Notes: a model not told the origin generated them from the letters alone. A stretch of DNA of 64,000 nt from an uncultured Thermoleophilia bacterium (GCA_903927755.1 CAIYOD010000032.1:66391-130390); one strand, 5' to 3'. Positions 1-64,000 are shown, numbered from the stretch's first letter. Program-made: numbers and translations.

Positions 1-1691
1 CCGCCTTTCCTGGGGCCGTGCAGATACTCGAGTGCGTCGTCGGGCCGACGACGGCGAAGCAGATCCAATGCGCTGAGGGCAAGCCACAGGCGATGGCATG
101 TCTCCTCGTCGCTGAGGTCCCGACCCATGGTCTGCTCCAGGCGCGCCAGGCGGTGGTAGACGGACCGCCGTTCGATGGACAAGCGGCGCGCCGCTTCGCT
201 CTTCCGGCCACCGCATTCGATGAACGCTCGCAGAGTGGGGAGCAGGGGGGACTTTCCGCGCACATCGTGCTCCAGAAGCGGGCCCAGCTCCGACTCGACG
301 TAGCGTGCCAGCTCGGGACCTTCCGCGAGCCGCAGCAGCAGGTGGCTCGGCCCCAGGCTGTCGAAGTGCGTGACCAGGGGTCCCTCGCCGGAGGCCGCGT
401 GGAAGTCGGCGGCCTCGTACGCGTTCCTCAGGGCTTTGAGGAGTGAGTGTGGTGAGGTCTGCCCGCTCACACCAGCTCTCGGTCTTAGGTCGTCGTAGCG
501 TCGGGCAACGCGCGAGACCGCCTTCGTCCCGATCTCGTCGAGCATCTGCTCGAGGTCCCGGCGCGGATCGACCCCGACGATCGCGACGACCCGATCGCCG
601 TCGAGGCCGCACAGGCCGGCGCAGCCGCTGTCGCGTACGGCCTCACGGACGTCTGACAGGATCGACGCCCGCACGGCTTGGCGCTCGTGCTCCTCGAGCC
701 CTTGGCGTGCCGCTCTGCTCGCGAGGCCGTGTGGAATGACCACGAGGACAGCAAGGGTCTTGACGTCAAGCTCCACCCTGCACGTCGAGCATCGCCGGTA
801 GAACTCCGCCGGTTCCTGCAGCCGGCCGCCGAGGACATCCGCGATCAGGGCGCTGCACGCATGGTCGGCAAGGTGTCTGGCCTCGGAGCGGCCGAGCAGC
901 GTGAGCGCCACAGCAGTGGCCGCGCGATCCACCGTCAGATGGTCGATCTCGTTGAATGGGTGGAGGACCGCCAGCACGTGGAGGCGCCCCACCAGATCAC
1001 CGCGCACCACGATGTCCGCCCACAGGCATTCCGGTGACGATGGGGCGAGCTGGACCTCTCCGTCAGACGAGCGGCCGTGGCCTTCGCGCGAATGCAGCTC
1101 CCATGTCTGCAGAACGTCATCAACGGAGGCTGCGTGTGCGGCGTACTCGACGATCTGGTGCGCAGGATCCTCGAGAACCACCGGGTTCTCGACTGTCGCG
1201 GCGAGTCGCTCGAGGATGAGCGGAAGGTCGCCTCCCCCGGTGACCAGGCGGGTGAAGTCTCGGGCGATCATCTCCGCCTGCTCAATCAGCTGGAACTGCT
1301 CGCCGATGATCAGGCTGTGGACTTGCTCTGTGAGGTGGATCGCTCCTATGCGGCGACGGAGCACGATCAGCGGCAGGCCTTGAGCCTTGGCCTCTGCGAT
1401 CATCCCGCGCGGCACCTCTGGGAAGTCCTCCCCGAGGCGGATCATCAGGCCAGCCACGTTGACGCCCGCCAGATCGCGCACGTACCGGCGCTGCATGCGA
1501 GGGTGGCGCGCAAGCTCCATCCCGGTCATGACGAGAAGCTCCCCCCCTTTGAGGAAGGGGGCGATATCCAGCCGCTCGGAGATGCCTACCCACCGGATAG
1601 CGCGCTCGAGGCTCTCCTGGCCGGCGAGTACGACAGCGTCGCCTTCGCGGACGTCCGGGAGAGCGAGAAGGTCGACGACCTTGAACGTCAT
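1..1691 (-). CDS. PucR-family transcriptional regulator (C-terminus cut by window edge)
   Basis: This minus-strand frame was read directly from the bases because it leaves the left edge without a stop; 563 residues are visible. The start is ATG at 1691 (MTFKVVDLLALPDVREGDAV), two codons after an in-frame TAG. The N-terminal 120 or so residues look like the PucR domain (FLKGGELLVMTGMELARHP), the middle looks like the GGDEF-like domain of this family, and the last 100 residues hold the PucR-type helix-turn-helix (SEAARRLSIERRSVYHRLAR). Family members sense small nitrogen compounds and control neighbouring catabolic genes. It diverges from the dehydrogenase at 1801, and a perfect inverted repeat lies between them, so it probably controls that run and its own gene. 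The effector is not evident. Family assignment is confident; target and ligand are inference. Confidence 0.88.
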   Translation of the reverse strand, partial: MTFKVVDLLALPDVREGDAVVLAGQESLERAIRWVGISERLDIAPFLKGGELLVMTGMELARHPRMQRRYVRDLAGVNVAGLMIRLGEDFPEVPRGMIAEAKAQGLPLIVLRRRIGAIHLTEQVHSLIIGEQFQLIEQAEMIARDFTRLVTGGGDLPLILERLAATVENPVVLEDPAHQIVEYAAHAASVDDVLQTWELHSREGHGRSSDGEVQLAPSSPECLWADIVVRGDLVGRLHVLAVLHPFNEIDHLTVDRAATAVALTLLGRSEARHLADHACSALIADVLGGRLQEPAEFYRRCSTCRVELDVKTLAVLVVIPHGLASRAARQGLEEHERQAVRASILSDVREAVRDSGCAGLCGLDGDRVVAIVGVDPRRDLEQMLDEIGTKAVSRVARRYDDLRPRAGVSGQTSPHSLLKALRNAYEAADFHAASGEGPLVTHFDSLGPSHLLLRLAEGPELARYVESELGPLLEHDVRGKSPLLPTLRAFIECGGRKSEAARRLSIERRSVYHRLARLEQTMGRDLSDEETCHRLWLALSALDLLRRRRPDDALEYLHGPRKG

Positions 1692-1737
1692 TGGCTACAC
1701 AGTGTGAGAGAGGAAGCGAGGGTTCGCGTCATGGTCT

Positions 1738-1771
1738 GTGCATTGTACTGCACTATTGCCGTGACTAACAT
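1738..1771 (+). promoter_or_regulatory. Candidate promoter with embedded operator palindrome
   Basis: The 16-bp sequence GTGCATTGTACTGCAC (1738-1753) is a perfect inverted repeat, GTGCA and TGCAC around a 6-nt centre. The centre TTGTAC (1743-1748) could be a -35 element and TAACAT (1766-1771), 17 bp further on, a -10 element; each matches the sigma-70 consensus at 4 of 6 bases. It lies midway between the divergent PucR gene and the dehydrogenase start at 1801. Binding by PucR at this site is inference from position and symmetry. Confidence 0.45.
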
Positions 1772-1800
1772 CGGCGAATCCCGAGCCTGATGGAGGGGCA

Positions 1801-2880
1801 ATGAAGCGCATAGCAGTGATTCCCGGAGACGGGGTAGGTCCCGAGGTCGTCCGAGAGTCGGAGAAGGTGCTCCGCATGGTCGGAACGATGGACCCGGCCG
1901 TCGAGCTGGCCTTTGACCACTACGAGTGGGGCACCGACAACTACCTCAGAAGTGGCGAGATGATGCCGGAGGACGCCCTCGATATCCTGCAGCACTACGA
2001 CGCCCTTCTCTTCGGTGCGGTCGGCTCACCGGCCGTCAAAGACCACGTCACCCTCAGGGACCTTCTGCTCAAGATCCGCTTCGGATTCGACCTCTACGTG
2101 AATCTGCGGCCGGTGAAGTTGCTCGACGGCGTCGAGACGCCTCTTCGCAACGCCGAGCAGGCCGATGTCGACATGGTGTTCGTTCGCGAGGGCACCGAGG
2201 GCGAGTACGCGGGTGTCGGTGACCGCATCTACAGAGGGACCTCGCGCGAGGTCGCACTGCAGACGGCGGTCTTCAGCCGGAGGGGCACCGAGCGCGTCAT
2301 TCGGTGGGCCTTCGAGCTCGGCAGGCGCGAGAGCCGCTCGGTGACCAGCGTCAGTAAGGCTAACGCGCTCAACTACTCGGCCGTCCTCTGGGACGAGATC
2401 TTCGACGAGATGGCCCTGGAATACCCGGACGTGCCGGCGCAGAGGCTCCTGGTCGACGCCGCCGCGATGTTCATGGTCATGGAACCCGAGCGGTTCGGCG
2501 TCGTCGTGGCCTCGAACCTGTTCGCCGACATCCTCACCGACCTCGGCGCCGCGATCATGGGGGGGATGGGCCTGGCCCCGAGCGCCGGCCTCAATCCGGA
2601 GCGAGTCTACCCCTCCATGTTCGAGCCGATCCACGGCTCGGCGCCCGAGATCGCCGGCAGGGGGGAGGCGAATCCGATCGGCTCGATCTGGAGCGCCGCC
2701 CAGATGCTCGACCATCTCGGGTTTTCAGCATGGAGCGCGGAGATCCTGCGGTCCATCAATGAGGTCCTCAGAGCGGGCGTTGTCCGCACTCCGGACCTGG
2801 GCGGCACGTCGTCGACCGTAGAGATGGGAGACGCCATCGCTGCTGCGCTCACGCAGCCGAAGGTGGCGACTCCAGCGTGA
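1801..2880 (+). CDS. Tartrate/D-malate-type decarboxylating dehydrogenase (IDH/IPMDH superfamily)
   Basis: The 359-residue protein has the full isocitrate/isopropylmalate dehydrogenase fold. IPGDGVGPEV is at the N-terminus, the substrate loop VREGTEGEYAG is near residue 128, and the catalytic Lys is in SVSKANALNYS. The metal-binding Asp is in SNLFADILTDLGA and the NAD loop is HGSAPEIAGRGEANPIGSIW. Pattern and length resemble D-malate and tartrate dehydrogenases (DmlA/TtuC) more than LeuB. Such enzymes oxidise and decarboxylate a 2-hydroxy acid to a 2-keto acid with NAD. GGAGGGG lies just upstream of the ATG. It sits alone 183 bp before the transporter operon and diverges from the PucR regulator. 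LeuB or isocitrate dehydrogenase activity cannot be excluded from sequence, but no leu genes are nearby. Confidence 0.8.
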   Translation: MKRIAVIPGDGVGPEVVRESEKVLRMVGTMDPAVELAFDHYEWGTDNYLRSGEMMPEDALDILQHYDALLFGAVGSPAVKDHVTLRDLLLKIRFGFDLYVNLRPVKLLDGVETPLRNAEQADVDMVFVREGTEGEYAGVGDRIYRGTSREVALQTAVFSRRGTERVIRWAFELGRRESRSVTSVSKANALNYSAVLWDEIFDEMALEYPDVPAQRLLVDAAAMFMVMEPERFGVVVASNLFADILTDLGAAIMGGMGLAPSAGLNPERVYPSMFEPIHGSAPEIAGRGEANPIGSIWSAAQMLDHLGFSAWSAEILRSINEVLRAGVVRTPDLGGTSSTVEMGDAIAAALTQPKVATPA

Positions 2881-3063
2881 CTCGCGTGCTCCAGGTCGAT
2901 CTTCAGTTCGCAATCTCCCGCACGTGCCCGATACTCGACGCCACGGAAGCTCGCGGCGGTCGAGTCGGGTGCGGATCTGCGCCACCCACACGCGCCGACA
3001 TCGGAGGCGCATCGTAGTCGTCGGATAGCGCTCGCCTACCACGAATCGTCAGGGGGAAGAGAC

Positions 3064-4773
3064 ATGAAGCAGAGAGTGGCCAAGAGAGCGGGGGGGTGGG
3101 GCAGCCGGGTGATCGCGGCGTTGCTGCTCACGGCAGCCGTGATTATTGTCGCCGGTTGCGGAGGCACCTCGGGGACATCCTCATCCGGCGGCAGTGACAG
3201 CTCCGCGCAGCCAGTGTTCCGCCTGGGCGTGCAGAGCGGCACCATTCAAACGCTCAACCCGTTCATGGGCAGCTACACGTCCGATCAAGTCGCCACGAAC
3301 ATGCAGTATCCGCTGCTCATCCAGTACTCCCAGGACCTCGAGGTGCAGCCGGACCTGGCGGAGTCATGGACGACCAGTCCGGACGGTAAGACCTGGACGT
3401 TCAAGCTCAAGTCGGGCGGCGTATGGACAGACGGGAAGCCGATCACGGCGCAGGATGCCGCCTTCACGATCAATGAGGTGCTCAGGCTCTCGGACGGCGT
3501 CGGGGCGTCGCTCAGCATCTACCTCGTCGGCGTTAAGTCCGCCAAGGCCGTGGATCCGACCACCCTGGACGTCAAGCTGTCGAGTCCCCAGGCTGCGTTC
3601 CTCTCCAACCTCCAAGGGTTGCCGGTCCTCCCCGAGCACGTCTGGGCGCCCCTGACGGCGGGAAACGGCGGCAAGGTCAAGACGTTCACGGGCGACCCGA
3701 GCAAGGGTCCCTTGGTGGTCGCCGGTCCGTTCGTCGTGCAGAAGTGGGAGACGAACGGCACGACTATCTTCAAGCGAGTCGACACGTACTATGGTCCGAA
3801 GTCCCTGATCGACACGTGGGGCTGGCAGGTCTTCTCGAACGCCGACGCCGGGATCCAGGCACTTAAGGCCGGCGACATCGACTGTCTCGCAGGGATCCCC
3901 GCGACCAGTGTCGATGCGCTCGAGGGCGCGCCGGGCATCCAGGTGGAAGGCTTCGGCCAGGGCAAGCTCCTCATCGGCCTGCTCTACAACAAGGGCGTCT
4001 CGGCTCACCCTGAACTCGGCGACCCCAAGGTGCGTGAGGCATTGAACGCTGCCATAAACCGGCAAGCGATCGTCGACTCGGCATTCCGTGGTTTCGGAAA
4101 CGCTGATGGCTCGCTCTTCATGCCCCAGTTCGTGCCTCAGTTCATGACTTCTCCTGTGCCGGTGCCGGCGTTCGACGCCGCCAAGGCGAACCAGATCCTG
4201 GATGACCTGGGTTTCGCAAAGGGAAGCGACGGCATCCGCGTCGCCAACGGCGCCAAGATGTCCTACAAGTTGGCGGCTCTCACTTCGCGCAAGGCGACCT
4301 ATGGGCGTGCTGCGGACGCGATCAGGCAGGACCTTGCCGCGATCGGCGTGGACTTCACGGTCGCCTGGGTCGACGATCCCGCCGGCGCGCTGGTGGGACC
4401 GAAGCAGAACTACGACAACGGCTACCAAGGCTACTTCGGTGGCATCGGCCTCATGCCGGATCCCGACTGGTCGTTGTACGTCTTCGATACGGAGATGCTC
4501 GGCGTCTACAACGTGTTCGGTTACTCGAATCCGGCGTACGACAAGCTGTACACTGCCCAGGCGACCGAGATGGATGCCGACAAACGCAAGGCGCTCATCG
4601 ACCAGGCCATCGGCATCCTGCAGAAGGACCAGGTCGAGATCGGGGTGCTTTCCCAACCCACGATCGTGGCCTGGAACAGTCGCTGGCAGAACATCCCGGA
4701 CGCGGCGTACATCGGCGGTTGGCTCGGCTATCTGAACCAGGATCAGCTCAGCAGGATCTCGTACCAGAAGTAG
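3064..4773 (+). CDS. Oligopeptide/dipeptide ABC transporter substrate-binding lipoprotein (SBP family 5)
   Basis: The 569-residue protein begins with a basic N-terminus, a hydrophobic stretch and the lipobox VAGC, so it should be a lipid-anchored extracellular protein. A Gly/Ser/Thr-rich linker follows. The mature part has family-5 features such as LAESWTTSPDGKTWTFKLK near residue 100 and VREALNAAINRQAIV near residue 325. GGGGGAAG precedes the ATG. It captures the substrate for the permeases and ATPases encoded directly downstream (4819-8688). Family 5 binds peptides, nickel, opines or other cationic compounds. The downstream peptidases and agmatine enzymes favour a peptide or guanidino-type ligand, but that is inference. 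Confidence 0.9.
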   Translation: MKQRVAKRAGGWGSRVIAALLLTAAVIIVAGCGGTSGTSSSGGSDSSAQPVFRLGVQSGTIQTLNPFMGSYTSDQVATNMQYPLLIQYSQDLEVQPDLAESWTTSPDGKTWTFKLKSGGVWTDGKPITAQDAAFTINEVLRLSDGVGASLSIYLVGVKSAKAVDPTTLDVKLSSPQAAFLSNLQGLPVLPEHVWAPLTAGNGGKVKTFTGDPSKGPLVVAGPFVVQKWETNGTTIFKRVDTYYGPKSLIDTWGWQVFSNADAGIQALKAGDIDCLAGIPATSVDALEGAPGIQVEGFGQGKLLIGLLYNKGVSAHPELGDPKVREALNAAINRQAIVDSAFRGFGNADGSLFMPQFVPQFMTSPVPVPAFDAAKANQILDDLGFAKGSDGIRVANGAKMSYKLAALTSRKATYGRAADAIRQDLAAIGVDFTVAWVDDPAGALVGPKQNYDNGYQGYFGGIGLMPDPDWSLYVFDTEMLGVYNVFGYSNPAYDKLYTAQATEMDADKRKALIDQAIGILQKDQVEIGVLSQPTIVAWNSRWQNIPDAAYIGGWLGYLNQDQLSRISYQK

Positions 4774-4818
4774 CAGGGAGCCGACCTCGACAATGCCGGC
4801 ACTCACTGTGAAGCAATC

Positions 4819-5784
4819 GTGAGCAAGCGCCAACGCTTCATCCTTCGCCGGGCAGGGACTGCGGTGGTCATCGCCCTGGTGGCCACCCTGTTCAGCTTCG
4901 TGCTGTTCCGGACCCTGCCCGGCGATGCCGTGACCAACATCGCCCAATCGCCGCGGATCACGCCGGAGGTCCAGGCGGCGCTGCGTCACAACTTCGGCCT
5001 CGACAGGCCGTTGTGGACCCAATACGCGCTTTACATGCGCGAGCTCGCTAGGGGCAACCTCGGAGTGTCGTTCACCGATGCACAACCCGTCAGCGGCAAG
5101 ATCATCCAGGCCGCTAAGAACACGATCCCCATGGCTTTGCTCGGCACGATGATGGGGATAATCGTCGGCACGATCATCGGCGTCAATGCCGCCTACAGGC
5201 AGGGCAGTGCCCGCGACCGCGTGATCACCGGCTCGGCCATGATTCTGTACTCTCTTCCCGTCCAGTGGATCGGCCTCTTGATGCTCGTCTGGTTCGCGGG
5301 TGTGCTCCCGACGTCCGGCATGAGTGACCCCTATCTCATCGACGCCGGCTTCTGGGCCACCGCGGAGGACCGACTGCTGCACATAATCCTGCCGGCGACC
5401 TGCGTTGCTTTGCTGCTCTTCGGCGCATTCGCCCTCGTCGTCCGGTCTTCGCAGCTCGAGGCTCTGTCTGACGACCACGTCTTGACGGCGCGCGCCAAGG
5501 GCTACGGGAACCGCCGCGTCGTCTGGCGCGAAGCGTTTCGCTCAGCGATGTTGCCCCTCGTTTCGCTCTCTACGCTCACGCTCGGCTTCCTGATAGGCGG
5601 TGGCATCCTTGTCGAGACGGTGTTCGGGTGGCCGGGAGTCGGCCGGCTCACCGTTCAGGCGGTCGGGGCTCGAGATTATCCCCTGCTCCAGGGGCTCTTC
5701 CTGGTGATCACCCTCTCTGTCGTGGCCTTCAACTTCCTCGGCGATGTCCTGCACGCCGTCCTCGACCCGAGGGTTGCGGAGTGA
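4819..5784 (+). CDS. ABC transporter permease, DppB/OppB type
   Basis: The 321-residue inner-membrane protein starts at a GTG 45 bp after the binding-protein gene. It opens with a transmembrane helix followed by the DppB hallmark FRTLPGDAV, and has about six transmembrane segments. The cytoplasmic coupling motif for the ATPase (VLTARAKGYGNRRVVWREAF) lies near residue 225 and GWPGVGRL near residue 270. It pairs with the permease that begins inside its last codons (5781). The two should form the membrane channel of the peptide importer encoded at 3064-8688. Family assignment is firm; substrate is unknown. Confidence 0.92.
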   Translation: MSKRQRFILRRAGTAVVIALVATLFSFVLFRTLPGDAVTNIAQSPRITPEVQAALRHNFGLDRPLWTQYALYMRELARGNLGVSFTDAQPVSGKIIQAAKNTIPMALLGTMMGIIVGTIIGVNAAYRQGSARDRVITGSAMILYSLPVQWIGLLMLVWFAGVLPTSGMSDPYLIDAGFWATAEDRLLHIILPATCVALLLFGAFALVVRSSQLEALSDDHVLTARAKGYGNRRVVWREAFRSAMLPLVSLSTLTLGFLIGGGILVETVFGWPGVGRLTVQAVGARDYPLLQGLFLVITLSVVAFNFLGDVLHAVLDPRVAE

Positions 5785-6668
5785 GCCTCTTCCGCCGCGT
5801 GCTGCACAAGCCGACGGTCGTGGCCGGGGCCGCGATCATCATCCTGTTCGCCTTTGTCGCCGTGTTCGCGCCGGTCCTCGAGCCCTATTCTCCGTACGTG
5901 CCCAGCGGGCCGACGTTCGCGCCGCCTTCAAGGTCCCATCTCCTGGGCACCGATGACGCCGGCGTCGACATGCTCAGTCTGGTGATTGCCGGGACCCAGA
6001 ACTCGATGATGGTGGGGTTCGCAGCCGCGGCGGTCGCGGTCATCATCGGCGGCGCGCTCGGGATCGTCTCGGGGTATCGGGGCGGCTGGGGCGAGACGGC
6101 CGTCGTCGGAGTCACGGACTTCTTCCTCGTGATCCCGGCCCTGCCGCTGATGATCGTGCTGGCGGCTCTGTTCGGCCAGACCATCTTCCAGATCGTCATC
6201 ATCATCGCGCTGCTTGCGTGGATGAACGTGACGTACGTGGTGCGCGCCCAGGTGCACACGCTCAGAGAGCGTGGCTTTGTGGCGCGGGCGCGCAGCCTCG
6301 GCGCCGGTGACATGTACATCATCCGGCGCCACATCCTCCCCCCTGTGGCGCCACTGCTGGTCGCTCAGACCGTGCTTACGGTCGCGACCGCGGTGTTCGC
6401 CGAGGCTGCGCTTGCCTTCATCGGGCTGGGCGACCCGCGCCGGATCTCTTGGGGCGTCATCATCCAGAACGCGTTTGACCGCACCGCTGTGTCCGCCGGC
6501 GCCTGGTGGGCGATCGTCCCCCCAGGCGTGTGCATCGCCCTGCTCGTGCTTGGCTGCTTCCTGGTCGGTCAGGGCATCGAAGAGGCCATGAATCCAAGGC
6601 TCGGCAGCGCCCATGTCTCGCCGCGTTCGTTCCGCTTGAGGCGGCCGACGCCGGAGGACGTCCAGTGA
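5781..6668 (+). CDS. ABC transporter permease, DppC/OppC type
   Basis: The start is the GTG at 5781, which overlaps the TGA of the upstream permease by 4 nt, giving 295 residues (MSLFRRVLHKPTVVAGAAI). The reading frame is open further upstream, but homology begins here. The N-terminal transmembrane helix is followed by the DppC signature HLLGTDDAGVDML, then about five more membrane segments. The ATPase-coupling loop RARSLGAGDMYIIRRHILPP lies near residue 175. It is the second channel subunit of the importer. The GTGA overlap with both neighbours indicates translational coupling. Confidence 0.92.
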   Translation: MSLFRRVLHKPTVVAGAAIIILFAFVAVFAPVLEPYSPYVPSGPTFAPPSRSHLLGTDDAGVDMLSLVIAGTQNSMMVGFAAAAVAVIIGGALGIVSGYRGGWGETAVVGVTDFFLVIPALPLMIVLAALFGQTIFQIVIIIALLAWMNVTYVVRAQVHTLRERGFVARARSLGAGDMYIIRRHILPPVAPLLVAQTVLTVATAVFAEAALAFIGLGDPRRISWGVIIQNAFDRTAVSAGAWWAIVPPGVCIALLVLGCFLVGQGIEEAMNPRLGSAHVSPRSFRLRRPTPEDVQ

Positions 6669-7621
6669 GCGTGCTCGAGATGCGGGATCTGCACGTCTGG
6701 TTCGACGCACCCGACGGGGCCTCGGCGCACGCCGTGCGCGGCGTGGACCTTGCCGTGAGTGTTGGCGAGCGCGTGGGCGTGCTCGGCGAGTCGGGCTGCG
6801 GCAAGACTACGGCGATCCTCGCCGCTATGGGTCTCTTGCCCTCGTTCGCGAGCGTCGGCGGCAGCGTGCACATCGACGGCGTCGACGTACTCGCAGGCGG
6901 GGAGAAGAGCGCCCGTTCGGTGCGCTGGACGCACGCCGCCATGATCTTCCAGGGTGCGATGAGCGCCATGAACCCGGTGCACCGTATCGGCAAGCAGATC
7001 GCCGACCCGATGGTCTTCCACAAGCAGTGCACTCCTTCCACCGCGCGCGAGCGCACCCGCAAGGTGCTCGAGCTCGTGGGTCTTCCGGCGAGCGTCGCCC
7101 AACGCTATCCACACGAGCTTTCTGGAGGCATGCGCCAGCGTGCCGGGATCGCCATGGCGGTCGCTTGTGAGCCTAAGGTGCTGTTCGCCGACGAGCCTAC
7201 GACAGCTCTCGACGTGGTGGTGCAGGCGCAGATCGGTGATCTCCTCAGCGAGCTGACCCAGCGCCTTGGGCTCGCTCTCGTCATGGTGACTCACGACATC
7301 GGCATGATCGCCGAGACCACCGAGCGCGCGGTGGTCATGTACGCCGGGGTCATCGTGGAGGACGGCCGCACATTCGACGTGCTCACGGCTCCGCGTCATC
7401 CGTACACGCGATTGCTCCTCGAAGCCACGCCGGTGGTGAACCGGGATCGCCCTCTGGTCTCCATCCCAGGGACGCCGCCACGCCTCGATGAGGCGATTCG
7501 CGGCTGCGCTTTCGCCGCCCGCTGCCCGCAGGCCTTCGAAGCCTGCACCACGCGGCCGACGCTCCTTGGCGAGGCCCACCGCGTGGCCTGCCATGCGGTC
7601 GAGAAGGGGAGGTTCTCGTGA
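6665..7621 (+). CDS. ABC transporter ATP-binding protein, DppD/OppD type
   Basis: The start is the GTG at 6665, overlapping the previous stop by 4 nt; the protein has 318 residues. Walker A is GESGCGKTT near residue 40, the signature is [12 protein letters not shown] near residue 155, Walker B is [12 protein letters not shown], and the switch His is in MVTHDIG. The C-terminal oligopeptide-transporter domain with [13 protein letters not shown] and a cysteine cluster ([15 protein letters not shown]) is complete. It is one of the two ATPases that power the importer encoded upstream. Confidence 0.93.
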
Positions 7622-8688
7622 GCTCGACGGTGCCTTTCCCTGAGAATGGGTCCCGGCACCTGCTCGAGGTCCGTGACCTCGCGGTGCACTTCGCCTTGAA
7701 GCGCTCGCTGCGGGACCGCATGACCCGTCGCAGCGGCAAGATGGCGCTCGCCGTCGACGGCGTCTCGCTTGCGGTCGACTCCGGCGAGCTCCTCGCCCTG
7801 GTCGGCGAGTCAGGCAGCGGCAAGACCACCCTGGCGCTCGCCGCGCTGCGCCTCCTCGACCCGACCGCCGGTAGCGTGCACTTCGAGGGCACCGATGTGA
7901 CCAGGCTCTCGCGTCACCAGATGCGGCCTCTTCGCCGGCGCGCTCAGCTGATCCACCAGGACCCGTACGCCGCCCTCGATGCGCGTCTCCGGATCCGGGA
8001 TTCCGTCGCCGAAGGACTGCGCATTCACGGGGCCACCCAGTCAAGGGAGGAAGAGCGCAGGCTCGTCTACGACGCCCTCGAGAGGGTCGGCCTCACGCCG
8101 GTAGAGGCCTTCGCCGAGCGCTATCCGCATCAGCTCTCCGGTGGTCAGCGACAGCGGGTGGCCATTGCCGGCAGTCTCGTGCTGCAGCCTTCGCTTCTGG
8201 TGGCGGATGAGCCCGTGTCGATGCTCGACGTCTCCGTGCGCGCCGGCATCCTCGATCTGCTGGACCGCCTTCGCCGGGACGACGACGTGGGGATCCTCAT
8301 GATCACCCATGACCTCGCGACGGCGGCGCACGTCTCCGACCGCGTCGCGGTCATGTACCACGGGAATCTCGTAGAACTCGGCGCGGCGCACACCGTGATC
8401 GACAGGCCACAGCATCCTTATACGCAGGCGCTGATCTACGCGGTGCCGCGAGTGCACCGCGAGGAGCAGCGCCAGCGCACGCTGCCAGGAGATCCGCCCG
8501 ACGCTTCTCACGTACCGACCGGCTGCAGGTTCCACCCGCGCTGTGCGATCGCGATCGAGCGCTGCAAGTCGGACGTCCCCCGCCTTCTGCCGGCGACGGA
8601 CGAGACCGGCACCACGGTCGCGTGTCATCTGCGCTCCGTGTCGTCTGACGAGCCCGCACTGGACGCGGGGAACCGCGCGCTTCAGTGA
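7618..8688 (+). CDS. ABC transporter ATP-binding protein, DppF/OppF type
   Basis: The 356-residue protein starts at the GTG at 7618, again a 4-nt overlap. Walker A is GESGSGKTTLALAAL, the signature is LSGGQRQRVAIAGSL, Walker B is LLVADEPVSMLD and the switch His is in MITHDLA. The C-terminal OppF-type domain contains QHPYTQALIYAVP and a cysteine-containing GCRFHPRCAIA motif. It completes the five-gene importer (binding protein, two permeases, two ATPases). It runs directly into the carboxylesterase gene, so transport and hydrolysis are probably expressed together. Confidence 0.93.
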   Translation: MSSTVPFPENGSRHLLEVRDLAVHFALKRSLRDRMTRRSGKMALAVDGVSLAVDSGELLALVGESGSGKTTLALAALRLLDPTAGSVHFEGTDVTRLSRHQMRPLRRRAQLIHQDPYAALDARLRIRDSVAEGLRIHGATQSREEERRLVYDALERVGLTPVEAFAERYPHQLSGGQRQRVAIAGSLVLQPSLLVADEPVSMLDVSVRAGILDLLDRLRRDDDVGILMITHDLATAAHVSDRVAVMYHGNLVELGAAHTVIDRPQHPYTQALIYAVPRVHREEQRQRTLPGDPPDASHVPTGCRFHPRCAIAIERCKSDVPRLLPATDETGTTVACHLRSVSSDEPALDAGNRALQ

Positions 8689-8726
8689 CGCGAGATCGGG
8701 AGGGCCGCGCTGTGGAGGGGCACATC

Positions 8727-12311
<3,585 letters not shown>

Positions 12312-12315
<4 letters not shown>

Positions 12316-13451
12316 GCTTCGGCGTGCCTGAGGAGCGTGTGGAGAGGCGGCGCACGGGGAGCGCCAAGTGGGACCGGTTCCCCGACGACGTCCTGCCGCT
12401 CTGGGTGGCGGACATGGACTTCCCGTCGCCGCCGTCGGTCGTCGCGGCGCTCGAGGGCCGCGCCGCCCACGGCGTCTACGGCTATCAGAGCATCCCCGAG
12501 CCCTTCGTCGACGCTCTTCGAGAGCGTCTGCTGTCGCGCCACGCCTTCGACGTGAGTGACGACTGGCTGGTCTGGCTGCCGGGGGTCGTCAGTGGACTCA
12601 ACCTGGCCTGCGCGGCGTACGCTGATCCCGATGACGAGGTCCTCACCATCGTGCCCGCGTATCCGCCGTTCCTGAGTGCTCCGTCCAACCAGGGTCGGCG
12701 CCTTGTCACGGTACCGGCCCCCGACGTCGACGGCCGCTGCCGGTTGCCGATCGACGACCTTGAGGAGGCGGTCACCGACAGGACACGCCTAGTGCTGCTG
12801 TGCCATCCACACAATCCCTTGGGTCGAGTTTGGGACCACGACGAACTCCGCTCGATCGCGGCGCTCTGTGAAAGAAACGATCTCGTGCTCTGCTCGGACG
12901 AGATCCATTGCGACCTGGTGCTCGACGACGTGGCCCATGAGCCGGTCGCGACGCTCGGGCCAGTCGCCGCCGCCCGAACAGTCACGTTCATGTCGCCGAG
13001 CAAGACCTTCAATCTGCCCGGACTCAACTTCGCGTTCGCGGTGATCCCGGACGAGGCGCTGAGGAGGCGCTTCTGCGCTGCAGCCGAAGGCTTGCTCCCG
13101 CATCCAGGCTGTTTCGCCGTCGCCGCCGCGGAGGCCGCCTACCGGGATGGCGACACATGGCTGAGCGGCGTGCTCGACTACCTCCGGTCGAATCGTGACC
13201 TGATCGAGAGCTTCGTCGCCGAATCAATGCCGGCTGCCCGCATGAACCACGTCGAAGGCACGTACCTGGCCTGGCTCGATGCCCGTGCTGCGGGGCTGGA
13301 CGACCCATGGGATGCCTGTCTGCGAGCCGGCGTCGCGCTTGGCGACGGAGTGAGGTTCGGTGCGCCGGGCTTCCTGCGTCTCAACTTCGCTTGCTCGCGC
13401 TCGACACTCGCGGAGGCGCTGGAACGCCTGCGTCCCGTGCTGAGCGGGTGA
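12312..13451 (+). CDS. MalY/PatB-type PLP-dependent C-S beta-lyase (fold-type I aminotransferase family)
   Basis: The 379-residue protein starts at GTG 12312 with a 4-nt overlap. The N-terminal motif TGSAKWDRFPDDVLPLWVAD is the signature of MalY/PatB cystathionine beta-lyases. The PLP-binding lysine lies in MSPSKTFNLPGLNF near residue 230, and HNPLGRVWDHDEL and CSDEIHCDL match the cofactor-binding regions. The likely reaction is beta-elimination of cystathionine or another cysteine S-conjugate to a thiol, pyruvate and ammonia. Being the sixth coupled gene after the importer, it hints that the imported substrate contains cysteine or a thioether, or that it acts as an aminotransferase. Confidence 0.85.
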
Positions 13452-13497
13452 CGCGCGCAGTCACCTGGACAGAGGAACGACGTGTCGCGCCGACCAC

Positions 13498-13513
13498 GCT
13501 CATGCGCGTGAGC
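13498..13513. repeat. Near-perfect 16-bp palindrome between MalY and Fe-S genes
   Basis: The sequence GCTCATGCGCGTGAGC matches its own reverse complement except for one pair. It sits in the 123-bp gap that follows the MalY-type gene, the first real break in the coupled operon. It could fold into a short hairpin or be a protein site. There is no T-tract, so a classical terminator is not supported. Confidence 0.35.
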
Positions 13514-13574
13514 CGGGCAAGGGCGAGCGGCGCCGGAGCGTGTCTGTCGGATTCAGTCCCGTGAGGGAGAAAGC

Positions 13575-14582
13575 GTGGTGGGTATGAAGGTTGCTCAGAC
13601 GGACTGGCGGCTCGTGGCGAGACTGACGGAGGCGCCGGAGGTCGCCATCCCCTGGCTGGACCGCTTCTACGAGCCGGGCGAGGTCGCCATTCTCATGGAG
13701 CTCGCTAAGGGCGGCCTGTCGGCAGATGAGCTGCGGCGCCGGCTTCACGCGGGAGCACGAATCGACGCCTCCGAAGTCGCCCAGTCCATCGAGCGTGCCT
13801 ATCGGCGCGTGGCCATCGCGCGCTCCAATGACGGCGAGCACACGCCGGCGCCGTTCGTGGAACGGTTCATGTCGTGGGCGCTCTTCGAGGGGTGGGGCGA
13901 CCTCCCGGCCAAAGCGCAAGCGGACCTCCGCGCATGGCGACTCGCTTGGCGGACGAACGCGGTGCGGAGCGACGTCGATGCCATCCGTGATGGGCGGGCA
14001 TTCGATGCCGCCAGGGACGGGACCTATCTGCTGCTTCATGAGGCTGAAGAGGCGCTCCGAGAGTGGTCGCACATCTACCTCTTCCCGTGCGGATGCCGAG
14101 CCATCATGCAGGGGTGCGCCAAGCCGACTCTGAACTGCCTCTGCAATTATGACTGGCACGACCGGGGATGGGAGATCTCCTTGAGTCGCGCCGTCGACAT
14201 CGTCCGTGAAGCGAACCGGCGTGGTCTCATGCAGACCGGCCATCTGCCTGGAGCGTCACGGAACTCCATCTGCAACTGCTGCAACGATTGCTGCTTCCCG
14301 ATGCTCGTCTCCGAGCGCCTAGATGCTGCCCGGCTCTATCCGAGGACTCGCTACCTCGCCGAGATCCATCCTGCCGCGTGCGATGGGTGTCTGCGCTGCA
14401 TCGCGCGCTGTCCCTTCGGCGCCATCTCGTCTGAGGCGGCTGAGCATGGCGCCGACGATGGTTCCGCGCCTCCCCTCGTCGACCCGACGCTCTGCAGAGG
14501 CTGTGGTCTGTGTGCGACGGGGTGTCGCCGCGGTAGCATCGAGATGCTGCCGCTCGCGCAGTCTGGAGCGGCATCGGTGTGA
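13575..14582 (+). CDS. 4Fe-4S ferredoxin-type protein with extra cysteine clusters
   Basis: The 335-residue protein starts at GTG 13575 or GTG 13578 (AGGGAG just upstream); ATG 13584 is a third option. The N-terminal 155 residues are mostly helical with no recognised domain. The middle carries two dense cysteine groups, FPCGCRAIMQGCAKPTLNC near 172 and ICNCCNDCCFPM near 233. The C-terminal third has a two-cluster ferredoxin domain, CDGCLRCIARCPFGAI and CRGCGLCATGCRRGS. At least two [4Fe-4S] clusters are expected, and the CNCCNDCC group may bind another metal centre. A soluble electron-transfer or reductase role is likely; the partner is unknown. Confidence 0.75.
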   Translation: MVGMKVAQTDWRLVARLTEAPEVAIPWLDRFYEPGEVAILMELAKGGLSADELRRRLHAGARIDASEVAQSIERAYRRVAIARSNDGEHTPAPFVERFMSWALFEGWGDLPAKAQADLRAWRLAWRTNAVRSDVDAIRDGRAFDAARDGTYLLLHEAEEALREWSHIYLFPCGCRAIMQGCAKPTLNCLCNYDWHDRGWEISLSRAVDIVREANRRGLMQTGHLPGASRNSICNCCNDCCFPMLVSERLDAARLYPRTRYLAEIHPAACDGCLRCIARCPFGAISSEAAEHGADDGSAPPLVDPTLCRGCGLCATGCRRGSIEMLPLAQSGAASV

Positions 14583-14643
14583 GCGGTCCGGCGAGGCCAT
14601 GCGACGCCCCCCATCTCCTGGAGCGCGCTCTGGAGACCGGCGA

Positions 14644-15978
14644 GTGAGTGCGATCTACACCGTCACCGCCAACGCCGCGCGCACACTCGCCGCCAGCACC
14701 TTCAGGTCACTCAGGATCCGCAACTACCGCCTGTGGTTCGTCGGGCAGAGCATCTCCCAGTGTGGGACCTGGATGCAGACGGTGGCCCAAGGCTGGCTCG
14801 TGCTGCAGTTGTCGGGCAGTGCGCTGGACCTGGGGATCGCTGTCGCCCTGCCGTTCCTGCCCGTGCTCCTGTTCGGGACGTGGGGCGGGTTGATCGCTGA
14901 TCGCGCCGACAAGCGCAAGGTGCTTATCGCCTGCCAGATCGCGTTCCTTCTGCAGGCGACGCTTCTCGCCGCGATCGTGATCGCGGGCGTGACCCAGGTC
15001 TGGATGGTCTGGGCCCTGGCACTCCTGATGGGACTGGTGCTGGTCGTCGACACGCCTACCCGTCTGAGCTTCGTGTCCGAGATGGTGGACTCAGACAACG
15101 TGGCGAACGCCATCGGCCTGAACAGCGTCCTGATCACGCTGGCGCGCATCGTAGGTCCGGGGCTGGCCGGAGTCCTCATCGCCGTCGTCGGCCTGTCACT
15201 GACATTCGCCTTGAACCCCATGCTGAAGATGGCCGTCATCGTGAGCCTGCTCAGGATGCGTCCTGCAGACCTGCATCGGCAGGCGCCTGCCGGACGCGAA
15301 CCCGGCCAGGTGGTCGCCGGTCTACGCTATGCGTGGCGCGACCCGGGACTGCGGATCCCGCTCCTCCTCGTGGCCATCCTGGGCACGTTCTCCTACAACT
15401 TCACGGTGCTGCTCCCCTTGTATGCCGTGGACGTGCTGCATCAAGGCGGTGGTACCTACGGCGCGATGACCGCGGTGATGGGTGCGGGGGCGCTGTTGGG
15501 CGCGCTGATCGCCGCGACCAGACGCCGCCCCGGCAATCGCCTGCTTCTGTCGGCGGCCGTGATCCTGGGGGTCTCCAGTGTCGCCCTTGCCGCGTCGTCG
15601 ACGCTACCGGTCGTCCTTCTCGCCCTGCTGCCGCTGGGCGCGGCCGGCACGCTGTTCACGTCTGTTTGCGTGTCGGTGATCCAGTTGCGATCGGCCCTCG
15701 TCATGCGAGGACGCGTCATGGCGTTGGTCTCCGTCGTGTTCTACGGCTCCATGCCGATCAGCGGGCCGCTAGGCGGCATGCTTGCGGGTCGCTTCGGTCC
15801 TGCAGTGGCGCTGGCGTTCGGCGGCGCTGCAGCGCTCCTAGGTGCTGCGGGCGCGGCGGTCGCGGTGCGCCGCTATCGATCCTCGATTCAGACCCAGACG
15901 CCGCCGGTCGGCAACAGCGAGTGTCCCCCTGGCTTCCCGCAGGCGGAGGCCGCCGCAATCCGCCAATCGAGGGAGTGA
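14644..15978 (+). CDS. MFS transporter (MFS_3/EntS-like)
   Basis: I chose GTG 14644 (444 residues); an in-frame ATG at 14599 is possible but lacks a better ribosome site. The protein opens with the MFS_3 pattern RSLRIRNYRLWFVGQSIS and GTWMQTVAQGWLVLQLSGSA, has the loop-2 motif GGLIADRADKRKVL, and shows about twelve hydrophobic segments. The conserved DTPTRLSFVSEM and NAIGLNS follow near residue 140. The family includes the enterobactin exporter EntS and many drug-efflux proteins. Here it could export a product or a toxic part of the catabolised compound. Confidence 0.82.
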   Translation: MSAIYTVTANAARTLAASTFRSLRIRNYRLWFVGQSISQCGTWMQTVAQGWLVLQLSGSALDLGIAVALPFLPVLLFGTWGGLIADRADKRKVLIACQIAFLLQATLLAAIVIAGVTQVWMVWALALLMGLVLVVDTPTRLSFVSEMVDSDNVANAIGLNSVLITLARIVGPGLAGVLIAVVGLSLTFALNPMLKMAVIVSLLRMRPADLHRQAPAGREPGQVVAGLRYAWRDPGLRIPLLLVAILGTFSYNFTVLLPLYAVDVLHQGGGTYGAMTAVMGAGALLGALIAATRRRPGNRLLLSAAVILGVSSVALAASSTLPVVLLALLPLGAAGTLFTSVCVSVIQLRSALVMRGRVMALVSVVFYGSMPISGPLGGMLAGRFGPAVALAFGGAAALLGAAGAAVAVRRYRSSIQTQTPPVGNSECPPGFPQAEAAAIRQSRE

Positions 15979-15980
15979 GC

Positions 15981-17978
15981 ATGGAAAGCACTGCAACCAG
16001 GCCCGTCTGTCCCGACGACTTCTTCCGCCTGGCGTTCATCCAGACTGCGCACCTTCGCGGGGACGGCGAAACGATCGTGTACGCCGTGGCGAGCGTGGAC
16101 GAGCCCGGCTCGGTCGACGAGTTCGAGCGGGTCAACCTGTGGATCGTCGACGCGACGACGCGCACACCGCGGCGGCTTACGGACGGCCGGTGGAAGGATG
16201 ACTCGCCCAGATGGTCGCCAGATGGCAGCACGATCGCGTTCATCAGCGATCGATCAGGCGCCCCCCAGCTCTGGCTCATGTCCGCGGACGGTGACGGCGT
16301 TCGTCAGCTCACGCGGGCCGATCACGGCGTCGGCGGACGGCCCCTCTGGTCTCCGCGTGGCGACCTCATCGCCTGCTCGACCTGCCGCGGCCGCACGGAT
16401 CTGACGAAGCCCTACCGCGTGAGGCGAGCCGTGCCGTGGGCGGACGGTATCGGGTTCGTCGACGACGCCATCAAGGGGATCCTGATCGTATCGCTGGCAG
16501 GCCGGCCGTCGTTCGTCCTCGGCGAGGACGATCTCAACTACGGTCTGCTGGCCTGGGCGCCGGATGGTTCGGAGCTACACGCGAGCACGGGATTCGATCC
16601 GGACGACCGCATGCTCCGCATGGGCATCACTGCGTTCGCCATGAGCGGCGAGCGACGCCTGATCCCCGGACAGTGGGAACGCCTGTCGTCCGGCGCGCTG
16701 AGCGCCGACGGTCGCTACCTCGTCTGCGTGGGTGCGCCCGCCTCGGATCAACCCTTTGCCGCGGTCATGGGGTTGTGGCGCGTCGATGTGGAGGGACGCG
16801 AGCCGCTCCTGCCGCTCTCAACTGGGATCCGGGGGACTGCAGGCGGTCTTCTCCAGTGTGACATGCCCTGCCTTGACGAGGCATGGACTTCGCCGGCCGT
16901 GCTACTGAGTGACGATGGGCTGTGGGCGTACTGCCAAGTGGAGATCGGTGGCACGGTCCAGATCTGGCGATTCCCGGTGAATGGAGACATGCCCGCTGAG
17001 CCCGTGGTGGTCGGGGACAGGACATGCGTTCCCATCAACGCCGCCGGCGGGCGTGTTCTCATCGGCGTGAGCACGCTGAACGACCCGCTCGAGCTCTCGG
17101 TGGTCGACATGGCGAGCGGTGACGAGAAGCAGTTGACGACCGTCAACGGCGACCTCCTGAGCACACTGATCCAGCCGGCGGTGGAGCCGCTTCACTTCGC
17201 GAGTGTCGATGGCACTTCGGTGGAGGGCTGGTTCCTTCGGCCGCCGACAGGCGAACCTCCCTACCCGACCGTTCTCTACATCCACGGCGGCCCGGCGACC
17301 GGGTTCGGGCACATCTATTCGTTCGACTTCCAGATGCTGGCCGCAGCCGGCATGGCCGTGCTTGCCGTCAATCAACGCGGTTCGTTGGGCTACGGCGCCG
17401 AGTTCAGCAGCCGGATCGTCGGCGACTGGGGCAACCTGGACGCCCTCGACTTGCTGAGCGGATTGGACGAAGCGGTTTCCGCGGGTCTGGCCGACCCAGA
17501 GAGACTCGGCAGCTGCGGGCTCTCCGGCGGCGGCTATCTCACGTGCTGGCTGGTCTCCAACAGCCGGCGGTTCCGGGCTGCGGTCGCCGAGAACCCGGTG
17601 ACCAACTTCGTCAGCCTGCACGGCATTTCCGATGTCGGTCCCAGGTTCGTGAGTCAATGGCTGGGAGGCGCCCCGTGGGAGTTGACGGACGTATTCCGGC
17701 GTAGTTCGCCGATCCACGCCGCTCACCAGTGCACCACCCCTACGCTCCTGCTTGTCGGCGAATCCGACCACAGGTGCCCTCCCGAGCAGGCCGAGCAGTT
17801 CTACGGTGTTCTCAAGTCGGTGGGATGCGTGGTCGAGATGGTGCGCTTCCCCGGCGCCAGTCACGATGGTTCGGCCTACGGTGACCTGGCGACGCGCCGG
17901 GCCCAGAACGAGGCGCTCCTCGACTGGATGCGCCGGTATCTGATGGAGGATGGACCCCTTGCAACGAACGAGGCGTGA
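15981..17978 (+). CDS. S9-family prolyl-oligopeptidase-type serine peptidase
   Basis: The 665-residue protein starts at ATG 15981 after GGGAG. The N-terminal two thirds form a TolB/propeller-like domain with repeats such as DDSPRWSPDGSTIAFISDR. The C-terminal alpha/beta hydrolase domain begins near residue 410 (YIHGGPATGFG). The catalytic Ser is in GLSGGGYL near 517, the Asp in VGESDHRCPP and the His in FPGASHDG. This is the layout of acylaminoacyl or dipeptidyl peptidases of family S9. No signal peptide is seen, so it works in the cytoplasm, probably on short or N-blocked peptides brought in by the importer. Confidence 0.9.
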   Translation: MESTATRPVCPDDFFRLAFIQTAHLRGDGETIVYAVASVDEPGSVDEFERVNLWIVDATTRTPRRLTDGRWKDDSPRWSPDGSTIAFISDRSGAPQLWLMSADGDGVRQLTRADHGVGGRPLWSPRGDLIACSTCRGRTDLTKPYRVRRAVPWADGIGFVDDAIKGILIVSLAGRPSFVLGEDDLNYGLLAWAPDGSELHASTGFDPDDRMLRMGITAFAMSGERRLIPGQWERLSSGALSADGRYLVCVGAPASDQPFAAVMGLWRVDVEGREPLLPLSTGIRGTAGGLLQCDMPCLDEAWTSPAVLLSDDGLWAYCQVEIGGTVQIWRFPVNGDMPAEPVVVGDRTCVPINAAGGRVLIGVSTLNDPLELSVVDMASGDEKQLTTVNGDLLSTLIQPAVEPLHFASVDGTSVEGWFLRPPTGEPPYPTVLYIHGGPATGFGHIYSFDFQMLAAAGMAVLAVNQRGSLGYGAEFSSRIVGDWGNLDALDLLSGLDEAVSAGLADPERLGSCGLSGGGYLTCWLVSNSRRFRAAVAENPVTNFVSLHGISDVGPRFVSQWLGGAPWELTDVFRRSSPIHAAHQCTTPTLLLVGESDHRCPPEQAEQFYGVLKSVGCVVEMVRFPGASHDGSAYGDLATRRAQNEALLDWMRRYLMEDGPLATNEA

Positions 17979-18723
17979 ATTGAGTCCCGCAAGCGTGGCC
18001 CACCTTCTGAGGCGAGCGGGAGTCGACGCGTGGGGCGTGGCCCTGAACGAGCCGCGGCTGCCGCTCGCTCCCCCGTTGCCGCGCGCCGTCTCGCTTCTCA
18101 TGCGTCTGACGGCTGCGGAGATGGAGGGTGTGGAAGATGGGCCGACCCCGCGCTACTACGACGGATACAGGCGGTTGAACGCGGCTTTGGCTGAGGCGTC
18201 ACAAGCGCTGGCGGAGGCTCTCCTCGGAGCCGGGTTCGCCTGCGAGGTCATCGCGCCGACCGGAACGACGACGGGGGATCGACTCGCCTCCGGCACGTTT
18301 CCTCACAAGACCGCGGCCACTCAGGCCGGTCTCGGCTGGATCGGGAAGACCGCCCTGCTGGTCTCACCGGCATTCGGCCCGCGTGTTCGCTTGGCGACGG
18401 TCTTCACCGACATGCTCCTCGTGCCAGGCGTGCCCACGGTGGCCGGAAGATGCGGAAGGTGCCGCGCTTGCGTCGATGCATGCCCGGCCGGCGCCGGCCG
18501 GGACGTTCGGTGGCAGGCTGGAATGCCGCGAGATGAGCTGCTCGATGCTCGCGCCTGCATGGAGTCGGACTCGAGAGTGACCGACTGGCGGGTGAAGCCT
18601 CCCGACTTCCCGGGCTGCGTGTGCGGCATCTGCGTGGCGGTGTGTCCGTTCGGCGCAGAGCAGTGCAATCGACGCGCGCGCCGTGATTCGGCGGCCGCGC
18701 CATTGACCAAGGAGGTCACATGA
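17950..18723 (+). CDS. QueG-like double [4Fe-4S] cluster protein
   Basis: The 257-residue frame begins at ATG 17950, inside the end of the S9 gene; TTG 17980 just after that stop would give a shorter N-terminus. GTFPHKTAATQAGLGWIGK and the following LATVFTDM resemble epoxyqueuosine reductase QueG. The two cluster motifs are CGRCRACVDACPAGA and CVCGICVAVCPFGAEQC. At about 250 residues it is much shorter than QueG and probably lacks its C-terminal part, so tRNA modification is unlikely. Stand-alone members of this family are annotated only as double-cluster ferredoxin-like proteins. It is the second Fe-S protein in this operon and overlaps the amidase gene. Confidence 0.75.
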   Translation: MDPLQRTRRELSPASVAHLLRRAGVDAWGVALNEPRLPLAPPLPRAVSLLMRLTAAEMEGVEDGPTPRYYDGYRRLNAALAEASQALAEALLGAGFACEVIAPTGTTTGDRLASGTFPHKTAATQAGLGWIGKTALLVSPAFGPRVRLATVFTDMLLVPGVPTVAGRCGRCRACVDACPAGAGRDVRWQAGMPRDELLDARACMESDSRVTDWRVKPPDFPGCVCGICVAVCPFGAEQCNRRARRDSAAAPLTKEVT

Positions 18724-19643
18724 GGGAAGTCACTGTGGCGGCTGTGCAGACCACATGCACCTGGGACCGCGAGCAGAACGTCGAGCGCACGTGCGCCGCG
18801 GTGCGCGAGGCGGCGCGGCGCGGCGCTCAGATCGTCTGCCTGCAGGAGCTCTTCGAAACGCCGTACTTCTGTGCTGATCAGCCGAGTCCAGACTACTTCG
18901 ACTTGGCGCGTGGGCGCCGGGACAACCCGACCATCACCACGATGGCCGCGCTCGCAGCCGAGCTCGGGGTGGTGCTGCCGGTGACCTTCTTCGAGCGCGC
19001 CGGCCAGGTGTTCTTCAACACTGCGGCGATCATCGACGCCGACGGGTCGGTGCTTGGGTATTACCGCAAGAGTCACATCCCCGATGACCCCGGCTACAGC
19101 GAGAAGTACTACTTCAGCCCCGGTGACACGGGCTTCCGTGTCTGGCACACGAAGCACGCCGTCATCGGCGTGGGCATCTGCTGGGATCAGTGGTTCCCGG
19201 AGTGCGCGCGGGCGATGGCCCTCATGGGCGCCGAGCTCCTCCTGTACCCGACGGCGATTGGTGACGAGCCGACTCCCGAGAGTGCGGACACCAGAGACCA
19301 CTGGCAAACGGTCATTCGCGGGCACGCGGCAGCCAATCTGATGCCCGTGATCGTTGCCAACCGCGTCGGGACCGAGGAAGTCGGAAGCGGCACGCAGACG
19401 TACTACGGATCCTCTTTCATCACGGACGAGCAGGGGGCGCTCGTGGCCGCGGCGGAGCGTGTCCAGGAGACGGTCGTCACGGCGACGTTCGACCTGGACA
19501 GGTGCGCTTGGAGGCGAGTCGAGACACCGCTCTTCCGCGACCGCAGGGTGGATCTCTATGCGCCGCTGCTCTCTCTCGACGGAGGCGAGAACACGAGAAT
19601 GGAAACGACCAACGCCCCACGACGGCGGGACGAGCATCCATGA
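18720..19643 (+). CDS. aguB: N-carbamoylputrescine amidase
   Basis: The 307-residue protein has AAGGAGG upstream of its ATG and overlaps its neighbours by 4 nt. The nitrilase catalytic triad is visible: Glu in LQELFETPYF near 42, Lys in YRKSHIPDDPGY near 118 and Cys in GICWDQWFPE near 155. FETPYFC, the DDPGYSEKYYFSPGD segment and the YPTAIGDEP segment are characteristic of N-carbamoylputrescine amidase. The enzyme hydrolyses N-carbamoylputrescine to putrescine, CO2 and ammonia. The next two genes encode the putrescine carbamoyltransferase and agmatine deiminase homologues, which makes the assignment strong. Confidence 0.92.
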   Translation: MREVTVAAVQTTCTWDREQNVERTCAAVREAARRGAQIVCLQELFETPYFCADQPSPDYFDLARGRRDNPTITTMAALAAELGVVLPVTFFERAGQVFFNTAAIIDADGSVLGYYRKSHIPDDPGYSEKYYFSPGDTGFRVWHTKHAVIGVGICWDQWFPECARAMALMGAELLLYPTAIGDEPTPESADTRDHWQTVIRGHAAANLMPVIVANRVGTEEVGSGTQTYYGSSFITDEQGALVAAAERVQETVVTATFDLDRCAWRRVETPLFRDRRVDLYAPLLSLDGGENTRMETTNAPRRRDEHP

Positions 19644-20662
19644 GTCTCGGGGCATCGTCTCAACGGTCGGTGGTCAAAGGGCTGCGCGGCCGCCATTTCC
19701 TGACCGACATCGACTACACGCGGGACGAGCTTGAAGCACTGCTCAAGCTGGCCGTCGACCTGAAGGCGCTCTGGACAAGGCGGCCGCTGACGGCGTTTCT
19801 CCCCGGCCGGCACTTGGCGATGATCTTCGATGCCGCCTCGACGCGCACCCGCGTGGGTTTCGAGAACGGGTTCGCCGAGTTGGGCGGCAACGCGCAGTAC
19901 CTGCGCCCCGGCGAGATTCATCTACCGGGGCGCGAGACCATCGCCGACACCGCGCGCACGCTCGCACAGTTCAACGCGGCCATCGTCATCCGCAGCAAGC
20001 GCGCCGAGACCGTGAACGAGCTGGCGGCCTGGTCGACGGTGCCGGTGATCAACGCCATGGACGACAGCCGGCACCCGTGCCAGAGCATGAGCGACGCGCT
20101 GACGATCCTCGAGACCGCCGGTACGCTTGAGGGCGTCACCTTCGCGTACATCGGTGCTTCCGGCCAGCCCTGCAACTCACTGGCGACCACGCTCACGAAG
20201 CTCGGTCTGGGCGTGCGCATCGGCAACGCTGCCGGCTACGAGATCAGGTCCGAACTCGTGGAGTTGTCCGAGCGGTTCGCCGCCGAAAGCGGCGGCTCGT
20301 TCCTGGTCACCAACGACCCCCTCGAGGCGATAGCAGGCGCCGACTTCATCTACACCGACTGCTACACGTGGCCCGGTCTGGAAGACGAGTTCGAGGACCG
20401 TGTCGCCGCCTTCACGCCGTTCCAGGTGAACCAGAAGCTGTGGTCGTGCGCCAAGCAGGGGGCGAGATTCATGCACTGCCTGCCGGCGATGCGTGGCGAG
20501 GAGGTCAGCGACGAGATCGTCGAGGGCGAGATGTCGCTGGTCTTCCCCCAGGCGCAGAACCGCATGCACTTCCAGAAGACCCTGCTGCTCGCCCTGATCG
20601 GGCTCGATGAGCTGCCTGCCGACGTGGAGATGCAGGCGATCGGCCGGGACCTGGTGGGCTGA
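19640..20662 (+). CDS. ptcA: Putrescine (or ornithine) carbamoyltransferase
   Basis: The start is ATG 19640, overlapping the amidase stop by 4 nt, giving 340 residues. The carbamoyl-phosphate site STRTR is near 65, RHPCQSMSDALTI near 150, and the second substrate site HCLPAMRGEEVSDEI near 282. GGSFLVTNDPLEAIAGADF and FQVNQKLW resemble the corresponding segments of Enterococcus putrescine carbamoyltransferase more than anabolic ornithine transcarbamylases. In the catabolic direction it phosphorolyses N-carbamoylputrescine to putrescine and carbamoyl phosphate, which can yield ATP. No carbamate kinase is visible. Ornithine specificity remains possible. Confidence 0.82.
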   Translation: MSLGASSQRSVVKGLRGRHFLTDIDYTRDELEALLKLAVDLKALWTRRPLTAFLPGRHLAMIFDAASTRTRVGFENGFAELGGNAQYLRPGEIHLPGRETIADTARTLAQFNAAIVIRSKRAETVNELAAWSTVPVINAMDDSRHPCQSMSDALTILETAGTLEGVTFAYIGASGQPCNSLATTLTKLGLGVRIGNAAGYEIRSELVELSERFAAESGGSFLVTNDPLEAIAGADFIYTDCYTWPGLEDEFEDRVAAFTPFQVNQKLWSCAKQGARFMHCLPAMRGEEVSDEIVEGEMSLVFPQAQNRMHFQKTLLLALIGLDELPADVEMQAIGRDLVG

Positions 20663-20678
20663 TGCCCGGGCTCCGTAC

Positions 20679-21839
20679 ATGCCGGGGGTCATCGTGAGCA
20701 GGCTGCTTCGGTCCAAGCCCCGCGCCGACGGCTTCCGCATGCCAGGGGAGTTCGAGCCCCACAAGCAGATCTGGATGCTCTGGCCGCAGCGCCCCGACAA
20801 CTGGCGCCTCGGCGCCAAACCCGCCCAGCGCTCCTGGGTCGACGTGGCGACGGCCATCTCGCGCTTCGAGCCCATCACCGTCGGCGTCAACCACGAACAG
20901 TACGAGAATGCGGTCGACCTCCTGCCGGCCTCGGTCCGCGTCATCGAGCTCTCGAGCAACGACGCCTGGATGCGCGACTGCGGCCCAACCTTCGTCGTCA
21001 ACGACAGGGGTGACGTCCGCCTCGTCGACTGGGACTTCAACGCCTGGGGCGGCCTCTACGACGGCCTCTACTTCCCCTGGGAGAAGGACCAGCTCGTGCC
21101 GCAGAAGATCGCCCAGCTCGAAGGCGTCGACCGCTACAAGGCACATCTCGTGATGGAGGGCGGCTCGTTCCACGTGGACGGTGAAGGCACGGTCATCACC
21201 ACCGAGGAATGCCTGCTCAGTCCCGGCCGAAACCCCGACCTGACGCGCGAGCAGATCGAGCAGCACCTGCGTGACTACCTGGGCGTCGAGAAGGTCATCT
21301 GGCTCGCCAGGGGCATCGACCCGGACGAGACCAACGGGCACGTCGACGACGTCGCCTGCTTCGCGCGGCCCGGCGTCGTGCTGGCCGCGATCACCGAGGA
21401 CGAGGACGACTGGCGCTACGAGCTGCTGCAGGACAACCTGCGCGTGCTGCGCGAGGCGAGCGACGCCAAGGGCCGCCGGCTCGAGGTGATCACCGTGCCG
21501 ATGCCGGCGATCATGGAGATCACCGAGGAGGAGGCCTGGGGGATGGATTCTGCCGAGGACTACGTGCCGCGCAGTCCGGGCGACAGACTCCCCGCGTCCT
21601 ATCTCAACTTCCTGATCGTCAACGGCGGCATCATCCTGCCGACCTTCGACGACCCCAACGACGACGTGGCGCGCGAGATCATCGCCGGCGCGTTCACCGA
21701 CCGCGAGGTCGCCACCGTCCCCGGCCGCGAGATCGTGCTGGGCGGCGGCAACGTGCACTGCATCACCCAGCAGCAGCCCCTGGCTCGTTCGACAGTAGTC
21801 CGATGCCCGCAGAGCGAGAGCGGCCATGAGCGCCGCTGA
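20679..21839 (+). CDS. aguA: Agmatine deiminase
   Basis: The ATG at 20679 gives 386 residues. GTG 20694, with GGGGG five bases upstream, would start at MSRLLRSKPRADGF, closer to known family N-termini. Motifs are WMLWPQRPDNWRLGAKPAQ near 30, NDAWMRDCGPTFVV near 95, FNAWGG, and the catalytic Cys in LGGGNVHCITQQQP near 370. The enzyme converts agmatine to N-carbamoylputrescine and ammonia, supplying the substrate for both the amidase and the carbamoyltransferase upstream. It is the last gene of the first plus-strand run. Confidence 0.95.
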   Translation: MPGVIVSRLLRSKPRADGFRMPGEFEPHKQIWMLWPQRPDNWRLGAKPAQRSWVDVATAISRFEPITVGVNHEQYENAVDLLPASVRVIELSSNDAWMRDCGPTFVVNDRGDVRLVDWDFNAWGGLYDGLYFPWEKDQLVPQKIAQLEGVDRYKAHLVMEGGSFHVDGEGTVITTEECLLSPGRNPDLTREQIEQHLRDYLGVEKVIWLARGIDPDETNGHVDDVACFARPGVVLAAITEDEDDWRYELLQDNLRVLREASDAKGRRLEVITVPMPAIMEITEEEAWGMDSAEDYVPRSPGDRLPASYLNFLIVNGGIILPTFDDPNDDVAREIIAGAFTDREVATVPGREIVLGGGNVHCITQQQPLARSTVVRCPQSESGHERR

Positions 21840-21856
21840 CGACCCGGCGCCACGGC

Positions 21857-22111
21857 GCCCCCGGGCACTCCCCGGGCGGCATCGGGCTCTGAGAGGTGGA
21901 CACCGGCACGCTGTTCTCCGGCGACACAGTGTATGAGGACGGTGACTTGTTTGACTCGCTGCCCGGCGGCGGTGCAGAAGCGTACCGGCGCACGCTGCGC
22001 CGGCTTCGCGATCTTCCGGTCGAGGTCGTGCACGCCGGGCACGAGTCCAGCTTCGGGCGGGCGCGCTTCGTCGAGATCTGCGACGACTACCTCGACCTCA
22101 CCACCGAGTAG
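21857..22111 (+). pseudogene. Decayed C-terminal fragment of an MBL-fold metallo-hydrolase
   Basis: The frame reads APGHSPGGIGL, then an in-frame TGA at 21890-21892, then EVDTGTLFSGDTVYED, DLFDSLPGG and HAGHESSFGRARFVEIC, ending at TAG 22109-22111. This is the C-terminal part of an MBL-fold hydrolase (zinc-ligand HSPGG segment, FSGD and HAGHE). The stop falls where the family usually has Trp after GL, so a TGG to TGA change is the simplest explanation. The N-terminal half with the HxHxDH motif is absent, since the agmatine deiminase gene ends directly upstream. A GTG at 21896 could only produce a 71-residue stub. Confidence 0.8.
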
Positions 22112-22308
22112 TGACGGCGCCCAAGACGGGCCACGTGGGGTCAGGTCTGCGGGCTGGAGCAGATGAGCGACGAGGCCCGGGCCGGGCTGGCGAAGGACCT
22201 CGTGACCGGCGTCAAGACGATCGTCGACCGAGAGCTGCTGAGGGCGCCCTCGATGACCGCTTCTGCGAACTCTTCGATGGCACCGGCATCGCCCGGATGC
22301 CCGCTGAG

Positions 22309-22842
22309 TCACTCGACTTCGGAGGCGATCAGCGTCACCCATCCGCTGATTGAAGCAATCCGCTCGACATCGACAGGGAGGGCGGAGACGCGACTGATCA
22401 GCGTGCCCGAGTCGATCAGCTTCTCGAGCAGCAGCGTCGTCACGAAGACGCGATCCTTCTCGCGGTTCGCGACGAGCTTGCTGGCGGCAAGGTCGTGAGC
22501 CTCGAGACAATGGCCGACGTTGCCCTTCGTCTGCGCACTCGCCACCGGGACCGTCCTCTTCTCCCATCCGGCTGGCAGGACGGCGGAGTCGATCACGAGG
22601 CCGTGCACGTAGAAGCCGTGCGTGGCGTGGAATCGCGAGAGCTCCCCTAGGGACCCATCGATCAGGTCAGTGTTCTCGGGGAGGTTCTTCGCCTGCACGT
22701 CCACCTCGATCGAGGTCCGGAGGTTCTCGGGGGCTTCCGGATACGTGCCGAGAATGGCTTGGGACCCGAAGATCAGGAGCTCCGAATCGCCTGACACTGC
22801 GCAGGCGGCCCGAATGGCGTGCTCGAGTTGCTCCCTGGTCAC
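22309..22842 (-). CDS. Nucleotidyltransferase-fold protein (DUF6036/AbiEii-like)
   Basis: The start is GTG 22842, which overlaps the TGA of the upstream winged-helix gene by 4 nt and has GGAGG eight bases upstream; the product has 177 residues. The minimal nucleotidyltransferase signature is present: LLIFGSQAILGTYPEAPENL near 25, followed by the acidic IEVDVQ. A later segment reads CLEAHDLAASKLVANREKDR, resembling DUF6036 and AbiEii-type proteins where this Lys/Asp region is conserved. Its coupling to a DNA-binding gene suggests the catalytic half of a toxin-antitoxin or defence pair. That role is inference. Confidence 0.68.
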   Translation of the reverse strand: MTREQLEHAIRAACAVSGDSELLIFGSQAILGTYPEAPENLRTSIEVDVQAKNLPENTDLIDGSLGELSRFHATHGFYVHGLVIDSAVLPAGWEKRTVPVASAQTKGNVGHCLEAHDLAASKLVANREKDRVFVTTLLLEKLIDSGTLISRVSALPVDVERIASISGWVTLIASEVE

Positions 22843-23768
22843 CGATCGTCCTCCGATAGGAGCGTCGCCAGGCGGTTCCGTTCGTCGGACGAAAGCACGG
22901 CGAGGAACGGCGAGCTCCGCCGCAGTCGCCGCGCCCTCGAGTTGTCTGAGACCAGCAGTCTCCTGAGGCGCTCGGGTGAATAGGTCCGCAGCAACTGTCT
23001 CCACTCGTCGATCTCGGCGCCGGCAGCGCCTTGAGGCTCTCTCGCGAGGCGATCCAGGTGGCGCAGAGCGCGCGTCGTCAGCGACGGATCGGCGCGGAGG
23101 AGGTCGGCGATCGCCTGAGCCAGCACGAGCGACTTAGCGTCCGATTCCTCGTGCGATCGCGGACGTCGTCGAGGACGCGTCTCCTCCGTTGGCTCCGCGT
23201 CGACGAGGAAGACAGCATCCCGGTGGGGCGACGGCGCGTCGGCGTTTGTGAACAGAGATACCTCCAGGGTCTGGTTGAGCCGCTGCTCCAGGCCCAGCAG
23301 CCTGGTCCTGAGCTCGGCGCTCACCCAAGGAACGGCCGGCACGTCGACCACGACCACGACGTCAAGGGGCTCCCCCAGTCGTGCGGGGAAGGCGGGAAGC
23401 CACGCGCGCCAGACTTCCTGCACGCCTCGGAGGACGCTCCGGAGGCCGTGGAGAAGATCGTCGAACACCCGTTGTTCGGCTTCGAACAGCGACCGCAAAG
23501 CCCCGATGATGGGGTCTGCCTCTCGAGGCGCGTACTTCTGAGTCCGCGCCGTCCCAAGGGAGTCCAGAAGCCCAAGCCCCTCCAGGCGACTCAGCGCCTT
23601 GCGAGCGCCCGGCTGGCTGAGGCCGGTCATGACGGCGACTTCAGAAGGGCCGAGCGGCCTGTCGACTTCATGGATCAGTGCGCGCAGGATTCTCACGTGC
23701 GCTTCCGTGCCGAGGATGTCGTCGAGCGGATACTGGAGGGCGTTGCGCCTTGTCGCGATGGGCCTCAT
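22839..23768 (-). CDS. Winged-helix DNA-binding protein with nucleotidyltransferase-like domain
   Basis: The preferred ATG at 23768 gives 309 residues; an in-frame TTG at 23792 would add eight but lies against the operator. Residues 15-80 form a winged helix (VAVMTGLSQPGARKALSRLE). A hydrophobic EPLDVVVVVDVP segment near 140 looks like a degenerate nucleotidyltransferase core. The C-terminal 90 residues are Arg- and Leu-rich and helical. It is the first gene of a coupled minus-strand pair, both opposite to the surrounding operons. By analogy with AbiEi-type proteins it probably represses its own promoter at the inverted repeat 26-51 bp upstream and may neutralise the partner. Confidence 0.65.
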   Translation of the reverse strand: MRPIATRRNALQYPLDDILGTEAHVRILRALIHEVDRPLGPSEVAVMTGLSQPGARKALSRLEGLGLLDSLGTARTQKYAPREADPIIGALRSLFEAEQRVFDDLLHGLRSVLRGVQEVWRAWLPAFPARLGEPLDVVVVVDVPAVPWVSAELRTRLLGLEQRLNQTLEVSLFTNADAPSPHRDAVFLVDAEPTEETRPRRRPRSHEESDAKSLVLAQAIADLLRADPSLTTRALRHLDRLAREPQGAAGAEIDEWRQLLRTYSPERLRRLLVSDNSRARRLRRSSPFLAVLSSDERNRLATLLSEDDR

Positions 23769-23793
23769 GGAATCTTCCGTTACTCCAAACAAT

Positions 23794-23819
23794 CTACAGT
23801 TATTGGAAAGTAACTGTAG
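23794..23819 (-). promoter_or_regulatory. Perfect 9-bp inverted repeat operator of the winged-helix/nucleotidyltransferase pair
   Basis: CTACAGTTA (23794-23802) and TAACTGTAG (23811-23819) are exact inverted repeats separated by 8 bp. They lie just upstream of the ATG at 23768, in an unusually AT-rich pocket for this window. Repeat length and location suit binding by a dimeric winged-helix repressor, most likely the product of the gene it precedes. Binding is inference; the symmetry is directly seen. Confidence 0.7.
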
Positions 23820-23930
23820 TCATTCGCGCGACTGCCGTCAAGTCGATGGCAGCACGCGGAGAATCGGCGGCCTCCGGCGGTCGCAGATTCCAGCATCGCG
23901 GCCCGTTCTCGTATTCGGGAATGAAATCGC

Positions 23931-23946
23931 GTCCAGTCTTCTGGAC
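23931..23946. repeat. Inverted repeat upstream of the histidine-degradation operon
   Basis: GTCCAG and CTGGAC form a perfect 6-bp inverted repeat around TCTT, 106 bp before the urocanate hydratase start. It could be an operator or the stem of a small hairpin in the leader. The rest of the 233-bp gap (23820-24052) shows no gene and no clear promoter match. Confidence 0.35.
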
Positions 23947-24052
23947 AGACGGCGGCTCGTCTTGAAGCGGTTCCTGCCCGAGCGCAGGGTGAAGTCAGAT
24001 AGCGCGGGCGACCGCGTGCCCTGACCAACCCACCGCGAAGCGAGGCGGCATC

Positions 24053-25729
24053 GTGAACACACAGACCACGGCGGGACCCCGACTGGTACGTGCGCCGCGC
24101 GGCACCGAGATCAGCTGCAAGGGCTGGCAGCAGGAAGCCGCGATGCGCATGCTGATGAACAACCTCGATCCGGAGGTCGCAGAGGATCCGGATCAGCTCA
24201 TCGTGTACGGCGGCGCCGGCAAGGCAGCCCGCGACTGGAAGAGCTTCGACACCATCGTGAGCACCCTGCGCCGCCTCAAGGACGACGAGACGCTGCTGGT
24301 CCAGAGCGGCAAGCCCGTCGGCGTGTTCGAGACTCACGAGATGGCGCCGCGCGTGCTCATCGCCAACGCCAATCTGGTCGGTGATTGGGCCAACTGGGAC
24401 GAGTTCCGTCGGCTCGACGCTCTGGGCCTCACGATGTACGGGCAGATGACCGCCGGCTCCTGGATCTACATCGGCACACAGGGCATCCTCCAGGGCACCT
24501 ACCAGACGTTCGCCGCCGCCGGCGAGAAGCACTACGGCGCCGACCTGGCCGGCAGGCTGGTCCTGACGGCCGGCCTTGGCGGCATGGGCGGCGCGCAGCC
24601 GCTGGCCGTCACCATGGCAGGCGGCGTCGCTCTCTGCGTCGAGGTCGACCCTCACCGCATCGAGCGGCGGCTCGAAACCGCGTATGTGGACGTCGCGGCC
24701 GGCACACTCGACGAGGCGCTCAAGCTGGCGGACGAGGCGATGGCGGCGCGCAAGCCGCTCTCGATCGCCCTGCTTGGCAACGCCGCCGACGTCTATCCCG
24801 AGCTCGTGCGCCGCGGCGTGACGCCCGACCTCGTCACCGACCAGACGTCGGCGCACGACGTGCTCAACGGCTACGTGCCCAACGGCATGACGCTGGACGA
24901 GGCGCTCGTGCTGAGGCGCGAGGACCCGGACGAGTACGTGCGCCGCGCCATCGCCAGCATCGTCGTCCACGTCGAGGCGATGGTCGCGCTGCAGAACGCG
25001 GGTTCCCACACCTTCGACTACGGCAACAACATCCGCGGCGTGGCCAAGGAGGCCGGCTACGCCGACGCCTTCGCCTTCCCCGGCTTCGTGCCCGCCTACA
25101 TCCGGCCGCTCTTCTGTCGCGGCAACGGGCCGTTCCGCTGGGCGGCGCTCAGCGGCGACCCGCAGGACATCGCCGTCACCGACGCCGCCCTCCTCGATGC
25201 CTTCCCGGACAACGAGATGGTCACCCGCTGGATCCGCATGGCCGGCGAGAAGGTCCACTTCCAGGGACTGCCCTGCCGCATCTGCTGGCTCGAGTACGGC
25301 GAGCGCGCCAAGGCCGGCGAGATCTTCAACGAGCTGGTTCGCTCCGGCAAGGTCAAGGCGCCGATCGTCATCGGCCGCGACCACCTGGACTCCGGCTCGG
25401 TCGCGAGCCCGTATCGCGAGACCGAGAGCATGATGGACGGGAGCGACGCGATCGCCGACTGGCCGATCCTCAACGCGCTGCTCAACACGGCGGCCGGCGC
25501 CAGCTGGGTGAGCTTCCACCACGGCGGCGGCGTGGGCATCGGCAAGAGCCTCCACTCGGGCATGGTCGTGGTCGCCGACGGCACCGACATGATGGGCGAG
25601 CGCCTGCGCCGCGTCCTCACCACCGATCCGGGCACCGGCGTCATGCGCCACGCGGACGCAGGCTATCCGGAGGCCATCGAGAAAGCGCAGGAGTCGGGCA
25701 TCGACCTCCCCATGGTGGAGACCGACTGA
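24053..25729 (+). CDS. hutU: Urocanate hydratase
   Basis: The 558-residue protein starts at GTG 24053 after GAGGCGG. It is full length and typical throughout: [19 protein letters not shown] near 36, [17 protein letters not shown] near 130, the NAD loop [15 protein letters not shown] near 168, and [16 protein letters not shown] near 264. The C-terminal part carries [20 protein letters not shown] and [15 protein letters not shown]. It hydrates urocanate to 4-imidazolone-5-propanoate using tightly bound NAD. The Cys-bearing segment reads [10 protein letters not shown], with Glu where a glycine is common. It heads the operon in which HutH and HutI lie seven and eight genes downstream, separated by the ferredoxin oxidoreductase and sucCD genes. 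Confidence 0.96.
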
Positions 25730-26076
25730 TGGACGGGCCGGTCCAGCTGGACCTCGAGCTCTGCAAGGCCTGCGGGGTCTGCATCGAGCTCTGCCCTGAG
25801 AAGGTCTTCGACTGCGACAAGCTCGGGAACCCGGTGCTGGCGCGACCGGAGGACTGCAGCCAGTGCCTGCTCTGCGAATTGCACTGCCCGGACTTCGCCA
25901 TCGAGGTCCGGCGGCGCGAACGGAAAGCGGCGAGCAAGGGGCCGGCCGCCGGAGGCGCGCCGGCGCACGGTGACGACGCAGAGGCCGTTCCGCCGCTCAC
26001 GCAGACGGACCTCATCGCCGCGTCGAGCGGCGCGCCGTCGCCGGACGAAGCCTGCGGCCACGACGGGGAGGTCTGA
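25729..26076 (+). CDS. korD: 2-oxoglutarate:ferredoxin oxidoreductase delta subunit (2x[4Fe-4S])
   Basis: The ATG at 25729 shares one base with the hutU stop; the protein has 115 residues. Two ferredoxin motifs lie in the first 65 residues, CKACGVCIELCPEKVF and CSQCLLCELHCPDFAI. The C-terminal 50 residues are Ala/Gly-rich and probably disordered. In this family the subunit passes electrons from the TPP-containing beta subunit to external ferredoxin. The alpha, beta and gamma subunits follow directly. Confidence 0.9.
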   Translation: MDGPVQLDLELCKACGVCIELCPEKVFDCDKLGNPVLARPEDCSQCLLCELHCPDFAIEVRRRERKAASKGPAAGGAPAHGDDAEAVPPLTQTDLIAASSGAPSPDEACGHDGEV

Positions 26077-26077
26077 C

Positions 26078-27274
26078 ATGACCACGCCGACCTCCACGGC
26101 CGTTCCGGCCGCCACGCGGCGCGCCGTCCTGCTGCAAGGCAACGAGGCGGTCGCCGAAGGCGCTATCGCCGCCGGCGCCCGCTTCTTCGCCGGCTACCCG
26201 ATCACCCCGTCTACCGAGATCGCCGAGGTGCTCTCCCGCCGGCTCCCCGAGGTCGGTGGCACGTTCATCCAGATGGAGGACGAGATCGCCGGCATCGCCG
26301 CCGTCTGCGGCGCCTCCCTGGCCGGCACCAAAGCGCTCACCGCCACCTCCGGCCCGGGCTTCAGCCTCATGCAGGAGATGATCGGCTTCGCGACCATGGC
26401 GCAGATCCCGTGCGTGGTCGTCGACGTCATGCGCGGCGGGCCCAGCACCGGCCTGCCGACCGAGCCCGCCCAGGGCGACGTCATGCAGGCCCGCTGGGGC
26501 ACCCACGGCGAGCACTCGGTGATCGCGCTCGTCCCCAGCAGCGTCGAGGAGTGCTACACGCTCACCGTCGAGGCGTTCAACCTCAGCGAGCAGTATCGCA
26601 CGCCGGTCATCATCCTCTCGGACGCGCTGATCGGGCACATGCGCGAGGCCGTCGTCCTGCCCGAGCCCGGCACGCTGCGCATCGCCGAGCGCGGCACGCC
26701 CGACTGCGAGCCCGACGAGTACGACACGGTGACCAGCACGCTGGACAACATCCTGCCGCGACCGCCACTCGGCTCGCCCTTCCGCGTCCACGTCACCGGC
26801 CTCGTGTACAACCGCCGCAGCGGGGCGCCCGATACGAGCGACCCGGCCGCGGCCGCGGACCTCGGCCGGTACCTGCGCGAGAAGATCTACCATCACCGCG
26901 ACGCGATCGTGCGCGTCGAAGAGGTCGAGATGCACGGGGCCGAGGTCGCGATCTTCGCCTACGGCTCCGTCGCCCGCTCGGCCATGGCCGTGGTGCGCAA
27001 GCTGCGCGCCGAAGGCGTCCCGGTCGGGCTGGTCCGGCCCATCACGCTCTGGCCGTTCCCGACGCTGGCTGTGGATCGCATGGCCGAGCAGGTCCGCACC
27101 GTCATCGTGCCCGAGATGAACATCAGGCAGATGAGCTGGGAGGTCCAGGCGGCGGTCCGTGGCCGGGCCAAGGTCATTGACTACGGGCGCGTGGACGGCA
27201 AGCTCATCACACCCGACGAGATCCTCGAGCTCGTCAAGCCGGAGTTCTACTACCACAGCTGGGAGGATGCATGA
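26078..27274 (+). CDS. korA: 2-oxoglutarate:ferredoxin oxidoreductase alpha subunit
   Basis: The ATG at 26078 follows GGGAGG and gives 398 residues. The N-terminal domain carries the hallmarks LLQGNEAVAEGAIAAGARFF, GYPITPSTEIAE and TSGPGFSLMQEM. RGGPSTGLPTEPAQGDVMQA near 128 is the KorA form that contacts the oxoacid. The C-terminal transketolase-like domain (VAIFAYGSVARSAM) contains GLVRPITLWPFP. With the delta, beta and gamma subunits it forms an enzyme converting 2-oxoglutarate and CoA to succinyl-CoA, CO2 and reduced ferredoxin. Another 2-oxoacid cannot be ruled out, but the adjacent sucCD supports 2-oxoglutarate. Confidence 0.92.
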   Translation: MTTPTSTAVPAATRRAVLLQGNEAVAEGAIAAGARFFAGYPITPSTEIAEVLSRRLPEVGGTFIQMEDEIAGIAAVCGASLAGTKALTATSGPGFSLMQEMIGFATMAQIPCVVVDVMRGGPSTGLPTEPAQGDVMQARWGTHGEHSVIALVPSSVEECYTLTVEAFNLSEQYRTPVIILSDALIGHMREAVVLPEPGTLRIAERGTPDCEPDEYDTVTSTLDNILPRPPLGSPFRVHVTGLVYNRRSGAPDTSDPAAAADLGRYLREKIYHHRDAIVRVEEVEMHGAEVAIFAYGSVARSAMAVVRKLRAEGVPVGLVRPITLWPFPTLAVDRMAEQVRTVIVPEMNIRQMSWEVQAAVRGRAKVIDYGRVDGKLITPDEILELVKPEFYYHSWEDA

Positions 27275-28164
27275 GCGCCCTGGTCGACGAGCAACTGCTC
27301 GAAGCGGCGCCGACCGGCGACCCCAAGCTGCCGCGCATCAAGCCGCACACGACGACGGAGATCAAGCAGCACCTGCGCTCCGCCAAGACGCTCTGGTGCC
27401 CGGGCTGCTCCAACGGCACGATCACCCGGGCGCTCATCGACGCCGTCCTGGGCCTGGAGATCGACCCGGAGAAGGTCGTCGTGGTGGCCGGCATCGGCTG
27501 CAGCGGGCGCATCAGCGCCTACCTCGACTACTCCACGGTCCACACGGCGCACGGCCGGGCCCTGCCTGTGGCGACAGGCATCAAGGCGGCCGACCCGTCG
27601 CTGCACGTGATCGTCGCCATGGGCGATGGCGACAGCTCGGCGATCGGCGGCAACCACTTCATCCACGCGGCGCGGCGTAACATCGACCTCACCGCGCTCG
27701 TCTTCAACAACTCCATCTACGGCATGACCGGCGGCCAGATGAGCCCGACGACTCACCTCGGCGACAAGTCGACCACGAGCGTGTACGGCAACGTCGAGCC
27801 CGCCTTCGACCTCTGCGAGCTGGCGCATGCCGCGGGAGCCACCTACGTCGCCCGCGGCACGTCCTGGGGCTACCAGCAGCTGGTCAACGTGCTCGCCGGC
27901 GGAATCGCCCACAGCGGCTTCTCCATGGTCGAGGCGATGGCCATCTGCCCCGTCTACTACGGGCGCTTCAACCTCACCTCCGACCCGGCGGAGTTCCTCA
28001 AGAGCCAGAAGGAGCACGCCGTGCCGGTGGACAAGTTCGACGAGGGCGAGACGCGCAGCCACGATCACTACCCGGTCGGCCTGCTGCATCACCGTGAGCG
28101 CCGGGAGTACGTCACCGCGCTCAGGAGTCTGCGGGAGCGCGCGCAGGAGGCGCACAATGGCTGA
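27271..28164 (+). CDS. korB: 2-oxoglutarate:ferredoxin oxidoreductase beta subunit (TPP-binding)
   Basis: The 297-residue protein starts at ATG 27271 with a 4-nt overlap. The Fe-S/TPP region is typical: LWCPGCSNGTITRALIDAV near 43, GIGCSGRISAYLDYSTVHT near 73, the TPP-Mg motif GDGDSSAIGGNHF near 112 ending in LTALVFNNSIYGMTGGQ, and SPTTHLGDKS. These match the KorB subgroup. It holds the catalytic cofactor of the oxidoreductase and works with korA and korC in the same operon. Confidence 0.93.
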   Translation: MSALVDEQLLEAAPTGDPKLPRIKPHTTTEIKQHLRSAKTLWCPGCSNGTITRALIDAVLGLEIDPEKVVVVAGIGCSGRISAYLDYSTVHTAHGRALPVATGIKAADPSLHVIVAMGDGDSSAIGGNHFIHAARRNIDLTALVFNNSIYGMTGGQMSPTTHLGDKSTTSVYGNVEPAFDLCELAHAAGATYVARGTSWGYQQLVNVLAGGIAHSGFSMVEAMAICPVYYGRFNLTSDPAEFLKSQKEHAVPVDKFDEGETRSHDHYPVGLLHHRERREYVTALRSLRERAQEAHNG

Positions 28165-28783
28165 GCGGGCCGGCACCGGCGCCGCCGGATCCGACGCCGC
28201 ACCGGCAGCGCGCGTCGAGATGCGCTGCTCCGGCTCCGGCGGGCAAGGGATCCTGCTGGCCGCGGCCATCATCGCGGAGGCAGCCGCGGCCCTCGGCAGG
28301 CGCGTCGTGCAGACGCAGAGCTACGGGCCCGAGGCCCGGGGCGGAGCCTCCAAGGCCGAGGTCATCATCGCGAGCGAGCCGATCGACTACCCCGAGGTCC
28401 AGCACCCGGACGTCAGCCTCGTGCTCTCGCAGGCCGCCTACGACAAGTACGCGGCCGACACGCGACCCGGAGGTCTGCTCATCTACGACTCCGGGCTGGT
28501 CGAGCCCGATCCGGCCGACGAGTCCGTCGTGCGCTGCGGCCTGCCGTTCACGCAGGCGGCGAGCGATGAGCTCGGCAAGAAGGTCGTCACCAATATCGTC
28601 GCTCTCGGCGCGCTCGTGGCCGTCAGCGGCGCACTCCCGGCAGCTGCGGTCCTCGAAGCCGTCGTGAGCCGCGTCCCGCCGCGCTTCCGGGAGCTGAACG
28701 AGCAGGCCTTTGTCCTCGGGCTGCGCCTCGGCGAGGAAGCCCTGGCCATGCTGGCGACCTCATCCGCCGCCCGGACCTCGTAG
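28157..28783 (+). CDS. korC: 2-oxoacid:ferredoxin oxidoreductase gamma subunit
   Basis: ATG 28157 follows GGAGG and overlaps korB by 8 nt; the protein has 208 residues. CSGSGGQGILLAAAIIAEAA near 25 and VVQTQSYGPEARGGASKAEV near 50 are the family signatures. FTQAASDELGKKVVTNIVAL near 130 also fits. It completes the four-subunit Kor enzyme, in the order delta-alpha-beta-gamma. Only 13 bp separate it from sucC. Confidence 0.93.
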   Translation: MAERAGTGAAGSDAAPAARVEMRCSGSGGQGILLAAAIIAEAAAALGRRVVQTQSYGPEARGGASKAEVIIASEPIDYPEVQHPDVSLVLSQAAYDKYAADTRPGGLLIYDSGLVEPDPADESVVRCGLPFTQAASDELGKKVVTNIVALGALVAVSGALPAAAVLEAVVSRVPPRFRELNEQAFVLGLRLGEEALAMLATSSAARTS

Positions 28784-28796
28784 ACTAGGCGGCGAC

Positions 28797-30014
28797 ATGG
28801 ACCTGCTCGAACACGAAGGCAAGAGGCTCTTTGCCGAGGTCGGCCTTCCCGTGCTGCCCTCGTTCGTCGCGCGGACGCCCGAGGAGGCTCGGCGGGCCGC
28901 CGAGCAGCTAGGGCCGCATGTGTGCGTCAAGGCGCAGGCCAAGACGGGTGGGCGCGGCAAGGCGGGCGGCATCCGCGTCTGCGGGACGGCCGCCGAGGTC
29001 GAGACCGCCGCCGCGGACATCCTCGCCATGACCATCCGCGGCCATGCGGTCGAGTCGGTCCTGGTGGAGCGGGCCGTCGACATCGCGCGCGAGCTGTACC
29101 TGGCCATCACCGTCTCGCGCGAGGTGCGGAGCCCGCTGCTCATCTTCTCGCGCGAGGGCGGTGTGGACATCGAGGAGCTCGCGAAGCGCGCGCCCGAGGC
29201 TCTCCTCCGCCGCCCCATCGACCCACTGCTCGGCCTTCTGGAATACCAGGTTCGCGACGTCGTCGACGCGGCGGCGTTCGGCCCGGATGACCCGGGTGGG
29301 ACCGGAGCCGGCAGGACGCTGGCGTCCGTCGCGCGGGCGCTGTGGAAGCTCTACCACGAGCACGACGCCACGCTGGTCGAGGTGAACCCGCTCGTCTTGA
29401 CGAAGGGCGGCGAGATCGTCTGCCTCGACAGCAAGGTGACCGTCGACGAGAACGCCTTCTTCCGGCATCCCGACGTGCTGCCGGAGCCACCGGAGGACGA
29501 ACGCGAGGCCAAGGCTCGTGCGGCAGGCCTCGCCTTCGTCCCGCTGGACGGCGACATCGGCGTGATCGGCAACGGCGCCGGCCTCGTGATGAGCACCATC
29601 GACCAGATCGCCGCTGCCGGAGGCAAGGCCGCCGACTTCTGCGACATCGGCGGCGGCGCCCGCTCCGAGGTCGCGCAGGCGGCCCTCGAGGCGATGTTCG
29701 CCGGGCCGCCGGTCGCCGCGGTGCTCGTCAACATCTTCGGTGGTATCACCCGCTGCGAGGACGTCGCCACCGGCCTCGTCGAGGCGATCAAGGCCGCCGG
29801 CGTCGACGCGCCCGTCGTCGTGCGCCTCGACGGCAACGCCGCCGAGGAGGGCCACGCCGTGATCGAGGCCGCGGCTCTCCCCAACGTGACCCTCGCCCTC
29901 GATCCCGACGAGGCCGTCAAGCTCGTCGTCGACATCGCCGGCAAGCGTGCGGCAGCCTCCGAGCCGGCCATCGCCGCGCAGCCCAACGCCGAGGCGCCGG
30001 GAGGGGACGCCTGA
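28797..30014 (+). CDS. sucC: Succinyl-CoA synthetase (ADP-forming) beta subunit
   Basis: The 405-residue protein starts at ATG 28797. MDLLEHEGKRLFAEVGLPV begins an ATP-grasp domain, with VKAQAKTGGRGKAGGI near 42 binding the nucleotide and VEVNPLVLTKGGEIVCLDSK near 195 containing metal-ligand residues. The C-terminal ligase domain has CDIGGGARSE and VNIFGGITRCEDVA. The enzyme converts succinyl-CoA, phosphate and ADP to succinate, CoA and ATP. Its placement after Kor shows that 2-oxoglutarate is probably taken to succinate with substrate-level ATP. Nucleotide specificity (ADP or GDP) cannot be read. Confidence 0.94.
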   Translation: MDLLEHEGKRLFAEVGLPVLPSFVARTPEEARRAAEQLGPHVCVKAQAKTGGRGKAGGIRVCGTAAEVETAAADILAMTIRGHAVESVLVERAVDIARELYLAITVSREVRSPLLIFSREGGVDIEELAKRAPEALLRRPIDPLLGLLEYQVRDVVDAAAFGPDDPGGTGAGRTLASVARALWKLYHEHDATLVEVNPLVLTKGGEIVCLDSKVTVDENAFFRHPDVLPEPPEDEREAKARAAGLAFVPLDGDIGVIGNGAGLVMSTIDQIAAAGGKAADFCDIGGGARSEVAQAALEAMFAGPPVAAVLVNIFGGITRCEDVATGLVEAIKAAGVDAPVVVRLDGNAAEEGHAVIEAAALPNVTLALDPDEAVKLVVDIAGKRAAASEPAIAAQPNAEAPGGDA

Positions 30015-30898
30015 TGTCCATCCTCATCGACAACGCCAGCCGCGTCCTCGTCCAAGGCATCACCGGCCGGGAGGGCGGGTTCCACGCCGGCCGCATGCTC
30101 GCTTCCGGGACGAACGTCGTCGCGGGAGTCACCCCGGGACACAGCGGCGAGACGGTCCAGGGCGTGCCCGTCTTCGACAGCGTCCACGAAGCCGTTGCGC
30201 ACATCCGCGCGGATGTCGCCCTGATCTTCGTGCCGGCGCCGAGAGCGCGCGACGCGCTGTTCGAGGCGGCCGACGCGGGCATCAAGCTCATCGTCTGTAT
30301 CACCGAGGGCATCCCCGTGCGCGACATGGCCGAGGTCATGGCTCACCTGCCCCGGCGCGAGGCCCGGCTCATCGGTCCGAACTGTCCGGGGCTCATCACG
30401 CCCGCCCGGTGCAGCGCCGGCATCATGCCGTCGGAGATCTTCATGCCGGGCGCCGCCGGAGTCGTGTCCCGCTCGGGCACGCTCACCTACGAGGTCGTTC
30501 ACGAGCTCACCCAAGCCGGGATCGGCCAGTCCACAGCCGTGGGGATGGGCGGAGACGCCGTCCACGGCATCGGCTTCATCGAGTGCCTGGAGCTTTTCGA
30601 GGCCGACCGCGAGACCGAGGGCATCGCGCTCATCGGCGAGATCGGTGGCGACGATGAGGAGCGGGCGGCGCAGTTCATCCGCGACCACATGACCAAGCCG
30701 GTCGTCGCGTACGTGGCCGGACACAGCGCGCCTCCCGGCCGAAGGATGGGCCACGCCGGCGCCATCGTCGAGGGCACGTCCGGCACGGCCGCCACCAAGC
30801 AGGCTGCCCTCGAGGCGGCCGGCATCCCGGTGGCCGCCTCCCCCTCCGAGCTGGCGCGCCTGCTCGGAGAGGCCATCAAGAGGAGAAGGACCACATGA
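30014..30898 (+). CDS. sucD: Succinyl-CoA synthetase alpha subunit
   Basis: The ATG at 30014 lies in the sucC stop (TGATG). The 294-residue protein has the CoA-binding domain VLVQGITGREGGFHAGRML, followed by GPNCPGLITPARCSAGIMP near 123 and SRSGTLTYEV near 155. The phosphorylated active-site His is in RRMGHAGAIVEGTSGTA near 247. All are typical of SucD. It pairs with sucC and couples by a 4-nt overlap to hutH. Confidence 0.95.
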   Translation: MSILIDNASRVLVQGITGREGGFHAGRMLASGTNVVAGVTPGHSGETVQGVPVFDSVHEAVAHIRADVALIFVPAPRARDALFEAADAGIKLIVCITEGIPVRDMAEVMAHLPRREARLIGPNCPGLITPARCSAGIMPSEIFMPGAAGVVSRSGTLTYEVVHELTQAGIGQSTAVGMGGDAVHGIGFIECLELFEADRETEGIALIGEIGGDDEERAAQFIRDHMTKPVVAYVAGHSAPPGRRMGHAGAIVEGTSGTAATKQAALEAAGIPVAASPSELARLLGEAIKRRRTT

Positions 30899-32442
30899 CT
30901 AAGCTCGTGATCGGCGCCGCGCCACTCACCATCGACGAGGTCATCGCCGTCGCGCGCGGCGGGGCCGAGGTCTCCCTCGGCGTGGCCGCGCGCGAGCGCA
31001 TCCAGGCGGCCTACGCCGTCGTTGCCGACGTCATCGCGCGCCAGCAGGTCGCGTACGGCGTGACCACCGGCTTCGGCCTGCTGGCGACCACGCACATCCC
31101 CGTGGACAAGGTCCAGGAACTGCAGCAGAACCTGGTGCGCAGCCACGCCGTCGGGCTCGGCGCGCCGCTCTCGCGCGAGGTCGTGCGCGCCGCGATGACG
31201 ATCCGGCTGAACACCATGGCGCGCGGCCACTCGGGCGTCAGGATCTCGGTGGCCGAGCATCTGGCCGCGTGCATCAACGCCGACATCATCCCGTGGGTGC
31301 CGTCGCGGGGCTCGCTGGGCGCCTCCGGCGACCTCGCCCCGTCCGCGCACCTCGTACTGGCGATGATGGGCGAGGGCGAGCTGCTGACGGAGGACGGGAG
31401 GCGCGAGCCGAGCGGGCCTGCCCTGCAGGCCGCCGGGCTCGCGCCCCTCTCGCTCGAAGCCAAAGAGGGTCTCAGTCTCCTGAACGGCACCCAATTCATG
31501 GCGGCCATCGGCTGCATGCTGGTCGCCGACGGTGAGGCGCTTCTGGACTCCTCGGACCTGATCGGCGCGATGAGCCTGGAGGGCCTGCGCGCCTCCGTCG
31601 GCCCGTTCGAGGAGCGCATCCAGGCGCTGCGTCCCATCCCCGGCCAGCTCGTGACCGCGGCCAACGTCCGCCGCGCCACCGCCGGGAGCGCGATCATGCT
31701 CAGCCATCTGAACTGCGACAAGGTGCAGGACGCCTACTCGCTGCGCTGCATCCCACAGGTGCACGGCGCCTGCCGCGACGCACTCGCCTGGCTGCGACGC
31801 GTCATCGGGGTCGAGGTCGACTCGGTCACCGACAACCCGCTCATCTTCCCGGACTCGGGTGAGATCATCTCGGCCGGGAACTTCCACGGGGAGCCGCTCG
31901 CGCTGGCGCTGGACCTCGCGGCGATGAGCCTCGCGGAGATCGCCTCCATCAGCGAGCGGCGCACGTTCCGCATGCTGACGAGCTCGCTCAGCGAGCTGCC
32001 GCCGTTCCTGACCAGGGACAGCGGTCTGAACAACGGCTACATGATCGCCCAGTACACCGCCGCGGCGCTGGTCAGCGAGAACAAGGTGCTGTGTCACCCG
32101 GCCAGCGTGGACTCCATCCCCAGCTCCGGTGACCAGGAGGACCACGTCAGCATGGGCATGACGGCGGCGCTCAAGGCGCTGGACGTGCTCGGTAACGCGC
32201 AGAAGGTGCTGGCCATCGAGGCCGTCTGCGCGGCCCAGGCGATCGACCTGCTGGCGCCGCTCGCGCCCGGCCCCGGCACCGGCGCCGGGCGGGCCGTGAT
32301 CCGCGAGTTCGCGCCGACGCTTGAGCGCGACCGGTACCTGGCGCCCGAGCTCGAGGCGGCGACGGAGGCCGTCGCCGCCGGCCGCTTCGCGGCGATCGTG
32401 CGCGACGGAGCCGTCGCCGCGGACGCAGGAGCCGGGAGTTGA
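30895..32442 (+). CDS. hutH: Histidine ammonia-lyase
   Basis: The 515-residue protein starts at ATG 30895. The MIO cofactor forms from Ala-Ser-Gly in SLGASGDLAPSAHLVLAMMG near 142. Other active-site segments match histidine-specific enzymes: VAYGVTTGFGLLAT, LVRSHAVGLGAPLSRE, KVQDAYSLRCIPQVHGA near 280 and SGDQEDHVSMGMTA near 410. It removes ammonia from L-histidine to give urocanate, the substrate of hutU at the head of the operon. It lies seventh in the operon rather than beside hutU. Confidence 0.95.
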   Translation: MTKLVIGAAPLTIDEVIAVARGGAEVSLGVAARERIQAAYAVVADVIARQQVAYGVTTGFGLLATTHIPVDKVQELQQNLVRSHAVGLGAPLSREVVRAAMTIRLNTMARGHSGVRISVAEHLAACINADIIPWVPSRGSLGASGDLAPSAHLVLAMMGEGELLTEDGRREPSGPALQAAGLAPLSLEAKEGLSLLNGTQFMAAIGCMLVADGEALLDSSDLIGAMSLEGLRASVGPFEERIQALRPIPGQLVTAANVRRATAGSAIMLSHLNCDKVQDAYSLRCIPQVHGACRDALAWLRRVIGVEVDSVTDNPLIFPDSGEIISAGNFHGEPLALALDLAAMSLAEIASISERRTFRMLTSSLSELPPFLTRDSGLNNGYMIAQYTAAALVSENKVLCHPASVDSIPSSGDQEDHVSMGMTAALKALDVLGNAQKVLAIEAVCAAQAIDLLAPLAPGPGTGAGRAVIREFAPTLERDRYLAPELEAATEAVAAGRFAAIVRDGAVAADAGAGS

Positions 32443-33755
32443 GCGTCCGCTGCGATCTGCTCGTGCGCGGAGCGGGCGAGGTCGTGACGATGGCCCCCGG
32501 CGCCGGGCAGGCGCCCCACGGCCCCGGAGCCTCCGTCGACCTCGGCGTGATCCCGCGCGGCGCGGTGGCGTCGCGGGACGGCCGTGTCGTCTGGACCGGC
32601 CCGGAGTCCGAGATCGCCGCCGCCCTCGAAGTGCCGGGCGACGCGCGCGTCGTCGACGTCGAGGGAGCCGCCGTGGTGCCAGGCTTCGTCGACGCCCACA
32701 CCCCTCTGGTGTGGGCGGGGGAGCGGGCGGCCGAGTACGGCGCCCGTCTCGGCGGCGCCACCTACCTGGAGATCCAGGAGGCCGGCGGCGGCATCAACAG
32801 CACGGTGCGCGCGACCCGGGCGGCGACGGAGGAGCAGCTCGCCGCCCTGGCCGCGTGCCGCCTCGACTCGTTCCTGCGGCACGGCACGACGACGCTCGAG
32901 GCCAAGACCGGCTACGGCCTGACCCTCGAGGACGAGCGCAAGCAGCTTGCCGCCGCCGAGGTGGCGCATCCGGTGCGCCGCGTGCACACCGTCCTCGCGG
33001 CGCACCTCACTCCCGAGGAGTACGCCGGACGCGACGATGAGTACATCGCGCTCGTCTGCGACGAGATCCTGCCGGCGCTCGCCGGCCAGGCCGAGTTCGT
33101 CGATGTCTTCTGCGATGAAGGAGCGTTCACCGTCGCCCAGGCGCGGCGCGTGCTCGAGGCGGGACGCGCCCTTGGCTACAGGCTCAAGATCCACGCCGAG
33201 GAGCTGGCGCACACCGGCGGGACGGCGCTGGCCGCGTCGCTCGGCGCCGTCTCCGCCGACCACCTCATCCACATCACCGGTGAGGACATCGCCGCTCTCA
33301 AAGAATCGGGCACGGTCGCGGTGCTGCTGCCGGGTACGAGCTACACGCTGCACACGACCTACGCGCCGGCCAAGGAGTTGCTGGCCGCCGGCGTCACTGT
33401 CGCGTTGGCCACCGACTTCAACCCCGGCAGCTGCTACAGCGAGAACCTGCAGATGGCCATCTCGCTGGCCTGCCAGGAGGACCGGCTGACGCCGGCCGAG
33501 GCCCTCCGCGCCGCCACCACGGGCGGCGCGGCCGCGCTCGGCCTGCAGCACGAGGTCGGCAGCCTCGAGCCGGGCAAGTCCTGCGACCTGCTCGTCCTCG
33601 ACTCCGCGACCCACGAGGAGCTGCCCTACCACTGGGGCGTCAACCTCGTGACCGGCGTCATCGCCGGCGGCGAGGTCGTCGTGCACGACCGTCGGGTCGT
33701 CCGCGCTGCCCCCACATCCACCGTTACCTCACCGGCAGACGGAGGTCTCACGTGA
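32439..33755 (+). CDS. hutI: Imidazolonepropionase with an altered metal motif
   Basis: The 438-residue protein starts at TTG 32439, overlapping hutH by 4 nt. The fold is clearly HutI: VVPGFVDAHTPLVWAGERAA near 75, GGGINSTVRATRAATEEQL, TTLEAKTGYGLTLEDE, the metal-ligand KIHAEELAHTGGT near 250 and ALATDFNPGSC near 325. The first motif reads HTP where the family almost always has HTH. The codon is CCT, one base from CAT, so one of four expected metal ligands is missing. The reaction would be hydrolysis of 4-imidazolone-5-propanoate to N-formimino-L-glutamate. A short low-complexity insert near residue 25 accounts for some extra length. Confidence 0.9.
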   Translation: MSVRCDLLVRGAGEVVTMAPGAGQAPHGPGASVDLGVIPRGAVASRDGRVVWTGPESEIAAALEVPGDARVVDVEGAAVVPGFVDAHTPLVWAGERAAEYGARLGGATYLEIQEAGGGINSTVRATRAATEEQLAALAACRLDSFLRHGTTTLEAKTGYGLTLEDERKQLAAAEVAHPVRRVHTVLAAHLTPEEYAGRDDEYIALVCDEILPALAGQAEFVDVFCDEGAFTVAQARRVLEAGRALGYRLKIHAEELAHTGGTALAASLGAVSADHLIHITGEDIAALKESGTVAVLLPGTSYTLHTTYAPAKELLAAGVTVALATDFNPGSCYSENLQMAISLACQEDRLTPAEALRAATTGGAAALGLQHEVGSLEPGKSCDLLVLDSATHEELPYHWGVNLVTGVIAGGEVVVHDRRVVRAAPTSTVTSPADGGLT

Positions 33756-34654
33756 CCCTCATCGAGTGCATCCCCAACTTCAGCGAGGGCCGCCGGCCCG
33801 AGGTGATCGACCAGATCTCCGCTGCGGTGAGCAGCGTCGAGGGCGTCAGCCTGCTCGACGTGCAGAGCGACCCGACGCACAACCGCTGCGTCGTGACCTT
33901 CGTCGGCCACGAGGGCCCCATCGCCGAGGCCGCGTTCCGGTCGATCAAGAAGGCAGCCGAGCTGATCGACCTGAACCGGCACGAGGGCGCGCACCCGCGC
34001 TTCGGCGCCGCCGACGTGGTGCCGTTCGTCCCGCTGCGCTCCGAAGACACGCCGGCCTGCATCGAGACGGCGCAGCTGCTCGCGCGGCGGGTCGCGGCGG
34101 AACTCCAGATCCCCGCGTTCCTCTACGAGGACGCGGCCCGCATCCCCGAGCACAGGAACCTCGCCGTCATCCGCGGCAAGGGGTTCGAGGAGATGCGCGA
34201 GGTCATCGGCAGCGAGCCCTCGAAGACGCCGGACGAAGGTGAGGCGCGCGTGCACGCGACGGCCGGGGCCGTCGCCATCGGCGCGCGCTTCCCGCTGATC
34301 GCCTTCAACGTGAACCTCGAGTCGGACGACCTCGATCTCGCCAGACGCATCGCCGTCGAGATCCGCGAGCGCGACGGCGGCCTGAAGTGCGTCAAGGCGA
34401 TGGGCCTGCAGCTCGAGGACGGCGCCGTGCAGGTCTCCATGAATCTCACCGACTACCGGGTCACGTCGATGGCCGACGTGGTCGCCGCCATCGGCGATCG
34501 CGCGACCGCCGCCGGCGTGCCCATCCGCGAGAGCGAGGTCGTCGGCCTGCTGCCGCAGGACGCGCTGGTACGGCTCGCGCAGTCGGCGCTGTACGCGACG
34601 GGCTTCTCCCGGGACCAGGTCCTCGAGGCCCAGGTGTTGGACACACTCCTGTGA
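33752..34654 (+). CDS. ftcD: Glutamate formimidoyltransferase
   Basis: The 300-residue protein starts at GTG 33752, overlapping hutI by 4 nt. It has the N- and C-subdomains of the transferase half of FTCD: LIECIPNFSEGRRPEVIDQI at the start, the catalytic His region RHEGAHPRFGAADVVPFVP near 70, and AFNVNLESDDLDLARRIA near 185. LVRLAQSALYATGFSRDQVL closes the protein. It moves the formimino group from N-formiminoglutamate to tetrahydrofolate and frees glutamate. The cyclodeaminase domain or separate fchA gene needed next is not present in the window. Confidence 0.93.
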   Translation: MTLIECIPNFSEGRRPEVIDQISAAVSSVEGVSLLDVQSDPTHNRCVVTFVGHEGPIAEAAFRSIKKAAELIDLNRHEGAHPRFGAADVVPFVPLRSEDTPACIETAQLLARRVAAELQIPAFLYEDAARIPEHRNLAVIRGKGFEEMREVIGSEPSKTPDEGEARVHATAGAVAIGARFPLIAFNVNLESDDLDLARRIAVEIRERDGGLKCVKAMGLQLEDGAVQVSMNLTDYRVTSMADVVAAIGDRATAAGVPIRESEVVGLLPQDALVRLAQSALYATGFSRDQVLEAQVLDTLL

Positions 34655-35784
34655 CTACCCGAAGGATCCTCATCACCGGGCTCCGGCTGACCCCGCTCTT
34701 CCTGACGTTCAAGGAGCCCTACCACTGGGCCGGCCGGGTCGACCACGGGTCGCCGGTCGTCCTCGTCGAGGTCGAGACGGACGCCGGCATCACCGGTATC
34801 GGCGAGTCGGTGGCGTCGCTCGCCGCCGAGGGGACGGTCGCGGCGCTTCGCTGCGTGGAGCCGCTCTTCGTGGGTCAGCCGATCCACGACGTGGCGCGGC
34901 TGACGCATGAGGCGCGCCACCTCGGCAGCTTCAACCACCTGCCCTGGTACGCGGACTTCGTCCTCTCCGGCGTAGAGATGGCGCTCTGGGACGCGATCGG
35001 CAAGGCCGCCGGCCAGCCGGTGTACCGGCTCCTCGGCGGCGCCGTGCGCGACGAGGTCGACTACTTCGGCTTCGTCCAGGGCGACACTACGGACGAGCTG
35101 GTGGCGCACGCCCGCGAGCTTGCGGTGGCGGGCTACGGCGTCATCTACCTCAAGGTCGGTCGTGGCGACGAGGCCGACCTCGCGAACACGGCGGCCGTGC
35201 GCGAAGCCATCGGCGGTCGCCGTCTGCGCGTGGACCCTAACTGCGCCTGGAGCGTCCCCGACGCCATCCGCATGATCCACGCGCTCGAGCCCTTCGGCAT
35301 CGACTGGGTGGAGCAGCCGACGACGCTGCTCAGCGTCACGGCGATGCGCCAGGTCCGCGAAGCGGTGCACGTGCCCATCGCCGCCGACCAGGCCGTCCTC
35401 ACGCCGGCGGACGTCTACGACTTCGTCCGCGAGCGCGCCTGCGACGCGATCTGTCTCTCGCCGCACGAGGCCGGCGGCCTGCTCGCCTTCAAGAAGGCCG
35501 CCGCCATCGCCGAGGTCGCCGGCGTCCCGATCTGCCTGCACGGCCAGAGCGTCTCCGGCATCACCGACGCCGCCCAGCACCACCTCGGCCTCAGCACGCC
35601 GAACCTGACCGACGGCAACCAGATCATGCACCAGCTGCTCGTCGAGGACCTGGTGAGCTCGCCGGACCTCACGCCGCGGCAGGGCAAGCTCGGATTGGTC
35701 GACGGCCCGGGGCTCGGCGTCGAGCTCGATCGCGACGCGGTCGCCCGCGCCGCCGATCGCTATCAGAAGGGGGACTTCTCGTGA
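34651..35784 (+). CDS. Enolase-superfamily (mandelate racemase/muconate lactonizing type) enzyme
   Basis: The 377-residue protein starts at GTG 34651 with a 4-nt overlap. It has the capping domain, then DFVLSGVEMALWDAIGKAAG and PVYRLLGGAVRD near 115. Barrel residues include Lys in VIYLKVGRG (the usual KxK reads YxK), the metal ligands in RVDPNCAW and DWVEQPTT, and Asp in IAADQAV. The strand-6 segment reads LSPHEAGG, with a His and no Lys where muconate-lactonizing-type members often carry NxK. It therefore is a racemase, epimerase, cycloisomerase or dehydratase of unknown specificity. Its position between glutamate formimidoyltransferase and an ornithine-cyclodeaminase homologue suggests an amino-acid-derived substrate. 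Confidence 0.8.
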   Translation: MTTRRILITGLRLTPLFLTFKEPYHWAGRVDHGSPVVLVEVETDAGITGIGESVASLAAEGTVAALRCVEPLFVGQPIHDVARLTHEARHLGSFNHLPWYADFVLSGVEMALWDAIGKAAGQPVYRLLGGAVRDEVDYFGFVQGDTTDELVAHARELAVAGYGVIYLKVGRGDEADLANTAAVREAIGGRRLRVDPNCAWSVPDAIRMIHALEPFGIDWVEQPTTLLSVTAMRQVREAVHVPIAADQAVLTPADVYDFVRERACDAICLSPHEAGGLLAFKKAAAIAEVAGVPICLHGQSVSGITDAAQHHLGLSTPNLTDGNQIMHQLLVEDLVSSPDLTPRQGKLGLVDGPGLGVELDRDAVARAADRYQKGDFS

Positions 35785-36797
35785 AGGTCCTGATCGCCGA
35801 CCAGAAGCTGGTCACGGATATCTACCCGATGGAGGAAGCCATCCCGACGATGCGCAGAGCGCTCACCCTGCTCGCCGGAGGCGACGTGGTGATGCCGCTG
35901 CGCAGCTACCTGGCCATCCCCGGTGGGGACGCCGTGATGGGCCTCATGCCGTCGTTCATGGGCGGCCTCGAGGCGGTGGGCGTCAAGGTGGTCGCCGCGT
36001 TCCCCGCCAATTTCGGCACGGAATACGACACGCACCAGGGGGTCGTCCTGTTCTTCGACACCGAGCGCGGCCTGCTGCGCGCCATCGTCGACGCCACCTC
36101 GATCACAGCGATCCGCACCGCTGCGGTGAGCGGGCTCGTCACGGACCTGCTTGCCAGACCGGACGCCGGCGACCTCGCGATCATCGGCGCCGGCACGCAG
36201 GCGCACACGCACCTGCAGGCTATGCGAGCCGTCCGGCCCGTCCGCCGGGTCCGCGTGTCCAGCGTGCCGGCCGAGAGCGCCGCGGACTTCGCGGAGCGCG
36301 AGGCGCGGCTCACGGGTCTTCCGGTCGAGGCGGTCGCGACCGCCGAGGAGGCCGTCGCCGGCGCGGACCTGATCTGTACGACGACGACGGCCACCGAGCC
36401 CGTCCTGCGCGGCGCCTGGGTCGCGCCGGGCGCGCACATCAACGCGGTCGGCGCGTACACGCCGACCACCCGTGAGCTCGACTCCGAGCTCGTCGCCAAG
36501 GCGCGGCTCTACGCCGACAAGCGCGAGTCTCTGCTCAGCGAGTCCGGCGAGTTCCTCATTCCCAAGAGCGAAGGGCTCTTCGGTGACGAGCACATCGTCG
36601 GGGAGATCGGCGAGGTGCTCACGGGCACGGCGCCTGCCCGCACCTCGCCCGACGAGGTCACGCTCTTCAAGTCGCTCGGCATCGCCATCGAGGACCTCGC
36701 CTCGGCGCACCGGATCTACGAGATCTGCAAGGAGCGCGAGCTCGGTACCTGGGTCGAGATCGGCGGCCTGCACTTCGGCAATGCCGTGGAGGGATGA
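35781..36797 (+). CDS. Ornithine cyclodeaminase/mu-crystallin family protein
   Basis: The 338-residue protein starts at GTG 35781, overlapping by 4 nt. The substrate-binding half carries VGVKVVAAFPANFGTEYD near 75 and TSITAIRTAAVSGLVTDLLA near 110. The Rossmann half has LAIIGAGTQAHTHLQAM near 135 and DLICTTTTATEPVL. A conserved Asp is in YADKRESLLSESGE. The family includes ornithine cyclodeaminase, lysine cyclodeaminase, alanine dehydrogenase and pyrroline-2-carboxylate or ketimine reductases. Which reaction is catalysed cannot be told. The adjoining serine-dehydratase and enolase-type genes suggest a small amino- or imino-acid pathway attached to the hut operon. Confidence 0.85.
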   Translation: MKVLIADQKLVTDIYPMEEAIPTMRRALTLLAGGDVVMPLRSYLAIPGGDAVMGLMPSFMGGLEAVGVKVVAAFPANFGTEYDTHQGVVLFFDTERGLLRAIVDATSITAIRTAAVSGLVTDLLARPDAGDLAIIGAGTQAHTHLQAMRAVRPVRRVRVSSVPAESAADFAEREARLTGLPVEAVATAEEAVAGADLICTTTTATEPVLRGAWVAPGAHINAVGAYTPTTRELDSELVAKARLYADKRESLLSESGEFLIPKSEGLFGDEHIVGEIGEVLTGTAPARTSPDEVTLFKSLGIAIEDLASAHRIYEICKERELGTWVEIGGLHFGNAVEG

Positions 36798-36798
36798 C

Positions 36799-38436
36799 GT
36801 GACTGTTGCGCCCTACCCCGAGTTCTTCAACGACGTCTTCGGGCCGGTGATGCAGCCCGGCTCCAGCTCGCACACCGCCGGGCCCTGCCGTCTCGGCTAT
36901 CTGGCCGGCTGCCTGCTCGGGGAGCCGGTCGCGAGTATGCGCATCGAGCTCGACAAGGAGGGCTCGTTCGCCGGGACCTTCGGGATCATGGCCGAGGACC
37001 GGGCGATGGTGGCCGGAGTCCTCGGCTATCTGCCGGACGACGCCCGGCTGTTCCGCAGCTTCGAGCTGGCGGAGGAGGCCGGGGTGGAGGTCGAGTTCGC
37101 CTTCACCGAGATCGCGGAGAGCCGGCACCCCAACGCCATCAAGTTCGTCCTGACCGGCGAGAGCGGCCTCATGATCGACCTGGTCGGGGACTCCACCGGC
37201 GGCGGGATGGTCGAGACGGTCACCATCGACGGCTTCCCGTATAGGACCCTCGGCGACGCCTTCGTGCTGCTGGTGCAAGACCCGCAGGAGGCCCTGAGCG
37301 ACGAGCAACTCGAGCGGCTCAGGGCCGAGCTCTCCGACGTGGTCGACGCGCAGACGGTGCGCGTCGACGGGCGCGGCGTCCTCCACGCCTTCGCGTTGCC
37401 CGTCGAGCCGGTCCTCGAGTCGCTGCGCGAGATGCTCGACGGCGACGTGCCGGTGCTCCGGCTGGCCTTGCTCCGGCCGCTGCTGCCGGTCGTCAGCCAG
37501 CCGGACCGGAAGCCCCAGCTCTTTGACACCATGACGCGCTGGCGCGAGCTCGCGGTCGAGCGCGACATCCCGCTCTGGGAGGTCGCCATCCAGTACGAGA
37601 TGGACGCGTCCGGCTGGCCGTTCGCCTGGGTCGTCGACCGCATGCGCGAACTGTCGCTGGTCATGCGCCGCCAGACGCGCGCCGTCTACGAAGAGGACGT
37701 CGCCGTCGTCGACACCGAGTTCAAGCCCGATTTCGCCGGCCGGTGGATGAAGCACGCAGAGACGCCGGCCCGCGTCAGCGACGGCGTCACGGCGCAGACG
37801 ATCAAGTACGCGTACGGCGCCGGCGCCGGCATCCCCGGCGTCGAGAACGTGCCTGGACCGATGGGCGGCGGGGCGGGCTACATCTACGCCGCCCTCACCG
37901 CCGTGCAGGAGGCCCGCGGCCTGAGCGAGGACGACGTGCTGCGCGGGCTCTTCATCGCCGCGGGCGTGGGCGCCATCGCCTATACCCGGACCGCCCCCAC
38001 CGGCGAAGTGCTAGGCTGTACGGGCGAGTCTGGCATGTGTGGCGCGATGGCCGCCGCGGCGATCGCGGAGATGGTCGGCGGGACCCCCCAAGCCGTTGAG
38101 AACGCGGCGTCGCTGGCCCTGCAGGCGTTCATCGGTCTGCCGTGCGACCCGATGCCCGGTGGTCTCAGCCAGCCCTGCCGCAGCCGCATCATGGCGGCGA
38201 CGTGCATGGCGCACGTGTTCGCCGACCTGGCCCTGGCGGGCCACGAAGCGGTGCTGCCGCTGCACGAGGCGATCGACGTGGCCGACGGCATCGGCCGCGC
38301 TCTTCCGCCCGAGTTGCTGTGCACCTCGGAGGGCGGCTGCTGCGCGGCGCCGGCGGCACAGGCCCGCAGGGCCGCGTACCGGCGCTGGTTCGACGAGAGC
38401 CGCCCGGAGGACAGGCCTCCGGGCAACCTGATCTGA
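36799..38436 (+). CDS. Iron-sulfur L-serine dehydratase (fused beta-alpha type)
   Basis: GTG 36799, five bases after GGAGGG, gives 545 residues; an in-frame ATG at 36781 is less well placed. Residues 1-160 resemble the serine dehydratase beta domain (VMQPGSSSHTAGPCRLGY). After a spacer of about 130 residues the alpha domain follows with GCTGESGMCGAMAAAAI near 410, PCDPMPGGLSQPCRSRIMAA near 450 and CTSEGGCCAAPAAQ near 513. The cysteines fit the labile [4Fe-4S] cluster that activates serine for loss of water. The expected products are pyruvate and ammonia. The spacer makes it longer than single-chain SdaA (about 455 residues), so the real substrate could differ. Confidence 0.83.
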   Translation: MTVAPYPEFFNDVFGPVMQPGSSSHTAGPCRLGYLAGCLLGEPVASMRIELDKEGSFAGTFGIMAEDRAMVAGVLGYLPDDARLFRSFELAEEAGVEVEFAFTEIAESRHPNAIKFVLTGESGLMIDLVGDSTGGGMVETVTIDGFPYRTLGDAFVLLVQDPQEALSDEQLERLRAELSDVVDAQTVRVDGRGVLHAFALPVEPVLESLREMLDGDVPVLRLALLRPLLPVVSQPDRKPQLFDTMTRWRELAVERDIPLWEVAIQYEMDASGWPFAWVVDRMRELSLVMRRQTRAVYEEDVAVVDTEFKPDFAGRWMKHAETPARVSDGVTAQTIKYAYGAGAGIPGVENVPGPMGGGAGYIYAALTAVQEARGLSEDDVLRGLFIAAGVGAIAYTRTAPTGEVLGCTGESGMCGAMAAAAIAEMVGGTPQAVENAASLALQAFIGLPCDPMPGGLSQPCRSRIMAATCMAHVFADLALAGHEAVLPLHEAIDVADGIGRALPPELLCTSEGGCCAAPAAQARRAAYRRWFDESRPEDRPPGNLI

Positions 38437-38470
38437 CACAGACGAAGATGAGCGAGAGGAGAACGTCAGC

Positions 38471-40747
38471 TTGACTGAAGACCTGCAGTACGTGGGGGGC
38501 AGCTACCCCGTCCACGACGTGGCCCAGAAGGTGACCGGGGAGCTTGTCTACGGCAGCGATTTCAGCCTGCCGGGGATGCTCCACGCCAAACTCATTCTCA
38601 GCACCGTCCCGCATGGCATGGTCAAGCGGATCGACGCCTCCCGCGCCGAGGCTCTGCCGGGCGTCGTGAAGGTCTTCTCTCACGAGAATTCGCCGATGGA
38701 CCGCTTCTGCCGCGCGCGCATCCACCCCGGCCAGGACCTCGCGGAACACGACGAGACGCTCTTCAGCGAGCGCGTGCGCTTCGTCGGCGACCGCGTCGCC
38801 GCGGTCGTCGCTACGAGCCGGGCGGCCGCAGAAGCGGCCGCGGCGCTCGTCGAGGTCGAGTACGAGGAGCTTCCGGCGCTGCTCACCGTCGACGAGGCGC
38901 TGGCCAGCACCGACGTCCTCGTCCACTCCACCGGCAACGTCGCCTATGAGAGCGAGATCGACAAAGGCGAGCGTCCGGACCTCGGAGGCGCGGTGATCGT
39001 CTCCTCCTCTACCAGCACGCCGCGTGTCCATCATGCCGCGCTCGAACCGCACGTCTGCATCGCTCAGGGCCACAGCACCGGCGGAATGACCGTCTGGACC
39101 ACGAGCCAGGGGGTGTACGCCGCCCGCACGGTCATCGCGGAGCTGCTCGATATGGAGTACCACCGCGTGCGCGTCATCAAGGTCCCCATGGGCGGGTCGT
39201 TCGGCGGCAAGACCGAGTACATCATCGAGCCGGTCTGCGCCTTCCTCGCGCATGCGACCCGCAGGCCCGTCAAGCTCCTCCTCGACCGTGAGGAGTGCAT
39301 GATCGCGACGATGGTCCGCCCCGCCACCTGGACGACGATCCGCACCGCCTGCACGCCAGAGGGCGTGCTGCTCGACTTCGAGGCTGCAACCACTCTGGAC
39401 TCGGGCGCCTATGCCTCGAGCACGCCGGACTACTCGATCCACATGTGCAAGAAGGTCACCAAGCTCTACCGGGTGCCGCACTATCAGCACCAGAGCCGCG
39501 CCGTGCTCACGAACACGCCGGTCGGGGGCGCCTGCCGCGGCTGGGGCGCCCCTGAGATGGCGGCGGCCACCGAGATCCACATGGACCGGGTGGCGGCCGC
39601 GCTGCGGCTCGACCCGGTCGAGCTCCGCCTCAAGAACATGGTCGAGCCCTTCGACACCGACCTCGTGACCGGCCTGCCGCTCGGCGACGCGCGTGTGCGC
39701 GAATGCCTCGAGCGAGGTGCCGTGGCCTTCGACTGGGCGGCGCGCCGGGCCCGCCCCGCCGGGAGGGGTCGCCTGCGGCGCGGCGTCGGCGTGGCCGCCG
39801 GCGCCCACAAGAACGGCATGTTCGGCGCCTTCCCCGAGGCCAGCAACATGTCGCTGAAGATGAACGAGGACGGCACGTTCGAGCTCAACGCCAGCCTGCA
39901 CGAGGTCGGCTGCGGCATCGTGACGACGATGAAGGTCATCGTCGCGGAGGTCCTCGGCGTGCACCCGGACCGCATCGCCGCGGGAGAGGCCGATACGGCG
40001 ACGACGCCGTTCGACTACGGGACCTACGGCAGTCGCGTCACCTACGTCGTCGGCGAGTGCGCCCGCGTAACGGCCGAAAAGGTCAAAGCACGGCTCCTCG
40101 AGGCCGCTGCCGAGCTGCTCAAGGAGCCGGTCGTGCACCTGTTCACGCGGGACGGCGCCGTGCACGTCAAGAACGACGCGGAGCGCGCTGTCGCCTACAG
40201 GGACATCGCACGCCTCAGCGAGATGCGCCACGTGCCGTCCATCGCCGCGTCGACGACGTACTATGCGGTCTCCAACCCCGCCTCGTACTCGGTGCAGTTC
40301 GCCGAGGTGGAGGTCGACTGCGCCACCGGACTCGTGGCGGTCAACGACTTTCTCGCGGTCGCCGACGTGGGACGGGCGATCAACCGCGGCATGGTCGAGG
40401 CCCAGTACCAGGGCGCCGTGCAGATGGGCATCGGCTACGCCCTCTACGAGCACCTCGACGTCGACGAGCAGGGTCGCAGCGGGATCGACGGGTTCAAGAA
40501 CTACCACATCGTCAACGCGCCCGACATGCCCGATATCCAGGTGCTCCTCGTGGAGCACGAGGGAGACGACGGACCGTTCGGCGCCAAGAGCGTCGGCGAG
40601 ATCGCCACGGTGCCCACCGCCGGGGCGGTCGTCAACGCCGTCAACAACGCACTGGGCACCGAGCTCTCCGACCTGCCGCTCGTCCCCGAGCGCATCATCG
40701 CCGCCCTTCACGCGCCCGAGGAGGTGCCGGCATGCAGCTCCTGCTGA
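38471..40747 (+). CDS. Xanthine-dehydrogenase-family molybdopterin-binding (large) subunit
   Basis: The 758-residue protein starts at TTG 38471 after GAGAGGAGAA. The N-terminal Ald_Xan_dh_C-like part reads DVAQKVTGELVYGSDFSLPG. Molybdopterin-contact motifs are VPMGGSFGGKTE near 240 and GGACRGWGAPEMAAATE near 355. The catalytic Glu is in GAKSVGEIATVPTAGAV near 710. It is the catalytic subunit of a hydroxylase that inserts water-derived oxygen into an N-heterocycle or aldehyde. The next two genes give the Fe-S and FAD subunits. Substrate is not known; histidine-derived imidazoles and purines are both plausible. Confidence 0.9.
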   Translation: MTEDLQYVGGSYPVHDVAQKVTGELVYGSDFSLPGMLHAKLILSTVPHGMVKRIDASRAEALPGVVKVFSHENSPMDRFCRARIHPGQDLAEHDETLFSERVRFVGDRVAAVVATSRAAAEAAAALVEVEYEELPALLTVDEALASTDVLVHSTGNVAYESEIDKGERPDLGGAVIVSSSTSTPRVHHAALEPHVCIAQGHSTGGMTVWTTSQGVYAARTVIAELLDMEYHRVRVIKVPMGGSFGGKTEYIIEPVCAFLAHATRRPVKLLLDREECMIATMVRPATWTTIRTACTPEGVLLDFEAATTLDSGAYASSTPDYSIHMCKKVTKLYRVPHYQHQSRAVLTNTPVGGACRGWGAPEMAAATEIHMDRVAAALRLDPVELRLKNMVEPFDTDLVTGLPLGDARVRECLERGAVAFDWAARRARPAGRGRLRRGVGVAAGAHKNGMFGAFPEASNMSLKMNEDGTFELNASLHEVGCGIVTTMKVIVAEVLGVHPDRIAAGEADTATTPFDYGTYGSRVTYVVGECARVTAEKVKARLLEAAAELLKEPVVHLFTRDGAVHVKNDAERAVAYRDIARLSEMRHVPSIAASTTYYAVSNPASYSVQFAEVEVDCATGLVAVNDFLAVADVGRAINRGMVEAQYQGAVQMGIGYALYEHLDVDEQGRSGIDGFKNYHIVNAPDMPDIQVLLVEHEGDDGPFGAKSVGEIATVPTAGAVVNAVNNALGTELSDLPLVPERIIAALHAPEEVPACSSC

Positions 40748-41401
40748 CCGTCAACGGCATGCAGTACGAGGTTGAGGCGCGCCCGACAGCACGGCTGCTT
40801 GACGTCCTGCGTGACCAGCTGGGCCTGATCGGCACCAAGGAAGGCTGCGGCGAGGGTGAGTGCGGCGCCTGCACCGTCCTCGTCGACGGCAGGGCCGTGA
40901 ACTCGTGCGTCATGCTCGCCGTGCAGGCGCGCGGCAAGGATGTCCTCACGGTGGAGGGCCTCGCGCAGGACGGCGAGCTCGACGTGTTGCAGCAGAAGTT
41001 CGTCGAGTACGGCGCCGTCCAGTGCGGCTACTGTACGCCAGGGATGCTCATGTCGGCCAAGGCGCTGCTCATGGCCAATCCGGTGCCGTCAGAGCAGGAC
41101 ATCCGCATCGCACTGGCCGGCAACCTCTGCCGCTGCACCGGCTATTCCGCGATCGTCGCGGCAGTCAAGGCGGCCAGCGGACACGACGCCACACCGGCCA
41201 TGGTACTGCCCGGCGAAGCAGAGGAGCTGGCCGCGGAAGTAAGCACCGACCCGGAGACCCTGGCCATCGTGCAGGAGGTCGTCGAGGCCGCCGAGGCCGA
41301 GCTGATCCAGGGCACGCCGCCCGCGCCGGAGGCCTTCCCGTCCCCAGGCGCACCTGCCATGCCACCCGGCGCCCCGACGGCGCCGGCCGACCCCGAGGAA
41401 G

Positions 41402-41409
<8 letters not shown>
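40732..41409 (+). CDS. Xanthine-dehydrogenase-family 2x[2Fe-2S] (small) subunit with C-terminal extension
   Basis: The ATG at 40732 lies 16 bp inside the large-subunit gene; the protein has 225 residues. The plant-type cluster motif is GCGEGECGACTVLVDG near 40 with a further Cys near 62. The second cluster uses QCGYCTPGMLMSAKALL near 100 and LAGNLCRCTGYSAIV near 135. Residues 160-225 form an acidic, then Pro/Ala-rich tail (ending PEEGE) beyond the usual end near 160. The subunit carries electrons from molybdenum to FAD. Confidence 0.92.
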
Positions 41410-42294
<885 letters not shown>

Positions 42295-42298
<4 letters not shown>

Positions 42299-44463
42299 AG
42301 CGTCTCGGCGGGCTCCGGCTCCGATGCGCCTGCCTGCTGCAGCGCGAGCAGCTCGTCCGGCGGGATGTGACACCTGTACGTGTGCCCGTTGCCCGCGTCC
42401 ATGTCCGGCGGCACCTGCTGCGCGCAGATGTCTCCGAGGGACCGGTGGCAGCGCGTGTGGAATCGGCAGCCCGACGGCGGATCGGTGAGGCTGGGCATCG
42501 AACCGCGCAGCGGGATCCGATCCCGCTGCTTCTCGAAGTCGAGCCGCGGGATCGAGCTGAGCAGCGCCTCGGTGTAGGGGTGGTGCGGCGGATCGAACAC
42601 GTCGGCCGCCGCCCCGACCTCGATCAGCTCGGCGAGGTACATGACGCCGATGCGGTCGGAGATGTAGCGCACGACCGCCAGGTCGTGGCTGATGAAGACG
42701 TAAGACGCCTGCTCTTTGGTCTGCAGCTCCACCAGGAGGTTGAGGATGCTCGCCTGGACGGAGACGTCGAGCGCGGAGGCCGGCTCGTCGCAGATCACGA
42801 GGTGCGGGTCGCCGGCGAAGGCTCTGGCGATGGCGATGCGCTGCTTCTGCCCGCCGGAGAGTTCCGTCGGCCGCTGGAACAGGAAGCGCGGCTCCACGCG
42901 CACGTCGGCCGACAGCTTGTCGACCTTGGCGCGCACCGAACCCTCCTTGGCGCCGCCCAGCTTGCGTACCGCGCGCGTGAGGATCTGGCGCGTGCTCCAA
43001 GCCGGGTTGAGCGTCGAGTCGGGGTTCTGGAAGACCATCTGGATCGCGCGCAGCGCATCCTGCGAGCGCTTGCCCGCCGTGGATTTCAGGATGCCGCCTT
43101 CGAAGGTGACGGTGCCGGAGTCCGCGGGGATCAGGCCCGTGACGCACTTGGCCAGCGTCGTCTTTCCGCTGCCGGATTCGCCGACCAGGCCGAAGGTCTC
43201 GCCCTTCTTCAGGCTGAGCGACACGTTGGCGACCGCGGTCAGCTTCTTGGATCCGTCCTTGAACGTGCGCACCATGCTGTCGATGTCGAGGACATCTGTG
43301 TCGCCGCCGCGCTCATCCAGGCTCGTTGCGAGCACTGGCGTCAGGTGCGGCATGGACTCGACGTCCGCGGTGAAGTAACAGCGCGTGTGGCGGGAGGATT
43401 CGCCTACCGGCATCGCGTGATGCGGCGAGTAGGCGGCGGGGTCGGGCGGCATGGCCTCGGCCTCGGCCTGGCCCCTTATCGCTGCGTCGCCCGGCCACGC
43501 GTAGAAGTCGGGCTCACGGCGCTTGCAGACCGGCTGGGCCATGGGGCAGCGCGCCGAGTAGACGCACCCCTCGAGCGGGTCGCCGAGGGCGGGGAGCGTC
43601 CCCGGGATGGTCTGGAGCGCGGCGTCGGTCTTGTTCATGCCGAAGCGTGGGACGCAGCGTAGCAGCCCCATCGTGTAGGGATGACGCGGGTCGGTGAAGA
43701 CTTCCTTGGCCGAGCCCTCCTCGACCAGCCGCCCCGCGTAGAGCACGCCCACGCGCTCGCAGAGGCGGACGACCAGCCCCAGGTTGTGGGTGATCAGCAG
43801 GATGGCGGCGTTGATGCGGCCGCGCAGCTCCTCGATCAGGTCCAGGATCTCTGCCTCGACGGTGGCGTCGAGGCCGGTGGTGGGCTCGTCGAGGATGAGC
43901 AGCTGCGGGTTCACGGCCAGCGCCATCGCGATGACGACGCGTTGCTGCTGGCCTCCCGAGAGCTCGAAGGGGTAGCGGCGCAGGGTCCCGTCGGGGTCGG
44001 GAATGGCGACGCGGCGCAGGCTCTCACGGGCCTGCTCGAGCGCCTCCTTCTTGTTCATCCCCTCGTGGTAGTGGTACACCTCAGCGAGCTGGTCGCCGAT
44101 GCGCATCGCCGGGCTCAAAGCCTGGGTCGGGTCCTGGTAGACCATCGCGACCTTGCCGCCGCGCCACTTGCGCAGGGCTTCTTCGCTGAGCGTGCTGACA
44201 TCCTGGCCGTCCACGAGCACCCGGCCGTTATCGAGCGTGCCGTTGGAGGCGAGGTAGCGCATCGCGGCCATGGCAAGCGTCGTCTTGCCGCAGCCCGATT
44301 CGCCCACGAGCCCGTAGGCCTGACCGCGCTCGATCTTGAGCGTGACGCCCTTGAGCACCGGCAGCCTGCGGCCGCGGCGGTGGAACGTGACCTCGAGGTC
44401 ATCGACTTCGAGGGCAGCGGCGCCAGGAGTGACGGCGCTCGTGGGCTGCTCGGCGGCGCTCAT
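42295..44463 (-). CDS. Fused double ABC ATPase of a peptide transporter (DppD-DppF fusion)
   Basis: ATG 44463 overlaps the permease stop by 4 nt and gives 722 residues. The first nucleotide-binding domain (about residues 15-330) has [30 protein letters not shown] and LLILDEPTTGLD. The second (about 390-700) has GESGSGKTTLAKCV, LSGGQKQRIAIARAF and LVICDEPASALD. Both carry OppD/OppF-type C-terminal tails with cysteine clusters (GCVYSARCPMAQPVC and GCRFHTRCHRS). The linker is about 60 residues. Fused forms are known in YejF- and GsiA-type systems. It powers the importer encoded at 44460-48170. Confidence 0.92.
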
Positions 44464-45485
44464 TTCGAGAACGTCCTCCCCAAACCATCGGTGATCAGGT
44501 TCACGGCGACCACGAGGGACGCGAGTGCGGCCGCGGGGAACAGCACGGTCCACGGGGCGATCTGCAGGAAGACCCGCTCCACGGAGATGGTGAGTCCCCA
44601 GTCGGGCGATGGCGGTGCGAGACCGAAGCCGAGGAACGACAGCGTGGCGGCGGTGAAGACCGCGTAGCCCAGGCGGATGGTGCCCTCGACGATGATCGGC
44701 TGCGTGATGTTGGGCAGGATCTCGCGGACCATGACGAACGCCGAGCGCTCGCCGCGCAGCCGCGCAGCCATGACGTACTCGCGCTCGCGCTCGCCGATCA
44801 CAGCCGCGCGGACGGTCCGCGAGACGACCGGCGTGAACAGCGCGCCGATGGCGACGATGATGATCGCCGTGCCCTTGCCGAGCAGCGAGAGGATCAGGAT
44901 CGAGGTGATGATGATCGGCAGCGCCAGCAGCACGTCGATGAGCCGCATGATGATCTCGTCGGTGATGCCCCGCCAGAAGCCGGCGATCAGGCCGATGATG
45001 CCGCCCCACAGCAGGGCGAGCAGCGTGGCGAGTGGGGCGATGATGAGCACCGTGCGCGCGCCGGCCATCGTCCGCGCGAACACGTCGCGCCCGAGGTCGT
45101 CGGTGCCGAACCAGTGCGAGGCACTCGGCGCGGCGAGCGAGATATTCGGGTCGGTCAGCGTGGGACTCTGTGTGATGAACGCCGAGAACAGGGCCATGAA
45201 GACCCAGAACAGGACGATGATCAGGCCGACCATGAATGTCGGGCTGCGGAGGAGCGCCTTGACCAGGTAGCGCCGCTGGCGCTTCTGCTCCGCTGTGGCC
45301 GCTGCGTCGGCCTCGAGCGCCTTGCTCTTGTGGTCCCCGCCGGGAAGCTCCAGATCGCGGCCTTCGCTGGCGGCGTCGGCGCGGAGCTCGATCATCTCGG
45401 GGTCCGCGCCGAGCTGCATGGACTCCTCGCGCAGGTCGGGATCGGGGCCGAAGGGAGTGGGACGGTCGTCCGGCACCTCAGCCAC
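44460..45485 (-). CDS. ABC transporter permease, DppC type, with long N-terminal extension
   Basis: GTG 45485 gives 341 residues and overlaps the upstream permease by 8 nt. The first 75 residues are hydrophilic and acidic, then basic, ahead of the first membrane helix, an extension not usual for DppC. The family motif HWFGTDDLGRDVFARTMAG lies near 120, the ATPase-coupling loop AARLRGERSAFVMVREILPN near 240, and six membrane segments are expected. It partners the DppB-type permease that precedes it. An internal start near residue 70 would give a standard-length protein, but none has a better ribosome site. Confidence 0.88.
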   Translation of the reverse strand: MAEVPDDRPTPFGPDPDLREESMQLGADPEMIELRADAASEGRDLELPGGDHKSKALEADAAATAEQKRQRRYLVKALLRSPTFMVGLIIVLFWVFMALFSAFITQSPTLTDPNISLAAPSASHWFGTDDLGRDVFARTMAGARTVLIIAPLATLLALLWGGIIGLIAGFWRGITDEIIMRLIDVLLALPIIITSILILSLLGKGTAIIIVAIGALFTPVVSRTVRAAVIGEREREYVMAARLRGERSAFVMVREILPNITQPIIVEGTIRLGYAVFTAATLSFLGFGLAPPSPDWGLTISVERVFLQIAPWTVLFPAAALASLVVAVNLITDGLGRTFSK

Positions 45486-46425
45486 CCTTCCTGATCCGCG
45501 GGTTGAGGAGCGCCACGACGATGTCGGCGACCAGGTTGGCGAACATGTAGACGACGGCCACCATGAGCACCGACGCCTCGAGGACCGGCACGTCGTGATT
45601 CAGGGCCGACTCGACCATGACCTTGCCGATGCCGGGATAGGAGAACAACGTCTCGACGACGACCAGACCGCCGATGAGCCAGCCGACCTGGCTGCCGATC
45701 ACCGTGACCGTGGGCACCATGGCGTTGCGCAGCACGTGGCCGAACACGACGCGGCTGCGCGGGACGCCCTTGAGCACGGCGGTGCGGATGTACGGCATGG
45801 ACAGCACCTGCACCGTGCCGACGCGCGCCATGCGGGCGATGTACCCGAGCTCCAGGAACATGAGCGGGATGGCCGGCAGGATGAGGTAGTAGAGGCGTTC
45901 GTAGAAGGGCGCGCCCTCAGGCGCGAGCGCAGTGACGGGCAGCCACTTGAGCCAGACGGCGAACACGTAGAGCAGGACGACGCCGCTCACGAACTCCGGG
46001 ATGACGGTCATCGACAGCGTCGAGACCGTGATGACTCTGTCTAAGGCGCTGTCCCTCCGTAACCCCGAGAACACGCCCAACACGATAGATGTGGGCACGA
46101 TGAGGATCAGCGCGAAGCCGGCGAGGATGAGCGAGTTCCACAGCGCCGCCATGACGTAAGGCCGGACGGGCACCTTCTGGACCGGGGATTCTCCCCAGTC
46201 GCCGGTCACGAAGTTGCCCGCCCAGGCCACGTACCGCACCACGAGGGGTCTGTCGGCGCCGAGCTCGCGGTTGAGCGCGGCGACGTCTTCTGGAGTTGCG
46301 TATTGTCCCAGGATGGAGCGCCCCACGTTGCCGGGCAGCACCTCGGCGAGCAGGAAGATGAGGATCGACGCCAAGATCAGCGTCGGCACCATGAGCAGCA
46401 GTCGCCGCCCGATGAGGCGCAACAT
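45478..46425 (-). CDS. ABC transporter permease, DppB type
   Basis: The 315-residue inner-membrane protein starts at ATG 46425. The N-terminal helix is followed by AEVLPGNVGRSILGQYATPE, where the usual PGDP reads PGNV. The periplasmic loop has VVRYVAWAGNFVTGDWGES. The coupling segment RTAVLKGVPRSRVVFGHVLR lies near 215, and FSYPGIGKVMVESALNHD near 265 is typical. It forms the channel with the DppC-type subunit downstream and serves the binding protein encoded 44 bp upstream. Confidence 0.91.
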   Translation of the reverse strand: MLRLIGRRLLLMVPTLILASILIFLLAEVLPGNVGRSILGQYATPEDVAALNRELGADRPLVVRYVAWAGNFVTGDWGESPVQKVPVRPYVMAALWNSLILAGFALILIVPTSIVLGVFSGLRRDSALDRVITVSTLSMTVIPEFVSGVVLLYVFAVWLKWLPVTALAPEGAPFYERLYYLILPAIPLMFLELGYIARMARVGTVQVLSMPYIRTAVLKGVPRSRVVFGHVLRNAMVPTVTVIGSQVGWLIGGLVVVETLFSYPGIGKVMVESALNHDVPVLEASVLMVAVVYMFANLVADIVVALLNPRIRKGG

Positions 46426-46469
46426 CCTGGGACTCTACTTTACGCAGTTACCGTTGCGATTCGTCTACG

Positions 46470-48170
46470 TCAGGCCGTCGTCATGTAGGCCGCACTGCAG
46501 TCGCAGTAGATGGAGCCCGGGCCCTTGATGTTGTACACGTTCTTCTTCTGCGCACGCGCCTGGCTGATGAAGAACGGCAGCATGATGGGCGTGTCGGTCT
46601 GCTGAAGCGTGGACAGCTTGGTGGCCAGCTCGGCGCGCATGGCCTCGTCCCCGGTCGACTCGTACTCGTCGAACGTGCTGACGAAGTCCTTGTTGTCCCA
46701 GTGTGAGGAGCTCCACACGGCGTCCGGCAGCAGCATGGCGGCGGCATAGATGCCCGGCGCCGGCCGGCTGCCCCACTCGACGATGGTCATCGGCGCGACG
46801 ATCCACGGCGTGGTGCCGTAGTAGTCGGCGTCGCTGCCGGCGTAGAACTCCGTGTAGCTCATCTGGTTGATCTTGACGGTGATGCCGGCCGGCTTGCACT
46901 GATCCTGGATCAGCTGTGCGAGCTGCGGGTTCTCGAGGTACTTGGCCACGGTCAGTTCGATCTCCAGCCCACCGGCGTGACCGGCGTCGGCGAGGAGCTG
47001 CTTGGCCTTGTCGTAGTCCTGGGCGCGCTCGGGCGCCGGAGGGCTGCTCGGGAACACCGTCTCCTGCCAGAACGTGTCGTAGCCGAGGTTGCTGCGATCA
47101 TCATAGAGAGCCTTGTTGATCGCAGGGCGGTCCAGACAGTAAGCGACAGCCTGACAGAGATTGGCGCCGCCGCTCTTCCACGGCTCCTTGGTCTGATTGA
47201 ACGCGATCTCGCGGATGCCCGTGCCCGGGTAGATGTCGACGCGCAGGTTGGGATCCTGGAAGAGCGCCTGCGCGCCCTGGAACACCGTCTGCGGCTGGCA
47301 GTCCACGGCACCGGACTGCAACTGCAGGTTCTGCGCCGAGTTGTCCTCGACCATGATGTACTCGAGGCCGTCCAGGTACGGGAGCTGCTTGCCGGCGTCG
47401 TCCTTGCCCCAGTAGGTCGGGTTCTTCTTGAACGTTGCCTTCTGCTTCGGCGTGTACTGGTCGAGGATGTAGGCGCCCGTCCCGACCGCGTTCTTGAGGA
47501 TGTCACCCTTGTAGCTGCGCGACAGGATGGCGCTGTTGTAGTTGCCGTTCGACACTGTGTACGGGAAGTCGGCGTACGGCTTGTCGAGGGTGAACTCGAC
47601 CGTGGTCGCGTCGACGGCCTTGGTGCCCTTCGGCGAGAGCACGCCGCCCCACTGCGACTTGGCGCCGCCCGAACCGCCCTCGGGATCGAGGAGGCGCTCC
47701 ATGGTGGCGACCACATCTTCAGCCTCGAAGGGAGTGCCGTCGTTGAAGGTGACACCCGTGCGAAGCTTGAACGTCCAGACGTCGAGCGTGTCGTTCGGCG
47801 TCCAGCTCTCGGCGAGCACCGGCCTCAGCGAGTTGTCGTCGTTGAGGTTGATGAGGTACTCGAGGAACTGGCTGACGAGGACGATGCCGCCCTGGTCGTA
47901 GATGGTGACCGGGTCGGGATCGGTGATCGGGGCCGGCCCGATCAGCTTCAGGATGCCGCCCATGACGGGCGCGGGCATCCCGGCCGCGCTCGGCGACGAG
48001 GAGCTATCGGTGCTGTCGCCGCCGCACGCCGCGAGCAGCGAGCCTGCAGCCGTCATCGAGAACCCGAAGACCGACGCGCGCACCAGCATCTGACGCCTGG
48101 TCATCTTGCCCTTGAGCACCTGCTCGACCAGATGCTGGCCGTATTCCCTCTCGTACTTCGCACTAGCCAT
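46470..48170 (-). CDS. Peptide-type ABC transporter substrate-binding lipoprotein (SBP family 5)
   Basis: The 566-residue protein starts at ATG 48170. The long N-terminus carries TRRQMLVRASVFGFSM, resembling a Tat-type twin-arginine signal, and then the lipobox LAAC near residue 49. A Ser-rich spacer follows. The mature part shows family-5 features such as LAESWTPNDTLDVWTFKLRT near 118 and GTPFEAEDVVATMERLLDPE. Folding before export through Tat is inferred only from RR. It is the first gene of the minus-strand importer operon and has its own candidate promoter. The ligand is unknown; the flanking hut and oxidase genes make amino acids or peptides likely. Confidence 0.9.
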   Translation of the reverse strand: MASAKYEREYGQHLVEQVLKGKMTRRQMLVRASVFGFSMTAAGSLLAACGGDSTDSSSSPSAAGMPAPVMGGILKLIGPAPITDPDPVTIYDQGGIVLVSQFLEYLINLNDDNSLRPVLAESWTPNDTLDVWTFKLRTGVTFNDGTPFEAEDVVATMERLLDPEGGSGGAKSQWGGVLSPKGTKAVDATTVEFTLDKPYADFPYTVSNGNYNSAILSRSYKGDILKNAVGTGAYILDQYTPKQKATFKKNPTYWGKDDAGKQLPYLDGLEYIMVEDNSAQNLQLQSGAVDCQPQTVFQGAQALFQDPNLRVDIYPGTGIREIAFNQTKEPWKSGGANLCQAVAYCLDRPAINKALYDDRSNLGYDTFWQETVFPSSPPAPERAQDYDKAKQLLADAGHAGGLEIELTVAKYLENPQLAQLIQDQCKPAGITVKINQMSYTEFYAGSDADYYGTTPWIVAPMTIVEWGSRPAPGIYAAAMLLPDAVWSSSHWDNKDFVSTFDEYESTGDEAMRAELATKLSTLQQTDTPIMLPFFISQARAQKKNVYNIKGPGSIYCDCSAAYMTTA

Positions 48171-48209
48171 ATCGCTACTCCCCCTTGACGCGATTCCTGT
48201 GGAACAACT

Positions 48210-48243
48210 CGGATTCCGGCGATTCTCGGATTCCGGCGATTCT
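48210..48243. repeat. Perfect tandem 17-bp duplication in the transporter leader
   Basis: CGGATTCCGGCGATTCT occurs twice without a gap (48210-48226 and 48227-48243). It falls in the presumed 5' leader of the minus-strand transporter operon. Two copies are too few for an array. It may be a recent slippage event or affect leader folding. Confidence 0.75.
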
Positions 48244-48286
48244 GGCGATGACCCAACGGATGGGCCGCCCCCGACACATCCCGGTC

Positions 48287-48340
48287 ACCATACACACGGT
48301 TGACGCGGATGGCAAGACGAAATTGACCAGTCAGTTAGTT
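48287..48340 (-). promoter_or_regulatory. Candidate promoter of the transporter operon with a TetR-like box
   Basis: Read on the minus strand, TTGCCA (48310-48315) and TATGGT (48287-48292) are 17 bp apart and match the -35 and -10 consensus at 5 and 4 of 6 bases. Transcription would start near 48280, leaving a leader of about 110 nt. Six bases above the -35 element, 48321-48340 matches 15 of 20 bases of the palindrome beside the TetR gene (55713-55736), with only transitions as differences. Regulation by that TetR protein is inference. The remainder of the 410-bp gap (48171-48580) holds the tandem repeat and the GntR motif. Confidence 0.5.
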
Positions 48341-48479
48341 GCTGCCCCCCTGTCCGCGACGCAGATATTCGCTCTCACGGCCATCTGACGGCATCTCATG
48401 CTGCCCCAGCACGTGCTGCCGATAGATATTCGTCGACGGGCACCGCGAGACGCGGCGGTTCGATACTCCGGCCGCGCTC

Positions 48480-48491
48480 TGGTATGTACCA
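48480..48491 (+). promoter_or_regulatory. GntR-type operator motif before its regulator gene
   Basis: TGGTATGTACCA is an inverted repeat (TGGTA, TACCA) about 90 bp before the GntR/HutC start. Its reverse complement occurs exactly twice in the oxidoreductase/glpD intergenic region. A further half site TGGTA lies at 48502-48506, 22 bp on. This suggests autoregulation by the GntR protein. Confidence 0.6.
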
Positions 48492-48580
48492 CGTCGCCCT
48501 ATGGTACGCTTGGCCGGACCGTCGGGCAATGCCGACGTACCGTTTCTGGCCTGTGCTCGAGCTCTTCTTCGGGGGTGACG

Positions 48581-49321
48581 GTGGCGAACGCACGGCGCAC
48601 GCCGGAGCGGACGAGCCCGCTGTATCTGTGGCTGGCCGCACTGCTGCGCGATCAGATCGAGGCCGGGCATCTGAGCGCCCACGGCCCGGTCCCCTCCGAG
48701 CGCGTGCTCAGCGAGCGCTACGAGGTCAGCCGCATGACCGCGCGCCACGCGCTCGAGACGCTCACGCTCGAGGGCTATCTGTACCGTCACCCACGCCGCG
48801 GCACCTTCGTCGCGGAGCCGCGCCTGCGCTTCAGCGTCGGCAGCTTCACCCGCAACATGACCGCCGCCGACCGCGCGCCCGGGACCGAGGTGCTGTCGGC
48901 TGCCACCGTCGACCCAGACCCCGTGGCCGCGGAGCTCCTCGGCGTGCCGGTCGGCGGTCGCGTCCATGTGCTCCAGCGTCTGCGCACAGCCAAGGGAGAG
49001 CCCATCGCGCTCGAGAACATCCAGCTGTCTGCGGCGAGGTTCCCGGATCTGCTCGAGCACGACCTCGCCGGCTCTCTCTGGGCCCTCCTCCGCTCTCGCT
49101 ACGACGTGGATCCCGCCAAGGCGGACGCGCGCGTCGTCGCAGTGACACTGGACCACTTCGAGGCAGAGGCGCTCGGCGTCAGGGCCGGAAGCCCCGCGAT
49201 CGTCCTCACGCGGACGGTGTTCGACGCGGAGGGTGGGGTGGTGGAGCTCGCGCGCGACGTCTATCGCGGCGATCGCACGGAGTTCGAGGTCAGCGCTCCC
49301 GTGGAGGGCGTGCAGCCGTAG
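48581..49321 (+). CDS. GntR-family transcriptional regulator, HutC/FarR (UTRA) subfamily
   Basis: GTG 48581, six bases after GGGGG, gives 246 residues; GTG 48575 is nearly equivalent. Residues 10-75 form the GntR winged helix (VPSERVLSERYEVSRMTARH and LTLEGYLYRHPRRGTFVAEP). Residues 90-240 form the UTRA effector domain, seen in VGGRVHVLQRLRTAKGEPIA, EHDLAGSLWALLRSRYDVD and ARDVYRGDRTEFEV. HutC-type members bind sugar-phosphates, amino-acid or histidine metabolites. The TGGTAyrTACCA motif at its own promoter and at the oxidoreductase/glpD promoters suggests those genes are its regulon. The effector is unknown. Confidence 0.9.
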   Translation: MANARRTPERTSPLYLWLAALLRDQIEAGHLSAHGPVPSERVLSERYEVSRMTARHALETLTLEGYLYRHPRRGTFVAEPRLRFSVGSFTRNMTAADRAPGTEVLSAATVDPDPVAAELLGVPVGGRVHVLQRLRTAKGEPIALENIQLSAARFPDLLEHDLAGSLWALLRSRYDVDPAKADARVVAVTLDHFEAEALGVRAGSPAIVLTRTVFDAEGGVVELARDVYRGDRTEFEVSAPVEGVQP

Positions 49322-49337
49322 AGGGCGTGCAGCGGTA
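49304..49337. repeat. Imperfect 17-bp tandem duplication at the regulator stop codon
   Basis: GAGGGCGTGCAGCCGTA (49304-49320) is followed directly by GAGGGCGTGCAGCGGTA (49321-49337), one base different. The first copy encodes the last residues EGVQP and most of the stop codon of the GntR gene. It looks like a slippage duplication with no evident function. Confidence 0.7.
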
Positions 49338-49365
49338 GAGCGGGCGGGCGAGGTCTCGCCGGCCT

Positions 49366-50724
49366 TCAGTCCAGCCGCGCGCCCTGGCGTCGCAGTTCCG
49401 CCTGCACCCTGGCAACGTCTACCTGTGCGGTAGTGCGCCCGTCCTTGAGCGAGACGGCGGCGGCCGTCCCCGCAGCCTGTCCCGTCACCGCGCAGCACAT
49501 CTGGTTGCGCGTCGCGGCGTGCGAGATCCGGTCGCCGGCCACGCAGCGTCCGGCGACCAGCAGGTCGTCGACTCCCTGGGGCACCAGGATCCCGTAGGGC
49601 AGCTGGAAGTAGCGGCCGGTCGTCGGAAGGACCAGCACGCCGTAGCCGTCCAGGAACTCGGGGAAGATGCCGACGGCGTCGTCGAACCGGGCCTCGCCGC
49701 GCACGTCCTCGCCGGTCAGCTCGTAGCGACCGGCGAGCTTGCGCGAGTCGCGCGTGCCCAGCGTGGCGCCGAACGTGCGCAGGCGCGCCTGCTCGAAGCC
49801 GGGCGTGTACCGACGCAGCGCCTCGATGGCGAGCAGCGCCTGGCGACGACCCTCGATCTCCGCTCGCGTCAGGTCGTGCACATCGGTGCAGTCGTAACCG
49901 GCCATGACGACGAGGTTGAGCGAGGTCGCCTCGCCGGCGTCGGTGATGCGGCCCCACGTCCCCCCGATGCTGCGGATCTCCTCGGGGATGAGGCCTTCAC
50001 GCCGGGCCCGGTCGAACGGCTCCTGCAGATACGGGCTGAAGAGGCGGTCCTCCTTGCCCTCCGTCTTGACGCTCCAGCACTTGCCCCAGTCGCCGTAGGT
50101 GGGAGCGCTCTCCGCGACGTGGTCGAGAAAGCGCGCCTTGTCGACGCCGGAGCAGGAGAACATGACGGTGACGCCCATCACCGAACCGCGCGAGTGCGTG
50201 TGGCAGGGGGCGCCGGCGCGGAAGGCGATGTCGGCGTCGCCGGTGGCGTCGACCACGCGCTGCGCCAGGATCGCCTGCCTGCCGGACTTGCTCTCCGTGA
50301 CCACACCCCTCACGAGTCCGCCCTCGACGATGGGCTCGGTGACGAGGCAGTGGAGGAGCGGCTCGACGCCGGCCTCCTCGACCAGCCGGTCGGCGACGAC
50401 CTTGAACAGCTCGGAGTCCAGCGCCTGGCTGCGAGACTGGACGTCCGGCGCCGTGCCGCCCATCTCCTCCGCGCGGCGCTCGAACTCGATGCCGATCCCT
50501 TCGAGGTCGACGGTGCCTTCATGGCGGTACCAGGCGATCGTGTCCACGCCGACCTGGGTGATGACGCCGCCGAAGCAGCCGTAGCGGTCGACGAGGGTGG
50601 TCTGGGCGCCGGCCCTGGCGGCGGCGAGGGCGGCGGCGAGGCCGCCGGGGCCGCCGCCCACGACGAGCACGTCCGTCTCGTGCATGACCGGCGTGGTCTT
50701 CGCCGCCTCCGCGATGTGCCTCAT
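49366..50724 (-). CDS. FAD-dependent oxidoreductase (FAD_oxidored family)
   Basis: ATG 50724 with GGGAGAG upstream gives 452 residues; the open frame extends further but lacks homology. The dinucleotide-binding motif is DVLVVGGGPGGLAAALAAA near 20, then DRYGCFGGVITQVGVDTIAW. A second FAD segment is VVDATGDADIAF near 172, and the C-terminal LLVAGRCVAGDRISHAATRN is typical of family PF12831. These proteins oxidise or reduce small substrates, often with unknown identity. It diverges from glpD across a 161-bp gap with two GntR-type sites, so both are probably controlled together. Confidence 0.85.
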   Translation of the reverse strand: MRHIAEAAKTTPVMHETDVLVVGGGPGGLAAALAAARAGAQTTLVDRYGCFGGVITQVGVDTIAWYRHEGTVDLEGIGIEFERRAEEMGGTAPDVQSRSQALDSELFKVVADRLVEEAGVEPLLHCLVTEPIVEGGLVRGVVTESKSGRQAILAQRVVDATGDADIAFRAGAPCHTHSRGSVMGVTVMFSCSGVDKARFLDHVAESAPTYGDWGKCWSVKTEGKEDRLFSPYLQEPFDRARREGLIPEEIRSIGGTWGRITDAGEATSLNLVVMAGYDCTDVHDLTRAEIEGRRQALLAIEALRRYTPGFEQARLRTFGATLGTRDSRKLAGRYELTGEDVRGEARFDDAVGIFPEFLDGYGVLVLPTTGRYFQLPYGILVPQGVDDLLVAGRCVAGDRISHAATRNQMCCAVTGQAAGTAAAVSLKDGRTTAQVDVARVQAELRRQGARLD

Positions 50725-50833
50725 GAAGCTCTCCCGTGGCGCGAGGCGCCGTCGTGCTTGGGGTTGCGGCCGGGACGTACACTGGCGGTCGCCGGGCCGG
50801 TGACTGTCTTGACAGAGTATGGCACAGCGGTCA

Positions 50834-50863
50834 TGGTACATACCAGCGGTCTGGTACATACCA
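50834..50863. promoter_or_regulatory. Two identical GntR-type operators between oxidoreductase and glpD
   Basis: TGGTACATACCA occurs at 50834-50845 and 50852-50863, 18 bp centre to centre. It is the exact reverse complement of the motif before the GntR/HutC gene. A TTGACA at 50809-50814 could be a -35 element for glpD, placing the sites at or just after the promoter. Repression of both divergent genes by the GntR protein is the simplest reading. Confidence 0.7.
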
Positions 50864-50885
50864 AGAGCGAGGCGAGGAGCGGCTG

Positions 50886-52631
50886 ATGACCAAGCGAGAT
50901 GTGGGCGGCCTGAGTTGCCGGTCCCCCTGGGACGCGCGCGGTCGTCAGATCGAGCGGCTCGGCGCCGAACTCTTCGACATGCTGGTCGTCGGCGGCGGCG
51001 TCACCGGTTGCGGCATCGCTGTGGACGCCGCCAGCCGTGGGCTCTCGGTGGCGCTGATCGAGAAGCGCGACTTCGCCGCCGGCACCTCCAGCCGCTCGAG
51101 CAAGCTCATCCACGGCGGCCTCCGCTACCTGGAGCGCTTCGACCTGGGGCTCGTACGCGAGGCACTGCACGAGCGGCGCCTCCTCGCGGAGCGCCTGGCG
51201 CCGCACCTCGTCCATGCCACCCCTTTCCTGTTGCCGCTCGAGCACGGCCTCAAGGACCGCGCGTACATGGGCGCCGGCCTGCTGCTCTACGATTCTCTGG
51301 CCGGCCTCCATCCCGCGATGCCCCGGCACCGGCATCTCTCGCACGCCGCTTGCCTGCGCGCCGTGCCGTCGCTGAAGGCGGATGCGCTCAGCGGCGGCAT
51401 CCGCTACTACGACGCCCAGGTGGACGACGCACGCTTCGCCGTCACGCTCGCCGGGACGGCCTCGGCGCAGGGCGCCTGCTGCGTCCCGGCGGTCGAGGTG
51501 ACGGACTTCCTGCACGACGGCGCAGCTGTCGCCGGGGTGCACGCACGCGACCTCGAGGGCGACGTCGAGTTCGACGTGCGGGCACGCGTGACCGTCAACG
51601 CCACCGGCATCTGGACCACAGAGATGGAGCGTCTCGCCGGGGTCGAGTCGCCACTGCCGGTGCGCCCGTCCAAGGGCGTCCACATCGTCGTACCGCGCGA
51701 CCGCATCGACTCGCAGCTGGCGCTGATCCTGCCGACTGAGAAGAGCGTCCTCTTCGTGCTGCCATGGGGGACGCACTGGATCATCGGCACCACGGACACG
51801 CCCTGGGAGTTCGGCCTCGACCATCCAGCCGCCAGCCGCGCCGATATCGACTACCTGCTCGGGCACGCCAACGCGATCCTTCGTCAGCCGCTGACCGCGG
51901 AGGACATCACCGGCGTGTACGTCGGCCTGCGGCCGCTGGTGGCCGAGGGCTCCGCCGATACGGCCGCCGTCTCCCGTGAGCACGTGGTCCGACGCAGCGC
52001 GCCGGGACTCGTGAGCATCGCCGGCGGCAAGTACACGACGTATCGCATCATGGCGCGCGACGCGGTGGACGTCGCCTCGCGCGACCTCCCCTTCACGATC
52101 CCGCCGAGCCATACGGAGGATCTGCCGTTGCTCGGCGCAGTGGGTTCGAAGGAGGCCGGCCGGCGGGCACTGCTCCATCCGGGCGCCGCCGGTCTCTCGT
52201 CCGTGCAGGCGGACCACCTGGCCGGCCGCTACGGCACGATGGCGCTGCGGGTCCTGGACCTCGTCGTCGAGGACCCCGCGCTCGCCGCGCCCCTCGACGG
52301 CGCGGACACCTACCTCGCCGCCGAGGTCCGGTACGCCGTGCTGCACGAGGCGGCGCTGCACGTGGACGATGTCCTGACGCGCCGCACGCACATCGCCTTC
52401 GAGGAGCAGGATCGAGGCAGGCGCGCCGTGGAGGGCGTGGCGCGGCTGATGGCGCCGATCCTGGAGTGGGACGAGGCGACGCTGAACCACGAGATCGAGC
52501 ACTACCGGTCACGCCTCGATGCCGAGAGCGCCGCGCAGAACATGCTGGACGACGCGGCGGCGGACGCCGCGCGCGCGCCGGTGCGCGACGTGCGGCTGGA
52601 GCACGAGGCCGGGGCGAGCCCCGCGAGGTAG
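50886..52631 (+). CDS. glpD: Glycerol-3-phosphate dehydrogenase/oxidase family flavoprotein
   Basis: ATG 50886 with GAGGAG upstream gives 581 residues. The FAD motif MLVVGGGVTGCGIAVDAASR is near 33, followed by KRDFAAGTSSRSSKLIHGG and RYLERFDLGLVREALHER, all GlpD hallmarks. IRYYDAQVDDARFAVTLA near 180 and IIGTTDTPWEF near 300 follow. The C-terminal DAO_C helical domain occupies about residues 410-560. It oxidises sn-glycerol 3-phosphate to dihydroxyacetone phosphate at the membrane and passes electrons to quinone. No glpK or glpF is near. GntR control and the paired FAD oxidase leave some doubt about the physiological substrate. Confidence 0.88.
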   Translation: MTKRDVGGLSCRSPWDARGRQIERLGAELFDMLVVGGGVTGCGIAVDAASRGLSVALIEKRDFAAGTSSRSSKLIHGGLRYLERFDLGLVREALHERRLLAERLAPHLVHATPFLLPLEHGLKDRAYMGAGLLLYDSLAGLHPAMPRHRHLSHAACLRAVPSLKADALSGGIRYYDAQVDDARFAVTLAGTASAQGACCVPAVEVTDFLHDGAAVAGVHARDLEGDVEFDVRARVTVNATGIWTTEMERLAGVESPLPVRPSKGVHIVVPRDRIDSQLALILPTEKSVLFVLPWGTHWIIGTTDTPWEFGLDHPAASRADIDYLLGHANAILRQPLTAEDITGVYVGLRPLVAEGSADTAAVSREHVVRRSAPGLVSIAGGKYTTYRIMARDAVDVASRDLPFTIPPSHTEDLPLLGAVGSKEAGRRALLHPGAAGLSSVQADHLAGRYGTMALRVLDLVVEDPALAAPLDGADTYLAAEVRYAVLHEAALHVDDVLTRRTHIAFEEQDRGRRAVEGVARLMAPILEWDEATLNHEIEHYRSRLDAESAAQNMLDDAAADAARAPVRDVRLEHEAGASPAR

Positions 52632-52639
52632 GCGCCGGC

Positions 52640-52660
52640 GGCGGGCATCACTCGCCCGCC
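52640..52660. terminator. Bidirectional stem-loop between convergent genes
   Basis: GGCGGGC (52640-52646) and GCCCGCC (52654-52660) form a perfect 7-bp GC stem with the loop ATCACTC. It fills the 37-bp gap between glpD and the convergent MDR gene. There is no T-tract, so termination would be of the GC-hairpin type common in such genomes. Confidence 0.55.
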
Positions 52661-52668
52661 CCTACCGG

Positions 52669-53820
52669 TCAGATGCCCGGCGGAACGAGCACGAGCTTGC
52701 CGACATGCCGTTTGTCGAGCATCGCCGTCTGGGCGTCGGCGATCCGCTCGAGCGGGAAGGTCTCCGCCACGCGCGGCCGAAGCTCACCGGCTTCGATCCG
52801 CGCCAGCAGCGCCGGGAACACCGGTTCGTCCCAGGCGGTGCAGCCGATCATCCTGAGGTCGTGCAGGTAGAAGACGCGCTTGTCGAAGCCGACTCTCGGT
52901 CCTGCGATGGCGCCCGACGACACGTAGGCGCCGCCTGGCCGGAGGGCCGCCAGCAGGCCGTCCAGGCCGGGCCCGGAGACGTTGTCGACGACGACGTCGA
53001 CCGAGCCCTCGCCGAGGGCTGCGATGATCTCATCGTCGCGGTCCACGACCCGGGCGGCTCCCAGCGCCAGCACCTGCTCCGCCTTCCCGGCCCCGGCCAC
53101 CGCCGTGACCTCTGCGCCGCGAAGCCGTGCGAGCTGTACGGCGGCAGAGCCGACGCCGCCGGAAGCGCCGGTGACCAGCACGTGCCGGCCCGCGGAGACG
53201 CGGGCACGGTGCAGCATGTTCTCCGCGGTCCCATACGCGCACGGGATCGCGCCGAGTTCCACGTCGCTCAGGGCGGTCTCGACGGGGAAGGCCTCGGAGG
53301 CCGGCACCTTGACGAACTGGGCGAACGCGCCGTCGAAGTCGGAACCCAGCCACACGTTCCGGATCGACGCGAAGCCCCGAGGCCGCATGCACGGCCGGAC
53401 GAGCACCCGGCGCCCGAGGAGGCTCCGGTCGCCGCCGGGTCCGACGGCGTCGACGCGGCCGCAGCAGTCGGTGCCTTGGATGAAGGGGAAGGGTGTCGGA
53501 GCGTCCCACCCCCCGTCCGCCCGCTGGACCGCGGCCGTCTCCTGCGCCTCGGCGTCGTATCCGGTGGCGGCGTCGACGGCGGCCGAGTACCAGCCCACCC
53601 TCGTGTTGATCTCGGTGTTGTTGACGCCGGCGGCGAGGACACGTACGAGCAGTTCCCCGTCTCCCGGCTCCGGTCGCCGGATCTCGCGGTACTCGAGCTT
53701 GTCGAGGCCGCCGTTGCCGGCAGTGACCACGGCGAACATGGTCGGCTTTCCCGGCTCGGGCTCGAGCCGGCTCGGATCGAACGTCGTCTGCCGCCGGATC
53801 ACCTGGTCCACGGACGTCAC
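52669..53820 (-). CDS. MDR-superfamily alcohol dehydrogenase/quinone-reductase-like protein
   Basis: GTG 53820 with GAAGGGGGC upstream gives 383 residues; a later ATG at TMFAVVTAG would give a shorter, more usual N-terminus. The GroES-like half has KLEYREIRRPEPGDGELLVR and FIQGTDCCGRVDAVGPG. The Rossmann half has VLVTGASGGVGSAAVQLAR near 215 and the end reads HVGKLVLVPPG. The GHE and structural Cys motifs of zinc alcohol dehydrogenases are absent, so a zinc-free NAD(P)H reductase or dehydrogenase is likely. It lies 46 bp behind the aldehyde:ferredoxin oxidoreductase homologue, suggesting an alcohol-aldehyde-acid chain. Confidence 0.8.
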   Translation of the reverse strand: MTSVDQVIRRQTTFDPSRLEPEPGKPTMFAVVTAGNGGLDKLEYREIRRPEPGDGELLVRVLAAGVNNTEINTRVGWYSAAVDAATGYDAEAQETAAVQRADGGWDAPTPFPFIQGTDCCGRVDAVGPGGDRSLLGRRVLVRPCMRPRGFASIRNVWLGSDFDGAFAQFVKVPASEAFPVETALSDVELGAIPCAYGTAENMLHRARVSAGRHVLVTGASGGVGSAAVQLARLRGAEVTAVAGAGKAEQVLALGAARVVDRDDEIIAALGEGSVDVVVDNVSGPGLDGLLAALRPGGAYVSSGAIAGPRVGFDKRVFYLHDLRMIGCTAWDEPVFPALLARIEAGELRPRVAETFPLERIADAQTAMLDKRHVGKLVLVPPGI

Positions 53821-53866
53821 GGCGCCCCCTTCGTGCCACTCGCCGGCCGGCTCGGGCCGGAGGCCC

Positions 53867-55642
53867 TCAGAGCCGGACGTCCAGCGAGAGCTTCGCCAGT
53901 GTCTCCTCGGTGGGGACGCCCTCGGCGTCCCACCCACGCAGCCGATAATACTCGTCCAGGGCGGCGCGGAACTCGTCCGCGCCGACCGTCTTGCCGGCCG
54001 CCGCTCCGTCGGGGTGGGGCACGTCGAGGATCGCCGGCAGGCGGTCGTGCTCGCGGCCGAACCCCTCGCGCAGGTTGAGCAAGCGGCCGAGATTCCAGAT
54101 CCGGGCGCCCGTCGTCATGAGCTCCTCGTGGGTGGTCCCGCGGCCCCAGAGGTGGCGGAAGTGGGCGCCGAGGAAGTCTGTGTCCATGTACATGTTGGCG
54201 CACCAGACGCCGGTCCAGGCGAGGGCGCTGAAGTCCTGCTGCTCCGCGACCAGCGCCGGCTTGCCTTTCAGCGAGTCCGCCGGCGCCTCTCCTCCCAGGA
54301 TGTCGTCGGCGGCGGTGAAGGCGCGCATGTGGCAGGCGCCGCGGTCGGAGGTGGCATAGCCCAGACCCATGCCGAAGGTGCCGCGCGGGTCGTAGGCGGG
54401 CAGCTCGAGCCCCTTGATGTGCGGGGCGAGCTCGGGCCGGCCCTTGAGCGCGGCGAGGTCGCGGGCGCCGAGCGCCAGTTCGGCGCCCCAGCCCTCTCGC
54501 CGCGAGATCATCCCGGGGGCCGCAAGGTAGCCGGTCGCGTCGCCGAAGGCGAGGCCGTAGTCGGCGACGCCTCTCTCGCACAGATCCATGGCGAGGGCCA
54601 CGACGGCGCCCGTCGACATCGTGTCCAGACCGAGCTCGTCGCAGGCCTGGTTGAAGGCCGCGATCGTGGCCAGGTCGCCGATGCCGCAATTGGCGCCGCA
54701 GAGGCCGAGGGTCTCGAACTCCGGGCCTTCGCAGACGTGGTCGCCGAACCGGTGGACCTGGCGACACGCGAGCGGACACTGCGTGCAGGCGCGGATCTTC
54801 GTGCGCACCTCGAGAAGACTGGCGGAGTCGATGCGGTCGGCCTGCTCGAACTGCCCGGTCCGCCAGTTCCGCGTGGGGAGCGCGCCGGCGGCGTTGACCA
54901 GGTCGACGAGGAACGGTGTTCCCTCCTCGTACGTCCACGCATTGTCCTCCGTGAGGATGCGGTCGTTCTGCAGATCGAGCACGTCCCGGGCGAACGCGGC
55001 CGCGTCGCCGACGGTGACCGAGCCGGTGCCGCGCACGACGACCGCCTTGAGGTTCTTGCTGCCCATGACGGCGCCGGCGCCGCCGCGACCCGCCTTGTGA
55101 TACTGGTCGGTGGAGAGGCAGGCGAAGGGGATGAGCTGCTCGCCGGCCGGGCCCGTGGAGAGGACCTTGTGCCACGGGCCCATCTCCTCGCGAACGAGCT
55201 GCTCGAGAGCCGCCGTCTCGAGACCCCAGAAGCGGCCCTCCGCCGGCAGGAAGTCCACCCGGTCGTCCTCGACGAGCACGAGGACCGGACGCGGCGCCCT
55301 GCCGGTCACGACCACCACGTCGTAGCCGGCGAACTTGAGCTCGGGGGCGAACGAGCCGCCCACGTAGGAGTCAAGGAGCGTGCCCGTCGCGGGACTCTTG
55401 CAGCCCACCGCGAGGCGCGAGCACGTCGCCGCGGCCGTGCCCGCGAAGGGGCCGCTGGCCAGGATGAGCGGGTTCTCCGGCGAGAGCGGGTCAGTGCCGG
55501 GCGAGAGCTCGGCGAAGAGATAGCGGAAGAGGAGCCCCTTGCCGCCGACGTACAGCCTGGCCCACTCCGCTTCGAGCGGCTCGACCGTCGCCGTGAGCGC
55601 AGTCATATCGAGCCGCAGCACACGTCCGGTATAGAAGTCCAC
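53867..55642 (-). CDS. Aldehyde:ferredoxin oxidoreductase family protein (tungstopterin type)
   Basis: GTG 55642 with GAGGAG upstream gives 591 residues (MDFYTGRVLRLDM). The N-terminal domain includes YVGGKGLLFRYLFAELSPG near 32, GPFAGTAAATCSRLAVGCKS near 65 and GRGGAGAVMGSKNLKAVVV near 178. The [4Fe-4S] cluster motif CTQCPLACRQV is near 275, followed by GPEFETLGLCGANCGI. The late SDRGACHMRAFTAADD near 430 is also typical. Members hold a bis-pterin tungsten centre and oxidise aldehydes to acids with ferredoxin. Specificity is open. It is the first gene of an operon with the MDR enzyme and diverges from TetR across a strong operator. Confidence 0.9.
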   Translation of the reverse strand: MDFYTGRVLRLDMTALTATVEPLEAEWARLYVGGKGLLFRYLFAELSPGTDPLSPENPLILASGPFAGTAAATCSRLAVGCKSPATGTLLDSYVGGSFAPELKFAGYDVVVVTGRAPRPVLVLVEDDRVDFLPAEGRFWGLETAALEQLVREEMGPWHKVLSTGPAGEQLIPFACLSTDQYHKAGRGGAGAVMGSKNLKAVVVRGTGSVTVGDAAAFARDVLDLQNDRILTEDNAWTYEEGTPFLVDLVNAAGALPTRNWRTGQFEQADRIDSASLLEVRTKIRACTQCPLACRQVHRFGDHVCEGPEFETLGLCGANCGIGDLATIAAFNQACDELGLDTMSTGAVVALAMDLCERGVADYGLAFGDATGYLAAPGMISRREGWGAELALGARDLAALKGRPELAPHIKGLELPAYDPRGTFGMGLGYATSDRGACHMRAFTAADDILGGEAPADSLKGKPALVAEQQDFSALAWTGVWCANMYMDTDFLGAHFRHLWGRGTTHEELMTTGARIWNLGRLLNLREGFGREHDRLPAILDVPHPDGAAAGKTVGADEFRAALDEYYRLRGWDAEGVPTEETLAKLSLDVRL

Positions 55643-55702
55643 GAGTCTCCTCACTATGGAAAGCCGGTCCCCTCCGCCATGGTGCGCCACGGGGCCCCAT
55701 GC

Positions 55703-55736
55703 TACAATGGCCGACTAATCGACCGGTCAATCAGTC
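55703..55736. promoter_or_regulatory. Near-palindromic TetR operator and -10 box
   Basis: The 24-bp stretch 55713-55736 reads GACTAATCGACC then GGTCAATCAGTC and matches its reverse complement at 20 of 24 positions. TACAAT (55703-55708), just before it, could be the -10 box of the TetR gene. On the other strand TTGACC (complement of 55725-55730) inside the palindrome could be the -35 box of the oxidoreductase operon, 17 bp before TTGTAG. The site thus overlaps both divergent promoters. Binding by the adjacent TetR protein is inference. Confidence 0.72.
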
Positions 55737-55762
55737 TCTCATTGCACAGTGGCCGGAGGGGG

Positions 55763-56476
55763 ATGTCAAGCCGGTCCCGCATCGCCGAGACTGGGGGAGG
55801 CGAGCGTCCGATGGTGGCAGCGCCCGGAGGGTGGAGCACGGACGGGGACGGTTTCTCGCGTCTGACCGACCACCTGCACTTCACCTTCGAGGACCCGCTC
55901 TCGTCGCTTCCCCAGACCGCCCAGAACCTGCTCATCGCCGCCAAAGAGATCGTCGCCGACGAGGGCTTCGAGGCGCTCACCCTGAAGACCGTCAGCCAGC
56001 GAGCCGGCGAGAACAAGGCGATGGTCTCCTACTACTTCGACAACAAGGCCGGCCTCGTCGCGGCCGTGCTCGACTCCGTGATCCACGACGAGTACTTGGC
56101 GTCGCTCGACCGCATGAGGGACGTCACCCCGGGGAATCGCATCCCGCGCCTGGTCAAGGAGATGCGGCGCATGGCCGCGTCGGTCGAGGACTTCCAGGTC
56201 TTCTTCGAACTGCTGCCGCACGTGCTGCGCGACGAGGTGCTCCGCCGCCGGATGGCCATGCTGTTCCGCTGGTACTGGAAGATGAAGCTCGAGTGGCTCG
56301 GCGCGGACGACGGCACGGGAGGGCTCGCCGATCCGGACCTGCTGGGCATCGCCCAGCTCCTCAGCGCCATCATCGACGGGCTCGCCATCCAGGCCGCCGT
56401 CGACCCCGACATGGACCTCGCCAATCCCTACCGGGTGCTCGCGCGGATGCTTGACTGCTTCGAGATCGAGGCCTAG
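55763..56476 (+). CDS. TetR-family transcriptional regulator
   Basis: ATG 55763 gives 237 residues, but ATG 55811 has better spacing to GGGGGAGG and removes a Gly-rich leader. The DNA-binding domain lies at about residues 48-100: AAKEIVADEGFEALTLKTVS and NKAMVSYYFDNKAGLVAAVL. The C-terminal ligand domain includes VEDFQVFFELLPHVLRDEVL and AQLLSAIIDGLAIQAAVDPD. It probably represses itself and the divergent oxidoreductase operon. A similar sequence near the transporter promoter at 48321 hints at a wider regulon. It converges with the first MttB gene with no gap. Confidence 0.9.
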   Translation: MSSRSRIAETGGGERPMVAAPGGWSTDGDGFSRLTDHLHFTFEDPLSSLPQTAQNLLIAAKEIVADEGFEALTLKTVSQRAGENKAMVSYYFDNKAGLVAAVLDSVIHDEYLASLDRMRDVTPGNRIPRLVKEMRRMAASVEDFQVFFELLPHVLRDEVLRRRMAMLFRWYWKMKLEWLGADDGTGGLADPDLLGIAQLLSAIIDGLAIQAAVDPDMDLANPYRVLARMLDCFEIEA

Positions 56477-57880
56477 TTAGCCCAAGCAGTACGCGTCCAG
56501 CTGCCGCCGGACCACTGGATCCAGGTCGTCCGGCGGCTGGTACGAGTCCAGCAGCTCCACGACCCGCGCCGCGGCGGCGGCGGCGAGGTCCTGCCCGCCG
56601 TGCGACCGCCAGGTCTCGTACGGCGCGCGGTTCATGATGGTCCGTCGGATGCCGTCGCGCGCGTGCCGTCGCGTGTGTGCGTGGCCGAGCACGGTGCCGC
56701 CGGGTCCGGCGGCCTTGACCACGTCGAGCGCGAGCGTCTCTTCGTCCACCTCGATCGGCCGCCGCGCCACGCGCAGCCCGCTGAGGACCTCGTCGTCGAT
56801 CACGAATTTCTCCGGCGAGAAGCAGTTGAACGACGAGAGGATGCCGGCGGCATGCAGGACGTACTGCGCGCCGGTGCGGAGCACGGTGTCCATGGCGAGC
56901 GCCGACTCGATGCCGGCCTGGGCATCGGGGAGATGTGCGTCGGTCACGGAGCCGCCGGCGCGCACGGGCACGCCGAGCCAGTGGCCGAGCCGAACGGTGG
57001 CCTCCATGAGCGACCAGTAGGCCGGCGCGCCGATCATGAGCGCGCCGCTTTGCATGGAAGAGAGCGACGACGTGCCTCCGTAGAGAAACGGCGTGCCGGG
57101 GTTGGCCAGCTGCGTCAACACGAGGCCGACGAGCAGCTCGGCATGCTGCACGGCGAGGAGGCCCGCCAGCGTGATCGGCGCCGTCGTCCCGCCCATGGCG
57201 CAGACGGCGACGAGGACCGGCTGACCGAGGCGCGCCAGCCGCAGGGCGACCTGCGCGCCTTCCGCCGAGAACTGCAGCGGCGACGTGGTGTTGATGACCG
57301 ACCACAGGCGCGGCCGCGCGTGCCAGTCCGCGCCGTGCAGGATCTCGAGCACGTCCGTGGCCACCTGGAACTCCGCCAGGGACGTCACCGTGTAGCGGCA
57401 GTTCTTGTCGCTCGCCGTGGCGTGCAGGTGGGCGACGACCTTGGGCCGCAGCTCCTCCGGTACGTCGTTCGGCTCGATGCTGTAGCCGAGCACATCGATG
57501 TTAGGCGAGAGGTGCGCGAGCCGCGCCGCCGTCGTGAGGTCGGCGAGCGTGCCGGTGCGGTACTCGCCGCTGCTGAGGACGAAGGGCGGGCCGGAAGCGC
57601 TCGCCAGCACGGCGGGCTCGCCGAGCCCGACGTGCAGGTCGAGCTCGGGCCGCCGGCCCGCCATCGTGTAGCGCGCGGGGGCGGTGGAGCGCGCCCGCTC
57701 GACGAGTGCTTCGCCGAATCGGGCGCGCTCCCCATCCACCCGCGCGCCGTTCGCCTTGAGGAGCGCGAGCGCCTCGGGGTCGAGGACGGCGCAGCCGACC
57801 TCCTCGAGCAGCATGAGGGCTGCCGCATGGATCTTCTGGCAGCCCCGCTCGTCGAGGACGGCCCGGGCGGCTCCGTTCAC
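56477..57880 (-). CDS. Trimethylamine methyltransferase (MttB) family protein, non-pyrrolysine
   Basis: GTG 57880, five bases after AAGGAG, gives 467 residues. The MttB-type barrel is shown by LEEVGCAVLDPEALALLKAN near 26, DKNCRYTVTSLAEFQVATDV near 155, SVINTTSPLQFS near 185 and VCAMGGTTAPITLAGLLAVQ near 225. The tail reads GPGGTVLGHAHTRRHARDG. The frame has no internal TAG, so it is a non-pyrrolysine relative such as those that demethylate glycine betaine, proline betaine or carnitine on a corrinoid protein. It is the last gene of a five-gene operon. The corrinoid protein partner is not in the window. Confidence 0.88.
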   Translation of the reverse strand: MNGAARAVLDERGCQKIHAAALMLLEEVGCAVLDPEALALLKANGARVDGERARFGEALVERARSTAPARYTMAGRRPELDLHVGLGEPAVLASASGPPFVLSSGEYRTGTLADLTTAARLAHLSPNIDVLGYSIEPNDVPEELRPKVVAHLHATASDKNCRYTVTSLAEFQVATDVLEILHGADWHARPRLWSVINTTSPLQFSAEGAQVALRLARLGQPVLVAVCAMGGTTAPITLAGLLAVQHAELLVGLVLTQLANPGTPFLYGGTSSLSSMQSGALMIGAPAYWSLMEATVRLGHWLGVPVRAGGSVTDAHLPDAQAGIESALAMDTVLRTGAQYVLHAAGILSSFNCFSPEKFVIDDEVLSGLRVARRPIEVDEETLALDVVKAAGPGGTVLGHAHTRRHARDGIRRTIMNRAPYETWRSHGGQDLAAAAAARVVELLDSYQPPDDLDPVVRRQLDAYCLG

Positions 57881-57904
57881 ACCGGCTCCTTCGCGTGCGT
57901 TCTG

Positions 57905-59353
57905 CTACTCGCCGGCCGCGACGTACGCGTCGACCAGGCCGTCCACCGTCTGCTTCATCTCGGCGCTGAGCGGCTCGGGCTTGTGGTTGGTCATGATGTC
58001 GACGAGCTTGCGATGCGCCTTCTCGGTGGCGTCGGGCGCGCCGTCCGCCTCCCAGTTCTTCTGGGTGCTGCGGTTGAGGATCGTCGGCCTCCACTGCAGC
58101 TTGCGCACGTGCCGCTTGGTGTGCTTCTGGCCGAGGAAGTCGCCGCCCTGGCCCACCGCGGCGATGGTGTCGAGCGCCAGCGTCTCTTCGCTGACCTCGA
58201 TGCCCTCGAGCGCGCGTCGATTCATCGAGATGACCTCGTCGGTGAGCACGACGAGCTCGCCGGCGCCGGAGAGACCGAAGTCGAGGTAGCCGATGTCGTG
58301 GTTGAGGTTCGAGCCGGCCTGCATGCTGAGCAGCGTGAGCTCGGTGATGTCGATGCCGGCGTTGGCATCGACGCACTGCGAGTCGCTGGTGCCCGCGTAG
58401 CCCCAGTTGGGGATGTCCATCCACTTGGCCATCTCTGTGATGCCGAGGTAGGTGGTGTAGTACTCGGCCGAGTTGTAGAGCGCCTGGACGGTGTTCATGT
58501 CGAGCTTGACCGGGCCCATGCCGGTGAGCAGAGGGGAGCCCGGGCGGCGGAGCTGGTGGATGACGACGCCGAAGAGCGACTCGGCGACGGCCTGCACGAT
58601 GTGGCCGGCGTGGGTGATCGGCGCGGTCGCACCGGCGATCGGCGCCGGGGAGTAGATGAGCGGGATGCCCCAGTCGGCGCAGAAGAGCAGCTTGTCGAGC
58701 ACTTCCGGTGCGTGCTGCAGCGGGCTGACGGGCTCGCCGTACTGGATGAAGTACGGCTTCTCGCGCAGCTGCTCGGCGCCGCCGCGGAAGGCCGAGGCGA
58801 TCTTCCACATGACCTCGAGGTCCTCCACGCCGGCGGCGGTCATCACCATCGGCTTGGTCGTGTTGCTGACCATGGCGCGGAAGCACTCGAGGTACGACGC
58901 ATAGGCGTCGATGTCGTGCGGATGCGCCGCCGACATGATGAAGTCGATGTTGGGGAGGCCGTCGCACAGGTGCGCCATGCGCGCCGTGTCAGCAAGGACG
59001 CTCAGACGGCGCTCGCGCGTCTCGAAGTCGTAGATGCTCATGAGGTCCGAGCCCGTTCCGAAGAACGAGTTGTAGCCGCCGAGCTGCATGGCCGGCTCGC
59101 CGTTCCGGTCGTACACGGGGATCATCGAGGGAACGGTGGCGCGAGCGGCGTCAACGGCCTCGCGCGGGATCTTGACGAGCTCGCCCTCGACGGTGGCGCC
59201 GGCGCCCTTGACGAGGATCTCGCGCGCCTCGGCGTGGGGCACGGTCATGCCCATCTCCGAGATGATCGTGAGGGCGGCGTCGTAGATCATCTGGCACTTC
59301 TCGTCCGAGAGCATCTTGAGGCGGCTCTCGAGGACGGCGGGCAGATCGGTCAT
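57905..59353 (-). CDS. Second MttB-family methyltransferase, non-pyrrolysine
   Basis: ATG 59353 with AAGGAG upstream gives 482 residues. Motifs follow the family: ALTIISEMGMTVPHAEAREI, FGTGSDLMSIYDFETRERRL near 95, NTTKPMVMTAAGVEDLEVMW near 145, SPAPIAGATAPITHAGHIVQ near 225, and GGDFLGQKHTKRHVRKLQW near 415. No TAG interrupts it. It is a clear but diverged paralogue of its neighbour, 24 bp away, so the two could form a heteromer or act on different methylated substrates. Both belong to COG5598-type proteins with a wide substrate range. Confidence 0.9.
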   Translation of the reverse strand: MTDLPAVLESRLKMLSDEKCQMIYDAALTIISEMGMTVPHAEAREILVKGAGATVEGELVKIPREAVDAARATVPSMIPVYDRNGEPAMQLGGYNSFFGTGSDLMSIYDFETRERRLSVLADTARMAHLCDGLPNIDFIMSAAHPHDIDAYASYLECFRAMVSNTTKPMVMTAAGVEDLEVMWKIASAFRGGAEQLREKPYFIQYGEPVSPLQHAPEVLDKLLFCADWGIPLIYSPAPIAGATAPITHAGHIVQAVAESLFGVVIHQLRRPGSPLLTGMGPVKLDMNTVQALYNSAEYYTTYLGITEMAKWMDIPNWGYAGTSDSQCVDANAGIDITELTLLSMQAGSNLNHDIGYLDFGLSGAGELVVLTDEVISMNRRALEGIEVSEETLALDTIAAVGQGGDFLGQKHTKRHVRKLQWRPTILNRSTQKNWEADGAPDATEKAHRKLVDIMTNHKPEPLSAEMKQTVDGLVDAYVAAGE

Positions 59354-59375
59354 CGTGGTGTCTCCTTGGGGGGGT

Positions 59376-60629
59376 CTAGGACTCTGCGGGCTCTGTCGAA
59401 TCGATGAAGGCCTTGAACGCGCCGAGGCCTTCCTCGATCTGTGCTGTGGTGACGCCTGAATACGCCAGGCGGAGATGGTACTCGGTCTCGTCCGGCGCTG
59501 CCTTCCCGAAGTGCAGGCGGGTGCAGAACGACACGCCGGTCTTGTCGAGCAGGAGGCGCCGGAAGTCCTCATGACCGGCGCAGCCGGTCAGGCGGACGGC
59601 GCCGGTCACGTCCGGGTACAGGTAGAACGTGGACTCGGGCGTGTGACAGCGCACGCCGGGCGTGTCGTTCAGGATGCGGAGCGCGGCGTCGCGCCTCCCT
59701 TCGAGCCGGGCCATCATCTCGCGGGGCCCGGTCTGGTCGCCGGTGAGCGCCTCCAGGGCGCCGTACTGAGCGAAGTGGTTGGGGCACGACTCCATGTTCA
59801 CGTTCATCTTCGTGATGATGTCGATGATCGGCTTTGGTCCGATAGCAGCGCCGAGGCGCCAGCCCGTCATCGCGTACTTCTTGCTGAACGTGTACAGGAT
59901 GACCGTGCGCTCCTGCATGCCGGGGCGCGACACGATCGACTCGCTGGCGCCGGCGAAGCGCACGTCGAAGTAGGCCTCGTCGCTGAGCACGAGCAGATCG
60001 TGCTTGAGTGCTATCTCGGCTATGCGGTCGAGCTCCTCGGGCGTGCACTCCGCGGCCGTGGGATTGTGGAGATCGTTCAGGATCAGCAGGCGCGTGCGCG
60101 GCGTGATGCGCCGCTCGATCGCATCGATGTCGATGGCATAGCGGTCACCGGCGTCCACGTACCCATACGGCACGGCGACCCCGCCCACGAACTCGATGAA
60201 CGAAGCGTAGATGGGGAAGCCGGGGTTCGGGTACAGCACTTCGTCGCCCATGTTCATGGCGGCCATGAGCCACTTGCCGATCACCGGCTTGCCGCCCGGC
60301 TGCACCGACACGTCGTCGGCGGTGTACGCGACGCTGCGAGCGGCGCTCACGTCGGCCGCCAAGGCCTCGCGCAGCGGCATGACGCCGGCGTTGGCGCAGT
60401 AGGTGGTCTTGCCGTCGCGGATGGCCTTGTTCATCGCCACGACGATGGGCTCGGCGGTCGGGATGTTGAGATCGCCCAGGTGGAACGGGTAGATCGTCCG
60501 TCCCTGCGCGGCGAGCGCGGCAGCCTCGGCCGAGACGGCGAACACCGTCTCGGTCCCGAGCCGCGTCACCCGGTCGGCCGGCACGAAGCCGGGTCCGGGC
60601 GCGGTGCTGTCTTCAGCGAGCGAGTGCAT
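59376..60629 (-). CDS. Class I/II PLP-dependent aminotransferase
   Basis: ATG 60629 with GGAAGGA upstream gives 417 residues. IYPFHLGDLNIPTAEPIVVA near 46, VSVQPGGKPVIGKWLMAA near 107 and NDLHNPTAAECTPEELDRIA near 180 are class I features. The PLP lysine is in LYTFSKKYAMTGWRLG near 245 and the carboxylate-binding Arg in YHLRLAYSG near 393. It moves an amino group between an amino acid and a 2-oxoacid. In an operon with two MttB homologues and a PanB homologue it may process the amino acid left after demethylation. That role is inference. Confidence 0.9.
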   Translation of the reverse strand: MHSLAEDSTAPGPGFVPADRVTRLGTETVFAVSAEAAALAAQGRTIYPFHLGDLNIPTAEPIVVAMNKAIRDGKTTYCANAGVMPLREALAADVSAARSVAYTADDVSVQPGGKPVIGKWLMAAMNMGDEVLYPNPGFPIYASFIEFVGGVAVPYGYVDAGDRYAIDIDAIERRITPRTRLLILNDLHNPTAAECTPEELDRIAEIALKHDLLVLSDEAYFDVRFAGASESIVSRPGMQERTVILYTFSKKYAMTGWRLGAAIGPKPIIDIITKMNVNMESCPNHFAQYGALEALTGDQTGPREMMARLEGRRDAALRILNDTPGVRCHTPESTFYLYPDVTGAVRLTGCAGHEDFRRLLLDKTGVSFCTRLHFGKAAPDETEYHLRLAYSGVTTAQIEEGLGAFKAFIDSTEPAES

Positions 60630-60654
60630 CAGGAGTCCTTCCGGCGCCGGGCGT

Positions 60655-61500
60655 TCAGCTCTTGGCCCAGTCGGCGAACTTCTCCTGCTCGCCCTCGAGC
60701 ATGCGGTAGCAGTGCTGCTCCTCGGGGAAGGCGCTGCCGCGGACGTCGTTCACGTACTCCGTCAGCGCCGCCGTGGAGACGCCGGCGAGGTCGGCGTACT
60801 TCTTCACGAACTTGGGCGTGAACGCCTGGAAGGTGCCGAGCACGTCGCTGACGATGAGCAGCTGGCCGTCGACGTCCGAGCCGGCACCGATGCCGAGCAC
60901 CGGGATCGGCAGCTCGGCACGGATGAAGCCGGCGACCTCCGGCGGCACTGCCTCGACGAGCAGGAGCTGGACGCCCGCCTCGTAGAGGGCCCGGGCGTCC
61001 TCCACCACGAGCTTGGCGGACTCGAGCGTGCGGCCCTGGGCCTTGTGCCCGCCGAGCTGGCCGGAGCTCTGCGGCGTGAGGCCGATGTGGCCGCAGACGG
61101 CGACGCCGGCGTCGAGGATCGCCCTCACGCGGGAGACGGTGCGCACGCCGCCCTCGAGCTTGATGGCGTCGACGTTCGCCTCCTTGAGGAAGCGGATGGC
61201 GTTGGTCACGGCATCCTCGTCCGATGCCTGGTAGCTGCCCAACGGCATATCGCCGATGATGAACGTGCCCGGGGCGCCACGGCGCACGGCCTCGCTGTGC
61301 ACGATGCACTGGTCCATGGTGACCGGCACGGTGCCGGGATAGCCGTAGACGCACATGCCGAGCGAGTCGCCGACGAGGATCATGTCGATCCCGGCCGCCT
61401 CCTCGAACGTCGCCGTCGGGTAGTCGTAGGCGGTGAGCCAGGTGATCTGTTCACCGGCGCGCTTCATCTCGTGCAGGTCGAACAGGCCTTTCTTCGGCAT
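60655..61500 (-). CDS. panB: Ketopantoate hydroxymethyltransferase homologue
   Basis: ATG 61500 with AGGAGG upstream gives 281 residues. Catalytic features are intact: ITWLTAYDYPTATFEEAAG near 19, the metal ligands in ILVGDSLGMCVYGYPG and GDMPLGSYQ, the substrate contact KLEGG and the catalytic Glu in LLVEAVPPEVAGFIRAE near 185. The enzyme adds a hydroxymethyl group from methylene-tetrahydrofolate to 3-methyl-2-oxobutanoate. No panC or panD is near. Its location next to methyltransferases and an aminotransferase suggests a one-carbon transfer to another 2-oxoacid, or an ordinary PanB that is simply displaced. Confidence 0.88.
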   Translation of the reverse strand: MPKKGLFDLHEMKRAGEQITWLTAYDYPTATFEEAAGIDMILVGDSLGMCVYGYPGTVPVTMDQCIVHSEAVRRGAPGTFIIGDMPLGSYQASDEDAVTNAIRFLKEANVDAIKLEGGVRTVSRVRAILDAGVAVCGHIGLTPQSSGQLGGHKAQGRTLESAKLVVEDARALYEAGVQLLLVEAVPPEVAGFIRAELPIPVLGIGAGSDVDGQLLIVSDVLGTFQAFTPKFVKKYADLAGVSTAALTEYVNDVRGSAFPEEQHCYRMLEGEQEKFADWAKS

Positions 61501-61556
61501 GGGGATGGACCTCCTGTGGGAATCTGGATTGCCGCAGCGGCGCGGACGCCGCGCTC

Positions 61557-62021
61557 TTACTGTTCGGTGGCGATGGGCCAGCCTTCGTCCTCGACGGACT
61601 CCGCCAGGACGAGCATGGTCTCGAGGTTCATCACGCCGGGGATGCGGGCGATGTCGACGCGGATGAGCTGCCCAAGGTGGTCGAGGTCGCGCAGAGCGAG
61701 CTCCACGACCATGTCGAACTGACCGGTGACGTGGTAGCAGGCACGGACCCCGGGGACGTCCTTGATGCCCTTCTCGAACTCCCGGATCGATTCCTCGCTG
61801 TGCTCGCGCAGGCGAGCGACGACGAGGGCGCGGACGGTGATGCCCAGCGCGGCGGGATCGATGACGGCGCGGTAGCCACGGATGGCGCCGCTGCGCTCCA
61901 GGCGACGAACGCGGCCCAGCATGGCGGACGGGGACAGACCGAGCTTGCGCGCAAGCGCGAGGTTGGACATGCGTCCGTCCTCCTGCAGGGCCAAGAGGAC
62001 CTCACGGTCGAGTGCATCCAC
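61557..62021 (-). CDS. Lrp/AsnC-family transcriptional regulator
   Basis: ATG 62021, after GGAAGG, gives 154 residues. The first 60 residues form the winged helix (LLALQEDGRMSNLALARKLG and SPSAMLGRVRRLERSGAIRG). The rest is the amino-acid-sensing domain, with FEKGIKDVPGVRACYHVTGQ near 85 and a conserved FDMVVELALRDLDHLGQLI. It leads the operon with panB, the aminotransferase and both MttB genes and probably responds to an amino acid or related substrate. Its own promoter and an inverted repeat lie directly upstream. Confidence 0.92.
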   Translation of the reverse strand: MDALDREVLLALQEDGRMSNLALARKLGLSPSAMLGRVRRLERSGAIRGYRAVIDPAALGITVRALVVARLREHSEESIREFEKGIKDVPGVRACYHVTGQFDMVVELALRDLDHLGQLIRVDIARIPGVMNLETMLVLAESVEDEGWPIATEQ

Positions 62022-62058
62022 GCCTTCCCCCTCCGGGAGCCGTTGATCGGTCCAGAGG

Positions 62059-62102
62059 AGTATTCAGTCTGATGTTCGCTCAGTCAAGCGCACAAGTGAA
62101 CA
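62059..62102 (-). promoter_or_regulatory. Promoter of the Lrp-MttB operon with inverted repeat
   Basis: On the minus strand TTGACT (62082-62087) and AATACT (62059-62064) are 17 bp apart, matching the -35 and -10 consensus at 5 and 4 of 6 bases. TGTTCGCT (62073-62080) and AGTGAACA (62095-62102) form an inverted repeat with one mismatch that flanks the -35 box. This is a likely Lrp binding site. No terminator is obvious in the remainder of the 166-bp gap (62022-62187). Confidence 0.6.
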
Positions 62103-62187
62103 ATCTTCCGTGAAGCGTGCGAATAACCGCTCGGATTGTCCGTTGGTGACCTGCCCGTCCTCGCCCGGAGAACGCATCCCCGGCGGG

Positions 62188-63186
62188 TCAGGGGCGCTCG
62201 GAGGCGACGATGTCGGCGAGCGCCTCGATCACCGCGACGCCGTCGTCGATGACGACGGCGTCGGCCTCGCCGGTGATCGCCGCGCGCTCGTCGGTATCGA
62301 CCGCGGCGATGAAGCCGGCGCGCTCGACGCCCCAGAGGAAGGCCGGCGCGCCTGACACGCCCACCGTGAGGCAGACGGCGGGTGCCGAGCGAGCGCCGGA
62401 GACGCCGATCTGGCGGTCTGGCGGCGCCCATGCGTTCATGACGACCGGGCGCGTGGCGCCGAAGGCCGCGCCCAAGCGGGCGGCGGCGGCGGCGACGCGC
62501 TCCACACCGTCGCGGCTGCCGGCACCTCTGCCGGCGACGACCAGGAGCTTCGCCGCCTCCAGATCGCCGGTCGTCGGCTGGTCGAGCACTTCCACGCTCT
62601 TGAGCGGCCCCGAAGCGGAGGAGTCGTCCTCGTGCAGCTCCGCGACCGTCTGCACCACGTGCTCGTTCGGCGCCGAAGGTCGGGCGTCGGACCAGCCCGC
62701 ATCCAAGGTGATGCACCAGGGAAGCGAGCGGAGCTCGAACAGACCCACAAGGTGGTTGGAGTAGACGCGCCGGCGGCACGCAAGGCCCTCTCCGCTGAGC
62801 TCCGCGTCCAGGATGTCCGTCATGACGGAGCCTCCTGTGCGCGCGGCCAGGCGGGCCGCCAGCTCGGTGCCGAGCGGGCCGCCGGGGAAGACGAAGAGCT
62901 CGGCGCCGCCGCCCGCCTCGAAGGCGGTCAGGGCGGCGGTCATGAGGTCGGCTCGCAGCGCGGGCGTGCGGATCAGGCGAACGTCTGTGGTCGGGGCGAG
63001 CTCGAGGAGGCTCTCCCGACCGGACTGGTCGGCATGGAAGAGATGGGTGGCCGCGACGAGCTTGACGTCTGCTCCGAGGCGCAGCCCCTCGCGGAGGAAG
63101 GCGCCGAGCGCCCGCGCCTGCCGCTCGGCAGTGGCCGCGGTCCCGTCCAGCACGGCGGCGACTCGGAGTGTCTCCCGAGCGCTCAC
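62188..63186 (-). CDS. etfA: Electron transfer flavoprotein alpha subunit
   Basis: GTG 63186 overlaps the etfB stop by 4 nt and gives 332 residues; the frame is open upstream but homology starts here. The N-terminal half has ALGAFLREGLRLGADVKLVA and LFVFPGGPLGTELAARLAAR near 95. The C-terminal FAD domain has AKLLVVAGRGAGSRDGVERV near 200, GATRPVVMNAWAPPDRQIGV and VCLTVGVSGAPAFLWGVERA near 270. FIAAVDTDERAAI closes the flavin site. It pairs with EtfB to shuttle electrons from flavin dehydrogenases. FAD motifs are somewhat diverged from textbook EtfA. Confidence 0.85.
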   Translation of the reverse strand: MSARETLRVAAVLDGTAATAERQARALGAFLREGLRLGADVKLVAATHLFHADQSGRESLLELAPTTDVRLIRTPALRADLMTAALTAFEAGGGAELFVFPGGPLGTELAARLAARTGGSVMTDILDAELSGEGLACRRRVYSNHLVGLFELRSLPWCITLDAGWSDARPSAPNEHVVQTVAELHEDDSSASGPLKSVEVLDQPTTGDLEAAKLLVVAGRGAGSRDGVERVAAAAARLGAAFGATRPVVMNAWAPPDRQIGVSGARSAPAVCLTVGVSGAPAFLWGVERAGFIAAVDTDERAAITGEADAVVIDDGVAVIEALADIVASERP

Positions 63187-64000
63187 AGCCGCTCCAGGCG
63201 CGCGCGGAGCTGGGTCTCGTACAGCGCGCGCGCCTTCTCCTCGGGAGTCCGGCCCGCGACGATCGTCCCCGCGCGTTCGCGGTCGATGGTCTCGAGGCTC
63301 GCAAGTACGGTCGGCTCGCCTGCGAGCGCCGCGGCGGCGTCGACGCCCAGCTCGCCGGATGAGAGCACGTCGAGGGAGCGTTCGCGCACCGCGAGCCGGT
63401 CCTTCAGCGTCGGCACCCGCAACATCGAGACGACGGCGTTGCCGACGGCGAGCACACACGGCGGCGCGATCGTCGCCCGAATCCATCCGCCTCCGGCCGC
63501 GAAGGTCACGCGGAGACGGCCGCGGGAGGCGATCTGGACGTCGGTGACCTCCGTCACGCAGGGCAGGCCCAACTCGTCGGCGACCAGGAACGGTACGGCG
63601 CCGCTCTCACCCGGACCGCAGCGGCTGCCGAGCAGCAGCACGTCCGGCGATCCGATCCGCCGCAGGTACGTGGCGATGACGGCGGCGGTCACCCGCGGCG
63701 CGAAGTCGAGGGCGGCGCGGGGGTCCACACGAGCGGCGCGCTCGAAGCCGAGCGCCTGCAGCGTCTGGAGGAAGGGGTCGGCCTCGCGGGCAGCCACGGA
63801 GAACGCCGCGAGGCTCGTCTCGAGGCCGGCCTCGGCTCGCGCGTCCCGCAGGCGCAGCGCGAGCTCCAGGGCGGCCTCGTCGAAGACGCCCAAGACGCGG
63901 CGGACGTACCGGGTCTCGGGAGCACCAGGTCCGCCGCCGCTCTCCGCCGCACCGCCGGCGGCGCGTGCCCAGTCCGGCGCGCGCAGCGCCTCGTAGTCCG
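63183..64000 (-). CDS. etfB: Electron transfer flavoprotein beta subunit (N-terminus cut by window edge)
   Basis: The frame was followed by hand past its internal TTG at 63893 to the right edge; 271 residues are visible. RYVRRVLGVFDEAALELALR and the following LRDARAEAGLETS are the typical EtfB N-terminal region. It continues with RRIGSPDVLLLGSRCGPGES near the AMP site and LPCVTEVTDVQIASRGRLRV. It ends 4 nt into etfA. A Gly/Ala-rich insert lies just before RYVRRV. It is the partner of EtfA. The dehydrogenase it serves may lie beyond the window. Confidence 0.85.
   Translation of the reverse strand, partial: DYEALRAPDWARAAGGAAESGGGPGAPETRYVRRVLGVFDEAALELALRLRDARAEAGLETSLAAFSVAAREADPFLQTLQALGFERAARVDPRAALDFAPRVTAAVIATYLRRIGSPDVLLLGSRCGPGESGAVPFLVADELGLPCVTEVTDVQIASRGRLRVTFAAGGGWIRATIAPPCVLAVGNAVVSMLRVPTLKDRLAVRERSLDVLSSGELGVDAAAALAGEPTVLASLETIDRERAGTIVAGRTPEEKARALYETQLRARLERL

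Follow-up and report, generated by a model that had tools for sequence, protein, structure and literature searches.

The analysed window is a 64,000-nucleotide stretch of DNA from an uncultured Thermoleophilia bacterium (GCA_903927755.1 CAIYOD010000032.1:66391-130390) and forms part of a 140.5 kb contig. Five minus-strand ORFs were confirmed at positions 56477-62021, exactly where they had first been reported. In the direction of transcription these encode (i) an Lrp/AsnC-family regulator (61557-62021), (ii) a divergent homologue of the ketopantoate hydroxymethyltransferase PanB (60655-61500; PF02548, 340 bits), here assigned on clade and residues to a subfamily termed PanB-II, (iii) a class I PLP-dependent aminotransferase, AT (59376-60629; PF00155, Aminotran_1_2, 160 bits), and two non-pyrrolysine methyltransferases of the MttB superfamily, (iv) MttB_B (57905-59353, with the ATG at 59353) and (v) MttB_A (56477-57880). 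The earlier note had described closely spaced genes sharing a single promoter, and this description holds: the ORFs and their Pfam identities were reproduced, and the gaps, from Lrp to MttB_A, are 56, 25, 22 and 24 bp. All five genes are preceded by a purine-rich GGAG/AAGGA-like ribosome site. The only candidate sigma-70-like site within positions 56200-62300 (0.3 expected from shuffled sequences) is located just 5' of the Lrp gene (TTGACT-17-AATACT, 62087-62059, minus strand), and is promoter-like by consensus match only.

The Lrp protein contains an HTH and a RAM ligand domain (PF13404, PF13412 and PF01037) and scores under every NCBIfam equivalog cut-off. The same applies to the AT with all equivalog cut-offs shown; among solved structures it comes closest to aspartate aminotransferases (E 3e-55), and a paralogue with 62% identity is encoded on contig C154.

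Both MttB proteins clear the PF06253 (MTTB) cut-off of 25 bits (MttB_A, 376.6 bits; MttB_B, 268.6 bits) and fall below that of the TIGR02369 equivalog (525 bits), with 279.4 and 350.9 bits for the pair. Their reading frames are open and free of in-frame TAG, as had been noted, and the pyrrolysine position is occupied by Thr in MttB_B and Val in MttB_A. The nearest solved structure for MttB_B is, by a small margin, the TMA methyltransferase MttB (7xcl), a member of the same superfamily from which it differs in carrying Thr in place of pyrrolysine and in its TIGR02369 score. MttB_A is nearest to the glycine betaine methyltransferase MtgB (9yce/2qne; 274 bits to 9yce over 457 residues) and was placed in a sister group to MtgB (SH-aLRT 93) in a tree containing few reference sequences. 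MttB_A is a non-pyrrolysine superfamily member that groups near MtgB; however, it belongs to a separate clade, is paired with AT and PanB-II, and lies in an operon with no gene for MtgA or a corrinoid protein. Also comparable, by description, are MtpB, MtcB and MtyB, non-pyrrolysine MttB enzymes that strip one methyl group from a betaine, and we know of no PanB step in any of their pathways. In Eubacterium limosum these enzymes are the proline betaine, carnitine and gamma-butyrobetaine demethylases, respectively (PMC8604678 and references there).

The source MAG (3.54 Mb, 86.9% complete) encodes about 37 MttB homologues, five of which have one in-frame TAG each. Its PylS scores far above the cut-off and shares a contig with PylBCD-like genes (recognised by eye), and the frame of a dimethylamine methyltransferase runs through TAG. 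The MAG represents a pyrrolysine-encoding member of the Thermoleophilia. Pyrrolysine is not new to this phylum, since expression of pyrrolysine mttB and mtbB has already been reported for Actinobacteriota of Stordalen Mire (PMC10805028). The absence of a visible corrinoid protein, remarked on previously, is correct for the window but not for the whole MAG, which encodes 14 B12-binding_2 proteins; the gene for one of these (C32:140172-140387) lies some 12 kb 5' of the operon. The acetyl-CoA synthase (ACS) CdhC is also encoded; among the genomes of the family, ACS/CdhC is present in seven of nine with PanB versus one of six without PanB. The close relatives are Thermoleophilia/Actinomycetota MAGs, several of which, judging from their isolate names, originate from peat or lakes.

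Comparative analysis revealed that the gene linkage, first noted in this one genome, is conserved. Eight further family genomes carry orthologues of the window PanB (84-90% identity). The complete order Lrp-PanB-AT-MttB_B-MttB_A occurs in two of them (G007 and G012), and the remaining six show partial or variant forms. Three (G001, G003 and G005) have Lrp-PanB-AT-MttB_B as far as, or near, the contig end, and the others have PanB-AT-MttB_B-...-MttB_A (G002), Lrp-PanB-MttB_B-MttB_A without AT (G010), or Lrp-PanB and an AT remnant with other genes following (G006). The Lrp gene (orthologues of 75-88% identity) lies directly 5' of PanB in seven of the eight genomes, the contig of the eighth stopping at this point; MttB_B is found 3' of PanB in seven, with AT in between in six. 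An MttB_B orthologue (at least 70% identity) was detected in eight of nine PanB-containing family genomes versus none of six without PanB (hypergeometric p about 0.0014, a value that ignores kinship and so overstates independence). Genes for an ETF, an FAD-oxidase, an FGGY kinase, an SDR and HIBADH, located upstream, were considered as pathway members and rejected, because this set does not travel with the operon in the relatives.

In the PanB phylogeny, a branch with an SH-aLRT value of 99 separates PanB-II from the remaining sequences. A scan of GTDB identified proteins 68-90% identical to the window PanB in Bipolaricaulota, Spirochaetota, Desulfobacterota, Planctomycetota, Armatimonadota and others, and PanB-II as a whole spans at least six phyla. 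The canonical PanB proteins of class-mates show at most 54% identity to the window protein. At least two, and up to six, PF02548 proteins were found in at least 15 of the 23 PanB-II genomes searched, and 15 of the 23 also carry a PF02548 protein from outside the clade (only 40-50% identity). The catalytic and metal-binding residues (Y25, D45, S46, D84, K112, E114, H136 and E181) are invariant in PanB-II and all eight are present in the window protein, in agreement with the earlier reading.

Several other positions (E. coli numbering) have changed in PanB-II and are fixed or nearly so: I212 to L, V214 to I, M/T21 to W and V179 to L. Position 212 is L in 94% of PanB-II and V or I in PanC-linked PanB-I, and position 214 is I in 99% of PanB-II and V in PanC-linked PanB-I. 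The E. coli-type pocket for 3-methyl-2-oxobutanoate (I212, V214) is therefore not retained. E. coli KPHMT accepts many 2-oxoacids, its scope being tuned by I202/I212 (PMC7611260). Positions 21, 179 and 214 probably also shape the substrate pocket, and the changes, as read from alignment to the E. coli numbering, would suggest a side chain smaller than isopropyl.

PanC adjoins PanB-I in 19 loci, whereas it was found beside PanB-II in none of 94 loci, many of them with short flanks. Nearly all class-mate PanB-I loci examined have PanC as neighbour. In two mixed genomes (G163 and G165), one PanB-I copy each is located beside PanC. Most PanB-I copies of Desulfobacterota likewise have no PanC nearby. 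Given its clade, its pocket positions, the absence of PanB-II beside PanC and the co-existence with canonical PanB, the window PanB, a member of the monophyletic PanB-II, appears to be distinct from the ordinary pantoate enzyme. It resembles PanB/KPHMT (EC 2.1.2.11; E. coli 1m3u, M. tuberculosis 1oy0) in fold family and in metal and catalytic residues, and would be expected to share the THF-dependent hydroxymethyl chemistry, but PanB-II differs in forming its own clade, in pocket positions 21, 179, 212 and 214, in its separation from PanC, in the several paralogues of its genomes and in its degradative neighbourhoods.

A 422-aa protein is encoded within 475 bp of PanB-II in 53 of the 94 loci. 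It gave no convincing match in Pfam or NCBIfam; Foldseek searches with its AlphaFold model (pLDDT 86.7) returned weak TIM-barrel matches, the best being a class II fructose-bisphosphate aldolase (E 3e-4, TM 0.33). Other neighbours include LarA, IlvD-type dehydratases and TRAP transporters, and further settings comprise an ectoine-degradation-like set and class I aminotransferases with alanine dehydrogenase. Beyond the family, 11 PanB-II loci have an aminotransferase gene nearby. Among loci with full flanks such genes accompany PanB-II in 7 of 43 and PanB-I in 0 of 19, an enrichment that is suggestive only.

The nearest parallel to the window operon is a Desulfobacula locus (L219) with the order OCD ... 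AT, PanB-II, DAO-type flavoprotein, MttB, MttB and BCCT transporter, which extends the linkage to another phylum. Its first MttB is the top match to MttB_B among the 24 PF06253 matches of that genome, and is sister to the MttB_B clade (SH-aLRT 95). Related loci of Desulfobacterota contain uptake transporters and alanine dehydrogenase. In another member of the Thermoleophilia (G081), MttB and a corrinoid protein are followed by a class IV aminotransferase (named by eye), PanB-II, the 422-aa partner and Lrp; the MttB of this locus groups beside the window MttB_B in the tree (SH-aLRT 99) and ranks fourth as an MttB_B match in its genome, three others scoring slightly or clearly higher. Outside the family, MttB occurs near PanB-II in four loci only, and some of this proximity can be attributed to chance, as these genomes carry 11-25 MttB genes each; no enrichment is claimed. 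Dependence of PanB-II on MttB was rejected, PanB-II being present in two MttB-free genomes (G150 and G152), so the subfamily is not tied to methylated amines.

The operon is conserved and composed of members of known enzyme families, and the pathway interpretation put forward for it is partly supported. The PanB-II branch probably serves to break down carbon compounds rather than to make vitamin B5, and the operon may represent an undescribed breakdown route for a methylated amino acid. The gene set and the general idea of the pathway proposed previously (demethylation, transamination and a PanB step) are kept, but the direction assigned to PanB was probably wrong. Our tentative proposal, which we consider plausible while holding it at somewhat less than even odds, is a catabolic operon in which a betaine-type amino acid is demethylated, transaminated and then cleaved by PanB-II running in reverse. 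The setting would be an anaerobe with the Wood-Ljungdahl pathway, using a quaternary amino acid as substrate. Judging from their families, Lrp would sense the amino acid or its product, and MttB_A and MttB_B would hand N-methyl groups on to corrinoid proteins whose genes lie outside the operon. The leftover N-methyl groups would be taken off by other enzymes, for which the Desulfobacula operon holds a candidate in its DAO/sarcosine-oxidase-like flavoprotein. Transamination of the freed amino acid would give a 4-hydroxy-2-oxoacid, whose terminal hydroxymethyl group PanB-II would transfer to tetrahydrofolate, yielding methylene-THF and a shorter 2-oxoacid. Retro-aldol cleavage is indeed catalysed by KPHMT (PMC10127515). 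A 4-hydroxy-2-oxoacid could be the shared theme of PanB-II neighbourhoods, formed by transamination or deamination (AT, OCD, BCAT) or by dehydration (IlvD); the IlvD-type dehydratases and LarA could provide another path to such compounds.

The substrate, direction and step order are those that we infer, and N,N,N-trimethylhomoserine appears to fit best and to suit every step. Its demethylation would give homoserine, transamination of the latter 4-hydroxy-2-oxobutanoate, and the PanB-II reaction pyruvate and methylene-THF. N,N,N-trimethylhomoserine is the headgroup of DGTS betaine lipids, and is ether-linked in the natural lipid. Within the green lineage, green algae and non-flowering plants contain DGTS (PMC8752610). 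Ordinary aminotransferases interconvert homoserine and 4-hydroxy-2-oxobutanoate, and the synthetic homoserine cycle of engineered E. coli shares homoserine, 4-hydroxy-2-oxobutanoate and pyruvate with the proposed route, but is man-made, runs in the assimilating direction and uses an aldolase in place of a PanB enzyme (PMC8879981). An enzyme releasing trimethylhomoserine was not found in this analysis, and searches of the open-access literature returned no paper linking MttB with trimethylhomoserine or joining ketopantoate hydroxymethyltransferase with 4-hydroxy-2-oxobutanoate. The catabolic reading is weakened by the ether linkage of the headgroup and the negative search for a releasing enzyme, by the MttB-free genomes with PanB-II and the few MttB-linked PanB-II loci outside the family, by the missing AT in the G010 operon and by the source MAG, which has PanC and no second PanB.

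PanB-II might also run in reverse on a different, branched or polyhydroxylated, 4-hydroxy-2-oxoacid, fed by MttB from another betaine. In the tree, the window PanB is nested with PanB-II proteins that have the 422-aa partner nearby, and this nesting, together with the mixed neighbourhoods (the partner itself, LarA, IlvD, the ectoine-degradation-like set and the class IV aminotransferase of G081), favours such a substrate. We nevertheless regard it as rather unlikely: the pocket changes would point to a side chain below isopropyl size, and, to our knowledge, no common natural amino acid other than homoserine carries a 4-hydroxy group at its end.

That the operon PanB simply makes ketopantoate for pantothenate, its co-transcription with AT and MttB being incidental or regulatory, is suggested by its complete catalytic residues, by its score with the TIGR00222 panB equivalog (298.5 bits against a cut-off of 207.55) and by its being the only PF02548 protein of the MAG, which also encodes PanC. 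The earlier note had named a sole pantoate enzyme as grounds against its pathway, and formally half of this situation is found here. It does not bite, however, because three sister genomes of the family (G004, G008 and G009) contain PanC and no PanB of any kind, so that PanC may be independent of the operon PanB. These genomes weaken the pantothenate explanation without removing it; with PanC on a different contig from the operon, PanB-II never beside PanC and other PanB proteins co-existing in many genomes, we judge it unlikely.

Least probable, and in our opinion improbable, is the use of PanB-II in its forward, known physiological KPHMT direction, in which the co-occurring genes would fix one-carbon units released by demethylation (the role foreseen in the earlier note) onto an AT-made 2-oxoacid as a carbon sink or biosynthetic step: corrinoid methyltransferases normally deliver at the methyl level and PanB acts at the methylene level, so methyl-THF would first need oxidation to methylene-THF, the operon lacks any gene that would act downstream on a hydroxymethylated product, and the uptake transporters and alanine dehydrogenase of the Desulfobacterota loci are typical of degradation. 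This mismatch and the degradative neighbourhoods make reverse-running PanB-II the more economical assumption.

Carried further, the catabolic reading leads to a broader and more doubtful idea, namely that PanB-II is a widespread, undescribed THF-dependent C-C lyase converting 4-hydroxy-2-oxoacids to methylene-THF in anaerobes, and that in this family it supplies the last step in the anaerobic breakdown of trimethylhomoserine or similar amino-acid betaines, e.g. from betaine lipids of peat and lake sediments. We know of no anaerobic route described for betaine-lipid headgroups. If this idea is true, PanB proteins automatically annotated as vitamin B5 enzymes in several phyla would do another job, anaerobes would gain a direct supply of methylene-THF from hydroxy-oxoacids for the Wood-Ljungdahl pathway, and the operon would be the first candidate anaerobic route for amino-acid betaines that goes beyond simple demethylation.

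A conserved family of 422-aa proteins directly adjoins PanB-II, the divergent PanB subfamily that includes the PanB of the window, in many phyla (L109:10870-12138 and 52 further PanB-II loci). Comparison of this family with Pfam and NCBIfam gave no convincing match; its AlphaFold model suggests a TIM barrel with weak likeness to class II aldolases. A second neighbor of PanB-II, a 316-aa protein without convincing family, was found at L207:6520-7470 and also in L216, L223 and L229. Three of these four loci are ectoine-degradation-like clusters, which contain an M24 peptidase and an M20 deacetylase. The Desulfotignum cluster (L148:4297-10843; genes named by eye) comprises LarA, LeuC/LeuD-like, MttB, isopropylmalate-dehydrogenase-like and PanB-II genes.

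Four Desulfobacterota loci (L206, L210, L225 and L231) carry PanB copies outside PanB-II (41-50% identity), which adjoin IlvD-type dehydratases and TRAP transporters and perhaps represent a further degradative PanB group. In G017 and three genomes of family f1 (G004, G008 and G009), PanC is present, yet no PanB of any kind was detected.

Downstream of MttB_A, the window contains genes for an aldehyde ferredoxin oxidoreductase (53867-55690), also found near MttB_A in genome G002 (79% identity), and a zinc alcohol dehydrogenase (52669-53830). The single 3.5 Mb source MAG encodes approximately 37 MttB homologs, frequently clustered in twos or threes, on contigs C32 (that of the window), C65, C132, C182, C46, C55 and others; five of them contain one TAG each.

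The dimethylamine methyltransferase gene mtbB (L010:773-2170, corresponding to C32:138772-140169), located 10 kb past the operon and adjoining a corrinoid protein gene, has an in-frame TAG (context HVDGL-TAG-VGSGDPHGM), and PylS is encoded at C89:2844-3569. The source MAG is a pyrrolysine-encoding member of the Thermoleophilia.
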